NCBI GenBank assembly: GCA_016207825.1
Contig: JACQZI010000007.1
Span: forward strand, 186,001 to 250,000
DNA: 64,000 bases
Source of the DNA: Planctomycetota bacterium
GTDB lineage: Bacteria; Planctomycetota; MHYJ01; JACQXL01; JACQZI01
Direction of reading: 5' to 3'
Position numbers and translations under genes: made by a program
In this document: piece by piece, positions 1 through 64,000 of the stretch
How positions within the stretch are numbered: position 1 is the stretch's first letter
Layout of the letters: the number at the start of each line of letters is the position of its first letter
Notes under the pieces: model-generated
Told to the model about the DNA's origin: nothing
Databases searched by the model: none
Seen by the model: the letters and a program-made list of their open reading frames with translations, nothing else

Positions 1-828
1 CTTTATTTCAGCAACCGCATCATGCAATTGCCGCTGGCGATTATCGGCATCTCCATGGCGATTGCCGTATTCCCGTTCCTTGCCGAATACATCAGCAAAA
101 AGAATATTTGCGGGATGAAGCAAGATCTGGCGAAGTCTCTCAGGCTCACTATGTTCATCGCGATTCCGGCATCTATCGGCCTAGTTGTCTTGTGCGTGCC
201 GGTTGTAGATTTGGTATATAATATTTTGCCTAAGTTCTTATTCCACGGCAAAGGACTTGATAACGCGGCGGTAACGCGCACGGCCGCGGCGCTTGCCTGT
301 TACGCCATCGGCATCTGGGCATATGGTGGCTTGCAGATAATCAACCGCGCTTTTTACGCCTTTAACGACATGAAAACGCCGGTCAAGATTGGCGCCATGA
401 TGGTTATGATGAATGTTGTCCTTAACCTTATCCTGGTCCAATACATGCAGGAAGCCGGGATTGCGCTGGCGACGGCGATAACGGCGCTGGCCAATTTCTT
501 TACGCTGTTTTATCTACTTGAGAAAAAGACCTGCACTGGAGAGACTGAGGTGTTTGGCAAGTGGCAACGGGCAGAGTTTTCCAAGTCATTTATCTCCGGC
601 TTTATTATCGCGCTTATTATGGGAGCCGGTTGCTATTTCATGCTCCTGGCGATGCCGGAACCGATTGATAAAATAGAAATACTCTGGGTCGGGCTGATGA
701 AGGTGATAATCCCGGTAACCGGCGGCGTGATTTTATATATGCTCATTTCTCTGGTATTCGCACGCGAAAACTTCAAGGAATTCTGGGTTAATGCGGGCTT
801 GAAACGCAAGGCAAGAAAGAATAAGTAA
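1..828 (+). CDS. murJ: MurJ-type lipid II flippase, C-terminal part
   Basis: The reading frame is open to the left edge of the window, so the N-terminal half is missing. The visible 275 residues are strongly hydrophobic with about seven membrane segments. They include the family-typical stretch reading YFSNRIMQLPLAIIGISMAI near the start, and a later segment with the R-A-F-YAFNDMKTP loop typical of MVF/MurJ proteins. MurJ flips lipid-linked peptidoglycan precursor across the inner membrane. The basic C-terminus ends in KRKARKNK. The family call is secure from these motifs; the flippase role is taken from the family. Confidence 0.87.
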   Translation, partial: LYFSNRIMQLPLAIIGISMAIAVFPFLAEYISKKNICGMKQDLAKSLRLTMFIAIPASIGLVVLCVPVVDLVYNILPKFLFHGKGLDNAAVTRTAAALACYAIGIWAYGGLQIINRAFYAFNDMKTPVKIGAMMVMMNVVLNLILVQYMQEAGIALATAITALANFFTLFYLLEKKTCTGETEVFGKWQRAEFSKSFISGFIIALIMGAGCYFMLLAMPEPIDKIEILWVGLMKVIIPVTGGVILYMLISLVFARENFKEFWVNAGLKRKARKNK

Positions 829-845
829 AAGCTGCGCTTCGTCTC

Positions 846-1520
846 TCATTCTTCCAAGGCTATATCATCGGAGGTATTGTCTTTGCCATCCGGGCCGAGT
901 GATTTTAGATTATATTGATGCTCGTCAACGAGCTCGTAAATAATTTCATTACCCCATGGATCTTTAAGCATGTTTTTATCCATAAAAGATCCTTTATCAT
1001 CATGTTCCAGAGTTAGGAAAAGTAACCCTTCGTCCGTGGCCGGATACTTTGCGTAACAGCACTTGTATTTCTCCAGGGCATATTGGATTCCTCTAAGGCG
1101 GCTTTCCGCCGAGATAATCATGGCCTTGGCCCTTTCAGCGGACAGCTTTTCATAGTATTCAGGGGCGTATTTTTTTACGACTTCTTCTACAAGCGCGTTT
1201 TCCTTGCTCAGATCGCCGCCGGTCAGCTCGGCACTTAATGTCTCGCCTTCTTTCAACAAGCTTTGTTCCCTTTGCGCCAGTTTTTCGTCAACCCGCAATT
1301 CAGGCAATTTCTCCTTCTGCGCCTCGATATCCACCAACTCCTTTATGATTTCTGCCATCCGCATTTTCTTGGCTTCAACCGGGTTATCAGGTACCGTCTC
1401 AACGGGAGTTGTTGCCGAAGGATTGACTGCCTCCTTTGGTGATTCCTTTTTGCAGGCGCCTAACGGAATTATAAGAGCTACCAGCAAATTCAGGACAATA
1501 ATTCTTATGAATTTATTCAT
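846..1520 (-). CDS. Lipoprotein with a C-terminal GspG-like pseudopilin domain
   Basis: A type II signal peptide ends in the lipobox LGAC, so the mature protein should be lipid-anchored. Residues about 45-140 are charged and predicted helical. The last 80 residues match the globular, calcium-binding part of the major type II pseudopilin GspG: YPATDEGL, then DPWGN, then SLGPDGK followed by SDDI. The N-terminal prepilin cleavage motif and hydrophobic helix of a real GspG are absent. AAGGAGG precedes the start. It lies near a minus-strand pseudopilin operon but 1.2 kb beyond its end and separated by plus-strand genes. The function is unknown; a periplasmic partner of the secretion pseudopilus is one possibility. 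Confidence 0.8.
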   Translation of the reverse strand: MNKFIRIIVLNLLVALIIPLGACKKESPKEAVNPSATTPVETVPDNPVEAKKMRMAEIIKELVDIEAQKEKLPELRVDEKLAQREQSLLKEGETLSAELTGGDLSKENALVEEVVKKYAPEYYEKLSAERAKAMIISAESRLRGIQYALEKYKCCYAKYPATDEGLLFLTLEHDDKGSFMDKNMLKDPWGNEIIYELVDEHQYNLKSLGPDGKDNTSDDIALEE

Positions 1521-1571
1521 ACTCGCCTCCTTATGTTAACACTTATTTATCGGAATTTGGTATGCTTAGAA

Positions 1572-1600
1572 TTGACACTTTTCGATTATTATGGTATAGA
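1572..1600 (+). promoter_or_regulatory. Sigma-70-type promoter upstream of the EamA gene
   Basis: TTGACA at 1572-1577 and TATAGA at 1595-1600 are separated by 17 bases. The predicted start of transcription is about 95 bases before the EamA start codon, and a REP-like palindrome lies in the leader. Confidence 0.6.
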
Positions 1601-1617
1601 CTTTTTATAAACAGATT

Positions 1618-1685
1618 AAATCCCGCTCCCTCCCGCTGGGGCGGGACCAGCCCTGACCCCGAATGCTTTCGGGGTCGGGGGTAAT
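1618..1685. repeat. REP-like GC-rich palindromic element
   Basis: This stretch contains two nested palindromes: CCCGCT-GGGGCGGG and CCCCGAATGCTTTCGGGG. It belongs to a dispersed family sharing words such as GCGGGA, GGGGACG and CCCGATT. Other copies lie near 3150, 18233, 19012, 35760, 37672, 38120, 43033, 44231, 44641, 57152 and 60148. Confidence 0.65.
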
Positions 1686-1700
1686 TGAAAGGAGCGAATC

Positions 1701-2147
1701 ATGGACACGAGAGCAATAATTTTCATCATAATCGCCATATTCGGATGGGGAATTGCCGCGGTCTTCGATAAGATGGCCCTTAAGACAGGCGATTCTTTCT
1801 CCGGGCTGACCATCCGGGCAGCGGTGGTTTTTGTCACCATGGCGCTTCTGGCGGTTTTCTCCGGCAAGAGCCAATCCATTATAACTCTCGTCCGGAGTGA
1901 TATGCGCTCAACATTGTATTTTGCCGCCAGTGGAATACTCGCCGGTTTTATCGCCATGGTCGCCTATTACGCGGCCTTGCGGCTGGCGCCGAGCTCGCAG
2001 GTAGTCCCGATATCATCGGCGTATCCTTTGGTTACGGCGCTTTTTGCCATGTTCCTATTAAAAGAAACCGTTTCCGTCCAACAATGGCTGGGAATTTTAC
2101 TCATTATGATAGGAATTTACCTGGTGCAGGTTAAGCCGACCACATAG
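1701..2147 (+). CDS. Single-domain EamA/DMT-family membrane transporter
   Basis: The protein has 148 residues with five hydrophobic segments and one EamA repeat; most family members carry two and are about 300 residues long. Recognisable features are the opening helix with FGWGIAAVFDKMAL and the late segment VVPISSAYPLVTALFA followed by LLKETVSVQQWLGILLIMIGI. Half-size members are thought to work as dimers. The substrate cannot be told. GGAG six bases before the ATG supports the start, and a consensus promoter lies at 1572-1600. It stands alone. Confidence 0.82.
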   Translation: MDTRAIIFIIIAIFGWGIAAVFDKMALKTGDSFSGLTIRAAVVFVTMALLAVFSGKSQSIITLVRSDMRSTLYFAASGILAGFIAMVAYYAALRLAPSSQVVPISSAYPLVTALFAMFLLKETVSVQQWLGILLIMIGIYLVQVKPTT

Positions 2148-2161
2148 CTTATTAATTTTAT

Positions 2162-2191
2162 TTGACAGGCAATAGCCTTTTGGATTAATAT
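2162..2191 (+). promoter_or_regulatory. Sigma-70-type promoter of the 2224 gene
   Basis: TTGACA at 2162-2167 is followed after 17-18 bases by TTAATA/TAATAT at 2185-2191. The next gene has a strong ribosome binding site, GAAGGAG, seven bases before its ATG. Confidence 0.55.
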
Positions 2192-2223
2192 AGAAGGCGT
2201 AATCACTAAAGAAGGAGATAATT

Positions 2224-2685
2224 ATGGGACCAATTCCGATAAATCCGTGGGAAGTGGCAGATAATTCAGTCGCATTCCTGTTTTCTCTTTTTACCACCGC
2301 CGCACTGACATACCTGGTCTGGAAAGTGATGAATAGTTTCCTGGATTTATTCGTGGGAAAAGGCATGGCCTTTCTGGGCGCGGTCTTCTCGGCCGTCTTG
2401 GTAATGTCGGCGGGATTACAGGTCTCGGTCAGCTTCCTTGAAAGCGCGCGGACCATTTATATTTTACAGGGACTGATTGCGGGTATCGTCCGGACGATTA
2501 ACGCCTGCATCGCACCGCGCTGGATGAATCCGCTGGAATTCCTTATTTTCGTTTCTTTCGGCCTTTATATTTGCTACTGGCTCCATACGCGCTTCGCGCC
2601 CAAGCATACGGCGGACGATTTAAGACGCAAGATTGACCGCGCACTGGAAGACAATAGCTCCAAGGAAAAATCCTATCCGTATTAA
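2224..2685 (+). CDS. Hypothetical four-helix membrane protein
   Basis: I do not recognise this 153-residue protein. It has roughly four hydrophobic segments (about residues 17-40, 47-68, 77-92 and 103-120) and a short charged tail from DDLRRKIDRALED onward that should lie in the cytoplasm. It has its own promoter and a strong Shine-Dalgarno sequence, so it is very probably expressed. It converges with the pseudopilin operon, with only four bases between the two stop codons, so the two transcription units share a terminator region or overlap. Confidence 0.65.
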   Translation: MGPIPINPWEVADNSVAFLFSLFTTAALTYLVWKVMNSFLDLFVGKGMAFLGAVFSAVLVMSAGLQVSVSFLESARTIYILQGLIAGIVRTINACIAPRWMNPLEFLIFVSFGLYICYWLHTRFAPKHTADDLRRKIDRALEDNSSKEKSYPY

Positions 2686-2689
2686 ACAC

Positions 2690-3118
2690 TTACCGCAACA
2701 TAATGGCTTGGAACTTTTCCGAATGGCTATACCTGCCCCGCATCCATTTTATGGTCAGAACCACAAGTATGGAATTCTTGCCGGCATCGCGCACGGCGGG
2801 ACTTACCGGTTCCAAAGAAACGAATTCGAGGTCATAGCTGTAATTAGGAGGGAAAGAAGGATGTTTCTGGTCGTATAAGCTTTGCGGGGTATCCCCGATA
2901 GCTTTAAGCTTTGCGGAAATCTCGGAAAAGATGGTGGTGGCATAAGAGGTCAGCGTCAAATCGGTTACGCCCTGGTAAAGCGAATGGGTGCCCCGGCCCA
3001 GAAGTGAAAATATACTGGATAAACCAATTGCCAAAACAAGCAAAGCAATAATAACTTCAAGCAAGGTAAAGCCCTTAATGACCTCGCGTTGACAACCGTA
3101 TTTTTTACCTGTAATCAT
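2690..3118 (-). CDS. Type II secretion minor pseudopilin, GspI-like
   Basis: The start is a type III (prepilin) signal: a short basic leader, then GFTLLEVIIALLVLAIGLSS with the cleavage-site glycine and the conserved glutamate at position 5 of the mature protein. The 142-residue length and the hydrophobic helix followed by a small beta-rich domain fit GspI. It is the last gene of the H-K-J-I series, after a 59-base gap that contains a REP-like palindrome. Pseudopilins form the periplasmic pseudopilus that pushes substrates through the outer-membrane secretin. No secretin or ATPase gene is in the window. The I subtype rests on gene order as much as on sequence. Confidence 0.75.
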   Translation of the reverse strand: MITGKKYGCQREVIKGFTLLEVIIALLVLAIGLSSIFSLLGRGTHSLYQGVTDLTLTSYATTIFSEISAKLKAIGDTPQSLYDQKHPSFPPNYSYDLEFVSLEPVSPAVRDAGKNSILVVLTIKWMRGRYSHSEKFQAIMLR

Positions 3119-3177
3119 ATCTATAATGCCACACTCACCTACGGTCTCCGCCCGCTTTCATCCCGCACAAGACGGGA

Positions 3178-4179
3178 TTACGGGGACGTCGCTGTTGCTC
3201 CGCTGGTAACAAAATACAACAATTGTTTTAAGGTTTCTCCGTAAATGACAAATGCCCCGCTTGGATGGTCCGCCTTTGCGGTATTACGAGCGCCGCGCTG
3301 GCTGACCTTTATGTTGTTACCGCTGAAGCCGGAAAACTCAATCCATTCCTGATCTATTTTAACGTATTCAGAAGGCGCTGGTAATCCGTTGGTATTGCTG
3401 ACAAGCAATGTATTATCGTTATCTGTCCTCAGCGTGATATAAGGCTCCGGAAATACCGAGGGCTTCAAGACCACTTCAAGCTCTATCGCGGGGGGCAATG
3501 TCTGTTTTACCACCAGCGTATTTTCATCCGAAGAAGGCTTAAGGGTGTCTTTATCCTGAGGCAAAGAATCCCATTTTTTCTCTGTTTTAGAACTGTCAAT
3601 AACCAGCTTGACCCCAAAATAGACAACATCTTCAAAAAGCGTCTCCTGGGTGGATAGAGGGAAACTTCCTGAGATGTATTCTTTATCCACAAAAAATTTA
3701 ACGGCCGTGGCTTTATCAAGTACGCTGCGGCATAGGGTTGTTTTACCCGAAGCATTCGTTCTAATGTAATACATCACCCGGATAACCCTTTTAGAGGGTA
3801 TATTACCGGAGCTGAATTCATACATGTTATCGCTGTCGGTCCGGACAAGATAAACCCAATGGTTACCTGCCTGGTCGATATCGGTATAAAAACTCGGCTC
3901 TTTTACGCTGATATCATCAGGCAACGGCTTGTTCCCGACGATATCTTTAATAACTTCTCTGGTTTCTTTTTCCAAATAAACGCTTTCCATGTCGTTTCTT
4001 AATGTTTCCAGTATTATCTGTCGGCGGTCGGTAACATCACCCTGCCGTTCGCTCCCGCGCCATAAATCAAAAGACACCTTGATAAGCCCGGCAAGCAACA
4101 CGCATAAAAAGGAAAATATGCTTATGGCGATAAGGAGTTCAATAAGAGTTAACCCGTCTTTCTGTTTCAGTTTAATCAT
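3178..4179 (-). CDS. Type II secretion minor pseudopilin, GspJ-like, with an extra C-terminal module
   Basis: The prepilin motif is DGLTLIELLIAISIFSFLCV, and the 333 residues exceed the usual 200 or so of GspJ. The region after the helix, with RRQIILETLRNDMESVYLE, resembles GspJ. Residues about 270-325 contain a module ending in IDQEWIEFSGFSG, then RGARNT and DHPSGA. The same module is repeated in the neighbouring GspK-like giant. The ATG lies directly next to the TAG stop of the upstream gene, so the two are translationally coupled. Low-complexity loops rich in T, S and D suggest a long surface-exposed insertion. Confidence 0.75.
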   Translation of the reverse strand: MIKLKQKDGLTLIELLIAISIFSFLCVLLAGLIKVSFDLWRGSERQGDVTDRRQIILETLRNDMESVYLEKETREVIKDIVGNKPLPDDISVKEPSFYTDIDQAGNHWVYLVRTDSDNMYEFSSGNIPSKRVIRVMYYIRTNASGKTTLCRSVLDKATAVKFFVDKEYISGSFPLSTQETLFEDVVYFGVKLVIDSSKTEKKWDSLPQDKDTLKPSSDENTLVVKQTLPPAIELEVVLKPSVFPEPYITLRTDNDNTLLVSNTNGLPAPSEYVKIDQEWIEFSGFSGNNIKVSQRGARNTAKADHPSGAFVIYGETLKQLLYFVTSGATATSP

Positions 4180-7100
4180 CTACTTTTCCTGGTTGGTTCT
4201 TATGAGATTTGGCTTTTCGTATTCCACCCACAAACCGCGTAAGGCCGGTGAATATTTCCAATCATCGCTTAAGAATGCGCCGCTCAGGTATTCCACGAAA
4301 GTCAGAACTTCTATCTGGTCGGATTTAAAATCGAACTCGTTGGCCCCGTCCGGCGCGGTAAATTCAAAAATACCGCCTTCTTCATTGGTCGGGTCGGTAT
4401 CCCATGCGGGAAGCGAATTAAACCTAACCAGCATTTTTATCCTTACGTTAGGACGGCCGGAGCCGTCATCATCCCACTTCAGGTTTTTCCATTTGGCATC
4501 AATCATTCTTGTGGCCGACTTGAAATACGCCATGGTTGTATCAAACGCACCCACCTGGTAACGGTCAAAATAACGGAAAGGAATCCCGACTGCAAGCGTA
4601 TTCTGGCTGTGCGGAAGTGGCATGGTGCCGAAGGAACCGCGGTATATACCCCTGTAGTTTTTGTCATACGGCATATAGGGGTCGTTCCCCGACAGTCCTG
4701 AATAACCGATCACCTCGTTATCAGCCAGAATATAACCTTCGGTCATGAAAGTCGACTGCGTGGTAAACGTAATATAACTATCCTCGGCTGAAATATCCGT
4801 ATCAAGTACGCCGATAGGGATGAAAGCCATATGCATGGCGCGCTGGCTGTTATCATGAGTCTGGATAGGCGACTCAAGAAAACCGCGCTTGCAATTAATC
4901 AGTTGCCGACCTGAAGCACTAATGCTGACATAACCGATAATTTCATCGCCTATTTTTATCAAGCCGGGTTCGCCCAAGCCGCTTACATTATTCATGGTAA
5001 TCGGGTCGCCGGAAGCAGGGCTGTCCGGAAGAATATCCATGGCGGATTTGAAATCGCCTTTGTTGGTCCGGAAGAATTTCACCTCATCAATCATACCGTC
5101 AAAACTTACCGGGATTTCGCCGTCAATAAACGGGCATTTGCTTCCGGCATAGCATTTTTCCGGTATATAAGAAAGCAGTTCGTCTGACGGGAATTTGAGA
5201 AGTCTGGTAATATTATTATCTACCGGATATTCCCGGCTGACATTATCCGTAAAAGTCAAAAGCCATTGGTTATTGATATAACGGAGGCGGCTTATGATGC
5301 ATTCCTCCTTATCCAGGGTCTGGTCAGGCTCGATGATAGTCACCCTGTCGCCTCCTCCGGAATAAGGCGACTTGGCGGCGATGACCTGCATTATTTTAGA
5401 CCCAACAGTCTGTGTCATTGCGCCGGTCCAGTAAAGTCCCCTTTGGAAATTGAGAGGCGTAGTGCCGTTGACAATCCCGATAAAATAATCGGTTCCTTCC
5501 CTCTGCACTGGCCCTAGCCATTCATCGCCGATTTCGATAATCCCGCGGTCCGGGTAATTAGTATTATCCGTAACCTTTAGAGAATATAATTTAGTCTCGT
5601 TCCGGTCTCCATGAAAAGCGGCGGTTGTGGATACCATTCCTCGCTGGCAGCCGGTAAAACAGCCGACGGTTACGGTCGGGGTGCTGATTTCGTTGATTTG
5701 AATCATCCCATCGCCGTTTAAATCGTTTTCTATATAATCAATTACATCCATCGTCCCTTTACCGGAATAGAAAATAACCTCTGACCCTATCACAAGATAA
5801 CCTTCACCCGGAAAATCGTCTATCGTGCATGTCCTGGTATAGTTCGTATATGCATAGGTTTGTGTATTATAGACCGAGTAAGAAATATCACAAGGGGTAA
5901 TCGGTATCTGCGAATCGGCTGCCAGAATTCCTTCTTCCTGCAACACATTACCTAAACCATCCAATATTTCCGGCTTGCAAACTTGGACTCGGGGCATGAA
6001 TTGGGGTAATTCGGTCGCCACGGTTGCCCCGCCGGTTTTTATCCTGGAACTATCCAGCGCCGGATAACCGCTTAAGGTTATGTTGCTTTTAAGCACATTG
6101 GCGTATCCATACATGGTTACCTTGGCGCCAGCCGGGTGTTTTTTAATCGTCGTCCCCCGCGCCCCACGCCCGTGATAAGCAAGGATATCCGGCTGTCCCG
6201 GAGTAGGATTCGGGATCCAAACCTGAACGACGCGCAGCCCACCGCCGGCTGTCCCGCTGTATTCAATAGCTTCATCGCCGATTTCCACCACCCCGCTCGG
6301 AGGGAATAAACCGGCAAAGGTCATCGGGATAATAAGTCCTGCTCCGTCCGGCGTGGTTATATCAACCGAATCGGTTAGTTCCGCGGAAAGCTCACCCACC
6401 AAATCCTGCCCGCCGATATTATGTGAAAAATTACCGACCGGTTTCCCATCCAGGAATAAAGCCATCTGGGCGTATTTAGTCCCTTTCCAGTAAGCACCCA
6501 AATGATACCAGGTATCGGCTCTGAGCGTTACGTTTGCCTTGATCTGTGAGAATTCCTGGGCAACGGTCGCATCACACGCCTTAAGAATAAGCTCGCCTCC
6601 GGCATAATAAAGCACAATGCGGTTTTCATAATCCCGCTGGCCGATATCAAAGAAATATAAGGGGGAAACAATTGTGTTTATCTTCACCCACATTTCCACC
6701 CCGCCGGGCATGATATCCAGGTTCTGCATGGTAAAAATATTACTTGCCGTGTAGCTCACGGGATTCCCCTGTAAATCTATTCCCTCATGCGTATCGTTGA
6801 AATGGTCGCTTAAGACTATACTGTTACCGCGCGTATCCGTACTTGCCTTAAGCTTCAATTCTCCTTTATCGGGGTCGCGCGAATGGTCCGGAAGCACATC
6901 CGGGTTGGTTGTCACCAAATTAGTTAAATTAGGATAAGTGCTAAACATGGCGGCATTACCGTAAGGAGATAGAAATTCCCTGTCGAAATCATACTGGCTT
7001 TCAATCCCCCACTTATTTGTTCCCGGCGGCGTGATATCAATAACCTCTCTTTTGGTCACCATGGTTGCCTCGTTTCCGGTGGGGTAATTCACAATCCCAG

Positions 7101-8340
7101 CTGAAACCGCGGTGTATTTATCGTATGAACGCACACAAAACGGGACTGTCGCGGTAAAAGTCCCTTCGATTAAATCATTGAATTCGGATTTACCGAGGTT
7201 GTTATTATAAAGAACATTACGCTGGTAACCGGTGATATCGGTTGCCGATACGCAGGCATCAAGCAGGAGATAATATTCGGTGATATCGGTAAATCCACCG
7301 GCTTTGACGTTCGCCCTTATCTTTTCCGTCACCTTTTCCGCTTCCTCTTCAGTCACGCGGTAATCGCGCTCCTCCCAAATCCACTCTTTGGCAATATCGT
7401 CCCAAACCGCTTCATAACCGTGCCAGCCCACGCCCAACAAATTAGCCTTAAGCACCTCATCCGGTGCCGTATTTATGTTTATGGGATGGATTTGGGCAAC
7501 CTCTATGACCGTAAAAGGCGAACGAAATTCCTCCGGCACATCACGGTCCAAATACACGCTTCTGGGTCCGGGGACGGTGTACCACTCTTCTCCCGGAGGG
7601 GGCCCGCCCGGCCCCGGCGGAGGCGGCGGGTAATGTTGCGGATGGTCGCTTATCGATACGGGATAAATTCCGTAACATACCGTGCACTGTTTTGTCGGAA
7701 TCACATAGGAACGGGCAAAGAATTGCTTATCGCCCTTGGTCAATCGGATGCGTGCCCCATCCCGGCGATACCGCCCTGATACGGGAGCAGTAAATATTGT
7801 CCGGGTCGTTTGCGTCGCCTCGTCAAAATAACAACCGCGCATCTGCACCGGTTCTATCCATTCATCCGAACAATACGAATATTCGGTAATAAAATCTTCC
7901 AGCTTTACCCCCTGCAAACTACTCATGATAGTCTTGAGATTGCGCATGATTGCCTCCGGCGCCGAACGGATATTGATTTTTCCCTGCTCGTCAAAAATAT
8001 CAACACCCCAGATATCGCCCCGCGGGTCCGGCACCTTGGTTAAAAAGGAAAACGCGTCCATATTCACCTTTAATTCCTGGGGGGTATCAACATCCGTATT
8101 TGTATAAGGCGGAACCGAACCTGCCTGCGTTTCGTAGGTGTCGTGTGTTTGGTAAAGACATGTGATAGCGGTATTACGCGCCGACTGCGCGTCATAGCGC
8201 GCCTGGTTGACAAAAAAGGTATTCCTGGTAATGCGCTCCTTGAAAAACATGGAAATGACAAAAGGTATTGCCAGCGCCACCAGGCTAGCCAGAATCAAAA
8301 CCACAATCACCAGCGCCAAACCCCGCTCACGCTTCTTCAT
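4180..8340 (-). CDS. Giant GspK-like pseudopilin with LamG and repeated IGDE modules
   Basis: At 1386 residues this is about four times the normal size of GspK. The N-terminus has a basic start and the helix LALVIVVLILASLVALAIP, and lacks the conserved glutamate at position 5 as GspK proteins do. The GspK signature INTAPDEVLKANLLG lies near residue 290. A proline/glycine run lies near residue 240. A LamG/concanavalin-like domain follows at about 510-660. After it come at least five modules with an IGDE-x-I-x-YSG core (near residues 685, 850, 937, 1128 and 1206), several followed by an RG-x-x-GT-H-x-x-G pattern. It overlaps the upstream gene by four bases (ATGA). It probably forms a decorated pseudopilus tip; that role is inferred. 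Confidence 0.78.
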   Translation of the reverse strand: MKKRERGLALVIVVLILASLVALAIPFVISMFFKERITRNTFFVNQARYDAQSARNTAITCLYQTHDTYETQAGSVPPYTNTDVDTPQELKVNMDAFSFLTKVPDPRGDIWGVDIFDEQGKINIRSAPEAIMRNLKTIMSSLQGVKLEDFITEYSYCSDEWIEPVQMRGCYFDEATQTTRTIFTAPVSGRYRRDGARIRLTKGDKQFFARSYVIPTKQCTVCYGIYPVSISDHPQHYPPPPPGPGGPPPGEEWYTVPGPRSVYLDRDVPEEFRSPFTVIEVAQIHPININTAPDEVLKANLLGVGWHGYEAVWDDIAKEWIWEERDYRVTEEEAEKVTEKIRANVKAGGFTDITEYYLLLDACVSATDITGYQRNVLYNNNLGKSEFNDLIEGTFTATVPFCVRSYDKYTAVSAGIVNYPTGNEATMVTKREVIDITPPGTNKWGIESQYDFDREFLSPYGNAAMFSTYPNLTNLVTTNPDVLPDHSRDPDKGELKLKASTDTRGNSIVLSDHFNDTHEGIDLQGNPVSYTASNIFTMQNLDIMPGGVEMWVKINTIVSPLYFFDIGQRDYENRIVLYYAGGELILKACDATVAQEFSQIKANVTLRADTWYHLGAYWKGTKYAQMALFLDGKPVGNFSHNIGGQDLVGELSAELTDSVDITTPDGAGLIIPMTFAGLFPPSGVVEIGDEAIEYSGTAGGGLRVVQVWIPNPTPGQPDILAYHGRGARGTTIKKHPAGAKVTMYGYANVLKSNITLSGYPALDSSRIKTGGATVATELPQFMPRVQVCKPEILDGLGNVLQEEGILAADSQIPITPCDISYSVYNTQTYAYTNYTRTCTIDDFPGEGYLVIGSEVIFYSGKGTMDVIDYIENDLNGDGMIQINEISTPTVTVGCFTGCQRGMVSTTAAFHGDRNETKLYSLKVTDNTNYPDRGIIEIGDEWLGPVQREGTDYFIGIVNGTTPLNFQRGLYWTGAMTQTVGSKIMQVIAAKSPYSGGGDRVTIIEPDQTLDKEECIISRLRYINNQWLLTFTDNVSREYPVDNNITRLLKFPSDELLSYIPEKCYAGSKCPFIDGEIPVSFDGMIDEVKFFRTNKGDFKSAMDILPDSPASGDPITMNNVSGLGEPGLIKIGDEIIGYVSISASGRQLINCKRGFLESPIQTHDNSQRAMHMAFIPIGVLDTDISAEDSYITFTTQSTFMTEGYILADNEVIGYSGLSGNDPYMPYDKNYRGIYRGSFGTMPLPHSQNTLAVGIPFRYFDRYQVGAFDTTMAYFKSATRMIDAKWKNLKWDDDGSGRPNVRIKMLVRFNSLPAWDTDPTNEEGGIFEFTAPDGANEFDFKSDQIEVLTFVEYLSGAFLSDDWKYSPALRGLWVEYEKPNLIRTNQEK

Positions 8341-9377
8341 TTAGCCTCCACCATTCCCGACGAATTTATTGTAATGCTAAAAGACTCCCTGTTAGCCGGC
8401 CAGGCCATCCCGATAGTTGCCGTGGTTGCCCCGCTTAAATTTCCTTTGCTGTCAAACGTCACTGTTATTTTATTATCTATCGGCGCTATACTGGATGTAA
8501 TTTCCACGCTCGGTGGATCCAGCTTGGTCAGATCGGTTGCCGCAATCGTGCTGATTTTAACCTCGTCCATTTTTCCGTAAAAAGGCGTATCCTGAAGCGA
8601 AAGCATCATAGGATTGAATTCCTTGGCCTGGGTCGTTCCGCTGATTTGGGCAACCAGGCTGTCGTTCAGCCAAACTTTTAAATCACCCCATTGCATGTTG
8701 TAAAGATTAGGCAAACGCGCTTCGTAAACCATTTTAAGCCGTGACCATCTTTCCAGCGGGACGATTCCTTTCATTGAAGTCGTTTGGACATCTCCGAATT
8801 TGGCGACCAATTCCCTATCATCGGTCAGCATCAGGAAATATTTGCTGTCCGCAGGCGATTCATCTTCGACAACGGGCATGCGCAAAATAATCTGGTCGGT
8901 CTGGCTGACCGGATAAATCCATAGGTCTATCATCAGGGACGTTTCGTTTCCCTTTAAGACAAGCTTTCCGCAATCTACCTCCCCGGCTCCGTTAAAAGCC
9001 AGTCCCCTGCCGAAACGGCCCTCCGGTGCAAGCTCAATAAGCCCGGTAAACTGGGCATCATTGCCGAAAGCGCCGGTGACTTTACCCATCGTGCCGTCTT
9101 CCATATGCCACAGGCGGCTATTGCGCCTGACCAAAAGGTAAACCTCTTTCTTGGAAAGGTCAAAGATAACCGAGGATGGTTCTTTCTGGGTAATCGCCTG
9201 GCTGCGTGCGCTTCTCAGCATGGAAACAATCGAGCCCTGGGTTGCCTGGAAGCCGAATTGCTTGTTCGCGGTGGAAATAAAAGCTATGCCCACGCCGGAA
9301 AGCATCGCGATAATGGTTATCACCACAATTAGCTCTATTAGCGTAAATCCGCCGCTCTTTTTCCCCGCGCATTTCAT
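8337..9377 (-). CDS. GspH-like pseudopilin fused to a LamG domain
   Basis: The prepilin motif GFTLIELIVVITIIAMLSGV is followed by a GspH-type region with MLRSARSQAITQKEP. From about residue 110 there is a LamG-like lectin fold: RFGRGLAFNGAGEVDCGK, then IDLWIYP, then WSRLKMVYE and DLKVWLNDSLVA. It is the first gene of the minus-strand pseudopilin operon. No Shine-Dalgarno sequence precedes the ATG. Instead a TTGACA-17-TATATT promoter at 9416-9388 would start the transcript about four bases before the codon. LamG domains usually bind carbohydrate or protein, so the pseudopilus may contact polysaccharide. Confidence 0.78.
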   Translation of the reverse strand: MKCAGKKSGGFTLIELIVVITIIAMLSGVGIAFISTANKQFGFQATQGSIVSMLRSARSQAITQKEPSSVIFDLSKKEVYLLVRRNSRLWHMEDGTMGKVTGAFGNDAQFTGLIELAPEGRFGRGLAFNGAGEVDCGKLVLKGNETSLMIDLWIYPVSQTDQIILRMPVVEDESPADSKYFLMLTDDRELVAKFGDVQTTSMKGIVPLERWSRLKMVYEARLPNLYNMQWGDLKVWLNDSLVAQISGTTQAKEFNPMMLSLQDTPFYGKMDEVKISTIAATDLTKLDPPSVEITSSIAPIDNKITVTFDSKGNLSGATTATIGMAWPANRESFSITINSSGMVEAK

Positions 9378-9387
9378 ATATATTGGA

Positions 9388-9416
9388 AATATATCTTATT
9401 TCCCGGGAATTGTCAA
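9388..9416 (-). promoter_or_regulatory. Promoter of the pseudopilin operon, near-leaderless
   Basis: On the minus strand TTGACA (9416-9411) and TATATT (9393-9388) are spaced by 17 bases. The start codon is only ten bases beyond the -10 element, so the mRNA would have a leader of about 0-4 bases. Confidence 0.6.
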
Positions 9417-9461
9417 TATCTTATATCCCGCTCAACGACAATATTTTAGCGGCGTTTTAGA

Positions 9462-9490
9462 TTGACGCTGGCGGCATCCTGTGCTAAAAA
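9462..9490 (+). promoter_or_regulatory. Likely promoter of acsA
   Basis: TTGACG at 9462-9467 and TAAAAA at 9485-9490 are spaced by 17 bases. An AAAGGA ribosome binding site lies just before the ATG at 9520. Confidence 0.45.
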
Positions 9491-9519
9491 TAATATCCTT
9501 ATAAGCAAAGGAACAACCT

Positions 9520-11457
9520 ATGCCAAAAGAAAGCGGAAAACCTTCGGCCTGTAAATCCACTAACGAAATACTGGACTGGGCGGATAAAAACAAGATGGAA
9601 ACGGTTTTCTACCGGGCGAAGAAAGTAAAACCCTGCCCCATCGGTGCGACCGGCAGCTGCTGTAAAAACTGCGCCATGGGACCCTGCCGCTTCAACCCGA
9701 AAAAGCCGGATGAGGTAAAAGGCGTCTGCGGGGCGGATATCAATACCGTTGCCGCGCGCAACTTCGCCCGCATGGTTGCTTCCGGCGCGGCATCGCATTC
9801 CGACCACGCCCGCGAAGTCGCCCGGACTTTTACCGCCGCCGCGCGCAGCGAAGTCCCCGGCTACGAAATCAAGGACAAAGCCAAACTAAAACAAACTGCT
9901 TCTTTCTACAATATCAAAACCGAAGGGCGAACGGATAACGAAATCGCCGAAGAGCTAGGGGAGAGATGCCTGGCTGAATTCGGACAGCAGTCGGGCGAGC
10001 TCCAAATGGCAAAGCGCGCCCCGGCAAAACGGCAGGATCTCTGGAAAGACTCCGGCGTCGCCCCGCGCGGAATCGACCGCGAAATAGTCGAAATGCTCCA
10101 CCGCACCCATATCGGGGTGGATATGGATTATAAAAATATCATGCTCCAGGCTTCCCGCTGCGCCCTGGCAGATGGCTGGGGCGGCTCGATGATTGCCACG
10201 GAACTGCAGGATATCATGTTCGGCACGCCGGTTCCACTGCGCGCCAAGGCGAATCTCGGCGTCCTTAAAACCGACCAGGTAAATGTCATTATCCACGGGC
10301 ACGAGCCGTTACTCGCGGAAATGATTGCCCGCGCCGCCAAAGACCCGGCTCTCATAAAACTCGCAACCTCAAAAGGCGCCAAAGGAATCAACCTCGCCGG
10401 AATGTGCTGCACCGGAAATGAAATACTCCTTCGCCACGGAGTTCCCATGGCCGGTAATTTCCTCCAGCAGGAACTGGCGATACTCACCGGCGCGGTCGAA
10501 GCCATGATTATCGATGTCCAGTGCGTCATGCAGTCCCTGCCGGAGCTGGCCAAATGCTTCCATACAAAAATAATCACCGCCTCGCCCAAGTCAAAGATAG
10601 CCGGTGCGGAGCATATCGAGTTCAACGAGCACGACGCGCTGAATATCGCCAAGAAGATGCTCACCGTGGCGATAGAAAACTATCCCAAACGAGGCAAGGT
10701 CCTGATTCCCAAAAACGAAGTGGACTTAATCGCCGGGTTTTCCCACGAAACTATCAATTACATGCTGGGCGGCTCTTTCCGCTCTTCCTACCGCCCGCTT
10801 AACGACAATATCATCAACGGCAGGATACGCGGAGTGGTCGGGGTGGTCGGCTGCAATAACCCGCGCGTCCAGCACGATAAATCCCACATAGATTTAGTGA
10901 AAGAACTTATCGGCAATGATATCCTAGTAGTGGAAACAGGCTGCGCGGCAATCGCCTGCGCCAAGGAAGGATTGCTTATCCCGGAAGCGGCAACCCAGGC
11001 CGGCAAGGGACTGGCTGAAGTCTGCTCCGCGGTTGGCATGCCGCCGGTCCTCCATTGCGGCGCCTGCGTGGATAACAGCCGCATCTTAATCGCCTGTTCG
11101 GAAATGGTCCGCGAAGGCGGACTTGGAAACGACATCTCCGACCTGCCGGTGGCAGGCTGCGCGCCGGAATGGATGAGTGAAAAAGCCCTTGCCATCGGGC
11201 AGTATTTCGTCGCCTCCGGAGTCCTGACGGTTTTCGGAGTCACTTGGCCGACCCTCGGCAGCCCGACGCTTACCAAACATTTATTCGAAGATTACGAAAA
11301 AATATATAAAGCAAGGTGGGCGTTTGAAACGGATGCCGGCAAAACAGCCGCCCTGATTATCGACCATATCAATAAGAAACGCGAAGCGCTCGGCATCTCC
11401 AAAACGCAGGAACGAAAACTCTTTGATATGGAAGCCCGAAGGGCGTTAGATGTTTAA
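9520..11457 (+). CDS. acsA: Ni-dependent carbon monoxide dehydrogenase catalytic subunit
   Basis: It interconverts CO and CO2 at a Ni-Fe-S cluster. At 645 residues it has normal family length. The N-terminal cysteines for the bridging D and B clusters are visible as CPIGATGSCCKNCAMGPCRF. Active-site-region motifs include MCCTGNE, GCNNPRVQHDKSH, ETGCAAIACAKEG, HCGACVDNSR and VAGCAPEWMSEKALA. The next metabolic gene is acsB, so this is best read as the AcsA partner of a CO dehydrogenase/acetyl-CoA synthase; stand-alone CooS proteins look very similar. No electron-carrier (cooF) or maturation (cooC) gene is adjacent. The start is supported by AAAGGA at the proper distance. Confidence 0.95.
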   Translation: MPKESGKPSACKSTNEILDWADKNKMETVFYRAKKVKPCPIGATGSCCKNCAMGPCRFNPKKPDEVKGVCGADINTVAARNFARMVASGAASHSDHAREVARTFTAAARSEVPGYEIKDKAKLKQTASFYNIKTEGRTDNEIAEELGERCLAEFGQQSGELQMAKRAPAKRQDLWKDSGVAPRGIDREIVEMLHRTHIGVDMDYKNIMLQASRCALADGWGGSMIATELQDIMFGTPVPLRAKANLGVLKTDQVNVIIHGHEPLLAEMIARAAKDPALIKLATSKGAKGINLAGMCCTGNEILLRHGVPMAGNFLQQELAILTGAVEAMIIDVQCVMQSLPELAKCFHTKIITASPKSKIAGAEHIEFNEHDALNIAKKMLTVAIENYPKRGKVLIPKNEVDLIAGFSHETINYMLGGSFRSSYRPLNDNIINGRIRGVVGVVGCNNPRVQHDKSHIDLVKELIGNDILVVETGCAAIACAKEGLLIPEAATQAGKGLAEVCSAVGMPPVLHCGACVDNSRILIACSEMVREGGLGNDISDLPVAGCAPEWMSEKALAIGQYFVASGVLTVFGVTWPTLGSPTLTKHLFEDYEKIYKARWAFETDAGKTAALIIDHINKKREALGISKTQERKLFDMEARRALDV

Positions 11458-11458
11458 A

Positions 11459-11512
11459 TGTTCTAGTGTTTTAGCGTTATAGTGTTACAATGTTTTAATG
11501 TTGGAGTGTTTT
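11459..11512 (+). repeat. Left A/T-rich repeat block of the four-helix-bundle cassette
   Basis: Degenerate repetition of the word (A/T)GTT(A/T)(C/T)AATGTT, for example GTGTTACAATGTTTTAATGT. It runs from one base after the acsA stop to the start of the small gene. An inverted counterpart follows the gene at 11906-12056. Confidence 0.7.
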
Positions 11513-11905
11513 ATGGGAATAAAAAGATTTGAAGATTTAGAGGTCTGGCAAAAATCAATGGAACTGGTGAATAAACTCTACGCCTTAACAGGCAAAAGCT
11601 CTTTTAAGGATTACAGCTTACGTGACCAGCTGCGCCGCGCGGCGGTTTCCATCCCTTCCAATATTGCCGAAGGATTCGAACGTGGTTCCAATAAAGAATT
11701 CATCCAGTTCTTGTTTATAGCCAAAGGCTCAGCTTCCGAAGCCAGGACACAGTTATATATCGCACTTGAACAAAAATATATCAGCAAAGATGATTTTACC
11801 TCTGCGATAGAATTAGTTACCCATATTTCAATTATGCTAAAAAGGTTTATTGATTACTTATGCAAAAGCAGTATTAAAGGGGAAAAATTCAGATTGCGTA
11901 ATTAA
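11513..11905 (+). CDS. Four-helix-bundle protein (S23/TIGR02436 family)
   Basis: The protein has 130 residues from the ATG at 11513. I prefer it to the ATG at 11498 because GGAG lies seven bases before it and because family members begin M-x-x-x-x-F-E-D-L-x-V-W. Family hallmarks are FEDLEVWQKSMELV, LRDQLRRAAVSIPSNIAEGF and ASEARTQLYIA. These small helical proteins are found inside some 23S rRNA intervening sequences. They are related to the Avd accessory protein of diversity-generating retroelements, but no reverse transcriptase is present here. It splits acsA from acsB and is flanked by inverted A/T-rich repeats, which suggests insertion as a cassette. Its function is unknown. Confidence 0.88.
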   Translation: MGIKRFEDLEVWQKSMELVNKLYALTGKSSFKDYSLRDQLRRAAVSIPSNIAEGFERGSNKEFIQFLFIAKGSASEARTQLYIALEQKYISKDDFTSAIELVTHISIMLKRFIDYLCKSSIKGEKFRLRN

Positions 11906-12056
11906 AGAGTTACAATGTTAAAATGTTACAACGTTTTAGTGTTTAGAGATATCAACAAAACAATTTAATATTAAAACAGCGAAACTCTTTAGCATTAGAA
12001 CAATAAAACTCTCTAACAATGTAACAATAAAACATTCTAACATTGTAACAGAAAGT
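11906..12056 (-). repeat. Right A/T-rich repeat block of the four-helix-bundle cassette
   Basis: Its complement reads CTGTTACAATGTTAGAATGT and onward, matching the left block in opposite orientation. The first 40 bases (AGAGTTACAATGTTAAAATG and so on) carry the same words in the forward direction, so this side is a two-armed inverted structure. It leaves acsB with no visible Shine-Dalgarno sequence. Confidence 0.68.
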
Positions 12057-12061
12057 ATCGT

Positions 12062-14326
12062 ATGTCAAAGTTAATCGCCACCCGCGCCATCCGCGGGGCG
12101 CATAAGCTGGTCGCCCGCGCCGAACGCGCGCTTGAAGATGCCTTGAAAACCCACGGGCCGGATAAAAAGGTGGAGCTCCCCAATACCGGCTATTTCCTGC
12201 CCATCTCACACGGTATACTCGGGATGGAAATCACCAAAACCGCCCAGCTGAAAGAACTCCTCCAGGAAGCCAAAAAACTACTGCATCCGGTGCCCGATGA
12301 AAAGGTCTGGGTGCCCTACCTCGGCCATACATTGGATTGCGGAATGGCAACGCTCTTCGCGGATGAAATAATAGAGGCGATAAAATATATCGAGAAGCCC
12401 CCGTATATCGTCGCCGAGAACTGCCCGGAAGAAGGCGATTTCTGGCTCGGCGCGGCGGATGACGTCATTATGCGTAAGCGCGGAATCGAATTCGTGGACG
12501 GCACCGCACCCGGCTTCGCCGCCTGCCTGGGCGCGTGCCCTTCCAGGGAAATTGCCGTAAAGGTCGCCCGCGAACTCCAGGAAAAGAATTTATATGTGTT
12601 TATTTCAGGGTCCAACAAGGTAAATGCCCCCTTGCCTGACGGCAAGGGACTCCCGATTAATTCCTCCGGAAAAACTGAATGGGGTATGGCCAATCAACTG
12701 CGCGAATCAAAGGTCCAGATGGGCTGGGAAACGCGTTTGGTTCCCTTTGGGAGCGATGTCACCGCCACGGTCCACGCCCTTGGATTCGCCACGCGCGCGG
12801 CCCTCTCTTTCGGCGGGGTCAAGCCGGGCGATTTCCGCCGTATCCTTAAATATAACAAGATGCGCATCTTCGCCTTTGCCTTGGCATTCGGCGAAGTGGA
12901 TGACGAAAAGCACGCCCAGGCGGCCGGCGCCATCAACTTCGGATTTCCCACCATCTCGGAAACGGATATCGGGCAGATTCTCCCCAGCGGCGTCTGCACT
13001 TACGAGCACGTCGTCTCTCCGGTCAAACCGGAAGAAATGGTCCAGAAAGCCATCGAGGTGCGCGGTCTTAAAATACAGATACATAAAATACCCATCCCGG
13101 TTGCCTACGGCCCGGCGTTTGAAGGCGAGCGCATCCGCGGAGAAGATACCTACGTGGAAATGGGCGGGAATAAAACCCCTGCCTTTGAATACGTCGCCAT
13201 GAAAAACCCCAAGGAAATAACCGACGGCAATATAGAAGTCATCGGGCCGGAAATAACCGACCTCCCGGCCGGAAGCAGTCTGCCAATCGGCATCGTGGCG
13301 GAAGTCGCAGGCAGAGAGATGCAGGAGGATTTCGAACCGGTCCTGGAACGCAGATTCCATAACTTCATAAACGAAGCCCAGGGCATCTTCCATATGGGAC
13401 AGCGCGATATCAACTGGATTCGCATCAGCCGTGAAGCCAAAGAAAAAGGATTTAAGCTCGCGCACCTGGGCACGATTCTCCACGCCCAGTTCCATACGGA
13501 ATTCGGCTCGATTGTGGATAAGGTCGAAGTGAAAATATACACCAAAGAAGCGGACGTCATCAAATGGCGGGAGATTGCCAGGAAAACCTACAAGAAGCGC
13601 GATGAGCGCATCGGCTCGATGACCGATGAATCCACCGATACATATTATTCGTGCCTACTGTGCCAGAGCTTCGCGCCCACCCACGTCTGCGTGGTCTCGC
13701 CGGAGCGGACGGGGCTGTGCGGCTCTTATAACTGGTTCACCTGCAAGGCCGCTTACCAGATTAATCCGCGCGGGCCAAACCAGCCTGTCCCTAAGGGCGA
13801 AACGCTCGACCCAATCAAGGGGCAGTGGAAAGGCGTGAACGATTTTATCTATCAATCCTCAAGGAAGGCGCTTTCTTCGATGAGCGCTTACAGCATATTA
13901 TCGGAACCGATGACCTCCTGCGGATGCTTTGAATGCATTGCCGCGGTCCTGCCGCTGGCAAACGGGATTATGAGCGTGAACCGTGAGTTCGCGGGTATGA
14001 CGCCTTCGGGAATGAAGTTTTCAACTTTAGCCGGAACGGTCGGGGGCGGACAGCAGGTCCCGGGCTTTATCGGGCACAGCAAACGTTATATCATCAGCAA
14101 GAAATTTATATTGGCGGAGGGCGGCCTGAAGCGCCTCGTCTGGATGCCCAAGTCTTTGAAAGAAGACCTGAAGGAACTGTTTAACCAGCGCGCCGAGGAA
14201 ATCGGCATGCCGGATTTACTGGATAAGATTGCGGATGAAACGGTGGCGACGACGGAAGAAGAAGTCGTGGCGTATTTGACCAAGACCAACCATCCGGCAC
14301 TGAGTATGCCGCCGCTGATTGGGTAA
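12062..14326 (+). CDS. acsB: Acetyl-CoA synthase (CO-methylating), alpha subunit
   Basis: It condenses CO, a methyl group from the corrinoid protein and CoA into acetyl-CoA, the last step of the Wood-Ljungdahl pathway. The 754-residue length fits the bacterial enzyme. A-cluster ligands are visible: C-L-L-C, then PTHVC, then GLCGS (four Fe-S cysteines), and later the CGC motif in TSCGCFECIA that holds the distal nickel. It pairs with acsA upstream. An apparent insertion of about 20 residues near residue 190 (NAPLPDGKGLP) is encoded by a perfect REP-like palindrome. The corrinoid protein and methyltransferase genes (acsC, acsD, acsE) are not in the window. Confidence 0.95.
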   Translation: MSKLIATRAIRGAHKLVARAERALEDALKTHGPDKKVELPNTGYFLPISHGILGMEITKTAQLKELLQEAKKLLHPVPDEKVWVPYLGHTLDCGMATLFADEIIEAIKYIEKPPYIVAENCPEEGDFWLGAADDVIMRKRGIEFVDGTAPGFAACLGACPSREIAVKVARELQEKNLYVFISGSNKVNAPLPDGKGLPINSSGKTEWGMANQLRESKVQMGWETRLVPFGSDVTATVHALGFATRAALSFGGVKPGDFRRILKYNKMRIFAFALAFGEVDDEKHAQAAGAINFGFPTISETDIGQILPSGVCTYEHVVSPVKPEEMVQKAIEVRGLKIQIHKIPIPVAYGPAFEGERIRGEDTYVEMGGNKTPAFEYVAMKNPKEITDGNIEVIGPEITDLPAGSSLPIGIVAEVAGREMQEDFEPVLERRFHNFINEAQGIFHMGQRDINWIRISREAKEKGFKLAHLGTILHAQFHTEFGSIVDKVEVKIYTKEADVIKWREIARKTYKKRDERIGSMTDESTDTYYSCLLCQSFAPTHVCVVSPERTGLCGSYNWFTCKAAYQINPRGPNQPVPKGETLDPIKGQWKGVNDFIYQSSRKALSSMSAYSILSEPMTSCGCFECIAAVLPLANGIMSVNREFAGMTPSGMKFSTLAGTVGGGQQVPGFIGHSKRYIISKKFILAEGGLKRLVWMPKSLKEDLKELFNQRAEEIGMPDLLDKIADETVATTEEEVVAYLTKTNHPALSMPPLIG
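12629..12648. repeat. Perfect palindrome inside acsB
   Basis: CCCTTGCCTGACGGCAAGGG forms an eight-base-pair stem with a four-base loop and is followed by CTCCCGATTAA, a word shared with the dispersed REP-like family. It lies in frame at a variable loop of the protein. Confidence 0.6.
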
Positions 14327-14331
14327 AAAGA

Positions 14332-14433
14332 AACGGTTATTGCTGGCTGGCGCGTAAGGAAAAGGTCTGCAAGGCGTGCGTCCAGACGACGAATTACGTC
14401 TACCTGCCCGAACGCAAACAGGCGCGGGTGTGA
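14332..14433 (+). pseudogene. Short orphan reading frame or gene remnant after acsB
   Basis: Thirty-three codons without a start read NGYCWLARKEKVCKACVQ, then a segment ending ERKQARV, then TGA. Both DNA ends resemble the remnant at 60470-60598: GCTGGCTGGC near the start and AAACAGGCG-x-GGGTGTGA at the end. I read the two as decayed members of one small gene family. Confidence 0.35.
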
Positions 14434-14718
14434 GAAATAGAAAAATAGGATGTGTCCCGAATACAGGCGGTTTGGTATGTGATCATTACTAACCACTCCC
14501 TCCATACTATTATTCGCTTGACCCCCCTGCCTTTTGCGGGAAAATCTTGGAATTCCATGAAAATTTCTCATATTTCTCCTCCAGCTCGTTTATATTCATA
14601 TTTACACCCTTTTTCATTGGTCACTGTTCATTGGAAACTGGTCATTTACTGACCGTTCCCTTTAATCCTGAAACCATTAATCTTTTAAGCTTTATTTGTG
14701 TCGTCTCGGTTTTATCTC
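14434..14718. other. Intergenic region with low-complexity words
   Basis: I see no gene here. Near 14610-14665 the words GGTCACTGTTCATTGG and CTGGTCATTTACTGACC form a degenerate dispersed repeat of the kind also seen at 37565-37605. The rest is featureless and AT-rich. Confidence 0.5.
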
Positions 14719-14746
14719 TTGACAAGTCCTGGAAACGAGATATAAT
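14719..14746 (+). promoter_or_regulatory. Consensus sigma-70 promoter of the HEPN-motif gene
   Basis: TTGACA at 14719-14724 and TATAAT at 14741-14746 have a 16-base spacer. Both boxes are perfect consensus. The leader to the start codon is about 55 bases. Confidence 0.7.
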
Positions 14747-14808
14747 CGTCTTGGGCGAGAAAAAACGATTCCTATATCACCGGGAATAAGTCATTAAGAA
14801 TAGATACT

Positions 14809-16089
14809 ATGATTTTAATTGATGAAAAATCACGGGACAGAGTTGAATTTGCTTTAGATGAATTAATAAAACTAACTAAGATATCTTCACAGGGCAGCAT
14901 AGAGCATACTGACAATTTTAAATACCTCCAATGTTTATATATTTTATCGCATGCAATTAAAATTGATGTAATCAAAGAATACGATTTTAAAGAAAACCTA
15001 ATACGTACGAGTTTTAATATCTTCAGAAAAGATAATAACCTGTCGTTTAATAGATTCAAAGAGGTTATAAAGCAACAGATTAATCAATCACTAAACGCAA
15101 GTAAAAAGAGTTTCCATGTTTTATTCCAACTTAATATAAAGCCAGATATGTTCAACCGGAAAAAGCTTTATAGCATATGTGGCGATAAAATACATTGTCA
15201 CACATGGAGATATATAAATAGTAATTTTGCTTTTGATAAATTTACCAAGGACGCAGAATATCGGATATCAACTTTTCGGTCTATTAGCTTAGATGATTTT
15301 GCATGGTTTGAAGTTATCGGGGAAGGAAAGCATATTGGAGAATGTTTTTCATCCGCGTATAAAAAGTTTGAATTATTTCGTGCTATTTTAAATTTTAGCA
15401 ATAACGCCTACGTTATTCATAATCAATCTGGTGATAGAAGTTACCTTAATTCGTTTTTGCCCTCGCCCTTTTACGTAATTTTTAATCCTGATAAAAGCTA
15501 TAATCAGTTTAGATACGAATTAACCGAATTTAAATATAAAACAGTTAATTTGATGATACACTTTAAGCCCACTGTTTTTAAAAAGTTATTGGCATTATTT
15601 TTAATAAAACCATCGGAGGATAGCTTGAAATGGTTAATATTAGAAGCTGTTTCAAAATATGGGACTTCATTAGACTCGTTAGAATGGGATACAAATTTCC
15701 TTAAACTGTGGCAGGTATTAGAGCTGATTACTTTTCAATCCGAGAAAACGTCTATAAAAAATGTAGGGGATAAAATCAAGCTGATTTTTGGACAACAAAA
15801 AATATGGAATTATACAATAGATATTATGTGTGAACTCAGAAATTCTTTAGTGCATAAAGGAAATTTTCCGGGAGAGGGATTGGGTAAGTTAAATATCTTA
15901 AAGTTTTTGGTTGAAAATTGTATATTCCATTTAATTCAATTAAGTCATCATTTTAAAAGCGAATCTGATTTGGAAATGTTTCACCAATTACTATCCCAAC
16001 CATCAGGTAATTTAAAGAAGCAGATTAACATAGCGAATAAAATTATAAAATTTAGAGGAACGAAAATCAAAGCGCGCAATGCGAATTAA
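14809..16089 (+). CDS. Large hypothetical protein with a C-terminal HEPN-type RxxxxH motif
   Basis: A 426-residue soluble protein that I cannot place in a named family. Near the C-terminus it contains ELRNSLVHKG, with Arg344 and His349 in the R-x4-H arrangement of HEPN ribonuclease domains, set between predicted helices. The architecture (a long variable N-terminal part and a C-terminal HEPN-like end) resembles ApeA-type and other defence-associated HEPN proteins, but that is inference. The gene is clearly richer in A+T than the metabolic genes around it, has its own perfect-consensus promoter, and is followed within 130 bases by a 22-bp tandem array. These are signs of horizontal gain. Confidence 0.6.
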   Translation: MILIDEKSRDRVEFALDELIKLTKISSQGSIEHTDNFKYLQCLYILSHAIKIDVIKEYDFKENLIRTSFNIFRKDNNLSFNRFKEVIKQQINQSLNASKKSFHVLFQLNIKPDMFNRKKLYSICGDKIHCHTWRYINSNFAFDKFTKDAEYRISTFRSISLDDFAWFEVIGEGKHIGECFSSAYKKFELFRAILNFSNNAYVIHNQSGDRSYLNSFLPSPFYVIFNPDKSYNQFRYELTEFKYKTVNLMIHFKPTVFKKLLALFLIKPSEDSLKWLILEAVSKYGTSLDSLEWDTNFLKLWQVLELITFQSEKTSIKNVGDKIKLIFGQQKIWNYTIDIMCELRNSLVHKGNFPGEGLGKLNILKFLVENCIFHLIQLSHHFKSESDLEMFHQLLSQPSGNLKKQINIANKIIKFRGTKIKARNAN

Positions 16090-16217
16090 CAATTATTATG
16101 AAAGGAATAGTTGCCCAGACCGTAACATACTGTGCCTGCTAATATTTGATTTCTCCATTATCTCTTGCCTCGTTTTCTGGATTCATTTTTGCATAGGTAT
16201 ATACCACCGTTACTATC

Positions 16218-16481
16218 ATGGAGTCCCTCCGCATCTAAGATGGAGTCCCACCGCACTTAAGATGGAGCCTCTCCGCATTTGAGATGGGGTCTCTCTGCAT
16301 TTGGAATGGAGTCCCTCCGCATTTGGGATGGGGTCTCTCCGCATTTAAGATGGAGCCTCTCTGCATTTGAGATGGGGTCTCACCGCATCTGAGATGGGGC
16401 ATCACCGCATTTAAGATGGAGCCCCTCTGCATTTGCCATGGAGTCCCTCCGCATTTGAGATGGGGTCTCACCGTATTTATG
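16218..16481. repeat. Tandem array of twelve 22-bp palindromic units
   Basis: Twelve contiguous units of exactly 22 bases begin at 16218, 16240, 16262 and so on to 16460. The core reads ATGGAGTCCCTCCGCATTTG with variation (GGAG/GGGG, TCCC/CCTC/TCTC, CTCC/CACC). Each unit is an imperfect palindrome: GATGGAG pairs with CTC-CG-CATC. There are no unique spacers, so it is not a CRISPR. The period is not a multiple of three, so it does not encode a simple protein repeat. Confidence 0.9.
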
Positions 16482-16500
16482 AGTAGTTAGCCCTAAGTTT

Positions 16501-16524
16501 AGGGGGGAGTAGCACCACCCCCCT
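16501..16524. repeat. G6/C6 hairpin after the 22-bp array
   Basis: AGGGGGG at 16501-16507 can pair with CCCCCCT at 16518-16524 around a ten-base loop. Similar G/C-run hairpins accompany the second array near 62471-62533 and fill the intergenic region at 36590-37022. Confidence 0.55.
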
Positions 16525-16597
16525 GCCTTAAAACCTACTTATATTCGTTTTAATCCGCGTTTAATTCGTTTTTTAGGATTAAGGAAATGTTAGTTTA

Positions 16598-17404
16598 TTA
16601 TACCTCCGCGCTGAAGCGGCCGATATTGCCGTGCTTCAAATTCCGCTTGTAAACCCTCATAAAGAAATAATACGCCGCCGCCAGATATGCCAAAGCCAAT
16701 GCCGTTCCCCCTGCCAGGTTAGACGCTACCCGGGCGCCGAATTCGCCACCTTCGAATATTATCCGCATGCTTTCAAAGACATAGCTCGCCGGAATCAGCC
16801 CCGCCACCACCTGAAGCGCGTCCGGCAAGACGGATATCGGATAGAATACCCCAGCAAAGATGGACATGATAAACGGTATCGGCCAGCCCAGCCACTCCGC
16901 CGCCGGGCCCAGCCTGAATATTACACCGGTAATAAAAATCCCCATCGCTACCCCGAAGACAAAGAGAATCATGATAAAGGGCAGAATCATCACGCCGATG
17001 ATAAAGAAATTGTATCCGAAGCCCGCGCCGGCAATGAGTATCATGATAACAAACCCGATGAGCGCCGTAACGATACTGGTGATGACCAGCCCGGCCAGGT
17101 ATTCGCTGATTTTAAGGGGCGAGGCGAAATAGTTGAAGAAGTTCTGGCTCCAGATATCTTCCAGGAATGCCATCATGATGCCCGCCTGCACCCTGCCCAT
17201 GAATTCCCAGAGGATAATCGCGCCGAGTACCACGGTGACAAATCCGAAAGTCGCCTGCCCGAACGTCCCCAGATATTTGCTGATAAACCCCCACTGGATG
17301 ACGGAAAACAAGAGCCAGACGAACATGCCTGCCAGCCGGATGGGATTCGCTTTGATTAAATAAATCTGCCGCAGGAAAACGGCGTAAATCCTGGTTAAGT
17401 TCAT
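16598..17404 (-). CDS. ABC-2 type transporter permease
   Basis: A 268-residue membrane protein with six hydrophobic segments. The family-typical end of the fourth to fifth helices reads PISVLPDALQVVAGLIPASYVFESMR, which matches ABC-2 permeases. Its start overlaps the end of the ATPase gene by four bases (ATGA), so the two form one exporter operon. The substrate is unknown; related pairs export drugs, polysaccharide precursors or lipids. Transcription runs toward the 22-bp array. Confidence 0.88.
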   Translation of the reverse strand: MNLTRIYAVFLRQIYLIKANPIRLAGMFVWLLFSVIQWGFISKYLGTFGQATFGFVTVVLGAIILWEFMGRVQAGIMMAFLEDIWSQNFFNYFASPLKISEYLAGLVITSIVTALIGFVIMILIAGAGFGYNFFIIGVMILPFIMILFVFGVAMGIFITGVIFRLGPAAEWLGWPIPFIMSIFAGVFYPISVLPDALQVVAGLIPASYVFESMRIIFEGGEFGARVASNLAGGTALALAYLAAAYYFFMRVYKRNLKHGNIGRFSAEV

Positions 17405-18171
17405 GCTTGTTTCTCCAAAGTCAATGGCTCGCGCGCCACGGTGATAAACAGTTCTTCCAGATTGCTTTTATTGTGCTCTGCCGGCAGCGTCCGCGGATTC
17501 CCGGAAAGCAGGATGCGGCCGTGGGAAAGGAAAAGGACGCGGTCGCATACCGAGGAAATCTCGCCCATGTTATGGGAAGTCCAGAGAATCGCCGCGCCGG
17601 TTTGGGCGACGTAGTCTTTTATCCGGCCGCGGATAAGCTGGGCGATGCTCGGGTCTAAGGACGCGGTCGGCTCATCGAGCAAGAGCAGGCGCGGGCGGTT
17701 GATAATTGCCTTAGCTAAATTAAGCCGGCTGGCCTCTCCGGAAGAAAGCACGCCGGTTTTTGTATGGGCGAATTGTTCCAAATCGAATTCCTTTAAAAGC
17801 GAGCGGCAACGCTCCTTAAGGCGCTCCACCCCGTAAAGCAGGCCGAAGACATGCAGGCACTGGGAAACAGTCAGGTTTGCCGGCATATGGGCGTAAACCG
17901 CGGAAAAGTTCATGAGCTTAAGGAGTTCCGAGCGGTGCTCGGCAAGGCTTTTCCCCAGAATCCTGATAACGCCTGAGGTGGGCGTGAGTATCCCCAGGAG
18001 CATATTGATGGTGGTGGTCTTGCCGGCGCCGTTGGGTCCCAATAGCCCGATAATTTTCCCGGGTTCAAGGGAGAAGGAAATATTATCCACCGCCTTCAGT
18101 TCCCCGAACTCCTTGGTGAGATTAGAAATCTCCAGCACTTGTTCAGCAGGCATAGTTATAGGATTGTTCAA
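17401..18171 (-). CDS. ABC transporter ATP-binding protein (ABC-2 exporter class)
   Basis: A 256-residue ATPase with all the key motifs: Walker A GPNGAGKTTT, signature LSSGEASRLNLAKAI, Walker B LLLLDEPTASLDP and the H-loop WTSHNM. The signature is LSSGE rather than LSGGQ, as in several ABC-2 exporters. It powers the permease encoded directly downstream. The ATG is preceded by repeat sequence rather than a clear Shine-Dalgarno site: a gene-less copy of the TGTTAxAATGTT repeat ends just upstream. Confidence 0.92.
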   Translation of the reverse strand: MNNPITMPAEQVLEISNLTKEFGELKAVDNISFSLEPGKIIGLLGPNGAGKTTTINMLLGILTPTSGVIRILGKSLAEHRSELLKLMNFSAVYAHMPANLTVSQCLHVFGLLYGVERLKERCRSLLKEFDLEQFAHTKTGVLSSGEASRLNLAKAIINRPRLLLLDEPTASLDPSIAQLIRGRIKDYVAQTGAAILWTSHNMGEISSVCDRVLFLSHGRILLSGNPRTLPAEHNKSNLEELFITVAREPLTLEKQA

Positions 18172-18232
18172 TTGTTTTAATGTTGTATTGTTAAATTGTT
18201 AATCCGGAACGCTAAAACATTGTAACATTGTA
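18172..18232. repeat. Gene-less copy of the TGTTACAATGTT inverted repeat
   Basis: The left arm has words such as GTTTTAATGTTGTATTGTTA and the right arm CTAAAACATTGTAACATTGT, in inverted orientation around CCGGAACG. The repeat words are the same as around the four-helix-bundle gene at 11459-12056, but no gene lies between the arms. Confidence 0.6.
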
Positions 18233-18297
18233 ATCCCGCTCCTCCCGTCTTGCGGGATGCGGGGACGTCGTCCCGATGAATCGGGACTCCGCATTGG
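18233..18297. repeat. REP-like GC-rich palindromic element
   Basis: It contains CCCGTCTTGCGGGATGCGGG and CCCGATGAATCGGGACTCC, the same words as other members of the dispersed family. It lies between thyX and the ABC operon. Confidence 0.6.
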
Positions 18298-18307
18298 AAC
18301 TCCGGCT

Positions 18308-18934
18308 TTATTCTTCCTTCTTCTTGACGATGATTTTCTTTTCGTCGTCAATCTCAAAATCGACAAAGACCGTCGGCAGATGCTTTTTCAATATCCGCAG
18401 TATTTCTATGATGGCATACCGTATTTCCCATTGCGCATGGCGGTGGCCGCGCTGCTGGATGATGTGTTTCCACTCCCTTAGATTCGCCGTGACAATAAGC
18501 TGGGTAGTAACCGCATTCGGAAGGACAAAGCGGGCGTCTTCCTTCTTGATGCCTTTTTTCTGCAATGCCGTATATGCTTGCCGCGAATGCTCCATGAATT
18601 CGGCAAAGAGGGCATGGCATTCCGGGTCGGCGGCTATGGACGGAGGCTCCACATGGTAAAACTTGCTTTCATCCACATAGCGCTGTGATTGCTGGGTAAA
18701 TGAGCACAGGCGGTGGCGGACAAGCTGGTGTGTAAAGGCGCGCGAAACACCGGAAAGGCGGAAGGTCGCCACGGCGTGTTCCAGGACGGAAAGATGCCCT
18801 TTTTTGACGAGCATCTTGATGAATACCTTTTCCGTATCACGACCTTGCTTTTCCTGGGAAAGGTAAGCGGTCCTGCCTGCAGTTTCTATCAGGCGCTCCG
18901 CGTCCGGCGTAATGGTCAATAATTCCACTTTCAT
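18308..18934 (-). CDS. thyX: Flavin-dependent thymidylate synthase
   Basis: It converts dUMP to dTMP using methylene-tetrahydrofolate and FAD. The 208-residue protein contains the ThyX motif RHR-x7-S as RHRLCSFTQQS, followed by QRYVDES, and the downstream NLREWKHIIQQRGHRHAQWEIR region that binds nucleotide and flavin. It is slightly short but complete. A TATAAT at 18952-18947 (minus strand) lies 12 bases before the ATG with no Shine-Dalgarno between, so translation may start on a very short leader. It stands alone; tmk, the next enzyme in dTTP synthesis, is 17 kb away. Confidence 0.94.
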   Translation of the reverse strand: MKVELLTITPDAERLIETAGRTAYLSQEKQGRDTEKVFIKMLVKKGHLSVLEHAVATFRLSGVSRAFTHQLVRHRLCSFTQQSQRYVDESKFYHVEPPSIAADPECHALFAEFMEHSRQAYTALQKKGIKKEDARFVLPNAVTTQLIVTANLREWKHIIQQRGHRHAQWEIRYAIIEILRILKKHLPTVFVDFEIDDEKKIIVKKKEE

Positions 18935-19011
18935 AATATGGTTTTTATTATACTCCTGCCGGCCGAATAATCCATAAATAAAATAGTTTATTTAATGAAT
19001 AATCCCCTTCT

Positions 19012-19160
19012 CTACGTTACGGGGACGTCATCCCGCCCTTAAAGGACTTTCCTCTGCGTGGACTATAGCCTTTGGTCGCAAAGCGGGATTCCAGACCGTT
19101 ACATTATTTAATGCCGTATTGTTGCTCCGGAACAATAAAACGATGAAATATTAATGGAAA
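19012..19160. repeat. REP-like element plus a small TGTT-type palindrome
   Basis: The first part (ACGTTACGGGGACGTC-ATCCCGCC and later AAAGCGGGATTCC) is a REP-family copy. The second part, near 19110-19135, reads TATTGTTGCTCCGGAACAAT, a palindrome sharing CCGGAAC with the gene-less repeat at 18172-18232. Confidence 0.5.
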
Positions 19161-19211
19161 AGACCTTGCAAATTATTCCGCCCCTGGTATACTATTTAAC
19201 ACTGGAACGAC

Positions 19212-20051
19212 ATGAAACTGAAACCAGAAAACTGCACCCTGTTCTGTAAGAATGACCGCCGATGCCGGGCTATATTCGATAACATGACCAATGCCGTAGC
19301 GGTCTACACAGCAGTGGAAAATGGAAAGAATTTTGTCTTCAATGATTTCAACCGGGCGGCGGAAAGAGTAGAGAAAATCAAAAGGGAAAAGGTAATCGGG
19401 CGGAAAGTTACGGAGGTCTTTCCGGGAGTAAAGGATTTCGGTATCTTTGCGGTGTTCCAAAGAGTCTGGCGCACTGGTAAACCGGAGCATTTCCCGGTTT
19501 CCCTGTATAAAGACGAGCGAATCGTCGGCTGGAGGGAAAATTATATCTTCCGGCTAAACTCGGGTGAGGTCGTGGCGATTTATGAGGATATCACCGAGCG
19601 CAAGCAGACGGAAAAGCACATCCAGGAGCAAAGCAAGGCGCTCGAACAAAAGAATATCGCCTTAAAAGAGGTCATGGAACAAATCAGCGTGGAAAAGAAC
19701 GAGCAAGCCAAAAAGATAACCTCCAACCTGGAAAATATCATACTACCCAAGCTGCGCCGGCTGAAAGCAAGGGCATCGGAAACCCAAAAGAAACTCTGCG
19801 AAAGCATGGAAAAGGATATAAAAAACGTCGCTTCGGACTTCGGAATAAAAATATCGGACAAGCACATCGCCCTTTCCAAAAGGGAACTGGAAATATGCGC
19901 CATGATTAAAGACGGCTACAAGAACAAAGACATCGCCGAGGAATTGCATCTTTCCACCAAAACCATCGAGACCATCCGCAAAAGCATCCGCCGCAAGCTC
20001 CATATAAACAATAAAGCCGTTAATCTCCAAACCTACCTCCAGACCCTCTAA
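19212..20051 (+). CDS. PAS domain response regulator with LuxR-type HTH
   Basis: A 279-residue protein. Residues about 15-130 form a PAS fold (CRAIFDNMTNAVAVY, VIGRKVTEVFPGV, then the PAC-like end VVAIYEDITERKQTE). Residues 130-205 are a coiled coil (EQSKALEQKNIALKEVMEQI). The C-terminal 60 residues are a LuxR/GerE helix-turn-helix: LSKRELEICAMIKDGYKNKD, then ELHLSTKTIETIRKSIRRKL. It lacks a receiver domain and kinase, so it probably senses a small ligand or redox state directly and binds DNA. The target is unknown. No Shine-Dalgarno sequence is evident. A short GCCCC...GGGGC hairpin follows the stop. Confidence 0.85.
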   Translation: MKLKPENCTLFCKNDRRCRAIFDNMTNAVAVYTAVENGKNFVFNDFNRAAERVEKIKREKVIGRKVTEVFPGVKDFGIFAVFQRVWRTGKPEHFPVSLYKDERIVGWRENYIFRLNSGEVVAIYEDITERKQTEKHIQEQSKALEQKNIALKEVMEQISVEKNEQAKKITSNLENIILPKLRRLKARASETQKKLCESMEKDIKNVASDFGIKISDKHIALSKRELEICAMIKDGYKNKDIAEELHLSTKTIETIRKSIRRKLHINNKAVNLQTYLQTL

Positions 20052-20168
20052 GCCCCTCAATCCCATAGTGGGGCCAAGGCAATCGAAACGCAATGAATTG
20101 ATTTTAAAGGGAGTTACCAGGTATATAATATACCCATTATTAGCCTGTTTTTACCCAAACTACATTTT

Positions 20169-20197
20169 TTGACAATTGCACGGTTTTATTATATAAA
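20169..20197 (+). promoter_or_regulatory. Consensus promoter before the candidate structured RNA
   Basis: TTGACA at 20169-20174 and TATAAA at 20192-20197 are spaced by 17 bases. The predicted transcript starts near 20204, just before a long-range stem. Confidence 0.62.
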
Positions 20198-20203
20198 TAA
20201 AAC

Positions 20204-20310
20204 AGTTCATGGATAAAGAGGGGAACGGCTTGATTCAGCATCTTTGAAGAATTCAGCTTTGAGTATGCACCATGCGTTCCACCCGTGCTGTTTCCCTCTT
20301 TCCTTTATCC
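20204..20310 (+). ncRNA. Candidate structured RNA or leader RNA
   Basis: Bases 20215-20229 (AAAGAGGGGAACGGC) pair with 20287-20301 (GCTGTTTCCCTCTTT) over 15 positions including two G-U pairs. GGAT at 20211-20214 adds a pairing with ATCC at 20307-20310. The enclosed 57 bases contain smaller palindromes. A consensus promoter lies directly upstream. It does not match the lysine riboswitch, 4.5S or tmRNA patterns I know. It could be a small RNA with a closed rod shape or a 5' leader for the aminotransferase gene, although that gene seems to have its own promoter. Confidence 0.4.
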
Positions 20311-20374
20311 CCTTTCCTTTATAATTATTTCAAGCATAATGGCTTCCTCAACTTTTTTAGTTTGGCGGTTTGAT

Positions 20375-20403
20375 TTGACTTTTCTCCTTTGCTTTGGTAT
20401 GCT
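20375..20403 (+). promoter_or_regulatory. Leaderless promoter of the aminotransferase gene
   Basis: TTGACT at 20375-20380 and TATGCT at 20398-20403 have a 17-base spacer. The predicted transcription start coincides with the ATG at 20411. Confidence 0.55.
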
Positions 20404-20410
20404 CCTTTTT

Positions 20411-21580
20411 ATGATTGCGAAAGATTTGCGCGCACAAAGGGTCAGGAATCTCCCGCCTTACATATTTGACGAGCTGGACCGAGTAAAGCATAAACTCGTT
20501 TCGCAGGGAAAAGACTTGATAGACCTTTCGGTAGGCGACCCGGATATGATGCCTTCCAGGTTTATCATTAACGAGCTAAAAAAGCATTTGAGCGACCAGA
20601 AGGTCTACCGCTACCCGCCCTACCAGGGAACCAGGAATTTCTGCCAGGGGATTAGCGCCTGGTATAAAAAAGAGCTTAAGGTAAATATCAATCCGGCAAA
20701 CGAAGTCTGGTCTTTAATAGGGAGCAAGGAAGGGATTTCGCACCTGGTGATGGCGCTGGTCAATCCGGGCGATACGGTACTCCTGCCCAACCCGTGTTTC
20801 CCGATGTATGTTTCATCCGTTATCTTAGCCGGCGGAAAAGTTCACTTTATGCCGCTGCTTAAAGAGAACGATTTCCTACCGGATTTATCGTCAATCAGCC
20901 CCGCGGTCTTGCGTAAAGCCAAATTGATGCTTTTAAATTATCCGAACAACCCGACGACCACCGTGGTCACAAAAGAGTTTTACCGGGAGGCAATCCGTTT
21001 CGCGAACCGGCACGGAATCGCCATCTGCCAGGACGCGGCATACAACGATATTTATTTCAAGGAAAAGCCGGTATCATTCCTGGAAATCCCGGGCGCCAAG
21101 GAAGTGGGCGTAGAAACGCGCTCCTTCACCAAGATGTTTAACGTGGCGGGCTGGCGCATCGGATGGCTTGCCGGAAACGAGCGTATCGTGAAGGCCGTCG
21201 GTCAATTGAAGACTAACGTCGATTCAGGTCTTTTCGTGGCGTTCCAGAGGGCGTGCATCGCGGCGCTCTCCAAAGGGATGGGAGAAGTCGCGCGTGTACG
21301 CAATATCTACGAAAAACGCTGCCAAATGCTCTCCCGGACAATGCAGGACATCGGATGGGACGCTCGAATGCCGCAGGCAACTTTTTACCTCTGGGTGCCG
21401 GTGCCGGATAATAAAGGCTCCATGGCGTTTTCCAAGGAGCTCCTGAAACGGACCGAGATTCTGGTGACTCCGGGAATCGGTTTCGGCAAATATGGGGAAG
21501 GTTATTTCCGGGTATCGCTGACCGTTTCCGAAGCCACATTACAAAAGGCGATAAAAAGGCTTAAAGGTTTAAATGTTTAA
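20411..21580 (+). CDS. Class I/II PLP aminotransferase, LL-diaminopimelate aminotransferase-like
   Basis: From the ATG at 20411 the protein has 389 residues, normal for this family. Longer upstream starts would add an odd hydrophobic leader and overlap the promoter. Motifs: LPPYIFDELDRVK, LSVGDPDMMPS, YPPYQGTRNF, LNYPNNPTT, and the PLP lysine in SFTKMFNVAGWRIGW. LL-diaminopimelate aminotransferases make the lysine and peptidoglycan precursor directly from tetrahydrodipicolinate and occur in many anaerobes, but alanine or aspartate specificity cannot be excluded. Its TAA stop overlaps the rdgB ATG by one base, giving a two-gene operon. Confidence 0.85.
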   Translation: MIAKDLRAQRVRNLPPYIFDELDRVKHKLVSQGKDLIDLSVGDPDMMPSRFIINELKKHLSDQKVYRYPPYQGTRNFCQGISAWYKKELKVNINPANEVWSLIGSKEGISHLVMALVNPGDTVLLPNPCFPMYVSSVILAGGKVHFMPLLKENDFLPDLSSISPAVLRKAKLMLLNYPNNPTTTVVTKEFYREAIRFANRHGIAICQDAAYNDIYFKEKPVSFLEIPGAKEVGVETRSFTKMFNVAGWRIGWLAGNERIVKAVGQLKTNVDSGLFVAFQRACIAALSKGMGEVARVRNIYEKRCQMLSRTMQDIGWDARMPQATFYLWVPVPDNKGSMAFSKELLKRTEILVTPGIGFGKYGEGYFRVSLTVSEATLQKAIKRLKGLNV

Positions 21581-22149
21581 TGGAACTAATCATTGCCACG
21601 CGTAACAAAGGTAAACTAAAAGAAATACAAGCGATTCTGGGGAAAAGCGCCAATCTGATATCACTCGATAAAATCCCGAACGCCCCGAAAGTTAAGGAAA
21701 CAGGGAAGACATATAAAGCCAACGCCTTAAAGAAAGCGAGGATAATATTCCGGAAAACCAGTTTGCCGACCCTGGCGGAAGATTCCGGGCTGGAAGTCAA
21801 AGCGCTAAGAAATAAACCGGGCATTTATTCGGCGCGCTATGCGGGACCTAATGCTGATAGCAAACTGAATAATAAAAAACTCTTGAAAGCGCTGGACGGA
21901 ATCCCTTTAAACAGGCGACAAGCGCAATACAGATGCGTGGCGGTATTTATAAACAAGCACGGAAGGATAAAAACAGCGGAGGCTGTTTGCAAAGGAATCA
22001 TAGCGCTGGCGCCTACCGGAGGAAAAGGATTCGGCTATGACCCGTTATTCATCCCGAGAGGGTTCGATAAGACATTCGGCGAGCTGGCGGAAAAGATAAA
22101 AAACCGCATCAGCCACCGGGCAAAGGCGATCAGGAAATTGCGGATTTAA
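21580..22149 (+). CDS. rdgB: XTP/dITP diphosphatase (RdgB/HAM1)
   Basis: A nucleotide-pool sanitising enzyme that hydrolyses dITP and XTP to monophosphates. At 189 residues it has full length. Motifs: the N-terminal ATRNKGKLKEIQ, then LAEDSGLEVKAL, GIYSARYAGP, and GKGFGYDPLFIP, with SHRAKA at the end. The ATG overlaps the stop of the aminotransferase gene, so the two are co-translated. No odd features. Confidence 0.93.
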   Translation: MELIIATRNKGKLKEIQAILGKSANLISLDKIPNAPKVKETGKTYKANALKKARIIFRKTSLPTLAEDSGLEVKALRNKPGIYSARYAGPNADSKLNNKKLLKALDGIPLNRRQAQYRCVAVFINKHGRIKTAEAVCKGIIALAPTGGKGFGYDPLFIPRGFDKTFGELAEKIKNRISHRAKAIRKLRI

Positions 22150-22178
22150 CCTATTAATTATAGAAAGGAGCAAACCCT

Positions 22179-23489
22179 ATGAGAAAGACACTGATAATGG
22201 CGGGACTGCTGCTGGTTTTGGCGATGTGCTTTGCCATCACCTGCAAGAAAGAGCCTGCGGAAAGCACCACCCCTGTAACGGATAAAAGCACGGAACCGGC
22301 GGTAAAAAGCGATGTGCCGACCACCAAAGAACCGCTTCCGACAGAGAAAAGCGGAGATATAAGCTCGCTGGTCGCCGGCAACACCGAATTCGCGCTCAAT
22401 CTTTATGACTACCTGGCGGGACAGGAAAAAGGCAATATTTTCTTTTCGCCTTACAGCATTTCCACGGCGCTGGCAATGACCTACGCGGGCGCCCGGAACA
22501 AGACCGAAGAGGAGATGCAATCTACGCTTTGCTTCCCGGAGGAATGGAAGCAGGAAAAGCTGCACGCCGCGTTTGCCGAACTCTTGAACAGGACAAAACC
22601 GGGTAAGGATTCCGGATACCAGCTTTCCGTCGCCAACGCGCTCTGGGGGCAGAAAGGCGTTCTCTGGCTTAAAGGGTTCCTGGCCGATTCCCGGAAATAT
22701 TACGGAGCGGGGCTAATGGAAGTCGATTATGCCATGGACAAGGAAAAGGCGCGGCAGGAAATCAATGCCTGGGTGGAAAAAGAGACCAATGACAAAATCA
22801 AGGAGCTTATAAAAGAAAACATATTGACCGAGCTGACCAGGCTGGTTTTAACCAACGCAATATATTTCAAGGGCACCTGGGCGGAAGAGTTCGATAAAAA
22901 ACTCACCAAGGAAGGCGAATTTTACGTTTCCCAGGATGAGAAAATCATGACGCCCATGATGCACAAACAAACAGAATTTAACTATTTCAAAAACGACACC
23001 TTCCAGTGCCTGGAAATCCCTTATAAAGGGAACGAAATCGCCATGGTGGTATTGTTGCCCAAAAAGGGCACGGAGCTTTCGGAATTGGAATCCTCGCTTG
23101 ATATGAAAAGCCTGGCCGAAGGGCTGAAAAGCCAGGGGAAAACAAAAGTCCATGTCTCACTGCCCAAGTTTAAAACGACCTGCGAGTTTGAGCTTTCGGA
23201 CCCGCTTAAGGAAATGGGCATGTCGGATGCTTTCAGCATGACGGCCGATTTTTCCGGCCTGAACGGCAAGAAAGATTTATATATTTCTAACGTGATTCAC
23301 AAGGCGTTCGTCGAGGTAAATGAAGAAGGCACCGAAGCAGCTGCGGCAACCGCCGTGATTATCGAGACGAAAAGCATGCCTCCGCCGCCGGAGTTTTTCA
23401 CAGTTGACCGGCCATTCATATTCTTTATCAGAGACCTAAGGACCGACAGCGTGCTTTTCCTAGGAAGGATAACGAACCCGACCAAATAA
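22179..23489 (+). CDS. Serpin-family lipoprotein (inhibitory type)
   Basis: The signal peptide ends at a lipobox-like AITC. A low-complexity T/P/E linker runs to about residue 65, followed by a complete serpin domain of about 370 residues. Features include NIFFSPYSISTALAMTYAGA, LVLTNAIYFKGTW and the C-terminal DRPFIFFIRD and LFLGRI. The reactive-centre hinge reads EEGTEAAAATAV, the pattern of inhibitory serpins. Counting from Gly384 as P15 puts Lys398-Ser399 at P1-P1', which predicts a trypsin-like target. A clear AAGGAGC precedes the ATG. A trypsin-fold membrane protease is encoded at 57980. Bacterial serpins are patchy in distribution and often thought to be acquired. Confidence 0.9.
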   Translation: MRKTLIMAGLLLVLAMCFAITCKKEPAESTTPVTDKSTEPAVKSDVPTTKEPLPTEKSGDISSLVAGNTEFALNLYDYLAGQEKGNIFFSPYSISTALAMTYAGARNKTEEEMQSTLCFPEEWKQEKLHAAFAELLNRTKPGKDSGYQLSVANALWGQKGVLWLKGFLADSRKYYGAGLMEVDYAMDKEKARQEINAWVEKETNDKIKELIKENILTELTRLVLTNAIYFKGTWAEEFDKKLTKEGEFYVSQDEKIMTPMMHKQTEFNYFKNDTFQCLEIPYKGNEIAMVVLLPKKGTELSELESSLDMKSLAEGLKSQGKTKVHVSLPKFKTTCEFELSDPLKEMGMSDAFSMTADFSGLNGKKDLYISNVIHKAFVEVNEEGTEAAAATAVIIETKSMPPPPEFFTVDRPFIFFIRDLRTDSVLFLGRITNPTK

Positions 23490-23500
23490 TCAACATAAAA

Positions 23501-23535
23501 AACCTCTCATCCTGCCTGAAAACGGGATGAGGGGT
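23501..23535. terminator. Bidirectional terminator between serpin and FKBP genes
   Basis: AACCTCTCATCCTG pairs with CGGGATGAGGGGTT around a short loop. A-rich sequence precedes and T-rich sequence follows, so it can stop transcription from both converging genes. Confidence 0.75.
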
Positions 23536-23542
23536 TCTTCTT

Positions 23543-23980
23543 TTAGCAAGCGGGAACTATTTCCACCAACGTAATTTCGAAAATCAAGGCCTTGCCGGCC
23601 AGAGGGTGATTGCCGTCAAAGGTGACGCTGTCTTTGGTCAGTTTGGTCACTTTAAAACCAGCGCGTCTTCCATCCGGCTGGGTAAAATACACCATTTTAT
23701 CAAGCTCCGGCTTGATATCAGAAGGAAGCTCTTTGAGCGGAAAAGTTGCCACCCTTTTTTCGTAATGCTGCCCATAGGCTTTTTCCGGAGGGATGGTCAC
23801 GGTTTTAGTCTCGTTCAGATCCATCCCGAGGACGCCTTCTTCAAAGCCCGGCACAACCTGCCTGGCACCGAGGGTAAATTGCAGGGGTTCGCGTTTTATA
23901 GAACTGTCAAAAACAGAACCGTCTTGGAGTTTCCCTGTATAATGGACCTTAACGGTATCGCCCCTTTTTGCCTGTGCCAT
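23543..23980 (-). CDS. FKBP-type peptidyl-prolyl isomerase (SlyD-like)
   Basis: A 145-residue protein without a signal peptide, so cytoplasmic. The N-terminal FKBP half shows VKVHYTGKLQDGSVFDSS and VVPGFEEGVLGMDLNETKTV. An inserted flap domain follows the AYGQHYEKRV segment, and the fold closes with FDGNHPLAGKALIFEITLVE, typical of the SlyD/two-domain FKBP group. It lacks the histidine- and cysteine-rich metal-binding tail of E. coli SlyD. It catalyses prolyl isomerisation and acts as a chaperone. AAGGAAAAA supports the start. Confidence 0.92.
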   Translation of the reverse strand: MAQAKRGDTVKVHYTGKLQDGSVFDSSIKREPLQFTLGARQVVPGFEEGVLGMDLNETKTVTIPPEKAYGQHYEKRVATFPLKELPSDIKPELDKMVYFTQPDGRRAGFKVTKLTKDSVTFDGNHPLAGKALIFEITLVEIVPAC

Positions 23981-23996
23981 TATTTTTTCCTTTTAA

Positions 23997-25238
23997 TTAC
24001 TCGTAGCAATTTGTTTCTTCTTCATCGGTAAAGGAAGCCCTGAACTGGTCATATATTACCGTAGCAACATGCCTGGCTAAACCGGCTTTTATTGCTTTAC
24101 AAGTTATTTTATAAACCAGTTTATCGCCCACGGCTAAAATAGGGATGGTTTCAAAAACAACTTCACCGGTAATGTTATCCAATTTATAACCTGAAGGACC
24201 GTCTGCATTGCTGAACTCCATCTCCGGAGGTATTTTACTTTTTAGAATTATATTAGTGAAAGCGCTGGTCCCTTCATTACGCATTTCGATTACATAGGTA
24301 GTCTGGTAGCCCACGTTAAGCGGGTCATCCGTATCATATTGCGAAATTTTCATTTCCGGAACAGGGCTGATTATCAGCGAAGCTGTCGCTTCCAAAGAAG
24401 CTATAGTCGGCGGTTCGGAAGAAAACGAAGACAGTTTAACCGAATTAACGACTCTTCCTAAATTCTTTCCGCGAAGTTTTAAGAAAAGCTCGGTTTTTGC
24501 CTTGGGTGCGATATTATCAAGCCGCCAGGTAACGCTTGCCGGAAAGTCATCTTTTTTGGGATTGAATACCCCGCGCGGCGAGGATTCAATATATTCCAAA
24601 AAATCAGGCACTGTATAAACAATCTGGATTTCTTTGGCCGAACCATCTCCGTTGTTATTTATTGTAATTGTATAAGATATTGCTTTATTAAGATAACAAA
24701 TCCGTTCGCCTCCAATTGAAAGCTTAAGCTCAGGCGCTACGACTTTTATCGTAAAACACAGCTGATATTTAAATTCCCTATTGATATAAAGTTCTGCCTG
24801 CGAGGTAAAGATGCCGGTCCCAATGGTGCCCAGCATATAAGTAATTTTCCTGGTTTCATCCGGTAATAAATCGCCTAAATCCCATCGGAGAACCGTTCCT
24901 CCTGTAATATCATTATATTTCATTCCGGCAGGGATTTTATCCAGGAGAACAACATCTTTTACGATTGACTTGCCGGTATTGACAACAGTTAAAATATACG
25001 CGGCGTTCTGCCCGAGCCTTACTTCTTCCGGACCGTCTTTAATAACGGAAACCTGGGGTTCGTCAGGCCTGGCAGTGGTATCCACCGAAGGATTATTGTT
25101 TTGCGTAGGCGAGGAAGGAACCTGGTCGTTCGGCTGCATCGAAACAGATTGATCTTGCGGCTCTTTGGGAATTTCTTTCTTACAAGAAAATAAGGCTAAA
25201 ACCACCAGAATCAATATCGTCCATTCAAAACATTTCAT
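23997..25238 (-). CDS. Lipoprotein with DUF11-type repeats
   Basis: The lipobox is LFSC followed by KKE. After a low-complexity linker, three to four beta-sandwich repeats of the DUF11 conserved-repeat type can be seen, each with a core like YILTVVNTGKSIVKDVVLLDKI and a later W-x-L-x-x-LxPxxxxxITY pattern (at about residues 60-160, 165-270 and 280-400). Such proteins are usually surface or periplasmic structural proteins. Its start overlaps the upstream small gene by four bases. The lipoprotein nature and the repeats are direct observations; the role is unknown. Confidence 0.82.
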   Translation of the reverse strand: MKCFEWTILILVVLALFSCKKEIPKEPQDQSVSMQPNDQVPSSPTQNNNPSVDTTARPDEPQVSVIKDGPEEVRLGQNAAYILTVVNTGKSIVKDVVLLDKIPAGMKYNDITGGTVLRWDLGDLLPDETRKITYMLGTIGTGIFTSQAELYINREFKYQLCFTIKVVAPELKLSIGGERICYLNKAISYTITINNNGDGSAKEIQIVYTVPDFLEYIESSPRGVFNPKKDDFPASVTWRLDNIAPKAKTELFLKLRGKNLGRVVNSVKLSSFSSEPPTIASLEATASLIISPVPEMKISQYDTDDPLNVGYQTTYVIEMRNEGTSAFTNIILKSKIPPEMEFSNADGPSGYKLDNITGEVVFETIPILAVGDKLVYKITCKAIKAGLARHVATVIYDQFRASFTDEEETNCYE

Positions 25239-25438
25239 TTATCGCCTTTTTTATCTTCCAGATTTATTCGGGCGTCTTTGTCACCCAAATGCTGTTTGAT
25301 GGCAAGCTTTATAAGTTCTTGAAGCTCTTCCATAGTTTTCGCTTCGGCACAGCATCCTTTCAATTCGGCAACAGAAGCGATATAGGTGCCATCTTTTGTC
25401 TGTTCGATAACGATGGTAAAATCTTTATGTGTTTTCAT
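25235..25438 (-). CDS. HicB-like small protein without a HicA partner
   Basis: The 67-residue protein matches the N-terminal HicB fold: FTIVIEQTKDGTYIASVAEL, then a KGCCAEAKTMEELQELIKLA segment. Canonical HicB antitoxins sit next to a HicA toxin, but no HicA-like gene with its GSHH motif lies nearby. It overlaps the DUF11 lipoprotein gene by ATGA and follows a small membrane protein gene closely. Solitary HicB-like domains are common and may have other roles. Confidence 0.75.
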   Translation of the reverse strand: MKTHKDFTIVIEQTKDGTYIASVAELKGCCAEAKTMEELQELIKLAIKQHLGDKDARINLEDKKGDK

Positions 25439-25440
25439 GT

Positions 25441-25737
25441 TTAATCCCGCTTTATTTCATCCTTAACTTTTTTAAGCACTTCTTCCACTATTTCTTCGAT
25501 ATGCGGCTTGACCCAATCATTGTGTTTAAAATAATCCTCAGTTTTTGCCGGCGTAGCCAGGGCATCGATGATTTTAAGAATCCCCCAGGCGATAAGAATA
25601 ACAGGCCAATCGCGTGAGAACTCAAAAGAAAAGCCGGCTATTCCATAGTTTGCAAGCAGGATATACAATCCTATTAACATGAGGGAAATAGCCCAGAAAA
25701 CTCTTTTTATCTTGTGTCTTGGTGAAAAAATACACAT
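25441..25737 (-). CDS. Small membrane protein with a LiaF/DUF5668-type transmembrane domain
   Basis: In this 98-residue protein the central part, LMLIGLYILLANYGI-GF followed by WPVILIAWGILKIIDAL, is the typical two-helix hairpin seen in LiaF-like and DUF5668 proteins, which are often linked to envelope stress sensing. A charged helical tail (VKPHIEEIVEEVLKKVKDEI) should face the cytoplasm. It is the first gene of a three-gene minus-strand operon with the HicB-like and DUF11 lipoprotein genes. Confidence 0.65.
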   Translation of the reverse strand: MCIFSPRHKIKRVFWAISLMLIGLYILLANYGIAGFSFEFSRDWPVILIAWGILKIIDALATPAKTEDYFKHNDWVKPHIEEIVEEVLKKVKDEIKRD

Positions 25738-25851
25738 ATTTTTGTTTTCTCTTTAAACACTAACGCATTATTTTATTATTACTCAACGTGATAATCAAGT
25801 AATTTACTGCTCTTAATTAATGTAACAAGCTAACTGATGCGTTTTTTGTTC

Positions 25852-25880
25852 TTGACAAAACCGACTATTTCAGGTAAAAC
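25852..25880 (+). promoter_or_regulatory. Near-leaderless promoter of nifS
   Basis: TTGACA at 25852-25857 and TAAAAC at 25875-25880 have a 17-base spacer. The ATG begins at 25890, so the leader would be only about two or three bases. Confidence 0.58.
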
Positions 25881-25889
25881 TTAAAAGCG

Positions 25890-27059
25890 ATGTCGACAAA
25901 ACTTATTTATATGGACCATTCAGCCACCACGCCGGTTCATCCGGAAGTGCTGGAGGCAATGAAACCGTATTTCATGGAGAAATTCGGCAATGCCTCCAGT
26001 CTCCACCAGGCAGGACGTATTGCGCGCGATGCGGTCGAATCCGCCCGCCAGAAGATAGCCGATTACTTTAAATGTGAACCAAAAGAAATAATATTCACCA
26101 GCGGAGGGACGGAATCCGATAATTTTTCCGTCTTTGGGACGGCACGCGCCAATAAGGAAAAAGGCAGGCATATCATTACTTCCAAAATAGAACACCACGC
26201 CATTCTTAATACTTGTCACCAGTTGGAAAAAGAGGGATTCGAAATCACCTACCTTCCGGTGGATGGACAAGGGACGGTCTTACTGGAAGAATTGAAGAAG
26301 ACCATAAGGCCGGAAACCATCCTGATTTCCATCATGCACGCAAATAACGAAGTCGGAAGCATCCAGCCCATCGAAGAAATTGGCAGGATTGCGAGGGAGC
26401 ATGAAATTATATTCCATACGGATGCGGTGCAGTCCGTGGGGAAGATTAAAACAGAATTGGATAAATTACCTGTGGATTTAATGACCTTTTCCGGACATAA
26501 ATTATACGCCCCTAAGGGAATTGGAGGATTATTTATCCGGCATGGAACAAAAGTTACTCCTATCCAGTATGGCGGGCATCATGAATTTCGCAGGCGTGCC
26601 GGGACGGAAAACGTGCCGGGTATCGTTGGGCTCGCCAAGGCGATAGAAATCGCAAAATCTAATCTTGATGCCGAAGGCAGGCGCTTAAGCTCGTTGCGCA
26701 ACCGCCTTGAAAAAGGAATTGTCGATAACATAGAAGATATCCGGATTAACGGCGCCGCAGCAAATAGACTGCCCAATATGCTTAATATTTCATTCAAATA
26801 TGTTGAAGGGGAAGGCATTATTCTCAATCTGGACAGTTTCGGGATTTGCGTATCTTCCGGCTCGGCCTGCACCTCGGAAAGCCTGGAACCATCGCACGTC
26901 TTAAGCGCCATGGGAGTGCCGGTCGCCGAGGCGCACGGTTCGATCCGCTTTTCCCTGGGAAAAAGCAATACCGAAGCGGATATCGATTTTACCATCGAAT
27001 GCATGATGAAAATCATTTCAAAACTGCGCCAGATGTCGCCCTTATACCACAAGAAATAA
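25890..27059 (+). CDS. Cysteine desulfurase, NifS/IscS class
   Basis: A PLP enzyme that takes sulfur from cysteine for Fe-S cluster assembly. It has 389 residues. Visible are MDHSATTPVHPEV, SGGTESDN, HTDAVQSVGK, the PLP lysine in SGHKLYAPKG, and the catalytic cysteine in CVSSGSACTSESLEPSHVL, whose short loop fits the NifS type. It is followed after two bases by a thioredoxin reductase gene, a plausible sulfur/redox pairing. No iscU is adjacent. The many Fe-S enzymes implied by acsA and acsB would need it. Confidence 0.94.
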   Translation: MSTKLIYMDHSATTPVHPEVLEAMKPYFMEKFGNASSLHQAGRIARDAVESARQKIADYFKCEPKEIIFTSGGTESDNFSVFGTARANKEKGRHIITSKIEHHAILNTCHQLEKEGFEITYLPVDGQGTVLLEELKKTIRPETILISIMHANNEVGSIQPIEEIGRIAREHEIIFHTDAVQSVGKIKTELDKLPVDLMTFSGHKLYAPKGIGGLFIRHGTKVTPIQYGGHHEFRRRAGTENVPGIVGLAKAIEIAKSNLDAEGRRLSSLRNRLEKGIVDNIEDIRINGAAANRLPNMLNISFKYVEGEGIILNLDSFGICVSSGSACTSESLEPSHVLSAMGVPVAEAHGSIRFSLGKSNTEADIDFTIECMMKIISKLRQMSPLYHKK

Positions 27060-27061
27060 AC

Positions 27062-28027
27062 ATGCCAGAAACTTACGATATCATCATACTCGGCGGCGGC
27101 CCTTCGGGCCTGACTGCCGGGATGTATGCCAGCCGGGCATTGTTGAAAACAATACTCCTGGAAAAACTTTCGCCAGGCGGCCAGATTGCCCTGACCGATA
27201 AAGTGGAAAACTACCCCGGGTTCCCGGACGGCGTCAATGGTTATGACCTGGCACAACTGATGGAAAAGCAAGCCAAAAAGTTCGGGCTGGAAATCGCCAA
27301 TGCCGAGGTAAAGAAAATAGAAAAGGACAACGATACATTCCTAATTAAAACAGATTCCACGGAATACCGAAGTCTGGCTGTGATAATTTCCACCGGTGCT
27401 ATGCCACGAACACTCGGTATTACAGACGAAGGAAAATTTACCGGGCACGGAATATCTTATTGCGGGACTTGTGATGCACCATTCTTTAAAGGAAAGGAGG
27501 TAATCGTTGTGGGCGGAGGGGATACGGCGGTTGAAGAAGGGCTTTATCTAACCCATTTTGCCAACAAGGTTACGTTGATTCACCGCCGCGATAAACTGCG
27601 CGCCACCCCCATTATCCAGCAAAAGGCTTTTGCCAATCCGAAAATGCAATTCATCTGGAACGCCACAGCCGAAAGTATTTTGGGTAAAGATAAAATAACC
27701 GGACTTAAAATAAAAGATGTAAAAAACGGGGCAATCAGGGAACTGCCCGCTGAAGGGATATTCGTCTTCATCGGCTATATTCCTAATACTGGTTTTCTCT
27801 CCTCCAAGATAGAGTCTACCTTAAACGGAAAAGATTTTCTCAAGCTGGATGAAGACGGCTACGTAATCGCGGATAGCGAGATGCGAACATCCGTAAAAGG
27901 CATATTTGCCTGCGGGGACGTTATTAAGAAAAGCTTACGGCAGGTGGTCAATGCTTGTGGAGAGGGAGCTGTGGCGGCAGTTAATGCCTATCATTATATT
28001 GAGGAAATAAAAAACCACCCCGAATAA
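27062..28027 (+). CDS. trxB: Thioredoxin reductase
   Basis: From the ATG two bases after nifS it has 321 residues, standard for the low-molecular-weight NADPH or ferredoxin type. The FAD site is GGGPSGLTAGMYASR, the redox pair is Cys134-Cys137 in CGTCDAPFF, and the second dinucleotide site is VVGGGDTAVEEG. The C-terminal GIFACGDV-x-x-K-x-x-RQVVNACGEGA is also typical. A strong terminator overlaps the stop codon. It keeps thioredoxin reduced. Confidence 0.95.
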   Translation: MPETYDIIILGGGPSGLTAGMYASRALLKTILLEKLSPGGQIALTDKVENYPGFPDGVNGYDLAQLMEKQAKKFGLEIANAEVKKIEKDNDTFLIKTDSTEYRSLAVIISTGAMPRTLGITDEGKFTGHGISYCGTCDAPFFKGKEVIVVGGGDTAVEEGLYLTHFANKVTLIHRRDKLRATPIIQQKAFANPKMQFIWNATAESILGKDKITGLKIKDVKNGAIRELPAEGIFVFIGYIPNTGFLSSKIESTLNGKDFLKLDEDGYVIADSEMRTSVKGIFACGDVIKKSLRQVVNACGEGAVAAVNAYHYIEEIKNHPE

Positions 28028-28043
28028 TTTCCAGGGTGGTTTT
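28011..28043. terminator. Terminator overlapping the trxB stop codon
   Basis: AAAACCACCC at 28011-28020 pairs perfectly with GGGTGGTTTT at 28034-28043. Being A-rich before and T-rich after, it can work for both converging transcripts. Confidence 0.75.
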
Positions 28044-28066
28044 AATTCTAAGCAAAAATAGATTGT

Positions 28067-29746
28067 TTAATGCCCTTCGACAATTCTTATCCTGTAATAA
28101 ACCTCCAGTGTAAGAATAGCGATAGCAGTCGAATAAATCCTTCCGACTTCAGGGCTCCAGCGATCAATCGGATCCCAACTTCCGTTTGCACAACCGTCGC
28201 TTTTAGTTTTCTGGCTCTTGATAACCACCGGAAGCATTTCTTTTTCCCATTTACCCCAGCAAGAACCTTTAGGCCCGTCAAACTGGTTTAAAGCATAGGA
28301 GCCGTAGAACCAATAATAATAATCTATTTTACCGTATTGATTGGCATCCCATTTTGGAAGGTTGCCGCCCTCTACCAGCATCGCAGCACTATTGGCAATT
28401 ACCGCATCTTTTCTATTCTGCCCCATAAAGATACGGCACATGATACCGACGGCCGTTAACGAAGGCGGAGTATAAAGTTGTCCGCTATCCCATTTTTCTT
28501 TTTCTGAACCGAGGATAGCAACATTGCCTCTTTCACGGTATCCGACGCCGCCGTAGCCAAGGTCGGTAACATCATCCAGATGCGCTTTTACGCCGTCCCA
28601 AACGGTTTGCGGGACTTTAATCAATCCCCCCTCTTCGGCGGTTTTTAGCGCCATCATACACCAACCACTGACCGACATATCGTTATCACCGTCTTTCGGT
28701 TTATAACGCCATGCCTTGCCGTCGTTCTGCGAATCGATAATGCACTGGACTCCTTTAAGGGCGGTATCTTTGAATACATTTACAGCCGGTTCACCCTTAT
28801 CTTTCATGACGCAATAAAGGTCGGACATGCCGTATGAACAAGTTCCCTGATTATACATAAATTTAAGCATGGAATTTTCACCATACATTCCGTTTGCCTT
28901 TTGAATTCCCTTAAGATACATAGCGGCTTTACGCACGGTATCGCCGAATTTTATTCCGCCAAAAGTATCACGGGGCCCGATTGAACCGGGGCTATAATTC
29001 GCTCCGGTGAAAGCCAGGAGAGCCAATCCGGTGAGCCCGACATCAAATTCAGTCTGACCGGTTCCACTGCAACGGCCTCCTTTGCATTGATTCTGGAAAG
29101 CGGTAGCGCCCCATGAACCATCCGGATTTTGGTGCCTGGCTAACCAGTAAAGCCCGGCCATAACCGCGCTTTCATTCCTGCCGCCACCACCCTTTGCGGC
29201 TAAATTCCGGCGACCGCCACGGGGACCACCGTAACGACCACCCGCTCCGCCACCTACTCCCATCATATCATAAACACCAGCCCCTTTAAGAGGCTTATCA
29301 GAAACGAAATCATAGCTATCGCCTTTAGATTCATTAAAATCCTCGTCGTCGGCTGTTTCGTTATGGTCCGATTCCTCGGCATCTTTCCAGACAGGATCTG
29401 TTTCCGATACCTGGTCATCCTTAGGCGGTTTATTATTTTCGATCACGTCGCGTGGAAGTTCCATATCCAGTTGTTTTTCTTCCACCGGTGGAGGCAGTTT
29501 AATCGTTTTAATTTCCTCCGTTTTGACAACCGGTTCAGCTACGATCAGAGCTGCCAAGATAACGATACCGAAAACGTGGACAAAAAGTGAAATCAACAAT
29601 GGAATCCCCATGGTATTAATAGTCGATTGCAACCAAGCGCCGAAATCAATCTTTTGGGTTACCAGTTGTTCGGCTAACGACCCTTCTGCAATTTCCACTT
29701 CATCCTGTGATGGATCCTTCGGAATGTTTTGTCTTTGAGTTACCAT
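28067..29746 (-). CDS. Membrane-anchored squalene-cyclase/prenyltransferase-fold protein
   Basis: A 559-residue protein. A cytoplasmic N-terminus of about 45 residues precedes one membrane helix (PLLISLFVHVFGIVILAALI). A proline/acidic linker with PPPVEEKQLD is reminiscent of TonB, and a glycine-rich stretch follows. Residues about 190-555 form an alpha/alpha toroid with repeats such as LYWLARHQNPDGSWG and VGLTGLALLAFTG. The catalytic DxDD motif of hopene cyclases is not evident, so enzymatic cyclisation is unlikely. Proteins of this layout are common in Planctomycetota and uncharacterised. AAAGGAGGCGG precedes the ATG. Confidence 0.78.
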   Translation of the reverse strand: MVTQRQNIPKDPSQDEVEIAEGSLAEQLVTQKIDFGAWLQSTINTMGIPLLISLFVHVFGIVILAALIVAEPVVKTEEIKTIKLPPPVEEKQLDMELPRDVIENNKPPKDDQVSETDPVWKDAEESDHNETADDEDFNESKGDSYDFVSDKPLKGAGVYDMMGVGGGAGGRYGGPRGGRRNLAAKGGGGRNESAVMAGLYWLARHQNPDGSWGATAFQNQCKGGRCSGTGQTEFDVGLTGLALLAFTGANYSPGSIGPRDTFGGIKFGDTVRKAAMYLKGIQKANGMYGENSMLKFMYNQGTCSYGMSDLYCVMKDKGEPAVNVFKDTALKGVQCIIDSQNDGKAWRYKPKDGDNDMSVSGWCMMALKTAEEGGLIKVPQTVWDGVKAHLDDVTDLGYGGVGYRERGNVAILGSEKEKWDSGQLYTPPSLTAVGIMCRIFMGQNRKDAVIANSAAMLVEGGNLPKWDANQYGKIDYYYWFYGSYALNQFDGPKGSCWGKWEKEMLPVVIKSQKTKSDGCANGSWDPIDRWSPEVGRIYSTAIAILTLEVYYRIRIVEGH

Positions 29747-29899
29747 ATCCGCCTCCTTTCAAAACTCAATTTTAACACGTTTTTATCAGTTTGTCAAGCT
29801 CTGAACGATTATTCCTTGTCATCCCTATATATATAAACGTATAAAAACGTGATTGGTTCAAAAAATCTTATAAAACCCTAGAAATATTTTATACAACAA

Positions 29900-29938
29900 A
29901 AAACCCGGGATCCGGCTGTTCCGGTTTTCCCGGGTTTT
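29900..29938. terminator. Terminator of the ECF-sigma operon
   Basis: AAAACCCGGG at 29900-29909 pairs with CCCGGGTTTT at 29929-29938, with an inner CCGG/CCGG pairing. It lies just past the last gene of the minus-strand cluster. Confidence 0.75.
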
Positions 29939-29958
29939 ACTTATTCACCTAAAAACAA

Positions 29959-30981
29959 TTACCAATCCCAGTTTTCCTTTTCGCCGAGTATTTGTTTTAA
30001 TCTTTCCCCGACAATCTTTTCCTTTTCGGACTTCCTTTTCCTCATTTTTTCCTTAAGCTTGTTTACCTCTTCTTCCATCCGCTTGATATCGTCTTCCCTG
30101 CCCTGCTCCATCATATCGAACGCTTCCCCCAGCAAAGTTGCCATTTCCGCCTTAACGGTTTCCTTCTCTTTATCATCCTTTGACTGCCGGTATTTATCCG
30201 CCAGCTCACGTATCCTGCGTTCTTTTTTCTGCTGTTTAGCCCACTGCTCATACCGTTTCGGGTCGCGCTTTTTCATCTCTTGCACCTCCTGCATCTCCCT
30301 TGAATGCTGGCGCAATATCTGCAAATACATTTCATGGTCCTCATTTTTAATCTTTCCCAGTTCCTCGGCCACTTCCGGTCGGAATTCTTTCAGGAAAGCC
30401 ATGACGTCGTCCGGGCTGAATTTTTCCATCGGCATCATCTTATCGTCCGGAAGTTGTGGAAAATCATCAGCCGGTTTCTTTTGGGTCGGTTTATTTATCT
30501 CCGGTTTTTGCGGGCGTTTCTTATTATCTTCGGGCTTTTGCTCTCCGGGCTTGTTTTTCTTTCGTTCATTCATTATCCGCTCGAATTCTTTGGGAGCTTC
30601 TTGCTTGAGCCTTTTCAGCATCTGCATTTCTTCCCACGATTGTTTTAACAATTTTTCAAACTGTTCTTGATTTTCCTTTCGCAATTTACGCAGCATCTCC
30701 ATCCTTGACGGGTCGAATTTGTTGTAAAACTCCTCTATCTCACCCAAGTTAATCTTCTGGGGCTCCTTGGGGTCTGGCTCCGGCTCTTCCATATCATCAA
30801 TGCCCTCTTCATCTTCCAGTAAAAGTTCGTCATCCAGAGACAAATCATCATTCATAAAATCCTCGTCATCCAGCTCGTCCGACTCATCAATTTCGGGCTG
30901 GGCAAACGCATCTTGAACCGCCCCCAGGCAAAGGAGCATAAAAACCGCCGCCCCTGCCAGCCATATCAGTCCTTTTCCCAT
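29959..30981 (-). CDS. Secreted acidic/helical protein with an internal duplication
   Basis: The signal peptide ends in AVQDAFA-QP. A very acidic stretch (residues 30-75, DELDDEDFMNDD and onward) is followed by long charged helices. Two similar modules are visible: FDPSRMEMLRKLRKENQEQF with later PKEFERIM (about 90-140), and FSPDDVMAFLKEFRPEVAEE with later PKRYEQWA (about 190-245). No known domain was recognised. It is the last gene of the sigma-factor cluster, so it is probably an envelope component made or monitored by that system. Confidence 0.65.
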   Translation of the reverse strand: MGKGLIWLAGAAVFMLLCLGAVQDAFAQPEIDESDELDDEDFMNDDLSLDDELLLEDEEGIDDMEEPEPDPKEPQKINLGEIEEFYNKFDPSRMEMLRKLRKENQEQFEKLLKQSWEEMQMLKRLKQEAPKEFERIMNERKKNKPGEQKPEDNKKRPQKPEINKPTQKKPADDFPQLPDDKMMPMEKFSPDDVMAFLKEFRPEVAEELGKIKNEDHEMYLQILRQHSREMQEVQEMKKRDPKRYEQWAKQQKKERRIRELADKYRQSKDDKEKETVKAEMATLLGEAFDMMEQGREDDIKRMEEEVNKLKEKMRKRKSEKEKIVGERLKQILGEKENWDW

Positions 30982-31073
30982 AAGCTCTCCTTTCTATACA
31001 TAAATATTACCCGCGTCCCGGCGTATGCTGGGACGGGGTATCGCTCAATAATTTTTAATACCGCAGTAGAGCT

Positions 31074-31598
31074 TCACATTTCTTCTATCTGTTCATTAAG
31101 CTCGTTGATATTGTCTTCCATCTCGTCCAGGAATTCATCCCATTCGGTTGATTCCGCGCTGAGCGTTGCCTTTTCAAAAGAGGCTATCTTATATTTTAAG
31201 AGTGAAATTTCGCTGTCAATCCCGTTTTTCCATTTAAGGCCTTCCTCGCTTGCCGACTGCATCAGTTGTCCGTTCTTTTCGTAATCATCCGGTTTCGGAA
31301 CGGAAAGCAAAAGCGCTATCAGCAATGCCGCCGCCGTGCTCAAACTCGCCCAAAAGACCCGCTTTATGGAAAAATCGCTTCGGTTAATCATCCGCCTGAT
31401 TTCCCGGGCGCGCTCCGGCGAAGGCGACATGACGCCGGCTGATTTAATCCTATCAATGATCGCCCCGGCTTCTTCCATCTCTTTACGGCATACCGCACAC
31501 ATGGTAAGGTGTTTTTCGTACGAGGCAAGTTCATCCCCAGAAAGCTCTCCCGAATAATAAAGCAATCCATATTTAGTAAATTCAGCGCATTCCGCCAT
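31074..31598 (-). CDS. Zinc-finger anti-sigma factor
   Basis: A 174-residue protein. The N-terminal part holds the zf-HC2 motif H-x3-C-x2-C as HLTMCAVC, preceded by the GELSGDELASYEKH segment typical of anti-ECF proteins. One membrane helix follows (VFWASLSTAAALLIALLLSV). The C-terminal periplasmic part is helical with EFLDEMEDNINELNEQIEEM. It should hold the ECF sigma factor encoded at 33609-34148 inactive until an envelope signal arrives. In most systems the anti-sigma gene follows the sigma gene directly; here two secreted-protein genes lie between them. Confidence 0.85.
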   Translation of the reverse strand: MAECAEFTKYGLLYYSGELSGDELASYEKHLTMCAVCRKEMEEAGAIIDRIKSAGVMSPSPERAREIRRMINRSDFSIKRVFWASLSTAAALLIALLLSVPKPDDYEKNGQLMQSASEEGLKWKNGIDSEISLLKYKIASFEKATLSAESTEWDEFLDEMEDNINELNEQIEEM

Positions 31599-31609
31599 AT
31601 TGCCCTCCT

Positions 31610-32497
31610 TTAACGCTTGTTTTCCAGTTTTTCCAGTTCGTTATTGAGCCTCTCGGTCTTTTTATCTATCTCGGCGTATTTCTTGTCTATTTCCGCCTGT
31701 AAGGAATCGACTTTGTTATCCAATTCCCTGCGTTGTTTTTCCAGGCTTTCAAGTGCATCTCGTATTTCCAGGGAATGTTCGCGGGGTGCTTTTGCTGTTT
31801 CTTTGGCTACCTCATGCCATTTTTTAAGCTCTTCCATTTCCGTGCGAACAACTTTCTCCCTTTTATTCAATTCATCCATTTCCCGCTCGGAATGTTCTTT
31901 CATCATATTTGTCCTCTGCTTCAATTCAGTCTTTTGCCGGTTGATTTCCTCCAGTTGGCGGTTAAGCTCGTTAAAACGCATCCTCGCCTCGGTGTTTTGC
32001 TCTTCCATGTGCTTTTTCTTTTCACTCTCAATCGCGTTATTAATGCGTTTAAGCTCGCCTTTCAGCCGCTCGGTTTCCTCTTTGGCATCCGGGTTTTTAG
32101 AAGATTCTTTAAGATGCATTTCAAGTTTTTCTTTTGCCTCTACAAGCTCTCGGAAATGCATATCGCGTTTCTCCATCTCCATCCGTTTCTGCTTTTCCAT
32201 TGCCTGGTGATGGCGCTCGGACACCTTGTGCATTTCCTGATCAATCCTCTCTTTCTCGTGCTGGAGTTTATTAATCTCGTTATCGATATCCCTCGCTCTG
32301 GCATTCAGTTTATCCATATGCTGTTCCACGCCCGACGGATTTTCTTTAACCTTGTGCGTTTCTTTCTCCGGGGCTTTCTTTTTCACTTGCGGAGAATGCT
32401 TCGGGTTCCCTTTTACCTCTTCCGTTTGTGAACAGCCCGCCGCGATAAAAAGACAGAGGCCTATTGCCAGATACGCCAGATTAATTTTCCTTTTCAT
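31610..32497 (-). CDS. Coiled-coil lipoprotein
   Basis: I chose the ATG at 32497 because AAGGAGAAAAAAGC precedes it and a proper lipoprotein signal follows (GLCLFIAAGCSQ). From residue 40 to the end (295 in total) the protein is almost pure coiled coil with heptads such as NARARDIDNEINKLQHEKER and EIDKKYAEIDKKTERLNNEL. It could be a periplasmic spacer or a sensor that changes with envelope spacing. It lies between the LTxxQ protein and the anti-sigma factor with gaps of 40 and 11 bases. Confidence 0.75.
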   Translation of the reverse strand: MKRKINLAYLAIGLCLFIAAGCSQTEEVKGNPKHSPQVKKKAPEKETHKVKENPSGVEQHMDKLNARARDIDNEINKLQHEKERIDQEMHKVSERHHQAMEKQKRMEMEKRDMHFRELVEAKEKLEMHLKESSKNPDAKEETERLKGELKRINNAIESEKKKHMEEQNTEARMRFNELNRQLEEINRQKTELKQRTNMMKEHSEREMDELNKREKVVRTEMEELKKWHEVAKETAKAPREHSLEIRDALESLEKQRRELDNKVDSLQAEIDKKYAEIDKKTERLNNELEKLENKR

Positions 32498-32537
32498 GCT
32501 TTTTTCTCCTTTTATAAACACAATCCCGGTTATGATT

Positions 32538-33575
32538 TTATTTCTTCCTCCCCTCTTTCGGAGTAGCATTAACCTTGTCCAAATCCACCGGCTCAGCTTT
32601 AGGGGTGTTTTTCATCATCTCCAAACGCTTCGCCAGAATCGGCGCCATCGCCGGGTTTAAAATAAAATGCCCGATCTTGCCCACTCCACCGCGCCTGGTT
32701 TTTTCCAACTGCATAATCTCTTCGCGCAAGTCTTCCCCTTTGAGTTTCTTGCCTCTTTCCATATATTTAGTCGCCATATCCGGCGCATTGAGTTCGAATT
32801 CCACATCATCCATATTTCTCACTTCTTCAATAAGTTCCAGGAAACATTCTTTTTCCTCTTTATATTCATCCTGGGTTAATTTGCCGATATGCTCCTGGAG
32901 CATTTCCAGGTGTTTCCTGACGATTTTATCTTTATCTCGTTCAAACACCTCGTCCGGAATCTCCCTAATCCGCTGGAAGAGATTCATGAGCATCTCGTTA
33001 TCATTCGCCTGTCCGGCACGGACCGGGTCTTTTAGGTTCTTTGGAGGAATCAGGCAGGGATTAAAGGTGTTTATTATTTCCAGCTGCGCCCGGGTCAGGA
33101 TTTTCTCCGCCTCTTTTTCATAGCCCGGCAATTTTGACTCAAACTCCTTTTTCAACTCTATAATCTGGCGTTCCATCCGAAATGCCTTCTGCTCAATATT
33201 TTCAGGTATGCCCTGGTTTTTCTCAAGCGCCTCTTTAAGCTTCTGGTAAGCGGTTAACACTTCTCCGGCCAGCTCGTTTGCTTTGGATTCATATTCTTTA
33301 CGGAGATTATCCGCTTTCTTATTCAGGTCGATTAGTTTGGGGATTTGCGTATCGGTAAGATTCAATCCGTTAACCAGGTTCAACAGCATGATTTCTGTGA
33401 ATGCCTGCTGGTATTTCTGCTCAAAGTTAAGCGATGCAGCCGAAGCAGATTCTTTATCCGTCCCGCATTCGGTTTCGTTGTGCTCATCGCATTTTCCACA
33501 ATCGCCCCAGCCCGGCAACGCCACCAAGACGGCTAACAATATTACCAGCCATAATCCATTTAATCCTTTTCTCAT
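32538..33575 (-). CDS. Exported Spy/CpxP-like LTxxQ protein
   Basis: The start at 33575 is favoured by GAAAGGAGAAAAC just upstream. A signal peptide ends near ALPGWGDC. The mature helical protein has two LTxxQ motifs, LTDTQ near residue 70 and LTRAQ near residue 160, about 90 residues apart. Paired LTxxQ motifs on long helices are the signature of Spy/CpxP periplasmic chaperones and of zinc- or heavy-metal-sensing relatives. This protein (345 residues) is longer, with extra charged helices and a basic tail ending in KEGRKK. It is probably an envelope-stress sensor or chaperone serving the adjacent sigma factor; that role is inferred. Confidence 0.7.
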   Translation of the reverse strand: MRKGLNGLWLVILLAVLVALPGWGDCGKCDEHNETECGTDKESASAASLNFEQKYQQAFTEIMLLNLVNGLNLTDTQIPKLIDLNKKADNLRKEYESKANELAGEVLTAYQKLKEALEKNQGIPENIEQKAFRMERQIIELKKEFESKLPGYEKEAEKILTRAQLEIINTFNPCLIPPKNLKDPVRAGQANDNEMLMNLFQRIREIPDEVFERDKDKIVRKHLEMLQEHIGKLTQDEYKEEKECFLELIEEVRNMDDVEFELNAPDMATKYMERGKKLKGEDLREEIMQLEKTRRGGVGKIGHFILNPAMAPILAKRLEMMKNTPKAEPVDLDKVNATPKEGRKK

Positions 33576-33608
33576 AGTTTTCTCCTTTCGCATTAAAACG
33601 CCTTTACT

Positions 33609-34148
33609 CTATAAACTCTCCGAACTCGTAAGCCTCTTTAAACTCTTTACGGCGTAATGCATCCTGCCCAAAACGGTATTCAGGGGGCAATCTAAAATCC
33701 CGGCGATTTCCTTAAAGCTCATATTACCATAAACCCTTAAAAGCACAACCTCTTTCTGTTCAGCCGGAAGAGCGCCAAGCGCTCTTTCAATCGCCTTCAT
33801 CTTCGGATTCTCCGCCGCAATGGTCTTATCCGCCGCGCAATCAAGCGAATTATCCAGCTTTACCGCGGTATGCCACTTGGAGCCTTGCTTATCGCGGCAG
33901 AGATTGACAGTTATCCGGTAAAGCCAGGCGGCAAAAGAGCCATCCCCGGCGGGCGAAAAAGACGCGGCGTTTTTAATCACCTTCTCAAAAACCTCCTGCA
34001 GGATATCCTCTGCCAGCGCCCGGTCACTGGCCAGGCGGGCAATATAGTTAAACAATGGCATCTGGTATCTCTCATACAGTTTCTCAAGGGATTTTTTATT
34101 GCCCCTGCTGTATTCGCCTATCAGAATCTCATCAGGCTTTTCTGCCAT
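33609..34148 (-). CDS. ECF-type RNA polymerase sigma factor
   Basis: The 179 residues hold the two expected domains. Region 2 has LYERYQMPLFNYIARLASDR, AEDILQEVFEKV and FAAWLYRITVNLCRD. Region 4 has ERALGALPAEQKEVVLLRVY, then MSFKEIAGILDCPLNTVLGRMHYAVKSLK. It is first in a five-gene minus-strand cluster with a membrane anti-sigma factor, so it probably controls an envelope response including its own operon. There is no obvious Shine-Dalgarno site. Confidence 0.93.
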   Translation of the reverse strand: MAEKPDEILIGEYSRGNKKSLEKLYERYQMPLFNYIARLASDRALAEDILQEVFEKVIKNAASFSPAGDGSFAAWLYRITVNLCRDKQGSKWHTAVKLDNSLDCAADKTIAAENPKMKAIERALGALPAEQKEVVLLRVYGNMSFKEIAGILDCPLNTVLGRMHYAVKSLKRLTSSESL

Positions 34149-34228
34149 TTAATGCTCGCTGTATTTAAAACGATTGATAAGACGAAAATATTGTATATTT
34201 TTATTTTTAGTTGTAAAATAAAACCATC

Positions 34229-35614
34229 ATGACAGAAGATACGATAATTGCCGTGGCAACACCTGCCGGCTATTCGCTCGGGGCGGTTATCCGCCTTAGC
34301 GGTCCTTTGGCGCTAAAGCTCGTCCGGAAGGCATTCCGCCCGGCAAACGCCCTGCGCCTTAACCGCCGCAGTATTCAAGGCCAGCTTATTTTGGAATCTC
34401 CGGGCGTGCGCATTCCCGTTACATTATATATAATGAAAACCCCCGGCTCTTATACCGGGGAGGATATCGCGGAAATCCATACCTTTGGGGTGCCGCCGCT
34501 CCTTAAGATACTCCTCGATTATTTCATCTCCAAAGGCGCGCGTTTAGCCCAGCCGGGCGAATTCACCCGCCGGGCGTTCCTCAATAACCGGATGGATTTA
34601 ACCCAGGCGGAATCGGTCCTGGCTATCATCAAGGCGCGTAACGACCGCGAACTCTCCATGGCTGTCAATCAGCTAAAAGGCGATTTCTCCAATGAAACCC
34701 ACTGCCTGAATAAAACCATAAAAGACCTCTTAAGCCGCCTTGAGCTCTCGCTTGATTTCTCAGACCAGGATATCGAAATTATTAAGGATGGCGAGATAAG
34801 GAATTCCGTTGATAAGCTGATAAGGGAAATATCCGGCTTACTTAAAGGCGAGCAATCGAAAACCGTATTCAAGGAAGGCATCTCTCTGGTTATCTGCGGA
34901 AGGCCCAATGTGGGGAAATCCAGCCTCTTTAACCGACTCTTGAAAAAAGAGCGCGCCGTGGTCATGCCGCTTGCCGGCACCACCCGCGACGTTATCGAAG
35001 CGGACTTCAAAGTAAAAGGCCATGGCTACCGGCTCTTTGATACGGCAGGGCTGGGCAAAACAAACGATAAAACCGGCATCCAGGAAATCGCCGCCCGGCA
35101 AACCAAAGGGGTTATCGGTCAGGCGGATATGTTCTTATTCGTCATTGACGGGAGTCGGCAGGTTTGCGATGAAGACCTGAAAATACTGCGCCGCCTGCCG
35201 CCTGAAAGGGTCTTGCTCATTATCAATAAAAGCGACCTCGCCCAGCCTGCCTCGCCGTCAGGCGGGAAGGCAACTGATGAATCCGTGCGGCGTAAGTTAA
35301 AGTATAAAGGCATCATCTGCCGTGTTTCGGCGCTTAAGGGGAGCGGAATAACAGAACTGGCTAAACATTTGAAAGGCTTATTGAAAGAGAGTAAAACGGA
35401 TAAGTCATCGGCTCCCTATATCATCAGCGCCCGCTACCGTGAAAATCTAACACGTGCCTTGGACGCACTGAAGCGCGCGAAAAATACACCGTCAACAGAA
35501 CTCGTTGCCTTTGAACTGCGCGAGGCATTGAACCATATCGGAAATATCACCGGGGCAACTACGCCGGAGGATGTGTTGAATAATATATTCGCCAGGTTCT
35601 GCATAGGAAAGTAA
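34229..35614 (+). CDS. mnmE: tRNA modification GTPase MnmE
   Basis: With its partner MnmG it modifies uridine 34 of certain tRNAs. The 461-residue protein is complete: N-terminal tetrahydrofolate-binding domain (TIIAVATPAGYSLGAVIRLS and PGSYTGEDIAEIHTFG), helical domain, and G domain with G1 GRPNVGKSS near residue 224, TTRDV, DTAGLG and NKSD. The obligatory C-terminal motif is FCIGK. A short insertion after NKSDLAQP is encoded by a palindromic REP-like stretch near 35243-35275. The stop codon overlaps the first base of a gene-less palindromic element. Confidence 0.95.
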   Translation: MTEDTIIAVATPAGYSLGAVIRLSGPLALKLVRKAFRPANALRLNRRSIQGQLILESPGVRIPVTLYIMKTPGSYTGEDIAEIHTFGVPPLLKILLDYFISKGARLAQPGEFTRRAFLNNRMDLTQAESVLAIIKARNDRELSMAVNQLKGDFSNETHCLNKTIKDLLSRLELSLDFSDQDIEIIKDGEIRNSVDKLIREISGLLKGEQSKTVFKEGISLVICGRPNVGKSSLFNRLLKKERAVVMPLAGTTRDVIEADFKVKGHGYRLFDTAGLGKTNDKTGIQEIAARQTKGVIGQADMFLFVIDGSRQVCDEDLKILRRLPPERVLLIINKSDLAQPASPSGGKATDESVRRKLKYKGIICRVSALKGSGITELAKHLKGLLKESKTDKSSAPYIISARYRENLTRALDALKRAKNTPSTELVAFELREALNHIGNITGATTPEDVLNNIFARFCIGK

Positions 35615-35687
35615 CACACCCCCACCCCCCCTCTCCAGAGGGGAGTTTTTTAGTCCCCTCTAATAAGAGGGGATAAAGGGGTGTGTG
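35614..35687. repeat. Gene-less ACACACCCC...GGGGTGTGT palindromic element
   Basis: One half reads ACACACCCCCACCCCC-CC followed by CTCTCCAGAGGGGAG. The other half, inverted, reads TCCCCTCTAATAAGAGGGGA followed by TAAAGGGGTGTGT. The same half-elements flank the DUF559 gene 7.4 kb away at 43015-43116 and 43470-43502. Here the halves are separated by only about seven bases and enclose no gene. Confidence 0.78.
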
Positions 35688-35712
35688 ATTAAAGCGATAC
35701 GGCTTTTATTTA

Positions 35713-35740
35713 TTGACGCTGTGATAAAAAATCGTATCTT
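35713..35740 (+). promoter_or_regulatory. Possible promoter of tmk
   Basis: TTGACG at 35713-35718 and TATCTT at 35735-35740 have a 16-base spacer. A REP-like palindrome lies between it and the gene. Confidence 0.4.
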
Positions 35741-35759
35741 ATAGAGAGTTTTAAAGAAT

Positions 35760-35797
35760 TGTCCCGACCCCGCAAAGCGGGATCGGGACGTCCGATT
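35760..35797. repeat. REP-like GC-rich palindromic element
   Basis: GTCCCGACCCCGCAAAGCGG and GATCGGGACGTCCGATT form nested palindromes. It sits in the leader of tmk. Confidence 0.6.
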
Positions 35798-35822
35798 AAC
35801 ATTGATTGATGGTGGGGACGAA

Positions 35823-36431
35823 ATGGCTGCTAAATTTATTGTTATAGACGGGCCGGACGGCTGCGGAAAATCCACCCAGGCGAAACTGCTGGCAGGCTAC
35901 CTTAAGAAGAAACATTTTAAGGTGCTGAACCTGCGCGAGCCGGGCGGCACTCCGATAAGCGAGAAGATACGCCGTATCCTCCTTGACCCGGCAAACAGCC
36001 GTATGACTGTCCCGACAGAGCTCTTCCTTTACATGGCAAGCCGCGCGCAACTGGTGGATGAAGTAATCAAGCCGGCTCTTGATAAAGGCGTAATAGTCAT
36101 TTGCGGAAGGTTTTTATCATCCACGATTGTGTATCAGGGCATTGCCGGCGGCATTGGCAGAAAACTGGTGGAAGATATGGGCAGGATTGCCACCCAGGGA
36201 ACGGTGCCGGACTTAACCATCATATTGGATATCCATCCGGAAAAAGGATTAAAGCGCAAGAAGACTAAACCGGACCGGATGGAGAAAAAAGAAATAGCGT
36301 TTCATGCCAAGGTGCGGAAAGGATTCCTGAAGCTGGCAAAAGAAAACCCGGCAAGGTATAAGGTAATCCCGTCAACCGGCTCGATAAACTCCATCCACCA
36401 AAAGATTATCTCTCTTGTCGGTATTGGGTAA
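35823..36431 (+). CDS. tmk: Thymidylate kinase
   Basis: It phosphorylates dTMP to dTDP. From the ATG at 35823, preceded by GGGGACGA, it has 202 residues. The P-loop is GPDGCGKST, followed by LREPGGTPISEKIR, where the DR/LREPGG motif contacts substrate. The CGRFLSSTIVYQGI segment corresponds to the usual DRY/F-S-S-xAYQ motif. In the lid, KTKPDRMEKK lacks the usual arginine-rich pattern but keeps D-R-x-E. A TTG at 35802 is a possible but less likely start. Confidence 0.92.
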   Translation: MAAKFIVIDGPDGCGKSTQAKLLAGYLKKKHFKVLNLREPGGTPISEKIRRILLDPANSRMTVPTELFLYMASRAQLVDEVIKPALDKGVIVICGRFLSSTIVYQGIAGGIGRKLVEDMGRIATQGTVPDLTIILDIHPEKGLKRKKTKPDRMEKKEIAFHAKVRKGFLKLAKENPARYKVIPSTGSINSIHQKIISLVGIG

Positions 36432-36589
36432 AACCGTCAACGGGGTTAAACTAGATTGAATTAAATAAGCTCTCCCCCGGAATTAGCGAATAAACCCATT
36501 CCCATATTCTATAACTCTAAAACGGACTGAATCAAACACAACTTTTCCTGTTCCACGATTAAACGGGAAAAACTATTTAAACTAACCCG

Positions 36590-37022
36590 TTAATAACGAT
36601 ACGATACTACTCTGCCGAATTTAAGTCCCCCTTTCATATCTTATGGGGAATTATTGCGTTTAGGGCTAAAAAATAGGGGGTGGGGTATGGGTAGGTAATT
36701 AGACCTATACCCCTTGCGGATTCATAGGGTAGGGGGTGGGGGGAGGTATCCTACCTATCCCGGATGGGTATCCCGGTAATGCCGGACCTATATCCCAGCC
36801 CATAATCTGAAAAGGCCATATGGGGGGCGGGAAAATGGGATAGTCCTCCCGGAATAATGGGTTAGGGGTAGGGGGGAGGTATCCTACCTATGCCGGGGGA
36901 ATATCCGGCTAATGCGGTGATACTACCCCGCCTCAGGATGACAAGGAGAGGTATGGGTAGCGGATTCGTGGGGTAGCCATGGGGGAGAGGTATACTACCT
37001 ATCCCTCTCCCATACCCCTTAA
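36590..37022. repeat. Intergenic G/C-run region with imperfect long repeats
   Basis: No gene is visible in this roughly 430-base stretch. Two imperfect copies about 132 bases apart contain GGGGGGAGGTATCCTACCTA (near 36738 and 36871) followed by a CCGG-rich tail, and a third, partial copy reads GGGGGAGAGGTATACTACCTA (near 36980). AGGTATCCTACCT is itself palindromic. Multiple G3-G6 runs on one strand could form G-quadruplexes or strong hairpins. The stretch at 36432-36590 shows nothing. Confidence 0.6.
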
Positions 37023-37132
37023 GGAAAAACTGATTAAATGAGAATTTAAAAGATGATAGGAAACAGAATGCAGATTACAATGGTTCTCTAAATTTACGCG
37101 GGGACGTTAAATTCATCATGCACTGATTTTAC

Positions 37133-37160
37133 TTGACTTTTCGGGAAATATTGGTAAAAT
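37133..37160 (+). promoter_or_regulatory. Promoter of the TPR gene
   Basis: TTGACT at 37133-37138 and TAAAAT at 37155-37160 have a 16-base spacer. TTAGGAATAAT upstream of the ATG may serve as ribosome binding site. Confidence 0.55.
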
Positions 37161-37179
37161 TACTCTTAGGAATAATAAA

Positions 37180-37563
37180 ATGGTAAAGAAAAACGACAAT
37201 TTATTTTCCGATTTCGAGATGGCCCTCTACGAGGCGGCGGTCCGCTCCAATCCCAATAACGAGGAAGCCCTGCGCGCCCTCGGCTACCTCTACACCAAAA
37301 AGAGAAACCATACGAAAGCCCTGACCATAGACCGCAAACTCTGTTTCCTGCGTCCCGATGATTCGGTCGTCCATTATAACCTCGCCTGCAGCCTTTCCAA
37401 CCTGGGCAAAATCGAGGATTCGCTCGAAGCCCTTGAGATGGCGATACTTTTAGGCTATAGCGACGTACGCCATATGGAAAAAGACCCGGATTTGGATAAT
37501 ATCCGCAACGAACCGCGCTATCTCGAGATAGTGGAAAAGATGAAGGGAAAATCAAAGGCCTAG
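37180..37563 (+). CDS. Small TPR-repeat protein
   Basis: A 127-residue cytoplasmic protein with two to three tetratricopeptide repeats: NPNNEEALRALGYLYTKKRN, then PDDSVVHYNLACSLSNLGKI-EDSLEALEMAI, and a C-terminal half-repeat. The end (MEKDPDLDNIRNEPRYLEIV) is the common capping sequence of such TPR proteins. It probably acts as a protein-protein adaptor. It has its own promoter and no obvious functional neighbours. Confidence 0.82.
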   Translation: MVKKNDNLFSDFEMALYEAAVRSNPNNEEALRALGYLYTKKRNHTKALTIDRKLCFLRPDDSVVHYNLACSLSNLGKIEDSLEALEMAILLGYSDVRHMEKDPDLDNIRNEPRYLEIVEKMKGKSKA

Positions 37564-37564
37564 T

Positions 37565-37641
37565 TAGTTCATTGGTTCACAAGTTCAACTGTTCATCAGA
37601 TTGATTTTTTATAGTATCATCTGCTAAATCCGCCTAATCAA
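37565..37641. repeat. Fragments of two dispersed low-complexity repeats
   Basis: GTTCATTGGTTCACAAGTTC (37567-37590) resembles the words at 14610-14640. TCATCTGCTAAATCCGCCTA (37618-37637) matches the inverted repeats that flank the 155-residue unknown gene at 39567 and 40081. Confidence 0.55.
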
Positions 37642-37671
37642 CTCAATCGGCACCCCTACGAGTGCTCCCTG

Positions 37672-38106
37672 TTATTCGGGTGTCCCCGAAGCAAAGCGGA
37701 GCGGGGTGTACGAAATGATGCCTTTGTCAGCATCGACACGGATATGCGTGCCGGTGGGGATTTCTGAAATAAACTTTGGGCTTAGGTCGCAGACGAACGG
37801 AATCTTCGATAGTATCGCGCCTTCGGTCAAATTATAATCCGGCGCTTTTATGGTCACGAGAGCCGCCGGCGCGGCATGTTTCTTTACCAGCGTCATCAAG
37901 ACCACACAGCCCCCTGAAGAGCCCTTGGATTCCTTGAAAACGAGTATCTTCCCTTTAAGCGTTTTGCCTTTATTGGGATTGGATGGGGCGATGATTTCGC
38001 CGGTCTCTAAATCCACATCGCCCAGGAAGGAAAAGCTCTCTGGACAGATAAGGGCCTCGCCGGAGGCGGTGCCCCTGACAACCTTACGCACTTTATATTT
38101 GTTCAT
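37672..38106 (-). CDS. Aconitase X swivel domain subunit (DUF126)
   Basis: From the ATG at 38106 it has 144 residues. The swivel domain is seen as VRGTASGEALICPESFSFLG, DVDLETGEIIAP, LKGKILVFKESKGSSGG and the ILSKIPFV segment. It is the small subunit of aconitase X enzymes. In archaea the two-subunit form is phosphomevalonate dehydratase; other bacterial AcnX proteins act on cis-3-hydroxy-L-proline. The last dozen residues are encoded by a REP-like repeat. The large subunit gene lies upstream on the same strand, 142 bases away, with repeats between them. Confidence 0.85.
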   Translation of the reverse strand: MNKYKVRKVVRGTASGEALICPESFSFLGDVDLETGEIIAPSNPNKGKTLKGKILVFKESKGSSGGCVVLMTLVKKHAAPAALVTIKAPDYNLTEGAILSKIPFVCDLSPKFISEIPTGTHIRVDADKGIISYTPLRFASGTPE

Positions 38107-38119
38107 ATTTATACCACAT

Positions 38120-38262
38120 CCCACTCCTCCCGTCCCGCAAAGCGGGACGGGATTCGGGGACGCCCGATTATTTAAAATACCTGTAGGGGCGGACTCTCAC
38201 GAATCAGACAAATCACACTAATCATTCGTGCCATTCGTTCTATTCGTCTTATTCGTGTTCTA
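38120..38262. repeat. REP-like palindrome and ATTCGTG-type repeat between aconitase X subunits
   Basis: CCCGTCCCGCAAAGCGGGACGG (38127-38148) is a palindrome. Then CTCACGAATCAGACAAATCA and its inverted partner ATTCGTGCCATTCGTTCTAT (38196-38261) form a second palindromic block. The block runs into the end of the large-subunit gene. Confidence 0.6.
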
Positions 38263-39559
38263 CCAATCTCCCCTTCAAAGCACTTTCTATACATCTATCC
38301 GTATCGGCCAAAGCGGTATTGCATCCAATCAAATCTTTGACATAGCGCACCATCTTGACGCTATCCGTGACCATATTCCGGACATTCGGCACCTTTAATC
38401 CGTATTCACGGCAGGTCGATTGCCTCATATGGCTTTCCACCGGGCAGGTATCTGCCACCACCTTCGCACCGGCGGATTCTATGGTTTTGATATAGCCGGA
38501 ATATTCCGCCTGCTTTCTGGTCATGCGGTTCGTGCATATCCAGAAGCGGACATCTTTCCTGACGCGCCTGCCCGCCAGTTTCCGGGCGACGTATTCTATC
38601 TGCGCCAGGTTATAATGGGGACATCCGAGCGTGACGAAATCAATTTCCGCGCCCGGCTCAATATTATTCACCTGATTGTAGACATCATCTAAATCCTTTT
38701 CCCTGATTTCATAGGCGTCTTTGGGGACTTTGCCGTCTTTGAACGCCTCTTTCACGGTCCGCGCTTCCGGTGTAACGCCGGGGATATGGAAGAGCGTTAC
38801 CGAGCCGGAGGTTGCCAGAGCAGCGCCGAAGCCAATCAGGAAGTCGGTTCGTTGTAAAATGGAAGAGTTGTCAGTTGTTAGTTGTTGGCGGTTAGCTTTG
38901 GGTAATTGGATAACGGGGATATCGCTCCCAACTATTTTGCCTATAATAAATCCGAGGGCGCACCAGGCATCATAAGTCTTTAAGCGTTCGGGAGGAATCA
39001 TCACCTTAAATAGATGCGTGCCATAGCGGTTTTCAGGGAGGAGATATCCCATCAACGGATATTTTCCGGTCACGGCGGAGAAGCGGGTAAAGAGTCCGCC
39101 GCGGTTAGTCCGCGCGCCCAGGACCGAATTAAAATAAATAATCGCACTGCTTTCGACCGAGGCGATGTAACTGCCGAAAGGCGGGACGAATCCCAATAAT
39201 TGCGGGGTGCAGGTATAGGTTTCCAGAATGCCCATGGAACGGTGCGCCGGCTCGACCTCGGCCTGAAGCCGGGCGAGCTTTGCCGGTATGCCGGTAATAG
39301 AGGGTTTTTCCAAATCAGCGCAGAGCGTGGAGGTGGTGGTCGGCACACGAACCTTGGCGCCCCTTTTGGCGTAGCGGACGAGGTCCTCGATATCGCCGTA
39401 ATAGATGCCCATCTCCGCCGGGTAGTGGCAATAGGAGATATCGACTAAGCGCGGTGCATTGAACGCCTCGCCGAACTGGATGATGTAATCCATCGCCTCG
39501 GCAACGACCTTACCTTCAGCGCCGCCGCGCATCCGTTTTTCCGAATCAGTTAATTTCAT
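38249..39559 (-). CDS. Aconitase X catalytic subunit (DUF521)
   Basis: A 436-residue dehydratase subunit with family signatures: VDISYCHYPAEM, EVEPAHRSMGILE, LGCPHYNLAQI and CPVESHMRQ, the last two containing likely Fe-S cysteines. It works with the DUF126 swivel subunit. Candidate reactions are dehydration of phosphomevalonate (archaeal-type mevalonate pathway) or of a hydroxyproline; no neighbouring gene decides. A segment NRQQLTTDNSSILQ near residue 225 comes from an in-frame low-complexity DNA insertion (AACAACTAACAACTGACAAC). The C-terminal tail (LVEHE) lies within ATTCGTG repeat DNA. Confidence 0.88.
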   Translation of the reverse strand: MKLTDSEKRMRGGAEGKVVAEAMDYIIQFGEAFNAPRLVDISYCHYPAEMGIYYGDIEDLVRYAKRGAKVRVPTTTSTLCADLEKPSITGIPAKLARLQAEVEPAHRSMGILETYTCTPQLLGFVPPFGSYIASVESSAIIYFNSVLGARTNRGGLFTRFSAVTGKYPLMGYLLPENRYGTHLFKVMIPPERLKTYDAWCALGFIIGKIVGSDIPVIQLPKANRQQLTTDNSSILQRTDFLIGFGAALATSGSVTLFHIPGVTPEARTVKEAFKDGKVPKDAYEIREKDLDDVYNQVNNIEPGAEIDFVTLGCPHYNLAQIEYVARKLAGRRVRKDVRFWICTNRMTRKQAEYSGYIKTIESAGAKVVADTCPVESHMRQSTCREYGLKVPNVRNMVTDSVKMVRYVKDLIGCNTALADTDRCIESALKGRLVEHE

Positions 39560-39566
39560 AAAATTC

Positions 39567-39596
39567 TGTAAGCGGATTAAGCTGATTTAGCAGATA
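39567..39596 (+). repeat. Left terminal repeat of the 155-residue unknown gene
   Basis: TGTAAGCGGATT-AAGCTG-ATTTAGCAGAT matches, inverted, the sequence at 40081-40110. Confidence 0.72.
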
Positions 39597-39614
39597 ACTT
39601 TAAAATCAAGTTAA

Positions 39615-40061
39615 TTATTCTTCTATAACAATTCTTTTATTTTCATCCCATTTTTCTCTATATATTTTCCCTCCGGCCGTAGCAAAATACATATCTCCAT
39701 TCTTGAATTGTATATCCCATGGTTCATAGCCTGCACTATTGCCGAAGGTTTGAATTTTAATACCCCCTTCAAACTCAAACACCAAATCTGCTGTTATAAT
39801 ATCATTATTAAAATCGATTATCTTTTTGCCTTTTAGCATTTCCATGACATTTTTCGCCACATTCACGGGTTTCGGCAAACCATAAATATGCCCCTCATCA
39901 CCACTTGCTTGCCTGATTTGTTTGGTATCAATAATTCTCCACGGGGTACTAACCCTGACAAATGCATCTTCGTTAAATACAAATAACCAATCCAATGATT
40001 CTTTTTGAAATATAATTTTAGTGATTTCTCGCCCTATAAACAATGCTTTATCTATTTTCAT
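39615..40061 (-). CDS. Hypothetical small beta-rich protein between inverted repeats
   Basis: From the ATG at 40061, preceded by AAGGGCGAAA, it has 148 residues (155 from the upstream alternative start at 40082). The pattern resembles small all-beta proteins of the DUF6188 type (IGREITKIIFQKESLDWLFV, ADLVFEFEGGIKIQTFG, YEPWDIQF), but I am not certain of the family. It fills the space between acnX and the CocE-like gene exactly, with inverted TGTAAGCGGATTTAGCAGAT repeats at both edges and somewhat higher A+T than its neighbours. This suggests a cassette insertion. Confidence 0.6.
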   Translation of the reverse strand: MKIDKALFIGREITKIIFQKESLDWLFVFNEDAFVRVSTPWRIIDTKQIRQASGDEGHIYGLPKPVNVAKNVMEMLKGKKIIDFNNDIITADLVFEFEGGIKIQTFGNSAGYEPWDIQFKNGDMYFATAGGKIYREKWDENKRIVIEE

Positions 40062-40080
40062 CTTTTCGCCCTTAATAATC

Positions 40081-40110
40081 ATCTGTTTAATCTGCTAAAT
40101 CCGCTTACAA
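40081..40110 (-). repeat. Right terminal repeat of the 155-residue unknown gene
   Basis: The complement reads TTGTAAGCGGATTTAGCAGA followed by TTAAACAGAT, nearly identical to the left repeat at 39567-39596 but in opposite orientation. Confidence 0.72.
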
Positions 40111-40114
40111 AAAC

Positions 40115-41821
40115 TCATGGTTTAATCTCCGGCCCCAACGCCTTTTCCGGAACCACGTCCACGACCAATGCGCTTGGATAATCTTTCGTATGATAAACCG
40201 CCTGATGGGCAAGGCGGGGTTTCGTTTCATACGCTTGGTCGGTATCGGTATTCAGATGCGGAGAAAATTTAGGGACGGCGCTGGAGGAGATTTCCAGCCG
40301 TATCTGGTGGCCTTTCAGGAAGCGCATCCCGGTCGCCCACATATCAACCGTCACTTTATAAACTTTGCCGGGAGAGAGCCATTCCGGCTTTTCCAGTGAG
40401 TTCCTGAATTCCGCGCGCTGGATGCCATCGCAGAGTTGAATCGCCTTGCCATTGGGCCAGACATCCACGAGCTTGCCGGTGAAATCCGTGCCCTTAACAT
40501 CCGTGGAGACATAAAGCTCGGCAAACACCCTGCCGCAGATAATCACATCCTTCTTTAACGGCGGCGTGGAATAGACCAGGACATCCATCCGGCGCTCTAT
40601 CGCCTGCTGGTCGCAGGCTTCGCCCAGCTGTAGGCTTATCGGGTCGGTGACATACGGCACCGGGTCTTTGGGGTCGTAGGTATACCTATCCGTCTTTTCG
40701 GTAGTGGAAGGTTTTTTCTCGCTCATCACCCCGTCGCCGAGCAATGAATTGGCATTGCCGTTGCTATGTAGATAGAATTCTGTGGTAACTGCCTTGGGAA
40801 TGGGCCAATCGGAAACGCCGTGCCATTTATTTTCTCCCATGATAAATATTCGTCCTCTCGGTTCGCGCTTTTTATCATACACTTCTTCGGTAAGATGGCG
40901 GGCGAAGAATTTAAGGATGATGGAATTCATGTCTATGAGCGCCTTGGGGCCGAAATCTATTTCGCCGACCTTGCTCGAGACATTTAACTTATGCGCCCAG
41001 CAGCCGATAATCAGTTTCTGCGCATCGCGCGCCTTGGGTGTTTTGGCGCGGGCCCTCATTCCTGGGAAATTCTTATAGGTGGAAATGCCGTCATCATCAT
41101 ACCAGCCGCAGATATGCAAAGCCGGAATATTAATTTTATTCCATAGATGCATATAAGAAACCTCTTTCCACCACTTATCAAAGGTCGGGTGGTCCATCCA
41201 GTTTTGCCAGGTTCGGCTTTGCATGCCGACCGCCTCATCGAGTTTGCGCAGAGGCAGATAAGTATAAAATTTATTCCAGTTGATATTGGCGAGGTTCTGG
41301 TTGGTCTTGCCGAAGACCATAAGCCCCCAGACAATCATATTCCAGAAGAAGGCGCCGTTCTGGTAAGGGACGTTGATGACCGGGTCGGGCAAAGCTACAA
41401 GCGGGACAATGGCCTTCAGTTTGGGATGGAACGAAGCGGCGCCCATCCAGGAGGTGTAGCCTTCGTAACTGCCGCCCATCATGCCGATATTGCCGTTTGA
41501 GAAATCCTGTTTGGCGAGCCAGGAGATGGTATCAAAGGCGTCCTTTTTCTCATAGCGGAAGGGCTCCCATTCGCCTTCGCTGTCGTGGCGTCCGCGGCAA
41601 TCTTGGAAGGCGTAAACAAACCCGCGCTGGGCGAACCAGACTTTCGCGACCAGGCGCAGGGAATCGTGGTTGCCATAAGGCGTGCGGCTTAGGATTACCG
41701 GAAAAGGGCCTTTGCCCTTGGGGAGGTAGATGTCGGTGGAAAGCCTGACCCCGTCCCGCATCCTTATTTTGATATCAATCCTTTGCTCCACTTCGTATTT
41801 CTTAGTTAAGCTTGTTATCAT
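40115..41821 (-). CDS. CocE/NonD-family alpha/beta hydrolase (X-Pro dipeptidase-like)
   Basis: The start at 41821 is preferred because GAAGGTGAT lies seven bases upstream, giving 568 residues. The catalytic serine is in GGSYEGY, and other family segments are RMRDGVRLSTDIYLPKG, PYGNHDS and CRGRHDSEGEWEPF. The C-terminal jelly-roll domain contains KGHQIRLEISSSAVPKF. Relatives hydrolyse acyl, ester or prolyl-peptide bonds. There is no signal peptide, so it is cytoplasmic. It is followed by repeats and the dipeptidase remnant. Confidence 0.88.
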   Translation of the reverse strand: MITSLTKKYEVEQRIDIKIRMRDGVRLSTDIYLPKGKGPFPVILSRTPYGNHDSLRLVAKVWFAQRGFVYAFQDCRGRHDSEGEWEPFRYEKKDAFDTISWLAKQDFSNGNIGMMGGSYEGYTSWMGAASFHPKLKAIVPLVALPDPVINVPYQNGAFFWNMIVWGLMVFGKTNQNLANINWNKFYTYLPLRKLDEAVGMQSRTWQNWMDHPTFDKWWKEVSYMHLWNKINIPALHICGWYDDDGISTYKNFPGMRARAKTPKARDAQKLIIGCWAHKLNVSSKVGEIDFGPKALIDMNSIILKFFARHLTEEVYDKKREPRGRIFIMGENKWHGVSDWPIPKAVTTEFYLHSNGNANSLLGDGVMSEKKPSTTEKTDRYTYDPKDPVPYVTDPISLQLGEACDQQAIERRMDVLVYSTPPLKKDVIICGRVFAELYVSTDVKGTDFTGKLVDVWPNGKAIQLCDGIQRAEFRNSLEKPEWLSPGKVYKVTVDMWATGMRFLKGHQIRLEISSSAVPKFSPHLNTDTDQAYETKPRLAHQAVYHTKDYPSALVVDVVPEKALGPEIKP

Positions 41822-41842
41822 AAAATCACCTTCTAATCTTTT

Positions 41843-41932
41843 AACACGAATCACACGAACAAAGACAAATCACACAAATAAGAAAAGATAATTACATTCG
41901 TGATATTCGTCTCATTTGTGTCATTCGTGTTT
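41843..41932. repeat. Gene-less inverted repeat with ATTCGTG words
   Basis: The left arm AACACGAATCACACGAACAA is answered by the right arm ATTCGTCTCATTTGTGTC followed by ATTCGTGTT in inverted orientation, around an A-rich centre of about 15 bases. A related block lies at 38196-38261. Confidence 0.65.
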
Positions 41933-41941
41933 ATCTGCAAT

Positions 41942-42995
41942 TTATTTAAGCACTTCTCTTATCACCCTCAGCCAATTCCCGCCGAGGATTTTCTGGATTT
42001 CATCCTTATGGAATCCGCGTTTCACCAGTTCAATCGTTATATTAGGAAGTTTGGCGGCATCTTCCAATCCTACGGTCACGCCGTTATAGCCATCGAAATC
42101 CGAGCCGAGGCCGACGTAATCTAAACCGAACTTCTCGGCGATATAGGCGATGTGGTCGACGACATCCGGCACGCGGCAGATCATCTTCCTGCGGGCGATT
42201 TCCTGGAAGGTCAAATTTCCTCCGATGATAAATTCAGGGAGATACATACATCCCGACGACGCCCTTCCGGCGGGCGATTTCTTTTATCTGGTCATCATCA
42301 ATATTACGCAGGATATCCCGGAATTTCCTCACCCCCGTATGGGAGCAGATTACCGGACCCTTGGCAATCTTCATCGCATCCTTAAAGCCGGGCCGTGCCA
42401 GGTGGACGATATCCAATATCATATTCAGGCGGTTGATTTCCCTGATGACCTTTTTACCGAGGGCGGTCAGCCCGCGCGGGTTATCCACCCGGACGCCGTC
42501 CGCCAGCTCATTGGCATGGTTTTGGGTCAGGCTGATTGACCGTACTCCCAGATGGTGAAACATCTCCAGTAGGCGCAGGCTTTTATCCAAGCATATCCCG
42601 CTTTCGATATCTACCAGGAGTCCTTTCTTGCCTTTGGCAAGCTCTTTTAAATCTTTGGAGGAGCGGATGAAAACTATTTTTCCGTTGCTATCGCTGACCG
42701 CTTTTCTCATGGCGGTGAGCATTTTCAGGGCGTAAAGCGTGGCGTCCGCGCCCTGGTAAAAAGGCGGTGTATAGATTGCCATGAACTGGAGGTCAACGCC
42801 GCCTTTCACCATGCGGAGGAAATCCATATGCTGCCAGTCATTATCCGATTTGGCTTTCTCCCCCCAGCGAAGGGCCTTGGGGCCGGGTGAAAGGAAATCA
42901 CCGTCGCGCGACAAGGTTTTACCGAAGGAATCGGCGTGGCCGTCGACAAGGATTGATTGATGGTGCAGTTTAATAATTTCGGCGCGCGTCAACAT
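41942..42995 (-). pseudogene. Membrane dipeptidase (M19 family), split by a frameshift
   Basis: The first 253 codons (from the ATG at 42995, preceded by GGAG) carry the family motifs HADSFGKTL (metal-binding H-x-D), LLVDIESG and ICSHTGVR. They end abruptly in GVVGMYVSP at 42234. The remaining 101 codons, in another frame from 42247, continue the same family sequence (MYLPEFIIGG, then DYVGLGSDFDG). Removing one copy of a duplicated four-base TGTA at the junction restores GVVGMYLPEF. This is therefore either a recent inactivating duplication, an assembly error or, less likely, recoding. M19 enzymes cleave dipeptides with zinc. Confidence 0.82.
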
Positions 42996-43014
42996 TATAC
43001 ACTCCGCGATATTC

Positions 43015-43116
43015 ACACACCCCTGCCCATCCCCGATTGGGTCGGGACTCCGCTATCGCTCCGCTTTTTAGAGGGGATTAACTATACTCCCCTCTTGAGA
43101 GGGGGTTGGGGTGTGT
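43015..43116. repeat. Left repeat block of the DUF559 cassette
   Basis: It contains ACACACCCCTGCCC and, after an intervening REP-like piece, TTAGAGGGGATTA. The inverted half TCCCCTCTTGAGAGGGGG with TTGGGGTGTGT then follows at 43088-43116. It also encodes the last dozen residues of the DUF559 protein. Confidence 0.75.
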
Positions 43117-43464
43117 TATTTCTCTAATCTTTCCTTCTATCGTACTTAAAACACCTTCTATGTTTTTCTTCATATCTATGTCCAAAAACCTCAGCACAGA
43201 AAAACCCAACGACTCCAGCTTTCTCTGCCTTATTTCATCTTCATCTGTTTTTCCGCTATGGCTTTCCCCGTCGATTTCAATAATCAGTTTCAAGCACGGG
43301 CAGAAAAAGTCAACAATATACTCATCAATCGGCTTTTGCCTATGGAAATCATATCCCAGCATCTGCCGCTGTTTAAGCTTCTGCCACAATAATATTTCTG
43401 ATAATGTTCCAGTTTTCCGAAGTTGACAAGCCAGTTTTTTAAATTTGGGGTTATAATAAATCAT
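43078..43464 (-). CDS. DUF559 protein, predicted PD-(D/E)xK-like endonuclease
   Basis: A 128-residue protein of the DUF559/Vsr-like fold: KLACQLRKTGTLSEILLWQK, YDFHRQKPIDEYIVDFFC, LIIEIDGESH and ESLGFSVLRF. The D...E-x-D/E arrangement is that of a restriction-like nuclease. Activity is not established for most members. The gene lies between inverted ACACACCCC/GGGGTGTGT hairpin repeats, and its C-terminal PNPLSRGEYS is read from the repeat. A gene-less copy of the repeat lies at 35614-35687. I read it as the only gene of a small mobile-like cassette. Confidence 0.85.
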   Translation of the reverse strand: MIYYNPKFKKLACQLRKTGTLSEILLWQKLKQRQMLGYDFHRQKPIDEYIVDFFCPCLKLIIEIDGESHSGKTDEDEIRQRKLESLGFSVLRFLDIDMKKNIEGVLSTIEGKIREITHPNPLSRGEYS

Positions 43465-43469
43465 TAATT

Positions 43470-43502
43470 ACACACCCCTACCCCTCTTATTAGAGGGGAT
43501 TA
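43470..43502. repeat. Right repeat of the DUF559 cassette
   Basis: ACACACCCCTACCCCTCTTA followed by TTAGAGGGGATTA contains a perfect CCCCTCT/AGAGGGG stem. It is inverted relative to 43088-43116 and overlaps the stop codon of the DUF192 gene. Confidence 0.78.
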
Positions 43503-43952
43503 ATCAGACTTTATCTTTTTGATGGAATCCGGGATAAAGACCTTATCGCCTTCTTTGATGTTATTACGTTTGAACCAGCCTTTATTCATTTCCAAGGCGT
43601 ATTTAACCGCTACCCGTGACCAGGTGGTATCTTCGGTTAAAGGCTTCATATCAGCTATCTGGGTAATAGTGCCATCCTCTTTTATAAAAGCGATTGAAAG
43701 CGGAATAAGCGTGTCTTTCATCCAGAAACGGACGGGTGTTTCTTCCGGATAAAGGAAAATCATGCCGCTGTTTTCAGGTAGGTTTTTCCGGTGCATCAGG
43801 CCCAACTCCCTTTGGTCGGCGGTGGCGGCGACTTCCACATTGATTGCCTTGCCGTTAATGACCAGTCCTTCTTGGGAGACGTCTTTACCCTGGCAGGCAA
43901 TAGGTAGAACTGCTAATGTAAAGCTTAAAAATAAAATATAAAAATGTTTCAT
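43500..43952 (-). CDS. DUF192 lipoprotein
   Basis: A 150-residue protein. The signal peptide ends with the lipobox PIAC, so it is lipid-anchored. The DUF192 domain is clear: VEVAATADQRELGLMHRKNL, GMIFLYPEETPVRFWMKDTLIPLSIAFI, then the ALEMNKGWFKRNNIKEGDKV end. The family is widespread and of unknown role. The upstream DUF2284 gene ends two bases before it, so they form an operon. The TAA lies in the right repeat of the DUF559 cassette. Confidence 0.88.
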   Translation of the reverse strand: MKHFYILFLSFTLAVLPIACQGKDVSQEGLVINGKAINVEVAATADQRELGLMHRKNLPENSGMIFLYPEETPVRFWMKDTLIPLSIAFIKEDGTITQIADMKPLTEDTTWSRVAVKYALEMNKGWFKRNNIKEGDKVFIPDSIKKIKSD

Positions 43953-43953
43953 G

Positions 43954-44496
43954 TCAATTAATCAGCACGAGGCTGTACCAATTCACCTCGTCGGATTTGG
44001 ATTTAAGGGTTTTCAAAGGCAACCCTTGCTTATGGGCGGTGGCAAAGACATCTATCCCGACCGCCTGCATGGCCGGGCGGGCCTTTTTTTGGGCGCGGCA
44101 TGGCCTGGGAAAAGAGCACTTTTTACAAACCGCGCAATCGGAAAAGCTGAAGGCGAAGTAATTGCCGTCCACATAAGCCGCCTGCTCTATTTTATACGAG
44201 ATATCGTGGGAAAGCTTTTTACCACTAGGTCCCCGTAGTCCCGATTTGCGGGACGGAGCGGGGTCACGGGTATGGATAAGCAATGCCTTTTTATAATATT
44301 TTATGATGCGGGCAAAATCGGAGACGGTAATGGCGCCGGGGGCGGAGGGACAAGTCCAGTTATTGCCCCAGCCGGTGCAGCCGAAACGGCATTTGAGTAT
44401 TGTGCGCGGGTCAAGGACAACATCCCGGGCATTAATCAGGACCGCGTGGAGTGCGCCCTCTTTTCTGGCAAGCGCGGCGTATCGGTTTAAATTCAT
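43954..44496 (-). CDS. DUF2284 cysteine-rich metal-binding protein
   Basis: From the ATG at 44496 it has 180 residues; a longer frame upstream has no ribosome binding site. Two cysteine groups are visible: C-x3-CTGWGNNWTC and CAVCKKCSFPRPCR, the pattern expected for bound Fe-S clusters or zinc. Its role is unknown; related proteins are common in anaerobes. A stretch RDPAPSRKSGLRGPSGKK near residue 78 is encoded by a REP-like palindrome at 44229-44270, an apparent in-frame insertion. Confidence 0.8.
   Translation of the reverse strand: MNLNRYAALARKEGALHAVLINARDVVLDPRTILKCRFGCTGWGNNWTCPSAPGAITVSDFARIIKYYKKALLIHTRDPAPSRKSGLRGPSGKKLSHDISYKIEQAAYVDGNYFAFSFSDCAVCKKCSFPRPCRAQKKARPAMQAVGIDVFATAHKQGLPLKTLKSKSDEVNWYSLVLIN
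44229..44270. repeat. REP-like element inside the DUF2284 gene
   Basis: GTCCCGATTTGCGGGACGGA and its flanks carry the same words as intergenic REP-like copies, but lie within a coding region and keep the frame. Confidence 0.6.
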
Positions 44497-44640
44497 TAAG
44501 CGGATAATACCACATAAAAAAGGCGAAGTAAATAAATTAACGGCTCTATAATACCCCCGGCGCCGCCCTAAAGTTATATAATAATTTTCTTGCTTGACTG
44601 AGGGATATATTATTAAATTAGATACTTTATGTACACGGAT

Positions 44641-44681
44641 TAAGCCCCGCTCCACTGCGTTACGGGGACACCCGATTGATA
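44641..44681. repeat. REP-like element upstream of yajC
   Basis: AGCCCCGCTCC-x-CTGCGTTACGGGG followed by ACACCCGATT is a member of the dispersed family, in the leader of the yajC-secDF operon. Confidence 0.55.
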
Positions 44682-44742
44682 ATGAATCTGGAATGGGGCT
44701 GATAAAACTAATCAGCTTGCTCTTATTAAGAAAGGTGATTTT

Positions 44743-45069
44743 ATGTTTAATTCTATGATATTTTTAGCCCAGGACGCGGCTCCAAGCGGCTCTTCTGCTT
44801 TAATCAGCATGCTCCTGCCTTTTGCCCTGCTTTTCGGTTTAATGTACCTCTTGCTCATAAGACCCCAGAATAAAAAAGAAAAGATGCGTCAGGAAATGAT
44901 TAACAGCCTCCAGAAAAACGACCACGTCATCACCAGCGGAGGAATGTTCGGAATTGTTTCCAATATCAAGGATGATGAAATCTCGCTTAAAGTGGATGAG
45001 GATTCCAACGTAAAGATACGCGTTTCCAAAAACGCCATTGTAGGCGTAATAAAACGCGCGAACCCCTAG
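44743..45069 (+). CDS. yajC: Preprotein translocase accessory subunit YajC
   Basis: A 108-residue protein with one membrane helix (LLPFALLFGLMYLLLIRPQ), followed by the hallmark RPQNKKEKMRQEMINSLQKN, DHVITSGGMFGIV and a beta-rich tail. It associates with SecDF, whose gene starts 36 bases downstream. GAAAGGTGAT precedes the ATG. Confidence 0.95.
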   Translation: MFNSMIFLAQDAAPSGSSALISMLLPFALLFGLMYLLLIRPQNKKEKMRQEMINSLQKNDHVITSGGMFGIVSNIKDDEISLKVDEDSNVKIRVSKNAIVGVIKRANP

Positions 45070-45105
45070 AATTAAATAGTTCGCTCTATAAAGGAATAAT
45101 TATTT

Positions 45106-47826
45106 ATGAAAGAAACTCTCAAATGGCAATTGCTCCTGGTTCTTATCATAACCGCCATCGCCGGTTACTTCGCTTACCCATCTGACGATAAAATGTTCTT
45201 TAAGGAAGGCGAATGGTTCGAAGGCTGTAAAATCCAGTTGGGACTCGACCTTCAGGGAGGAAGCGAGTTGATACTCGGTTTCCAACAGCAGGAAACGATG
45301 AGCTCGGAAAGCTTAAAATCCGGGGTCGATTCCGCCCGCAACATTATCGAACGCCGTATCAACAGCTTCGGATTGAAGGAACCGCGTATCCAACCTTACG
45401 GCAACCAGCTTTTGGTCCAGCTACCTGGAGTTGACCCAAGCGAAATAGACAATATAAAAAAGCTGCTTATCACCACCGGCAAGCTGGAATTCAAACTGGT
45501 GGCAAAACAATCCGTTATAGATGTATATGAAAAACGCTACCCGGCAGTTCCTCCCGGTTACCAGTGGTATGACGAAACTCCGGTAAAGGATAAGCCGGTT
45601 GAACACCTCCTGCTTGAGGAAAAAACCATCATCAGCGGTGAAAATGTCGTTGATGCCGGATATAAAGTGCTGGACCCGATGGAAGGAATCGTGGTTACCT
45701 TAAAACTGGATCTGGTCGGTTCGCATATTTTTGAAGATGTCACCGGAAAGCATAATGAAAAGACATCCGACCAAAGAAGGCTGGCAATTTTGCTGGATAG
45801 CAAAGTGGTTTCAGCCCCGAGTATCAGAAGCAAGATAACCGGCGGAGAAGCCGTTATTACACACGGGGGAAAAGGCGGATTCCCGGAAACAGAGGCGCGC
45901 GATTTATCCATGATACTGCGTTCGGGAAGCCTACCCGGAAACCTGGAAGTCAAAAGCGAAAACACATTAGGGCCATCTCTCGGTGCGGATGCGATTAACA
46001 GAAGCGTCACCTCTTTTACCCTGGCAATAATCGTGGTTGCCCTATTCATGATTGTTTATTACCATCTGGCAGGAATGATTTCGGTCCTCGCACTTTTAAT
46101 AAACGCTATCCTGCTTTTAGGCATACTTTCCTTTTTCTCAGCAACCCTGACACTCCCCGGCATCGCGGGCATCGTCTTAACCATGGGTATGGCGGTCGAT
46201 TCCAATATCATTTTCTACGAAAGAATCAGGGAAGAGCAGGAAAAAGGCAAGACCACGGTGCAATCGTTTGAAGGCGGGTTCGGCAAGGCGTTGGTAACGG
46301 TCATAGACGCCAACCTGACGACCCTGGTTGCCGGATTGGTATTGTGGTATTTCGGAACAGGTCCGATACGCGGATTTGCGGTTACACTTTCCGCAGGCAT
46401 TCTCACTACGCTTTTCAGCGGATATTTCGCCACCAAACTCATGGTCCAGTTCGTCATTGAAAGCGGAATAGCCAAGAAAATCACCATGTTAAAGATACTG
46501 ACCAAGCCTAATATCAACTTTATGAAAATCAGCCATTATTTTATCAAGTTTTCGGTAGTTTGCATCTTGTTGGGAATGGTTGCTTTTTATATGAGAGGAA
46601 TAAAGACCAACACCGCTTACGGGGTGGATTTCACGGGCGGGACGGTTTTGAACCTACACTTCAAGGAAAAGGTCAATATTGCTGATGTCCGGACGACCAT
46701 AAAGAACATTACCGTAACGGATGCCAAAACCAACGCACCTGCCCCCAAATACCCGGACGCGGAAGTATTAAGCGTCATGCCACCGGTCACGGATACCGGC
46801 GCGGGCGGGATAAAATCCATGTTCTCCAAGGCCGGGCAGATGTCGGAAGAATTCCAGATACGTACCCGATATGTGCGCACGGAAAAAGGCGTTTTGGAGT
46901 TGAAAAACGACCTCCTTGCGAAATTTTCCGATAAAGTCGCGCAGGAAACCATCACTCTCATCACCTCAACCAACAAGGCCGGTTATAAGCTGATGATGGA
47001 ATTAAACCTGGGTAAACAGGTTGGGGTTAACGAGTTAAAAGTGAAACTCGCCGAGCTTGCCAAGCGCAATAAAAAGCAAGAACCGCTGGTGATTATACCG
47101 GAGGCATCCGAGGAAATAACCGATACAACATCGGCACATTTTGAAATATATTTCAGGGAAGACGAACCCGTGCAGTGGGAACGGGCACTGCGAGCCAAAG
47201 AAGGTCTGGATTTACCGAGAGGCGTTTTCCCGGTTGCCGGCATGATAGATACCATGGTTTCCAAAAGTTTGCAACAAAACGCGGTTATTGCCATCATCCT
47301 TTCGTGGATATGCATGCTCATTTACGTCGCCTTCCGGTTCGAACTGAAATACGGACTGGCGGCGGTAGTTGCGCTGGTGCACGACGTTTTATTCGCCCTA
47401 GGCGCGACGGCGGCATTCAACCTGATTGTCCCGGACAGCTGGGGTATTAGTGTCGAAATAAACTTTACCTCAGTGGCGGCGCTTATGACCATCATCGGTT
47501 ATTCGGTCAACGACACCATCGTCATCTTCGACCGCGTCAGGGAAAACATGACGGAAATGAAACGCCAGCCGCTGGAAGCGATTTTAAACGCCAGCGTCAA
47601 CCAGACGCTCGGCCGTACAATTATAACATCATTGACTGTTTTCTTCACGGTGGTGATACTCTTCCTGGTCACGGCAACAAGCGGCGCCGGGATCGTTAGC
47701 TTTGCCTTCCCGATGGTAATCGGCACGATCGCCGGCTCTTATTCCACCATCTTTATCGCCTCGCCGTTTGTCAAGGCTTGGGGCGGAAGCGGGGAAAAGA
47801 AGCCGCAAGCAGAGAAAAAAGACTGA
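45106..47826 (+). CDS. secDF: SecD-SecF fusion, protein-export membrane protein
   Basis: It uses the proton or sodium gradient to finish export through SecYEG. The 906 residues contain a full SecD (LGLDLQGGSELIL, the periplasmic P1 domain, then MAVDSNIIFYERIREE near residue 370), fused to a full SecF. The SecF part shows AYGVDFTGGTVL near residue 505 and SVNDTIVIFDRVREN near residue 805. Twelve membrane helices are expected. Separate SecD and SecF are the rule in many bacteria; fusions are known in Firmicutes, Bacteroidota and Planctomycetota. Confidence 0.95.
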   Translation: MKETLKWQLLLVLIITAIAGYFAYPSDDKMFFKEGEWFEGCKIQLGLDLQGGSELILGFQQQETMSSESLKSGVDSARNIIERRINSFGLKEPRIQPYGNQLLVQLPGVDPSEIDNIKKLLITTGKLEFKLVAKQSVIDVYEKRYPAVPPGYQWYDETPVKDKPVEHLLLEEKTIISGENVVDAGYKVLDPMEGIVVTLKLDLVGSHIFEDVTGKHNEKTSDQRRLAILLDSKVVSAPSIRSKITGGEAVITHGGKGGFPETEARDLSMILRSGSLPGNLEVKSENTLGPSLGADAINRSVTSFTLAIIVVALFMIVYYHLAGMISVLALLINAILLLGILSFFSATLTLPGIAGIVLTMGMAVDSNIIFYERIREEQEKGKTTVQSFEGGFGKALVTVIDANLTTLVAGLVLWYFGTGPIRGFAVTLSAGILTTLFSGYFATKLMVQFVIESGIAKKITMLKILTKPNINFMKISHYFIKFSVVCILLGMVAFYMRGIKTNTAYGVDFTGGTVLNLHFKEKVNIADVRTTIKNITVTDAKTNAPAPKYPDAEVLSVMPPVTDTGAGGIKSMFSKAGQMSEEFQIRTRYVRTEKGVLELKNDLLAKFSDKVAQETITLITSTNKAGYKLMMELNLGKQVGVNELKVKLAELAKRNKKQEPLVIIPEASEEITDTTSAHFEIYFREDEPVQWERALRAKEGLDLPRGVFPVAGMIDTMVSKSLQQNAVIAIILSWICMLIYVAFRFELKYGLAAVVALVHDVLFALGATAAFNLIVPDSWGISVEINFTSVAALMTIIGYSVNDTIVIFDRVRENMTEMKRQPLEAILNASVNQTLGRTIITSLTVFFTVVILFLVTATSGAGIVSFAFPMVIGTIAGSYSTIFIASPFVKAWGGSGEKKPQAEKKD

Positions 47827-47862
47827 TTATCCGGGAAACGGACGAAAAACCAAGTGTTTTTA

Positions 47863-47891
47863 TTGACGGGTTTATTTAAACAAGGTATTAT
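47863..47891 (+). promoter_or_regulatory. Promoter of the vWA-LysM pair
   Basis: TTGACG at 47863-47868 and TATTAT at 47886-47891 have a 17-base spacer. An AAAAGG site lies before the ATG. Confidence 0.55.
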
Positions 47892-47918
47892 TTACCCGTA
47901 AAAATAAAAGGCAATTCC

Positions 47919-48905
47919 ATGAAAAACCTGTGGTCGAAGGTTCTGGCAGTTTCTTTCTTGATATTCTCTTTTTCCCTATGCGCAATTCTACCTATCACAG
48001 GGGAAGATAACAGCCAATCCGCAACGGAAGAAACTAAAGAAGAAGAAACACCGGAGCAAAGCCAGGCGCAAACTGATACCCAGGTCACCATCTCCGTAAA
48101 GCCCAAATATTACGGCATCGAGATGAAATCCGACCACCTTATCTTTGTGATTGACGTTACCGGAAGCATGTCTACCGAGCTTGACATGAGCGTTAAGGAG
48201 AAAGCAAAAAAAATGCTCAAACCCATGGAAACAGGGGGGAATAAACCGAAACCCGAAAAAGACAAGAACGCCAAGAACAAAAGGGATGCCGGCGAGGGAA
48301 TAGACTGGGACAAAATAAAAAACCATCTGGATCTAGCGCGGGCGGAATTTGTTGAGGCGATAAAATCGCTTAAGCCGGATATTTCTTTCGCGGCGCTGGC
48401 TTATAATACAAAGATATTCCCGCTGCAAAACACCTTCGTGCTTGCCGACCAAAAGAATAAAGATAAAGTAATCAAAGCGGTCAACAGTTTCAAGCCTGAA
48501 GGGCCGACCGACGCCTTTTTTGAAGCGCTCTTGAAGGCAATCAGCTACGCGAAAGACAAAGCGCCGGAAAAGAAACAGGGAAAAGACAGTAAAAACGCGC
48601 AGGTCACCGGAAAGGATAAGGGAAAAGCCGCCAAGAAAAAGGAAGAACCGCCATACGAAATATTCTTCCTGACGGATGGAGCTCCGACCGTAACTTCCGC
48701 CACAACCGTGGCCGGTATGCCTGAAGAGAAAATAGAAGAAAACCTGAAAAAACTTCAGGAGGCAATAGAAAAGAAAAACGTCTGCATACACGCCATCGGA
48801 ATTGGTTTTCATAATACCGGGCTGATGCAAAAGATTGCGGAGATAGGCAACGGACAGTATGTAAACCTGGGGCCGGATAGAAATCCGCCCCGGGAGCAAA
48901 AATAA
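47919..48905 (+). CDS. Exported von Willebrand factor A domain protein
   Basis: A 328-residue protein with a signal peptide (LAVSFLIFSFSLCAILPI), an acidic linker and a vWA domain from about residue 65. The metal-ion-dependent adhesion site is seen as FVIDVTGSMS, GPTDAF and FLTDGAPT. Two lysine-rich loops (KPKPEKDKNAKNKRDAG and KDSKNAQVTGKDKGKAAKKK) interrupt the domain. The protein is probably periplasmic. The LysM protein gene follows 33 bases later, suggesting cell-wall-linked work. Confidence 0.88.
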   Translation: MKNLWSKVLAVSFLIFSFSLCAILPITGEDNSQSATEETKEEETPEQSQAQTDTQVTISVKPKYYGIEMKSDHLIFVIDVTGSMSTELDMSVKEKAKKMLKPMETGGNKPKPEKDKNAKNKRDAGEGIDWDKIKNHLDLARAEFVEAIKSLKPDISFAALAYNTKIFPLQNTFVLADQKNKDKVIKAVNSFKPEGPTDAFFEALLKAISYAKDKAPEKKQGKDSKNAQVTGKDKGKAAKKKEEPPYEIFFLTDGAPTVTSATTVAGMPEEKIEENLKKLQEAIEKKNVCIHAIGIGFHNTGLMQKIAEIGNGQYVNLGPDRNPPREQK

Positions 48906-48938
48906 TATTCTATTTTATAAAAGGAGCGAAGTATTTTT

Positions 48939-49460
48939 ATGAAACAAGCAGCCATAATAATAATAGTTGCCTTGGTCGTAATCATGGTGGTAGGGTTAGT
49001 GCTGTGGCAAACAGATTATTTCAAAAAGCCCGAACCGCCGCCGCCTCAAGAACCGGTGGTAACCATGCCCGCCAAGCCGATTGAACAACCCAAGCCCCAA
49101 GGAGAATCTTATACGGTAAAACAAGGCGATACGCTTTGGAGCATTGCCAAGGAAAAATACGGAACCGGCGCCAAATGGGAACTTATCATGGAAGCGAACA
49201 AGGATAAAATTACGAATAAAGATTCCCTGACAGTCGGCTGGGTTTTGTTTATCCCTAAAGACACCGGAGGAACGGTACAGCCGGCTCCGAGTAGTGTAAT
49301 ATACCACACCGTAGTTCAGGGCGATACGCTGGAAAAGATTGCTCTTAAATATTATAATGATGCCTCGAAATCAGAAATGATTTTCCAGGCAAACCGCGAT
49401 AAGTTAGCCACTAAGGAAACTTCTTTGCAGGCAGGATGGAAACTGGCTATCCCGAAGTAA
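48939..49460 (+). CDS. Membrane-anchored protein with two LysM domains
   Basis: A 173-residue protein. An N-terminal membrane helix (IIIIVALVVIMVVGLVLW) and a proline-rich linker precede two LysM peptidoglycan-binding domains: YTVKQGDTLWSIAKEKYGTG and HTVVQGDTLEKIALKYYNDA. No enzymatic domain is present. It probably anchors the envelope or localises the vWA protein at the cell wall. Its last 14 bases overlap the 3' end of the convergent NAD kinase gene. Confidence 0.9.
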   Translation: MKQAAIIIIVALVVIMVVGLVLWQTDYFKKPEPPPPQEPVVTMPAKPIEQPKPQGESYTVKQGDTLWSIAKEKYGTGAKWELIMEANKDKITNKDSLTVGWVLFIPKDTGGTVQPAPSSVIYHTVVQGDTLEKIALKYYNDASKSEMIFQANRDKLATKETSLQAGWKLAIPK

Positions 49461-50322
49461 TAAGACCTGATTTATTTTGCTGTTTTGCCCCATTCCTCCC
49501 GCCCCAGAGCATCTTTTCCGTCAGGGTCTTGTAAAAAGTCCGGTGGAGCGGCTCTATCAGGTAAAACACGCGCCGGGAAACGGAGACATGCACTTTATCT
49601 TTCGGGCTTAGCGCCACAAAAATCTGGCCGTCTACGGTCAGCACTATTTTTTTCGATTCACCCAAAAACCCGATTGAAACGGCATCTTCAGCCGGGATGA
49701 CTAGCGGCCGCATTGCCAGGGTGTGGGCACAGACCGGAGTTAGGATAAATCCTCTTACCGCAGGGTGGATAACCGGACCTCCGGCGGCAAGCGAGTGTGC
49801 GGTTGAACCGGCCGGAGTAGAAACAATCAAGCCATCCGCTCCAAAAGTCGCCAAGTGATTTTTATTTATCGATAATTTGAGGTAAAGCATCCGGGAAGAT
49901 GCCTCGCGCGATACGATTATTTCGTTCAGGGCAATAAAGCTCTTGCGCTTGCCTCCCGGCTTAATAACCTCGCATGCTATCATCATGCGGGAAGATTGTC
50001 GGTAATTGCCTGAAAGGATGCGGCTGAAAGAACGCTTCAGTTCTTGGGGAGAATAGCCGGCCATAAACCCGAGCTTTCCCAAATTAACTCCGATGACCGG
50101 AACCGGGTTTTCGCCCAAGCGCCTGGCCGCGGAAAGGATGGAGCCATCTCCTCCGAAAACAACAACCAAATCGGCTTTCTTGCTTGAAAGGGACAGCCGA
50201 TTATTTAAATCCACCTCAACCCGGCATGCTTTTTTGGAAAGCCATTGTCTCAGGGAATTAATAAGCCTTTTGGTTTCCGGTTTTTTCCAATTGCCTGTTA
50301 GGATAACCGTCTTATTACTCAT
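49447..50322 (-). CDS. nadK: NAD kinase
   Basis: It phosphorylates NAD to NADP. From the ATG at 50322, just after the stop of the upstream vWA gene, it has 291 residues. The longer frame upstream overlaps that gene and is low in quality. Motifs: VVFGGDGSILSAAR (GGDG site), GVNLGKLGF, ALNEIIV (NE/D site) and GADGLIVSTPAGSTAHSLAAGGPVIHP. It is coupled to the upstream HEAT-vWA gene by a one-base gap. Confidence 0.94.
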   Translation of the reverse strand: MSNKTVILTGNWKKPETKRLINSLRQWLSKKACRVEVDLNNRLSLSSKKADLVVVFGGDGSILSAARRLGENPVPVIGVNLGKLGFMAGYSPQELKRSFSRILSGNYRQSSRMMIACEVIKPGGKRKSFIALNEIIVSREASSRMLYLKLSINKNHLATFGADGLIVSTPAGSTAHSLAAGGPVIHPAVRGFILTPVCAHTLAMRPLVIPAEDAVSIGFLGESKKIVLTVDGQIFVALSPKDKVHVSVSRRVFYLIEPLHRTFYKTLTEKMLWGGRNGAKQQNKSGLITSG

Positions 50323-50323
50323 T

Positions 50324-51706
50324 TTATTTTTCGGCATATTCGCCGTAGTTTTCATCGGCCAGCTTTTTAAGGAATTCGGTATCGACTTTCCCTGTGGGGC
50401 CGCCCCCTCCCATGGCGCCCGGAGGAGGTCCGCCGCCACCCTGAGGCATATTACCGGGAATCGGCTCGCTCCCGCCCACCCCAACGGCAATCACATTAAT
50501 CCTGATTTTCTTGGTCTGGTTTAAGATGCGCACGGCACTGCGGATTTCATCCGTTTTAAGATATTTTCCGGCGGTCGGCTCACCATCGGTCATGAAATAT
50601 ATGGTATCTGCCCCTGAACCTTTACCGCTGATATAACCGCTTACGTTGACATCTTTCTTATCTCCGGTAAACCCGAATCCGGTTTCCAGGGCGTCGTAAA
50701 TATTGGTCAATCCGGACGATTTAAGCTCATCTATCCATTTCAACGCCTCTTTCTGGTATTGCTTAACCGGAACAAGCGTCTTCTGACATGAATTAACCTT
50801 ATCGTTGAATATGATAATGTTAAATTTGGCATCCGGCGACAGGTGTTCCACAGCGCTTTTCAATTCTTTGATAAGAACATCGAAACGGCTGCCGCCTTCT
50901 TTTGCCTTGAACATCTTCATGCTTGAACTGATATCCACCACAAAAACCGGTGCTTTTGAGGTTATCTTCATTCCGTAGAAAACGGCAATGGTTTCCTGTG
51001 AATCGGACGGTGTTTCCTTGCCGGTAAGCTTCTTTATGGCGCCGAGCATGTCTTCCCTCAAGCGGCCCGACTCCTTATTGGATTGGGCGGTAAGCGCTTC
51101 CGCCGCCTTGGTTTTGGATTCCTCGTCCGCTACTTTAGAAAGGTAATTCGTTGCGCTGGCGCGCACTTCCCATTCCTTGGCTTCAAACGCGGCAATCACT
51201 TTATCCAACGCCTCTTTCGGGCAGATACGGCTTAATGCATCTATGGAACACACTTTAATGCGGGAATCTTTATCATCCAGGAATGAAATAAGAAGTTCTG
51301 TTACCGGCGGCTTATTGACCGCGCCCAGCGCCGGGATGACGGCTATCCTGACGTTAAGCGGCGCCTTTTTGGCTTCCGCAACCAGGGCTCCTATGACGGA
51401 ATCACTTTTGATACCGCCCAAAACCTCGACCGCGGCGTCTATATTTAAAGGGTAATTGCCGTTAAGTTCATTCGGAATAACCTTGCCGATTAAAAGCTTA
51501 ACCAAATTTGGATGCTCTATCCCTCTCAGTCTCTCGATAGGAGTATAGCGTAATTTGCCATCCTTGGCGGCAGCCGGCTTGGAGTATTCCGACTGGAAAT
51601 TCTTTTCCGCCTCAGCCCATTCCTTATCAGAAACCTGCCCGAAAACAGAAAGCCCGTATGCGCAAAGAAACAAACCCATCATGAGGACGATTATTTTTTG
51701 TTTCAT
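50324..51706 (-). CDS. Exported HEAT-repeat and vWA domain protein
   Basis: GGAGGGAAAGTC just upstream favours the ATG at 51706 (460 residues). After a signal peptide (GLFLCAYGLSVFG) come HEAT/armadillo repeats at about residues 45-225 (VRASATNYLSKVADEESKTK and others). A vWA domain then starts near 240 with an intact DISSSM site, T-x-x-x-D pattern and FMTDGEPT. A glycine/proline-rich loop (GGGGPPPGAMGGGGP) interrupts its end. HEAT plus vWA secreted proteins are typical of Planctomycetota. The function is unknown. Confidence 0.86.
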   Translation of the reverse strand: MKQKIIVLMMGLFLCAYGLSVFGQVSDKEWAEAEKNFQSEYSKPAAAKDGKLRYTPIERLRGIEHPNLVKLLIGKVIPNELNGNYPLNIDAAVEVLGGIKSDSVIGALVAEAKKAPLNVRIAVIPALGAVNKPPVTELLISFLDDKDSRIKVCSIDALSRICPKEALDKVIAAFEAKEWEVRASATNYLSKVADEESKTKAAEALTAQSNKESGRLREDMLGAIKKLTGKETPSDSQETIAVFYGMKITSKAPVFVVDISSSMKMFKAKEGGSRFDVLIKELKSAVEHLSPDAKFNIIIFNDKVNSCQKTLVPVKQYQKEALKWIDELKSSGLTNIYDALETGFGFTGDKKDVNVSGYISGKGSGADTIYFMTDGEPTAGKYLKTDEIRSAVRILNQTKKIRINVIAVGVGGSEPIPGNMPQGGGGPPPGAMGGGGPTGKVDTEFLKKLADENYGEYAEK

Positions 51707-51772
51707 AAGACTTTCCCTCCTAACAGCTTTTTTATATAATATTGGCTTAAAAGTCAAGAGATATAAGCGATA

Positions 51773-52120
51773 ATGAAAAAATACACCTTCCGTAAAAAAG
51801 AGCACCTTTTAAAGGAACGCGATTTCGAGCGGCTTTTAAAGCACGCCGAACGGCTCGGCGATAAGCTTATGACCATTTACCTTTTGCCCAACGAGCTTCC
51901 TCACAGCCGGCTGGGAATTATCGTCGCTAAAAAGCGTGTCAGGAAAAGCACGCGCCGCAACTATATAAAACGCCTCGTCCGCGAGGCATACCGGCTGAAT
52001 AAAAATCTCCTCCCCAAAAAGCATGATATAATCATAAACATTACGCAAACCGAAGGTTTTTCCCTCAAAGACATAGAAGAAAGCCTGTTAAAACTAACCA
52101 ATGAGAAAACTAATAATTAA
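51773..52120 (+). CDS. rnpA: Ribonuclease P protein component
   Basis: A 115-residue protein with the RnpA motifs FRKKEHLLKERDFERLLK and the RNA-binding box VAKKRVRKSTRRNYIKRLVREAYRL. It matures tRNA 5' ends together with the RNase P RNA. The usual upstream rpmH gene is absent here, but yidD overlaps the end by 20 bases as in many bacteria. Transcription diverges from the HEAT-vWA gene. Confidence 0.95.
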   Translation: MKKYTFRKKEHLLKERDFERLLKHAERLGDKLMTIYLLPNELPHSRLGIIVAKKRVRKSTRRNYIKRLVREAYRLNKNLLPKKHDIIINITQTEGFSLKDIEESLLKLTNEKTNN

Positions 52121-52322
52121 CCTGTTGATATCCCTCGTAAAGATGTATCAGGTTTTATTGTCCCCGTTACATCTGCCTTCCTGCAGATTCCAGCCGACCT
52201 GTTCGGACTACTGTATCCAATCACTAAAAGAAAAAGGCATTATAAAGGGATTACTAAAAAGCGCCTGGCGGCTTTTAAGATGCCATCCCCTGGGCGGCTC
52301 TGGCTACGACCCGGTCAGCTGA
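52101..52322 (+). CDS. yidD: Membrane protein insertion efficiency factor YidD
   Basis: A 73-residue protein. It contains YQVLLSPLHLPSCRFQPTCS and YCIQSLKEKGIIKGLLKSAW, then RLLRCHPLGGSGYDPV, an unmistakable YidD. It overlaps rnpA. The yidC gene that normally follows is missing, replaced by an oxidoreductase gene. Confidence 0.95.
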   Translation: MRKLIINLLISLVKMYQVLLSPLHLPSCRFQPTCSDYCIQSLKEKGIIKGLLKSAWRLLRCHPLGGSGYDPVS

Positions 52323-52378
52323 TTTAGTAAAACGCATATATCTTGAATTCACCATTTGAATCTGGTAAACTTCCGGCT

Positions 52379-53386
52379 ATGATGAAAATCGCGCTAATCG
52401 GCTACGGTTACTGGGGACCGAATCTCCTGCGCGTCCTCATGGAGAACCGCCTGGCGGACGAAGTTTACTGCTGTGAGATGGATTCCAAACGCCTGGAAAA
52501 GGCGCGCAACCGCTATCCTCCCGTCAAGGCAACCAGCAAGCTTGACGATATCCTCAAAAACGATTCCATCAACGCCGCGATTGTGGCAACGCCCATCGGA
52601 ACGCATTTTAATATCGCTTCCAAACTGCTCGAATCAGGCAAAAGCGTTTTTGTGGAAAAACCCATGGCCGCCTCCGTAAAAGAAGCCGAAAACCTGATTA
52701 AGCTTTCCAAGAAACACAATAAAACCTTGATGGTCGGGCATACGTTCGAATATTCGCCTCCGGTTTTAAAGATTAAGGAAATTATTTCCAAAGGGGAACT
52801 CGGCAATATATTCTTTATTTCCTCCAAGCGCGTTAACCTGGGTCTCCACCAGAAAGATGCCAGTGTCATCTGGGACCTGGCGCCGCATGATTTTTCCATC
52901 ATATTTTCCATCTTGGGCGAAAGCCCCAACCGCATCCAGGCAGTCGGGCGCGATTGCGTCAAGAGCAAATATCCGGATGTGGCATTTATCAGCCTCAGGT
53001 TCCCGTCCGGCGTGATTGCCCATATGGAGCTTTCCTGGCTGGCGCCGAGCAAATTAAGGAATACCACGATTGTCGGCTCCAAGAAAATGCTCGTCTATGA
53101 CGATACCCAGCCGGTGGAAAAGATAAAGATATTCGACCACGGAGTGAATTTCAAGGACCCGGAAACTTTCGGGGAATACCAGCTCTCCTACCGGACGGGA
53201 GATATCGTCTCGCCCAAGGTGGAAACATTCGAGCCTTTGGGCGCGGAGATTTCCCATTTTATCGATTGCGTCAAGACCGGCAAGAAACCGAAAACCGACG
53301 GCGAATCCGGACTGCGCGTGGTCAAGGCGCTGGAAACAGCCGAGAAATCCTTGCAACTTAATGGAATCCCTCAAGATATAAAATAA
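52379..53386 (+). CDS. Gfo/Idh/MocA-family NAD(P)-dependent oxidoreductase
   Basis: From the ATG at 52379 it has 335 residues. The N-terminal Rossmann fold has KIALIGYGYWGPNLLRVL, then a VATPIGTHF segment and the catalytic-site EKPMAASVKEAENLI. The C-terminal substrate domain has HDFSIIFSILGE and PLGAEISHFIDCVKTGKKP. Close relatives with GYGYWGPN are often sugar-nucleotide dehydrogenases or oxidoreductases for surface glycan synthesis. The substrate is not determined. A membrane protein gene follows after 16 bases. Confidence 0.88.
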   Translation: MMKIALIGYGYWGPNLLRVLMENRLADEVYCCEMDSKRLEKARNRYPPVKATSKLDDILKNDSINAAIVATPIGTHFNIASKLLESGKSVFVEKPMAASVKEAENLIKLSKKHNKTLMVGHTFEYSPPVLKIKEIISKGELGNIFFISSKRVNLGLHQKDASVIWDLAPHDFSIIFSILGESPNRIQAVGRDCVKSKYPDVAFISLRFPSGVIAHMELSWLAPSKLRNTTIVGSKKMLVYDDTQPVEKIKIFDHGVNFKDPETFGEYQLSYRTGDIVSPKVETFEPLGAEISHFIDCVKTGKKPKTDGESGLRVVKALETAEKSLQLNGIPQDIK

Positions 53387-53402
53387 ACATCGGAATAAAC
53401 CA

Positions 53403-54107
53403 ATGAACCCATTGCCAGAAGAAAAACATTCATCCCTTGAGCAATGCCCGTTCTGCGAGCTGGATACTCATAAAGGGGAAAGCGGCTTTTACCATATCCG
53501 GCATGAACTGGCCGCGCACCTGCCTTTTTCCTTCGGGGCGGCATTGACCAGCTTCGCAATCATCTGGCTGATTACCGAGCTGGGGAAACTGGGCAGCTTC
53601 CAATCCGCCTTCCATATCTTCCACCCGGCGCATTTATTCCTGAGCGCGACCGCCACCACGGCAATGTTCTGGCGGCATGACAGGAAAATCATCAAAGCTA
53701 TTTTAATCGGCGCGCTGGGAACCATCCCGATATGCGCCATCAGCGATATTTTCATGCCCTACTTAGGCGGCGAAATCCTGGGTAAATCCATGGCGCTCCA
53801 TATCTGCCTGATAGAAGAGCCGTTGCTGGTTTATCCCTTCGTCGCGCTCGGAATCATGACGGGCATCGTCGCCTCCAATTATTTGCGGCATATCACTTTC
53901 TTTTCCCATAGCGCGCATATACTGGTAAGCAGCCTGGCTTCGCTCCTTTATATCATTTCTTTCGGGCTGGTTGACTGGGTGCCTTATCTCGGCGGGCTGG
54001 TGATTATCGTGGTGCTTTCCGTCCTGATTCCCTGCTGCTTGAGCGATATTGTTTTTCCTCTGCTGTTTATCCACGCGGCAAAAGAAAATAACACTTCCGC
54101 TACTTAA
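53403..54107 (+). CDS. Hypothetical polytopic membrane protein, histidine-rich
   Basis: A 234-residue protein with about six hydrophobic segments and an N-terminal cytoplasmic part containing CPFCELDTH, a possible metal-binding pair, followed by YHIRHELAAHLP. Many histidines lie near helix ends (FHIFHPAHLF, HICLIEEP, HITFFSHSAHIL), which could bind a metal or haem. I do not recognise the family. Its stop overlaps by eight bases with the end of the convergent mgtE gene. Confidence 0.6.
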   Translation: MNPLPEEKHSSLEQCPFCELDTHKGESGFYHIRHELAAHLPFSFGAALTSFAIIWLITELGKLGSFQSAFHIFHPAHLFLSATATTAMFWRHDRKIIKAILIGALGTIPICAISDIFMPYLGGEILGKSMALHICLIEEPLLVYPFVALGIMTGIVASNYLRHITFFSHSAHILVSSLASLLYIISFGLVDWVPYLGGLVIIVVLSVLIPCCLSDIVFPLLFIHAAKENNTSAT

Positions 54108-55530
54108 CAAGGCTCAAGAAAAATGCGGCACTTCCCAAATAAATTACCATGGTGGACATATCGATAAGCGCCAAGGCTAACGGGCCGCTTGCCACCGCCG
54201 GATTAACGCGCAGTTTCTTCATAACAATAGATACCATCAAAGACAAAAGCGCCGCCCAGCAGACGGAAATAAATACAGTTGCGCTAAGCAGGAGCCCGAA
54301 ATTAATATTACCGAATAAAAGGACGGAAGCGACGCTGACCACGACACCCGCGTATAGGCCTATCAGCAGGCTTACCATGAACTCTTTATACACAAAGGCG
54401 GACAGTTCCGCGCGCGGAATGCCGCCGTCACCAATCGTGGTCAGCACAATCGAGGTCATCTGCACGCCGATGCTTTCCCCCAAAGCCAGAATAATCGGGA
54501 TGAAAATTCCTATCATGACCATTTCCGCCAGGGTATCCCGGAAAAAGCTGCCGATGACCGCGCAACCCAATCCGCCCATGATTGTCACCGTCATCCAGGG
54601 CAAGCGGCTGCGCGTCACCGCGAAAGTGGTCTTGAAGACTTCGCGCGGGTCGACGCCGGTTATTCCCTGAATCACCTCTTTTTCGCTCTGGCGCATGGCG
54701 GTTATTACATCATCGAATGTAACGATACCTACCAAGCGCTCTTTTTCATCCACTACGGGCAGGGAAATAAAATGGTATTGGTTAAAGACGTCGATTATCT
54801 CTTTTTTGAGCGCGCTTGATTTTAACTTAATGACATTCCTGACCATGGCAGAAGTAACGGACTTTCTGGAATCCGTCAGGAGCAATCCCCTGAGCGGCGC
54901 CACGCCCTCCAAGCGGCCACTGGCATCAACGATATAAATGTAAGAAGGCGTATCAGGCCGCTTGGCACAGCGCAGGAGCTCTATCGCCCGGCCGACCGTG
55001 ATGACATCCGGAACGCTCAAGTAGCGCGTGGTCATTAGCCCGCCCGCGCTTTCCGGGTCGAAGGTCATCAGCTTTTCCACCTCCGCGCTCAATTCCGGGT
55101 CGAGCAGTTTGATTACCTCCTGTAAATAGTTTTTGGGAAGCCTCAGCAGGATATCGGCAAGGTTATCCGGGGAAATAAGCTTAAGGACCGGCGTGATATT
55201 TTCCGGCTTGATGCCGGCCAATATGGAAACGAGGCTGGCGCTGTCGCAATCCGCCAGGATGGAGGCGGCCAGCGCCGGCGGCATGGCGCTTAAGAGCGCC
55301 TTCTGTTCGGCAACGCGCAGTTGAAGAAAAAACTCGGCGCGCAGCGCCGGTGATAACCGCTTTACCAAAAAAACGGCTTCCGCCAGCCCGCCTGCCTTTA
55401 ATTTATTGCGGATTAACGCGGGCGAAATCTTTTCCGGAACCGGAAAAGTCAAATCCCTTTCGGGTTCAGCCGGCGGATTTGCCAAGCCGGGTTCCTTGAT
55501 ATTGCCATCGCACGTGTCTTTCAATTCCAT
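54100..55530 (-). CDS. mgtE: Magnesium transporter MgtE
   Basis: A 476-residue protein in three parts. The N-terminal helical domain (residues 40-145) has LLSAMPPALAASILADCDSA. Two CBS domains follow (about 150-270; TPSYIYIVDASGRLEGVAPL and FISLPVVDEKERLVGIVTFDDVI). The five-helix MgtE channel domain begins near 310, with LGESIGVQMTSIV and VNPAVASGPLALALIDMSTM. MgtE is a Mg2+-gated Mg2+ channel of the inner membrane. The N-terminal 30 residues are extended and acidic. Confidence 0.93.
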   Translation of the reverse strand: MELKDTCDGNIKEPGLANPPAEPERDLTFPVPEKISPALIRNKLKAGGLAEAVFLVKRLSPALRAEFFLQLRVAEQKALLSAMPPALAASILADCDSASLVSILAGIKPENITPVLKLISPDNLADILLRLPKNYLQEVIKLLDPELSAEVEKLMTFDPESAGGLMTTRYLSVPDVITVGRAIELLRCAKRPDTPSYIYIVDASGRLEGVAPLRGLLLTDSRKSVTSAMVRNVIKLKSSALKKEIIDVFNQYHFISLPVVDEKERLVGIVTFDDVITAMRQSEKEVIQGITGVDPREVFKTTFAVTRSRLPWMTVTIMGGLGCAVIGSFFRDTLAEMVMIGIFIPIILALGESIGVQMTSIVLTTIGDGGIPRAELSAFVYKEFMVSLLIGLYAGVVVSVASVLLFGNINFGLLLSATVFISVCWAALLSLMVSIVMKKLRVNPAVASGPLALALIDMSTMVIYLGSAAFFLSLVK

Positions 55531-55550
55531 CTCTTATATCACTGCAATAT

Positions 55551-56999
55551 TTACGGCTTAAAGGCGAAGTTGCGGAATTGCCACGGGTCGGCCTTATCCG
55601 GCTGGGCATTCGGGTTTTCCACAAAGAAGACCTGGTAATTGGATAATGGGCTCCAGTTGGAGGGCTCCGAGATAAACTTCCCCAAATATGGCTTGGCGAT
55701 ATTCAGGATATAATCATGCGGCAGGTCTTCCGGGAAGCAAATGCCTTCCTTGGGGTTTTCCAGCATCCACAAAATAGAGGAAACAACGCCGATAGCCACC
55801 TGAATCGTAGTCGCGTTCTGCCCCGGCACCAGCCGGCGGGCTTCTTCTATGCTTAAGATGCTTCCTGTCCACCAGGAATTATATTTATGGCCCATAATCA
55901 AGGCGCCCAGCGAATCACTGCCGCTGGCTATCTCGCCGGCCATCACTCTTTTATTCGGCTGGAGTTCATATCCCCGGCAGCGCAGTTCATGCAAAGAAAG
56001 CATCGTTTCATCCGAGGGTAAATAGGCGTAAAGCACGGTCGGGCGGTAGACCTGCTTTTTGCCGCGCTTTACGGTAAGCAGTTTGGAAATGCCGAAGGCT
56101 TCCCCGTGCGGGATAATCATGCCGACGAATTCCTGGTGCGGCGTCCAGGAGCGTATCCAGGTATTGATTCCCATCTGGGAAAGGATTATCTGGTTTTTCG
56201 GGCCGTAATTCGGTTTGGTTGCCAGTGGCGGCAGGGTTTTCTCGTGCGTGCCCCAGCCCAGCTCGACCGGAGCGATTGCCTCCTCCATCATCGCCTCGAT
56301 GCTCCAGACGTTCACGAACTCGTCCGGCTTTTTGGATTTATTCGTGAACTGGGTATCGCGCTCGCTGCAATGGATTACTTTAACGCCCAGCTTCATGGCG
56401 AGGTGGTTGAACATCTTCTTTTTGGCGAAGTGCTCCAGCATTTCCGCGTCGCGCCGGGAAACCTTCCGCTCGGCGATGAGCCTGCGGGTGATATCAACCA
56501 GCCCGCGCTTGGCGAAATGGGAAACCAATCCCGGATTCGCGCCGTGGTCGAGGACCGCGGTGGCCGTCCCTTTCCATTTGGGGACCATTTCCAGGAGTTT
56601 CACGTATCTGCGGTAAAGTGATTTTTCCAGCGATGTCCGGGTATGAATTTCCGCGTAAGGGTCCCATTCCTCGACCGAGGCATTGACATAGAGCATTTTA
56701 TTGTTATACGTCCATTGGAGGACGTCCAGGCAGTCCACGTTCCAGGCAAGGTCCACTATCAAGCCGCCGCCGTTGACATAAGCGGAGAGTGTCCGGGTCA
56801 TGTTCTGGGGCGTCACTTTTAATTGGACGAACTTGACGCCCTTGGCAATCCATTTACTGAGGTGTTTGGACTGGTCGACGAAATCTATGATGGTGATGTT
56901 TTTATAAGGGATTCTGATATGTTTGAGTAATAAAGGAAGAAAGCTCCGCGCCACCGCGCCGAAACCGAGGATTAACATTTTATTATTAAAATGCACCAT
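55551..56999 (-). CDS. Homospermidine synthase (saccharopine-dehydrogenase fold)
   Basis: It makes homospermidine from putrescine units with NAD. From the ATG at 56999 it has 482 residues; an earlier start would add an unlikely leader. The NAD-binding site is MLILGFGAVARSFLPLLLKH, and other conserved pieces are VDLAWNVDCLDVLQW, YVNASVEEWDPY, LDHGANPGLVSHFAKRGLVD and VSSILWMLENPKEGICFPED. It may supply polyamine for envelope or nucleic-acid stabilisation. It stands alone after a strong terminator. Confidence 0.92.
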   Translation of the reverse strand: MVHFNNKMLILGFGAVARSFLPLLLKHIRIPYKNITIIDFVDQSKHLSKWIAKGVKFVQLKVTPQNMTRTLSAYVNGGGLIVDLAWNVDCLDVLQWTYNNKMLYVNASVEEWDPYAEIHTRTSLEKSLYRRYVKLLEMVPKWKGTATAVLDHGANPGLVSHFAKRGLVDITRRLIAERKVSRRDAEMLEHFAKKKMFNHLAMKLGVKVIHCSERDTQFTNKSKKPDEFVNVWSIEAMMEEAIAPVELGWGTHEKTLPPLATKPNYGPKNQIILSQMGINTWIRSWTPHQEFVGMIIPHGEAFGISKLLTVKRGKKQVYRPTVLYAYLPSDETMLSLHELRCRGYELQPNKRVMAGEIASGSDSLGALIMGHKYNSWWTGSILSIEEARRLVPGQNATTIQVAIGVVSSILWMLENPKEGICFPEDLPHDYILNIAKPYLGKFISEPSNWSPLSNYQVFFVENPNAQPDKADPWQFRNFAFKP

Positions 57000-57062
57000 C
57001 GTTATGCATTCATAATAATTTATGATTGGGGGGTTGGTCAAGTAAATACACAGGCTAAAAAG

Positions 57063-57090
57063 AAAGGGGCGGGTTTTATCCCGCCCCCTT
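57063..57090. terminator. Terminator of the protease operon
   Basis: AAAGGGGCGGG at 57063-57073 pairs with CCCGCCCCCTT at 57080-57090 around TTTTAT. The minus-strand side is followed by a run of T. Confidence 0.75.
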
Positions 57091-57151
57091 CTTTAATCCG
57101 TGTAATCTGTGGCTACACCTGGCTCACTCGGCTCTACAACAGTTACATAAA

Positions 57152-57183
57152 TCAGCCGTCCCGATACAGAGTATCGGGATTTT
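57152..57183. repeat. REP-like element at the end of the protease operon
   Basis: GTCCCGATACAGAGTATCGGGA is an almost perfect palindrome immediately before the stop of the last gene. Confidence 0.6.
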
Positions 57184-57185
57184 CC

Positions 57186-57983
57186 TTAGACCTGACTGAC
57201 CTTAACCTCCAAGAACAACTGCCCGTTATCCTTGACGAAGTCCAAGTGAGAAGCCCCACCCGGAGTAAAGCTTTCCAGCCCTAATGCCGGGTCAATCATC
57301 CCCTGAACAAGCGAGTTCAAGAGAGTATTGACTTCCGTTATCACGGGCATGCCCATTCCCGAATGGATGATTGATATCCCGCCCTGAATCAGGCGCGCGA
57401 ATATCAAAGACCGTAGCGAACTCCTCTTTTCCGCCGTGGTGACGTTAAAAGGTTCGCTCGGCGCGAGGTACAGGTCTGCCGGCCTCATTATCCCTTTGGA
57501 TTTTGAGTCGCCGGTCAGCCAATACACCGCAATCCTTGCGGGACCGGATTCCATTGACTTTATGCCGGTCAAGGCGAGCGTGGTCGCGCTCAGCCTGTCG
57601 GCATAGATATCCTTGGCAGAATTAACCTTATCCTTAAACCGCTTGGCGGGAACGCCGTCAATGGTCTCAAACATAAGGTTCATATTCTGCAGATACCTTG
57701 CCCATGCCTGCTTGATTTTATAAGCCTGGGTAGAATTTATCCTGTTCTTATTCTTCCCCTTGCGGCTGATAAAAGCCGGGTCAAGCACCTTTTGGTACTC
57801 GGCTTCGGCAGGTTCGGCAATCCGTGAAAGGTAGGCAACTTCGTCGGGGATTACCGCCCTAAGGCGTTCTATCAGCTTTTCAGCATTGACAGATAATCCG
57901 TCCGACCAGAGTTTCCCGATTCCCGGCACGGCTTGGGTCAATGGGTTTACGGCAAGCTTTATCCAAACTTTTGTCGTACTCAT
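57186..57983 (-). CDS. Hypothetical partner protein of the membrane protease
   Basis: A 265-residue soluble protein without a signal peptide that I do not recognise. It overlaps the upstream protease gene by ATGA, which fixes its start at 57983. The sequence mixes helices (AYKIKQAWARYLQNMNLMFE) and a C-terminal beta segment ending LDFVKDNGQLFLEVKVSQ. The first residues (STTKVWIKLAVNPLTQAVPG) look like an amphipathic entry. Tight coupling implies it acts with the protease. Confidence 0.62.
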   Translation of the reverse strand: MSTTKVWIKLAVNPLTQAVPGIGKLWSDGLSVNAEKLIERLRAVIPDEVAYLSRIAEPAEAEYQKVLDPAFISRKGKNKNRINSTQAYKIKQAWARYLQNMNLMFETIDGVPAKRFKDKVNSAKDIYADRLSATTLALTGIKSMESGPARIAVYWLTGDSKSKGIMRPADLYLAPSEPFNVTTAEKRSSLRSLIFARLIQGGISIIHSGMGMPVITEVNTLLNSLVQGMIDPALGLESFTPGGASHLDFVKDNGQLFLEVKVSQV

Positions 57984-58972
57984 CGTAGTATCCAATCTTT
58001 GGTTAGTCCCATCCGCCGGCATAACTCCCGATGTTGCGCGCTTGCATCAGACACCTCGTTATCCCTACTAAGCGGATGGAAAGTTTCAGGTTGCAAGTTA
58101 TAAGTTTCATGTTCTGTCTTAAAACCTGTAACTTCTAACTTGAAACTCTCAAGAAAGTCATAGACTTGATTGATGGGAACAATACCGGCCATAGTGGTTA
58201 TCAATTGGTCGCCATATAATCTTACCCATACAGCTATCCCAATCAGTTCATGAGTCTTCGCGTCGTAAACAGGCCCACCCGAATTCCCCGGAAGTATCGG
58301 CGCGGTGATTTCTACTGAATCAAAGTTAATAGCCGATACGATTCCTGAAGATGGTCTGGGATTTAGGCCTAACGAACACCCGACAACATAAACAGGAGTG
58401 AAAAGATAATATGCATAATCACGCGGAGCGAGTCTGGCAGTTCGGATTTCGGATTTAGTATTTCGTATTTGAAGGAGCGCAAGATCCTTATTAGTATCTG
58501 TTAATACAACAGAAGCGTTTAGTGTCTTCGTGTCTTGGTGGCTATATTCATAAAAGATAACATCTACTTCTTTGTAATTTCCTACCACATGTGCAGCAGT
58601 TAAGATATAAATCGTATTCTTTGTGTCCTTTGTGTCCTTAGTGGTTAAAATTACCCCCGAACCTGTCCCTGTCTTTGTGGTGATTCGCACCGTTGGATAG
58701 AGCATATCTTCGTATTCCCGTTGATAAGGGTTATTAGCTTTATCCAAGGGGCGGATGATTATCACGCCCGAAGGCAGTTCCGGCAGCTTAGTCGCCCATG
58801 CCGTTAAACCGATTAAGGCAATGCCGGTTAAAATAATAATGAGTAGCCTAATAACCAACCCTTTTTTAGGCCGATTAAGGTCATCCAGCTTGTCTTCTAC
58901 TTTTTTCTTAACAAGCATCAATAGTGCTTCCACGACCACTTTCAGCACGCCTTTTAATATCTTCTTAAACAT
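57980..58972 (-). CDS. Membrane-anchored trypsin-like serine protease
   Basis: A 330-residue protein. A cytoplasmic amphipathic N-terminus and one membrane helix (LVIRLLIIILTGIALIGLTA) precede a trypsin/HtrA-type domain. The catalytic triad is visible in ILTAAHVVG (His), NKDLALLQI (Asp) and PGNSGGPVYD (Ser). There is no PDZ domain. Four loops are built from repeat-like DNA in frame: TTKDTKDTKNT, SHQDTKTLN, IRNTKSEIRTA, and FKTEHETYNLQPETF near the C-terminus. It is the middle gene of a three-gene operon. Confidence 0.88.
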   Translation of the reverse strand: MFKKILKGVLKVVVEALLMLVKKKVEDKLDDLNRPKKGLVIRLLIIILTGIALIGLTAWATKLPELPSGVIIIRPLDKANNPYQREYEDMLYPTVRITTKTGTGSGVILTTKDTKDTKNTIYILTAAHVVGNYKEVDVIFYEYSHQDTKTLNASVVLTDTNKDLALLQIRNTKSEIRTARLAPRDYAYYLFTPVYVVGCSLGLNPRPSSGIVSAINFDSVEITAPILPGNSGGPVYDAKTHELIGIAVWVRLYGDQLITTMAGIVPINQVYDFLESFKLEVTGFKTEHETYNLQPETFHPLSRDNEVSDASAQHRELCRRMGLTKDWILR

Positions 58973-58974
58973 AT

Positions 58975-59373
58975 TTATATCCCCCTTCCCGTCGGTTTAG
59001 CTTCCTGTCTATCCATTCCATCAAATAGCCGAAACCAGAAATTCTCTCCAGCGGCAAATGCGCTCGTCCACATGGCAAGCATAAGCACCGCGCCGGTAGC
59101 GGGCCTTAAATCATAATCCTTTTTCCAGAGTTCTTTCAGTTCGTTGACTATGTCGCTTTTAAGATGCTTTTTGCGCCTTATAAACCGCATAAACGTTCTG
59201 GCATCCTTAAAAGGGGCAAGCGAGCTTACGCGCGCTTTTACATTATTAAACTCTTCCTGGTAACCGCCCCTTAACGCCACCTGATAAAGGTGCTCGTTAA
59301 TGAATTCAAAATCGGTCACCTCGTCGGGATGTTTCGTGGTTTCGCTTTGCGTGATATTTCCTGTCTTTTTCAT
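58975..59373 (-). CDS. Hypothetical protein, first gene of the protease operon
   Basis: A 132-residue protein with a perfect AAGGAGGGTAG ribosome binding site. It is mostly helical and basic (FMRFIRRKKHLKSDIVNELK), with one possible hydrophobic segment AVLMLAMWTSAFAAG near residue 100. No family was recognised. It ends two bases before the protease start, so it is co-transcribed and probably related in function. Confidence 0.6.
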   Translation of the reverse strand: MKKTGNITQSETTKHPDEVTDFEFINEHLYQVALRGGYQEEFNNVKARVSSLAPFKDARTFMRFIRRKKHLKSDIVNELKELWKKDYDLRPATGAVLMLAMWTSAFAAGENFWFRLFDGMDRQEAKPTGRGI

Positions 59374-59564
59374 CTTTCTACCCTCCTTAAGGGGAACTCT
59401 TAGCCTTTTAGAATTCCCGGCTTCTCTTTGTTCCCCCGGTATTTAGGGGTTTGTTTTAAGTTTTGGACAAAAAAAGACAGGGCGATTTTTCTAACTCCCT
59501 AAAAATAAGGAGATAGGGATTTTAGGGTTTTTTATCCGGTAGCGGATTTTGGATAAAATAGGGG

Positions 59565-60149
59565 TTAGTTAAGGCTGGAAAGGTAGGGTTTTTTCACCTT
59601 TAAGGAGAGGACGTAATAGACCCTGGAACGGGAGCAATCCATCTGGGCGGCGGTTTCGTCTATCTCTCCTTTATTGTGGTAAAAGGCGATGATGATATCC
59701 CGGTCCCCGGCCTTCAGGCGCAGTGTAATCCGGGTGATGAGCGTGATGATTTCCCTGGTGGTAAAGGAGATATGGCCTTCATCCGTAAAATGGACGAGCC
59801 AACTGTAATCATGGCGGACGGTTTTAAGGATATTGGCAAGCCGCGATTTTGGGATATCGCATTCTTCGCAGGCCTTGCGCCATTTGAAATTATTGTAATA
59901 GAGGCATTGGATGACGGGTAAATCTTCGGGCAGGTGTATGTATATGCGCGCGACCAGGTATGCTATTTCCCTGACCGTGAAGGGCTGTTTTTGGCTTGCA
60001 GGCTTTCCATGGAAGAACCTGCGGTCGAGCTCTTCCTGGGAAAATTCGTTGTTATCTCCGTAAGAATTACTGCCATCGTCATAAAAGCGGTGCGTGCACC
60101 ATGCGCCATCACCATCCTTTCCGGCTCCGCCCGTTCGATATAATATCAA
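59565..60149 (-). CDS. Duplicated sigma-region-4-like helix-turn-helix protein
   Basis: A 194-residue protein. Two similar modules of about 65 residues are visible: PFTVREIAYLVARIYIHLPE, and SFTTREIITLITRITLRLKA with IDETAAQMDCSRSRVYYVLS. Each has the layout of a sigma-70 region 4 helix-turn-helix, so DNA binding is likely. No ATG occurs in the N-terminal part; a TTG at 60149 within a REP-like element is the only listed start, so the true beginning is uncertain. It could regulate the protease operon downstream. Confidence 0.55.
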   Translation of the reverse strand: MILYRTGGAGKDGDGAWCTHRFYDDGSNSYGDNNEFSQEELDRRFFHGKPASQKQPFTVREIAYLVARIYIHLPEDLPVIQCLYYNNFKWRKACEECDIPKSRLANILKTVRHDYSWLVHFTDEGHISFTTREIITLITRITLRLKAGDRDIIIAFYHNKGEIDETAAQMDCSRSRVYYVLSLKVKKPYLSSLN

Positions 60150-60185
60150 TCGGGCGTCCCGGCGAATGCCGGGGCAATTCCTATT
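60148..60185. repeat. REP-like element
   Basis: CCCGGCGAATGCCGGGGCAA next to AATCGGGCGT is a further member of the dispersed palindromic family. Confidence 0.6.
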
Positions 60186-60440
60186 CCCGATTTACATAAC
60201 CGCCGAGCCAGGGCCTCCGTTTTACAGCGCATTTGCCGTAAAGGTGGTACTTCATATTACTTATATAGCAAATATCGTGCCATGCGCCTTAAAAGACCGT
60301 TTAAAACGTTTTTATCCGCTTATTTCCCTTTAAACCTTTTTTTTTAGCCAAATTAGTGTAAAAAGGGTTTACAAAACCGCAAAGAAACTTTACATTTTCT
60401 GCGGGGTTAAAATAAAGATGTGCCAAATTATGATTTTCTG

Positions 60441-60468
60441 TTGACAATATCAAAAAAGGGGGTATAAT
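60441..60468 (+). promoter_or_regulatory. Perfect-consensus sigma-70 promoter
   Basis: TTGACA at 60441-60446 and TATAAT at 60463-60468 have a 16-base spacer. No intact start codon follows in the reading frame downstream, so the product is unclear. The preceding stretch 60186-60440 is AT-rich with no gene. Confidence 0.65.
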
Positions 60469-60469
60469 C

Positions 60470-60598
60470 GCCAAAAAGGACGGCCGTGGCTGGCTGGCAA
60501 AGGAAGGCAAGATTGTGATTATCGACGATAAAAAGGGCAAGACCATCTGCCTGACTAAAGCCGAGGCAAACGAATACCAGAAACAGGCGGGGGTGTGA
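60470..60598 (+). pseudogene. Start-less remnant or unusual small frame after a strong promoter
   Basis: Forty-two codons read AKKDGRGWLAKEGKIVIIDD, then KKGKTICLTKAEANEYQKQ, then AGV and TGA. There is no ATG, GTG or TTG in frame after the upstream stop. The DNA ends match those of the fragment after acsB (14332-14433), so both look like decayed copies of one family. Confidence 0.4.
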
Positions 60599-60628
60599 GT
60601 TAAAAGCTTTATAGCCATCTTAAATATA

Positions 60629-60657
60629 TTGCATTACTGATAGTCTTTTTATATAAT
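60629..60657 (+). promoter_or_regulatory. Leaderless promoter of the TIGR04255 operon
   Basis: TTGCAT at 60629-60634 and TATAAT at 60652-60657 have a 17-base spacer. The ATG at 60666 lies where transcription is expected to start, and no Shine-Dalgarno sequence is present. Confidence 0.5.
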
Positions 60658-60665
60658 TAATAACC

Positions 60666-61415
60666 ATGGTTGATACAATCCATTTCCCTAACGCCCCTAT
60701 TGTCGAAGCGCTATTAGACATTAGAGTTGATCTTCCCAAAGAAGTTGACCTAAAAACCTTATTGCCTTTTCATGATGAGATAAAAAAAGACTTTCCTGCA
60801 AAAAAAGAACAGTTTTCTTGGCAGGTAGATTTTAAAATGGGTCCTGGTAAACTCCCAGAGTCTCAACAACCCAAAGGCGGAACAATAGGATATTTGTTTA
60901 ACTCAGCCGACGGCAAGAAAATTGTTCAGGCAACACAAAACGGCTTTACTTTTAATATGCTAAAACCTTATACGGATTGGAAATCATTTAGCGCCGAAGC
61001 AAAAGCATTATGGCAAAAATATATTAAAATCGCCAAACCAGTTAAGGTGTCCAGGATTGCTCTCCGATATATAAATAGGATAGAGATACCGTTCCCGTTT
61101 AATGCTTTTAAAGAATATATTTTAACTATTCCTGAAATAGCTCAGGGAATACCTAATGGCCTTTCCGAATTTCTAATGCGTTTAGTAATCCCTATGCCGG
61201 AGATGGAAACGACAGCTATTATTACCGAAACAATTGATAAAATGGACAATAAAACGACTAAATTGCCTTTAATATTTGATATTGATGTTTATAAAATGAA
61301 ACCCTTTGAACCATCGTCAGATAATATATGGACTGAAATGGAACATTTGCATAAATTCAAAAATGATATTTTCTTTAATAGCCTTACTGATAAAACAAAG
61401 GAGTTATTTAAATGA
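60666..61415 (+). CDS. TIGR04255 family protein
   Basis: A 249-residue soluble protein. The opening HFPNAPIVEALLDIRVDLPK, the middle SRIALRYINRIEIPFP, and the end DKTKELF are the recurring landmarks of TIGR04255 proteins, whose function is unknown. They are patchily distributed and often lie in accessory islands. It is first of three tightly linked genes and overlaps the next by ATGA. The island is visibly richer in A+T than the rest of the window. Confidence 0.82.
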   Translation: MVDTIHFPNAPIVEALLDIRVDLPKEVDLKTLLPFHDEIKKDFPAKKEQFSWQVDFKMGPGKLPESQQPKGGTIGYLFNSADGKKIVQATQNGFTFNMLKPYTDWKSFSAEAKALWQKYIKIAKPVKVSRIALRYINRIEIPFPFNAFKEYILTIPEIAQGIPNGLSEFLMRLVIPMPEMETTAIITETIDKMDNKTTKLPLIFDIDVYKMKPFEPSSDNIWTEMEHLHKFKNDIFFNSLTDKTKELFK

Positions 61416-61849
61416 CTAGTTTTACTCTTACATGGCCATGTTCAAATATTAGGAATTATCAAGATTTAGGTCGTAGTAAGGAAGCCTCTATAACAAAAGA
61501 AAGATATAAAGAAGCATTACAAGATCCGGATTATTATGAAATCCCTGTATCAAGACGTAGTTTAGCTCAAGAATTTTATGGCCTATCTTCCGAATGGCAA
61601 AAGGATGTAAAACACTTTTCTTCTGTTACTGAAATGGCATTACATCCGGCGTATCAACAAATTATTGGTTTGGGGAAAGACGTGCTCCCATTAATACTTA
61701 ATGAACTTACTCAGCAATCTAGTCATTGGTTTTGGGCGCTTAAAGCTATTACCGGAATAGACCCTGTTCCTACGAACCAACGAGGCAATATACGCCAAAT
61801 GACACAAGCATGGTTACTGTGGGCTAAAGAGAATAAAATAAATTATTAA
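61412..61849 (+). CDS. Hypothetical protein of the TIGR04255 operon
   Basis: A 145-residue protein. Its C-terminal half has a pattern I have seen in accessory-island proteins (LPLILNELTQQSSHWFWALK, then AITGIDPVP and AWLLWAKEN), a small helical unit of unknown role. The N-terminal half is charged and has YYEIPVSRRSLAQEFYGLSS. It overlaps the upstream gene by four bases and precedes the DUF7689 gene by three bases, so the three proteins are probably made together. Confidence 0.7.
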   Translation: MTSFTLTWPCSNIRNYQDLGRSKEASITKERYKEALQDPDYYEIPVSRRSLAQEFYGLSSEWQKDVKHFSSVTEMALHPAYQQIIGLGKDVLPLILNELTQQSSHWFWALKAITGIDPVPTNQRGNIRQMTQAWLLWAKENKINY

Positions 61850-61852
61850 TAC

Positions 61853-62311
61853 ATGCCTCTTCCTATTATTACTAGTCCAGAAACTGCCGAATATAATTGT
61901 ATTGCGTGGGCTGCCGAAGAAAATACCCGCTGGTGGGAACCCGACCCAATGGATCTTTATTATTGGCCAGATAATATTCCTCGCGAATTAACATTAGAAG
62001 CTTTTAGAGAAGCGTATAAAACTTTAGGATATGAACGGTGTTATGATGCTAATTTAGAAGAAAGATTCCAAAAAATAGCAATCTATATAAAAAATAAAAG
62101 ACCAACTCATGCCGCAAGACAATTAAACAATGGGAATTGGACAAGCAAACTTGGACCATCTTTTGATATTGAACATGAATTTATTAAAAACTGGTCTGGT
62201 GTAATATATTGGCTTGATGGCGAACCACATGATTTATCCGGTTATGGAAAGTTAGGGTGTATTTTAAAAAGACCGGTTTCTTTGAATTCCGGTAATGCCA
62301 TAGTGAATTAG
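61853..62311 (+). CDS. DUF7689-type protein, possible cysteine peptidase-like fold
   Basis: A 152-residue protein with strongly conserved-looking pieces: YNCIAWAAEENTRWWEPD, ELTLEAFREAYKTLGYERC, PTHAARQLNNGNWTSKLG, DIEHEFIKNWSG and LGCILKRP. Cys16 in N-C-x-A-W-A and His86 in T-H-A-A-R-Q are spaced as in papain-like (NlpC/P60-type) cysteine enzymes; this is a suggestion from pattern only. It ends the three-gene operon. A 22-bp repeat array begins 296 bases after its stop. Confidence 0.72.
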   Translation: MPLPIITSPETAEYNCIAWAAEENTRWWEPDPMDLYYWPDNIPRELTLEAFREAYKTLGYERCYDANLEERFQKIAIYIKNKRPTHAARQLNNGNWTSKLGPSFDIEHEFIKNWSGVIYWLDGEPHDLSGYGKLGCILKRPVSLNSGNAIVN

Positions 62312-62470
62312 CCTCCCTTTAGGGATTTACTTCATAAACCATCCTTTCCCTTTTTCCGTGTAATCTGCGGAGCGAAGCGAACGTTCCAACTAATTGTTTG
62401 GGTGGCAAAAACACCCAAAACCTGGCTTCAGATTTTCTAACCCACTATTTTATAACACCTTGGATAAAGA

Positions 62471-62533
62471 TGGGGGGCTATAGTCCCCCGAAGCGCAGCG
62501 TAGGGGGGTAGATACCCTATCCCCCCTCCCCCT
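62471..62533. repeat. G/C-run hairpins before the second array
   Basis: TGGGGGGCTATAGTCCCCC and TAGGGGGGTAGATACCCTAT followed by CCCCCC form two adjacent strong hairpins. The surrounding stretch 62312-62606 holds no gene. Confidence 0.55.
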
Positions 62534-62606
62534 GACCCTGATATCCTGCCCATCCTGATTTATATCTCCCCCCATTTTAATTGAAATCTCCCCTCCCCTT
62601 GGCCAC

Positions 62607-62826
62607 TAATAGGAGCCCTATGGTGAAGTAATAGGAATCCTATGGTGTGATAATAGGAACCCTATAGCGAAGTAATAGGAATCCTAATGTGTGGTAATAG
62701 GAGCCCTAAGGTGAAGCAATAGGAATCCTAAAGAGTGATAATAGGAACCCTATAGAAAGCTAATAGGAATCCTATGGTGTAGTAATAGGAGCCCTATGGT
62801 GAAGTAATAGGAATCCTAGAAGAAAA
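62607..62826. repeat. Tandem array of ten 22-bp palindromic units with 88-bp higher order
   Basis: Ten contiguous 22-base units begin at 62607, 62629, 62651 and so on to 62805. The core is TAATAGGAGCCCTATGGTGA, and ATAGG-AGC-CCTAT is palindromic. The variable centre cycles GAGCCC, GAATCC, GAACCC, GAATCC and then repeats, so units 1, 5 and 9 match, as do 3 and 7 and all even units. There are no unique spacers. Bases 62827-62981 contain nothing recognisable. Confidence 0.9.
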
Positions 62827-62981
62827 TAATCTCCCTACCCCCAGAAATTCATCCACCCCTTGCGGGAAAAATAGTAAATTTTATATGGGCTATAATCCGG
62901 AATCGGGATGATTCATCTTTGTCGGCTACTAAATAGAGGGTTACGAAAGGCGGCAATCACCGGAGTGAGCGTTATCTGGAA

Positions 62982-64000
62982 TCACGTAACGCTGTTGCCG
63001 TTACCGTTGCCATTATTTTTCAATGCCCGGCGCTCCACGGTGAAAACCCCCAGCACCATAAAGATATTGGAAAGCAATATCACCAGAATCGTATATGTGA
63101 CGAAGTTTTCCGTGCCGGGTATTTTAAACGCGGCCGGCAATGAAGCCACTACCGCGGATGCCAACCCGCGCGGCAACATGGTAAAAAATGTAAATCTCTC
63201 GGCACGCATCGGCTTATATACGGCGCATAATATCCAGACAAACAGATACCTTACTATAATGAGGCTTCCCGAGATAAGCAGGGCATCCCGCAGGATTTCC
63301 GTATGCCGGAACAAATCCCGGGAAATAAGCAATCCCATATAGACAAAGAAATACGTCCGGACAAAAAATGTGAATTCACCGTGGAACTCCTCTATCTTGC
63401 CGTTAAGGGTGAAGGTTTTGGAAGTGTCAAAGACCCTTAAGAACCTGGTGCCATTGCGCAAGACCAGCCCGAAAGTAAAGGCCGCTACGGCGCCGCTACC
63501 CTTACTCATTTCCACCAGCCCAAACAAGACCAAAACCGCCGCCATGGTAGTCATATAGGAAAGGGCGGATATTTTGACGCTTTCCAGCGCCTTCATCCAG
63601 ACCAGCCCGAAAAGCACGCCAGCGACTATGGCAATGGAAAAAGAGCCGACCAGCGAATTAAGGATTTTTGATGCCTGAATTTGCCCCATCAGGCTGATAT
63701 CTATCAATACCAAAACCCCGATGAGCGCGAAGATTTCCGTTAAAACTGATTCTATGCTGATAATGGAGCGGGTTTCCTCCCGCGAATTCATCTTGGTAAT
63801 AAGCGGAAGGATTATCGCCGGGCTGGTGCACCCAACGATACAGCCCAATATCAGGCTGTTTAAAACAGAAATACCGATGACCTGTGTGCCAATCAAATAA
63901 AGCGCGAAAACGGAAAAAGCAAACGTCCCGATGCTCAATCCAATGCCGCCGATAAAATATTTTATGATAGAATCGAAGGAAAGATGCATCCCGCCTTCAA
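62982..64000 (-). CDS. Na+/H+ antiporter of the CPA family, N-terminus cut by window edge
   Basis: The frame is open to the right edge (E-G-G before the first visible Met), so the listed Met at 63989 is internal: EGGMHLSFDSIIKYFIGGIG matches the F-x-GG-L segment of cation/proton antiporters. At least ten hydrophobic segments are visible. Other family landmarks are GCTSPAIILPLI, SIESVLTEIFALIG and FFTMLPRGLASAVVA. The C-terminus ends in an NGNGNGN run. It exchanges monovalent cations for protons; the ion is not determined. Confidence 0.87.
   Translation of the reverse strand, partial: EGGMHLSFDSIIKYFIGGIGLSIGTFAFSVFALYLIGTQVIGISVLNSLILGCIVGCTSPAIILPLITKMNSREETRSIISIESVLTEIFALIGVLVLIDISLMGQIQASKILNSLVGSFSIAIVAGVLFGLVWMKALESVKISALSYMTTMAAVLVLFGLVEMSKGSGAVAAFTFGLVLRNGTRFLRVFDTSKTFTLNGKIEEFHGEFTFFVRTYFFVYMGLLISRDLFRHTEILRDALLISGSLIIVRYLFVWILCAVYKPMRAERFTFFTMLPRGLASAVVASLPAAFKIPGTENFVTYTILVILLSNIFMVLGVFTVERRALKNNGNGNGNSVT

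Follow-up and report, generated by a model that had tools for sequence, protein, structure and literature searches.

A segment in the genome of a Planctomycetota bacterium is probably a mobile element, in which a DUF559 nuclease gene lies between two triplex-type repeat units, and of which the gene-less units elsewhere in the genome are non-autonomous copies. To our knowledge, such folded repeats have been recognised for 30 years in many bacteria, including Escherichia coli, with no known mover. Among open-access PMC papers, none was found that connects them with DUF559, although a report in a subscription journal may exist. A first-pass annotation of this DNA had read the locus as a minimal mobile unit that has non-autonomous copies, and this interpretation is supported by an empty orthologous site and by the terminal repeats linked to DUF559 genes elsewhere; its further suggestion, that the nuclease may be the mover in the manner of RAYTs and REPs, stays an inference. 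It missed that the repeats are intrastrand triplex motifs, which earlier literature had already described with no mover.

The features of the locus are listed in Table 1; the window is the whole stretch analysed (64,000 nucleotides of a host genome, G000, of 2.89 Mb). Both the gene and its inverted hairpin repeats were found where the annotation had placed them, as was the gene-less copy on the mnmE stop codon, the last base of which is the first base of the element. The right repeat had also been said to overlap the DUF192 stop codon (43500-43502); unit A only abuts it. The predicted protein matches the PF04480 profile with 111.5 bits against a curated cut-off of 20.6, and therefore meets family membership. 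The gene is present as a single copy in the host genome, and its 3' end runs into the adjoining unit, giving the protein tail THPNPLSRGEYS. Units B and C together form a feet-outward pair resembling the gene-less element.

Table 1. Features of the DUF559 locus and of the nearby gene-less element (window coordinates).
Feature	Position	Strand	Description
DUF559 (YcjD-like, Vsr-fold) nuclease gene, 128 aa	43078-43464	-	PF04480, E 2.4e-32
Triplex unit A, start-codon side	43470-43499	-	hairpin CCCCTCT-AATA-AGAGGGG, loop TA, foot GGGGTGTGT (43470-43478, directed at the gene); reads ACACACCCC-TA-CCCCTCTTATTAGAGGGG-A
Triplex unit B, stop-codon side	43088-43116	+	hairpin CCCCTCTTGAGAGGGG, foot GGGGTGTGT (43108-43116, directed at the gene); reads TCCCCTCTTGAGAGGGGG-TT-GGGGTGTGT
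Unit C, damaged	43015-43076	-	foot ACACACCCC at 43015-43023; another repeat (43039-43064) in place of one hairpin arm
Gene-less pair of triplex units	35614-35686	35614-35643 on -, 35655-35685 on +	feet outward
Segment in G000, missing at the orthologous site of G001	42999-43499	.	blastn and global alignment

The palindrome CCCCTCTNNNNAGAGGGG occurs in 11 exact copies in the host genome versus none for the reversed control pattern; it is therefore not a product of chance, and the repeat is a many-copy one. These copies share a common anatomy of hairpin, short linker, and foot GGGGTGTGT, and the units stand singly or as inverted pairs with feet outward or inward. No Rfam match was obtained for window positions 35500-43600. 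Other G/C-rich palindromes (CCCGACnnnGTCGGG, GGGTCGGGACTCCGC, and more) are seen within the hairpins or linkers of triplex units, where they replace an arm or a loop (window 43039-43064, and L007, L010, and L011). The window also contains two long 22-bp tandem-repeat arrays at 16174-16525 and 62585-62848, with 11 and 9 overlapping register copies, the latter array with TAATAGGANCCTATGG-like units, and a 76-nt G-rich repeat that is present three times at 36707-37026 with spacings of 133 and 111 nt.

Each unit consists of a C/G hairpin and a G-rich foot that can fold back and add a third strand to the hairpin. The sequence of the foot is a mirror image of the purine arm in the same hairpin (arm/foot: AGAGGGG/GGGGTGT, AGGAGGG/GGGAGGT, GGGAGAGGG/GGGTGAGGG, GGAGGGG/GGGGTGG, and AAGGGGG/GGGGGTT), and the mirroring matches the pairing rule of a purine third strand in antiparallel orientation, with G on G-C and A or T on A-T. 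Two units of the window meet this rule, namely CCCCTCT.aata.AGAGGGG.ta.GGGGTGT and CCCCTCTT.GAGAGGGG.gtt.GGGGTGTG. When hairpins were picked blind to the foot and free of register, with equal maximisation on shuffled tails, the fraction of possible triads was 0.86 for the units' own tails and 0.75 for shuffled tails, with a maximum of 0.77 in 1000 shuffles. From the mirroring and the excess of triads, the repeats of the window are identified as the intrastrand triplex motifs named BoxC, PIT, or TM; the assignment is made by the sequence rule, without folding data for the window sequence. Like those of the window, the published motifs have a C-rich arm, a loop, a G-rich arm, a short loop, and a second G-rich stretch, and often occur as inverted pairs. 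Oligonucleotides of the E. coli motif, TM_ECO, form triplexes in vitro (PMC4666352). However, the published motifs were described without a mobility gene (PMC4666352), whereas the present units bound an element that carries a nuclease, and the present family is broader, with many further unit types (GGGGTGTGT, GGGAGGTGT, GGGGGTT, and others). In genomes with many copies of DUF559 (L158, L173, L157, and L156; family f50) the unit is of the type TGTCCCCCGCTGGCGGGGG..GGGGGTGGA, in which C in the arm lies opposite T in the foot, as would suit a T on C-G triad.

One genome of the same genus, G001, was in the search; it is 56% complete and was compared over 0.89 Mb only. Its DUF192 protein is 83% identical to that of the window, and at its orthologous site the M19 peptidase start follows directly after the DUF192 stop (TAAAATAATG). 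In blastn, window positions 40094-42998 and 43500-46653 align to the adjacent G001 bases 3080 and 3078, leaving a single G001 base unaligned, as in the global alignment. The break between 42998 and 43500 means that about 500 bp, the gene along with its units, are carried by one genome and missing from the other. A filled and an empty site, the pair by which the annotation had proposed to check mobility, thus exist within one genus, and presence or absence of the gene-bearing segment is established at one orthologous site; it is not polarised as gain or loss. A DUF559 gene kept at this place in relatives without the repeats would have refuted the proposal, and the relative that lacks DUF559 here also lacks the repeats here. 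The element at 35614-35686 was not found after mnmE in G001, and, where flanks were comparable, the gene-less elements at L003, L007, and L012 were also absent from that genome. One gene-less site (L011) is common to both genomes in a shortened form. In addition, G001 carries gene-less feet-to-feet pairs (L303:3521 and L337:7902), which show the gene-bearing arrangement in its bare state. No clear target-site duplications were found in the E. coli and G000/G001 junctions inspected, where inverted units are present. An empty site sought among Azospirillum strains was not found, since the seven best-matching records span the whole query, gene included.

The association of DUF559 with these units is specific and wide. 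A profile search of 392 Planctomycetota genomes, in which flanks were not used, identified 62 genomes that have DUF559 with E no higher than 1e-20. Under the strict triplex rule, a unit faces the gene on both sides at 45 of 80 Planctomycetota DUF559 loci versus 0 of 75 neighbouring genes; the hairpin-plus-foot rule gave 47 of 80 loci versus 1 of 74 neighbours. Among 58 loci found by similarity, mostly in Bacteroidota and also in Verrucomicrobiota, Nitrospinota, Ignavibacteriota, Lentisphaerota, and CPR, 30 have paired facing units under the strict rule, versus 1 of 300 neighbouring genes, in a non-Planctomycetota sample that over-represents close relatives of the query. In a motif-free test, which matched the left flank to the reverse-complemented right flank, 42 of 72 small DUF559 genes exceeded the 99th percentile of 436 control genes. 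Such units are likewise present at plasmid- or chromid-borne DUF559 loci of Sphingomonas, Azospirillum, Pseudanabaena, and Deinococcus. Matching terminal repeats at DUF559 genes elsewhere, which the annotation had left to be sought, are thus found far above the level of neighbouring genes. About one-sixth of the Planctomycetota DUF559 loci (the unbiased set) have no detectable unit.

Repeats spread through the genome without a link to DUF559 would also have counted against the proposal. The repeats are indeed genome-wide, yet DUF559 is present in 23 of 28 genomes with at least three window-type (T1) palindromes versus 39 of the remaining 364 (Fisher 4e-16, which is only a guide because genomes are not independent). 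Five repeat-rich genomes have no full DUF559 match (G001, G070, G107, G217, and G353). One of these, G353 (L184), contains 44 exact window-type palindromes and no DUF559 match, and G107 has 16 together with only a weak DUF559 remnant of 100 aa. In the 28 repeat-rich genomes, paired units were found at none of 29 Y1 (RAYT-type) transposase loci and none of 28 PF05635 loci; the corresponding count for DUF559 in Planctomycetota was 47 of 82 loci. On the PF05635 result, this family, which has 14 copies in the host genome, was rejected as an alternative small-gene passenger. Unit type co-varies with the DUF559 tree, and foot with hairpin: foot class changes 19 times on the tree upstream of the gene (shuffled mean 39, minimum 33) and 15 times downstream (shuffled mean 54, minimum 48).

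DUF559 and its units also lie within genes. In G275, HMG-CoA lyase carries DUF559 with in-frame units at residues 73-262, leaving about 6 host residues unaligned; in G365, HsdM carries them at 391-539, with about 3 host residues unaligned; and HsdR is broken in this manner in four genomes. In the HsdR and HsdM insertions the feet point outward, which shows that orientation is not fixed. The HsdR of G006 (L017:289-3309) has an in-frame DUF559 unit and, elsewhere in the protein, apparent gene-less in-frame repeats encoding PSPQPSPSGRG-type peptides. In G381 and G357 (L154 and L165), an N6/N4 DNA methylase has an intein that contains DUF559, here without flanking repeats and placed as a homing nuclease would be.

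The AlphaFold model of the window protein has a pLDDT of 90. In Foldseek it ranks the Neisseria gonorrhoeae DUF559 protein 3hrl first and then the homing endonuclease I-Bth0305I, the catalytic domain of which is matched at E 3e-4, so that the homing-endonuclease fold is met; PvuRts1I and Vsr are weaker. Residues E23, D52, E63, D65, and H69 are invariant in 26 DUF559 sequences, which suggests an active nuclease, although this is predicted from conservation without a nuclease assay. YcjD was earlier assigned to the PD-(D/E)XK superfamily (PMC1189080), and DUF559 was filed with the EDxHD homing endonucleases in a cyanobacterial study (PMC9403480). It shares with these EDxHD or Vsr-like enzymes (I-Bth0305I; cited in PMC9403480) the fold and the occurrence inside an intein; unlike them, most DUF559 genes are free-standing between repeats and not in introns or inteins. 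Only two weak phage matches were found by tblastn, and DUF559 is therefore not part of a phage gene set.

In E. coli, the DUF559 gene ycjD (b1289) lies 168 bp from TM_ECO no. 9 (1,351,204-1,351,239), and the motif beside it is identical to that entry of Table 1 in Holder et al. 2015 (PMC4666352), where 23 TM_ECO copies were listed in strain K-12. TM loci were reported to be unusually variable between strains and were treated as instability hotspots, and no mobility activity was found beside them (PMC4666352). The ycjD locus also varies between strains (PMC12817139). YcjD of K-12 thus resembles the window gene in family, in proximity to a BoxC/TM unit, and in lying at a strain-variable locus, and differs in that a single intact unit is present, on one side only, and that no function is known. 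At this locus, sapF-fabI (L264, L273, L274, and L377), either ycjD or the eefRABCD efflux operon is found depending on E. coli lineage, with TM_ECO no. 9 there; the repeat is unmentioned in the eef paper (PMC12817139). Four of the five K-12 inverted pairs (Table 1 of PMC4666352) are feet-inward, with 16-27 bp between. At fepB-entC, at least 80% of the TM-pair query is covered in 2752 of 5395 matching E. coli genomes, and a strain with 99.3% identity in the surrounding sequence lacks a 186-bp segment. At hrpB-mrcB, E. coli 2011C_3361 (L380) has a 64-bp deletion running loop to loop between a TM hairpin and its inverted partner, which leaves one chimeric hairpin. The variable segment in E. coli extends 10-60 bp past the units.

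That the nuclease itself does the moving is inference only, as there is neither a nuclease assay nor an observed transposition. One possible scheme is that DUF559 recognises the folded unit, probably single-stranded during replication or repair, and nicks or cuts at the foot, which would let gene-bearing and gene-less units both move. Homing, with a cut followed by copying through the repeats, may be how the gene enters an existing feet-facing pair. There may be two routes, 1) REP/RAYT-like transposition in which single strands move in folded form, and 2) homing of the gene into units already in place, and both may act. A transposition-like step for the units is favoured by the repeat-free sites in G001, and homing for the gene by the intein cases and the fold. 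The system would work in a manner similar to REP/RAYT, with a Vsr-type PD-(D/E)XK nuclease replacing the HUH transposase. Like REP/BIME and RAYT (PMC3733652, PMC3116915), it has dispersed palindromes in inverted pairs, one or few nuclease genes per genome flanked by inverted units, and a foot motif that co-varies with the nuclease. However, the REP mover is an HUH tyrosine enzyme and not DUF559 (Vsr/PD-(D/E)XK fold), the GTAG/CGTC foot tag of REPs is absent here, where the foot is GGGGTGTGT and its relatives, and only the present unit is a triplex motif.

It is rather unlikely, but cannot be dismissed, that DUF559 is solely a free-standing homing endonuclease, which targets pre-existing triplex repeats and is copied into feet-facing pairs, while the repeats spread otherwise, by an unknown transposase, replication slippage, or horizontal transfer. 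The nearest solved fold after 3hrl and the use of DUF559 as the nuclease of an intein agree with such a role, and the feet-to-feet pairs of G001 would be its empty target. The empty sites of G001 are nevertheless free of repeats, so that a homing gene would need an earlier repeat insertion, and homing alone is also opposed by the tracking of unit type with the DUF559 tree, by DUF559 with its units in genes such as HMG-CoA lyase, and by the lack of any other linked mover, including RAYT.

A RAYT-like (Y1) or other transposase that disperses the repeats with DUF559 as a passenger appears very improbable, even though REP palindromes elsewhere are tied to RAYTs (PMC3733652) and Y1_Tnp genes occur in 23 of the 28 repeat-rich genomes: RAYT is disfavoured as the mover by the absence of paired units at its loci, the sole Y1_Tnp match of the host genome is 94 aa long with flanks lacking these repeats, and the units have no REP tags. 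Equally improbable is a role in host repair or defence, in which DUF559 would process triplex or hairpin DNA and would co-occur with such structures because it removes or restricts them; this would suit the Vsr-like fold and a weak likeness to mREase_II in a defence library (E 4e-7), but would leave unexplained why units flank the gene on either side, why there is an insertion at the window site, and why copies lie in unrelated genes. Hairpins next to stop codons are common, and the palindromes that flank this short gene could be imagined as ordinary terminators or hairpins with a regulatory function. This reading is hardly tenable and was rejected because the palindromes belong to a multicopy family, the third-strand foot co-varies with the hairpin, and copies lie within reading frames; the units are also rare at neighbouring genes, and PIT elements acted neither as promoters nor as terminators in previous studies cited in PMC4666352. 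The preferred reading therefore remains a mobile element bounded by triplex units.

Overall, DUF559 is a strong candidate mover for the BoxC/PIT/TM repeats. It is a real possibility, put forward tentatively and still short of being the expected outcome, that a lone Vsr-type PD-(D/E)XK nuclease moving triplex-ended DNA constitutes a new transposition class, from which the BoxC/PIT/TM repeats of E. coli, Neisseria, cyanobacteria, and many others originated. The proposed mover is concrete and testable in E. coli K-12, where the gene (ycjD), the TM_ECO copies, and strain polymorphism are all present. If true, this would assign a role to DUF559, which is very widespread and of unknown function, and would add a type of mobile element independent of HUH, DDE, and serine or tyrosine recombinase chemistry.
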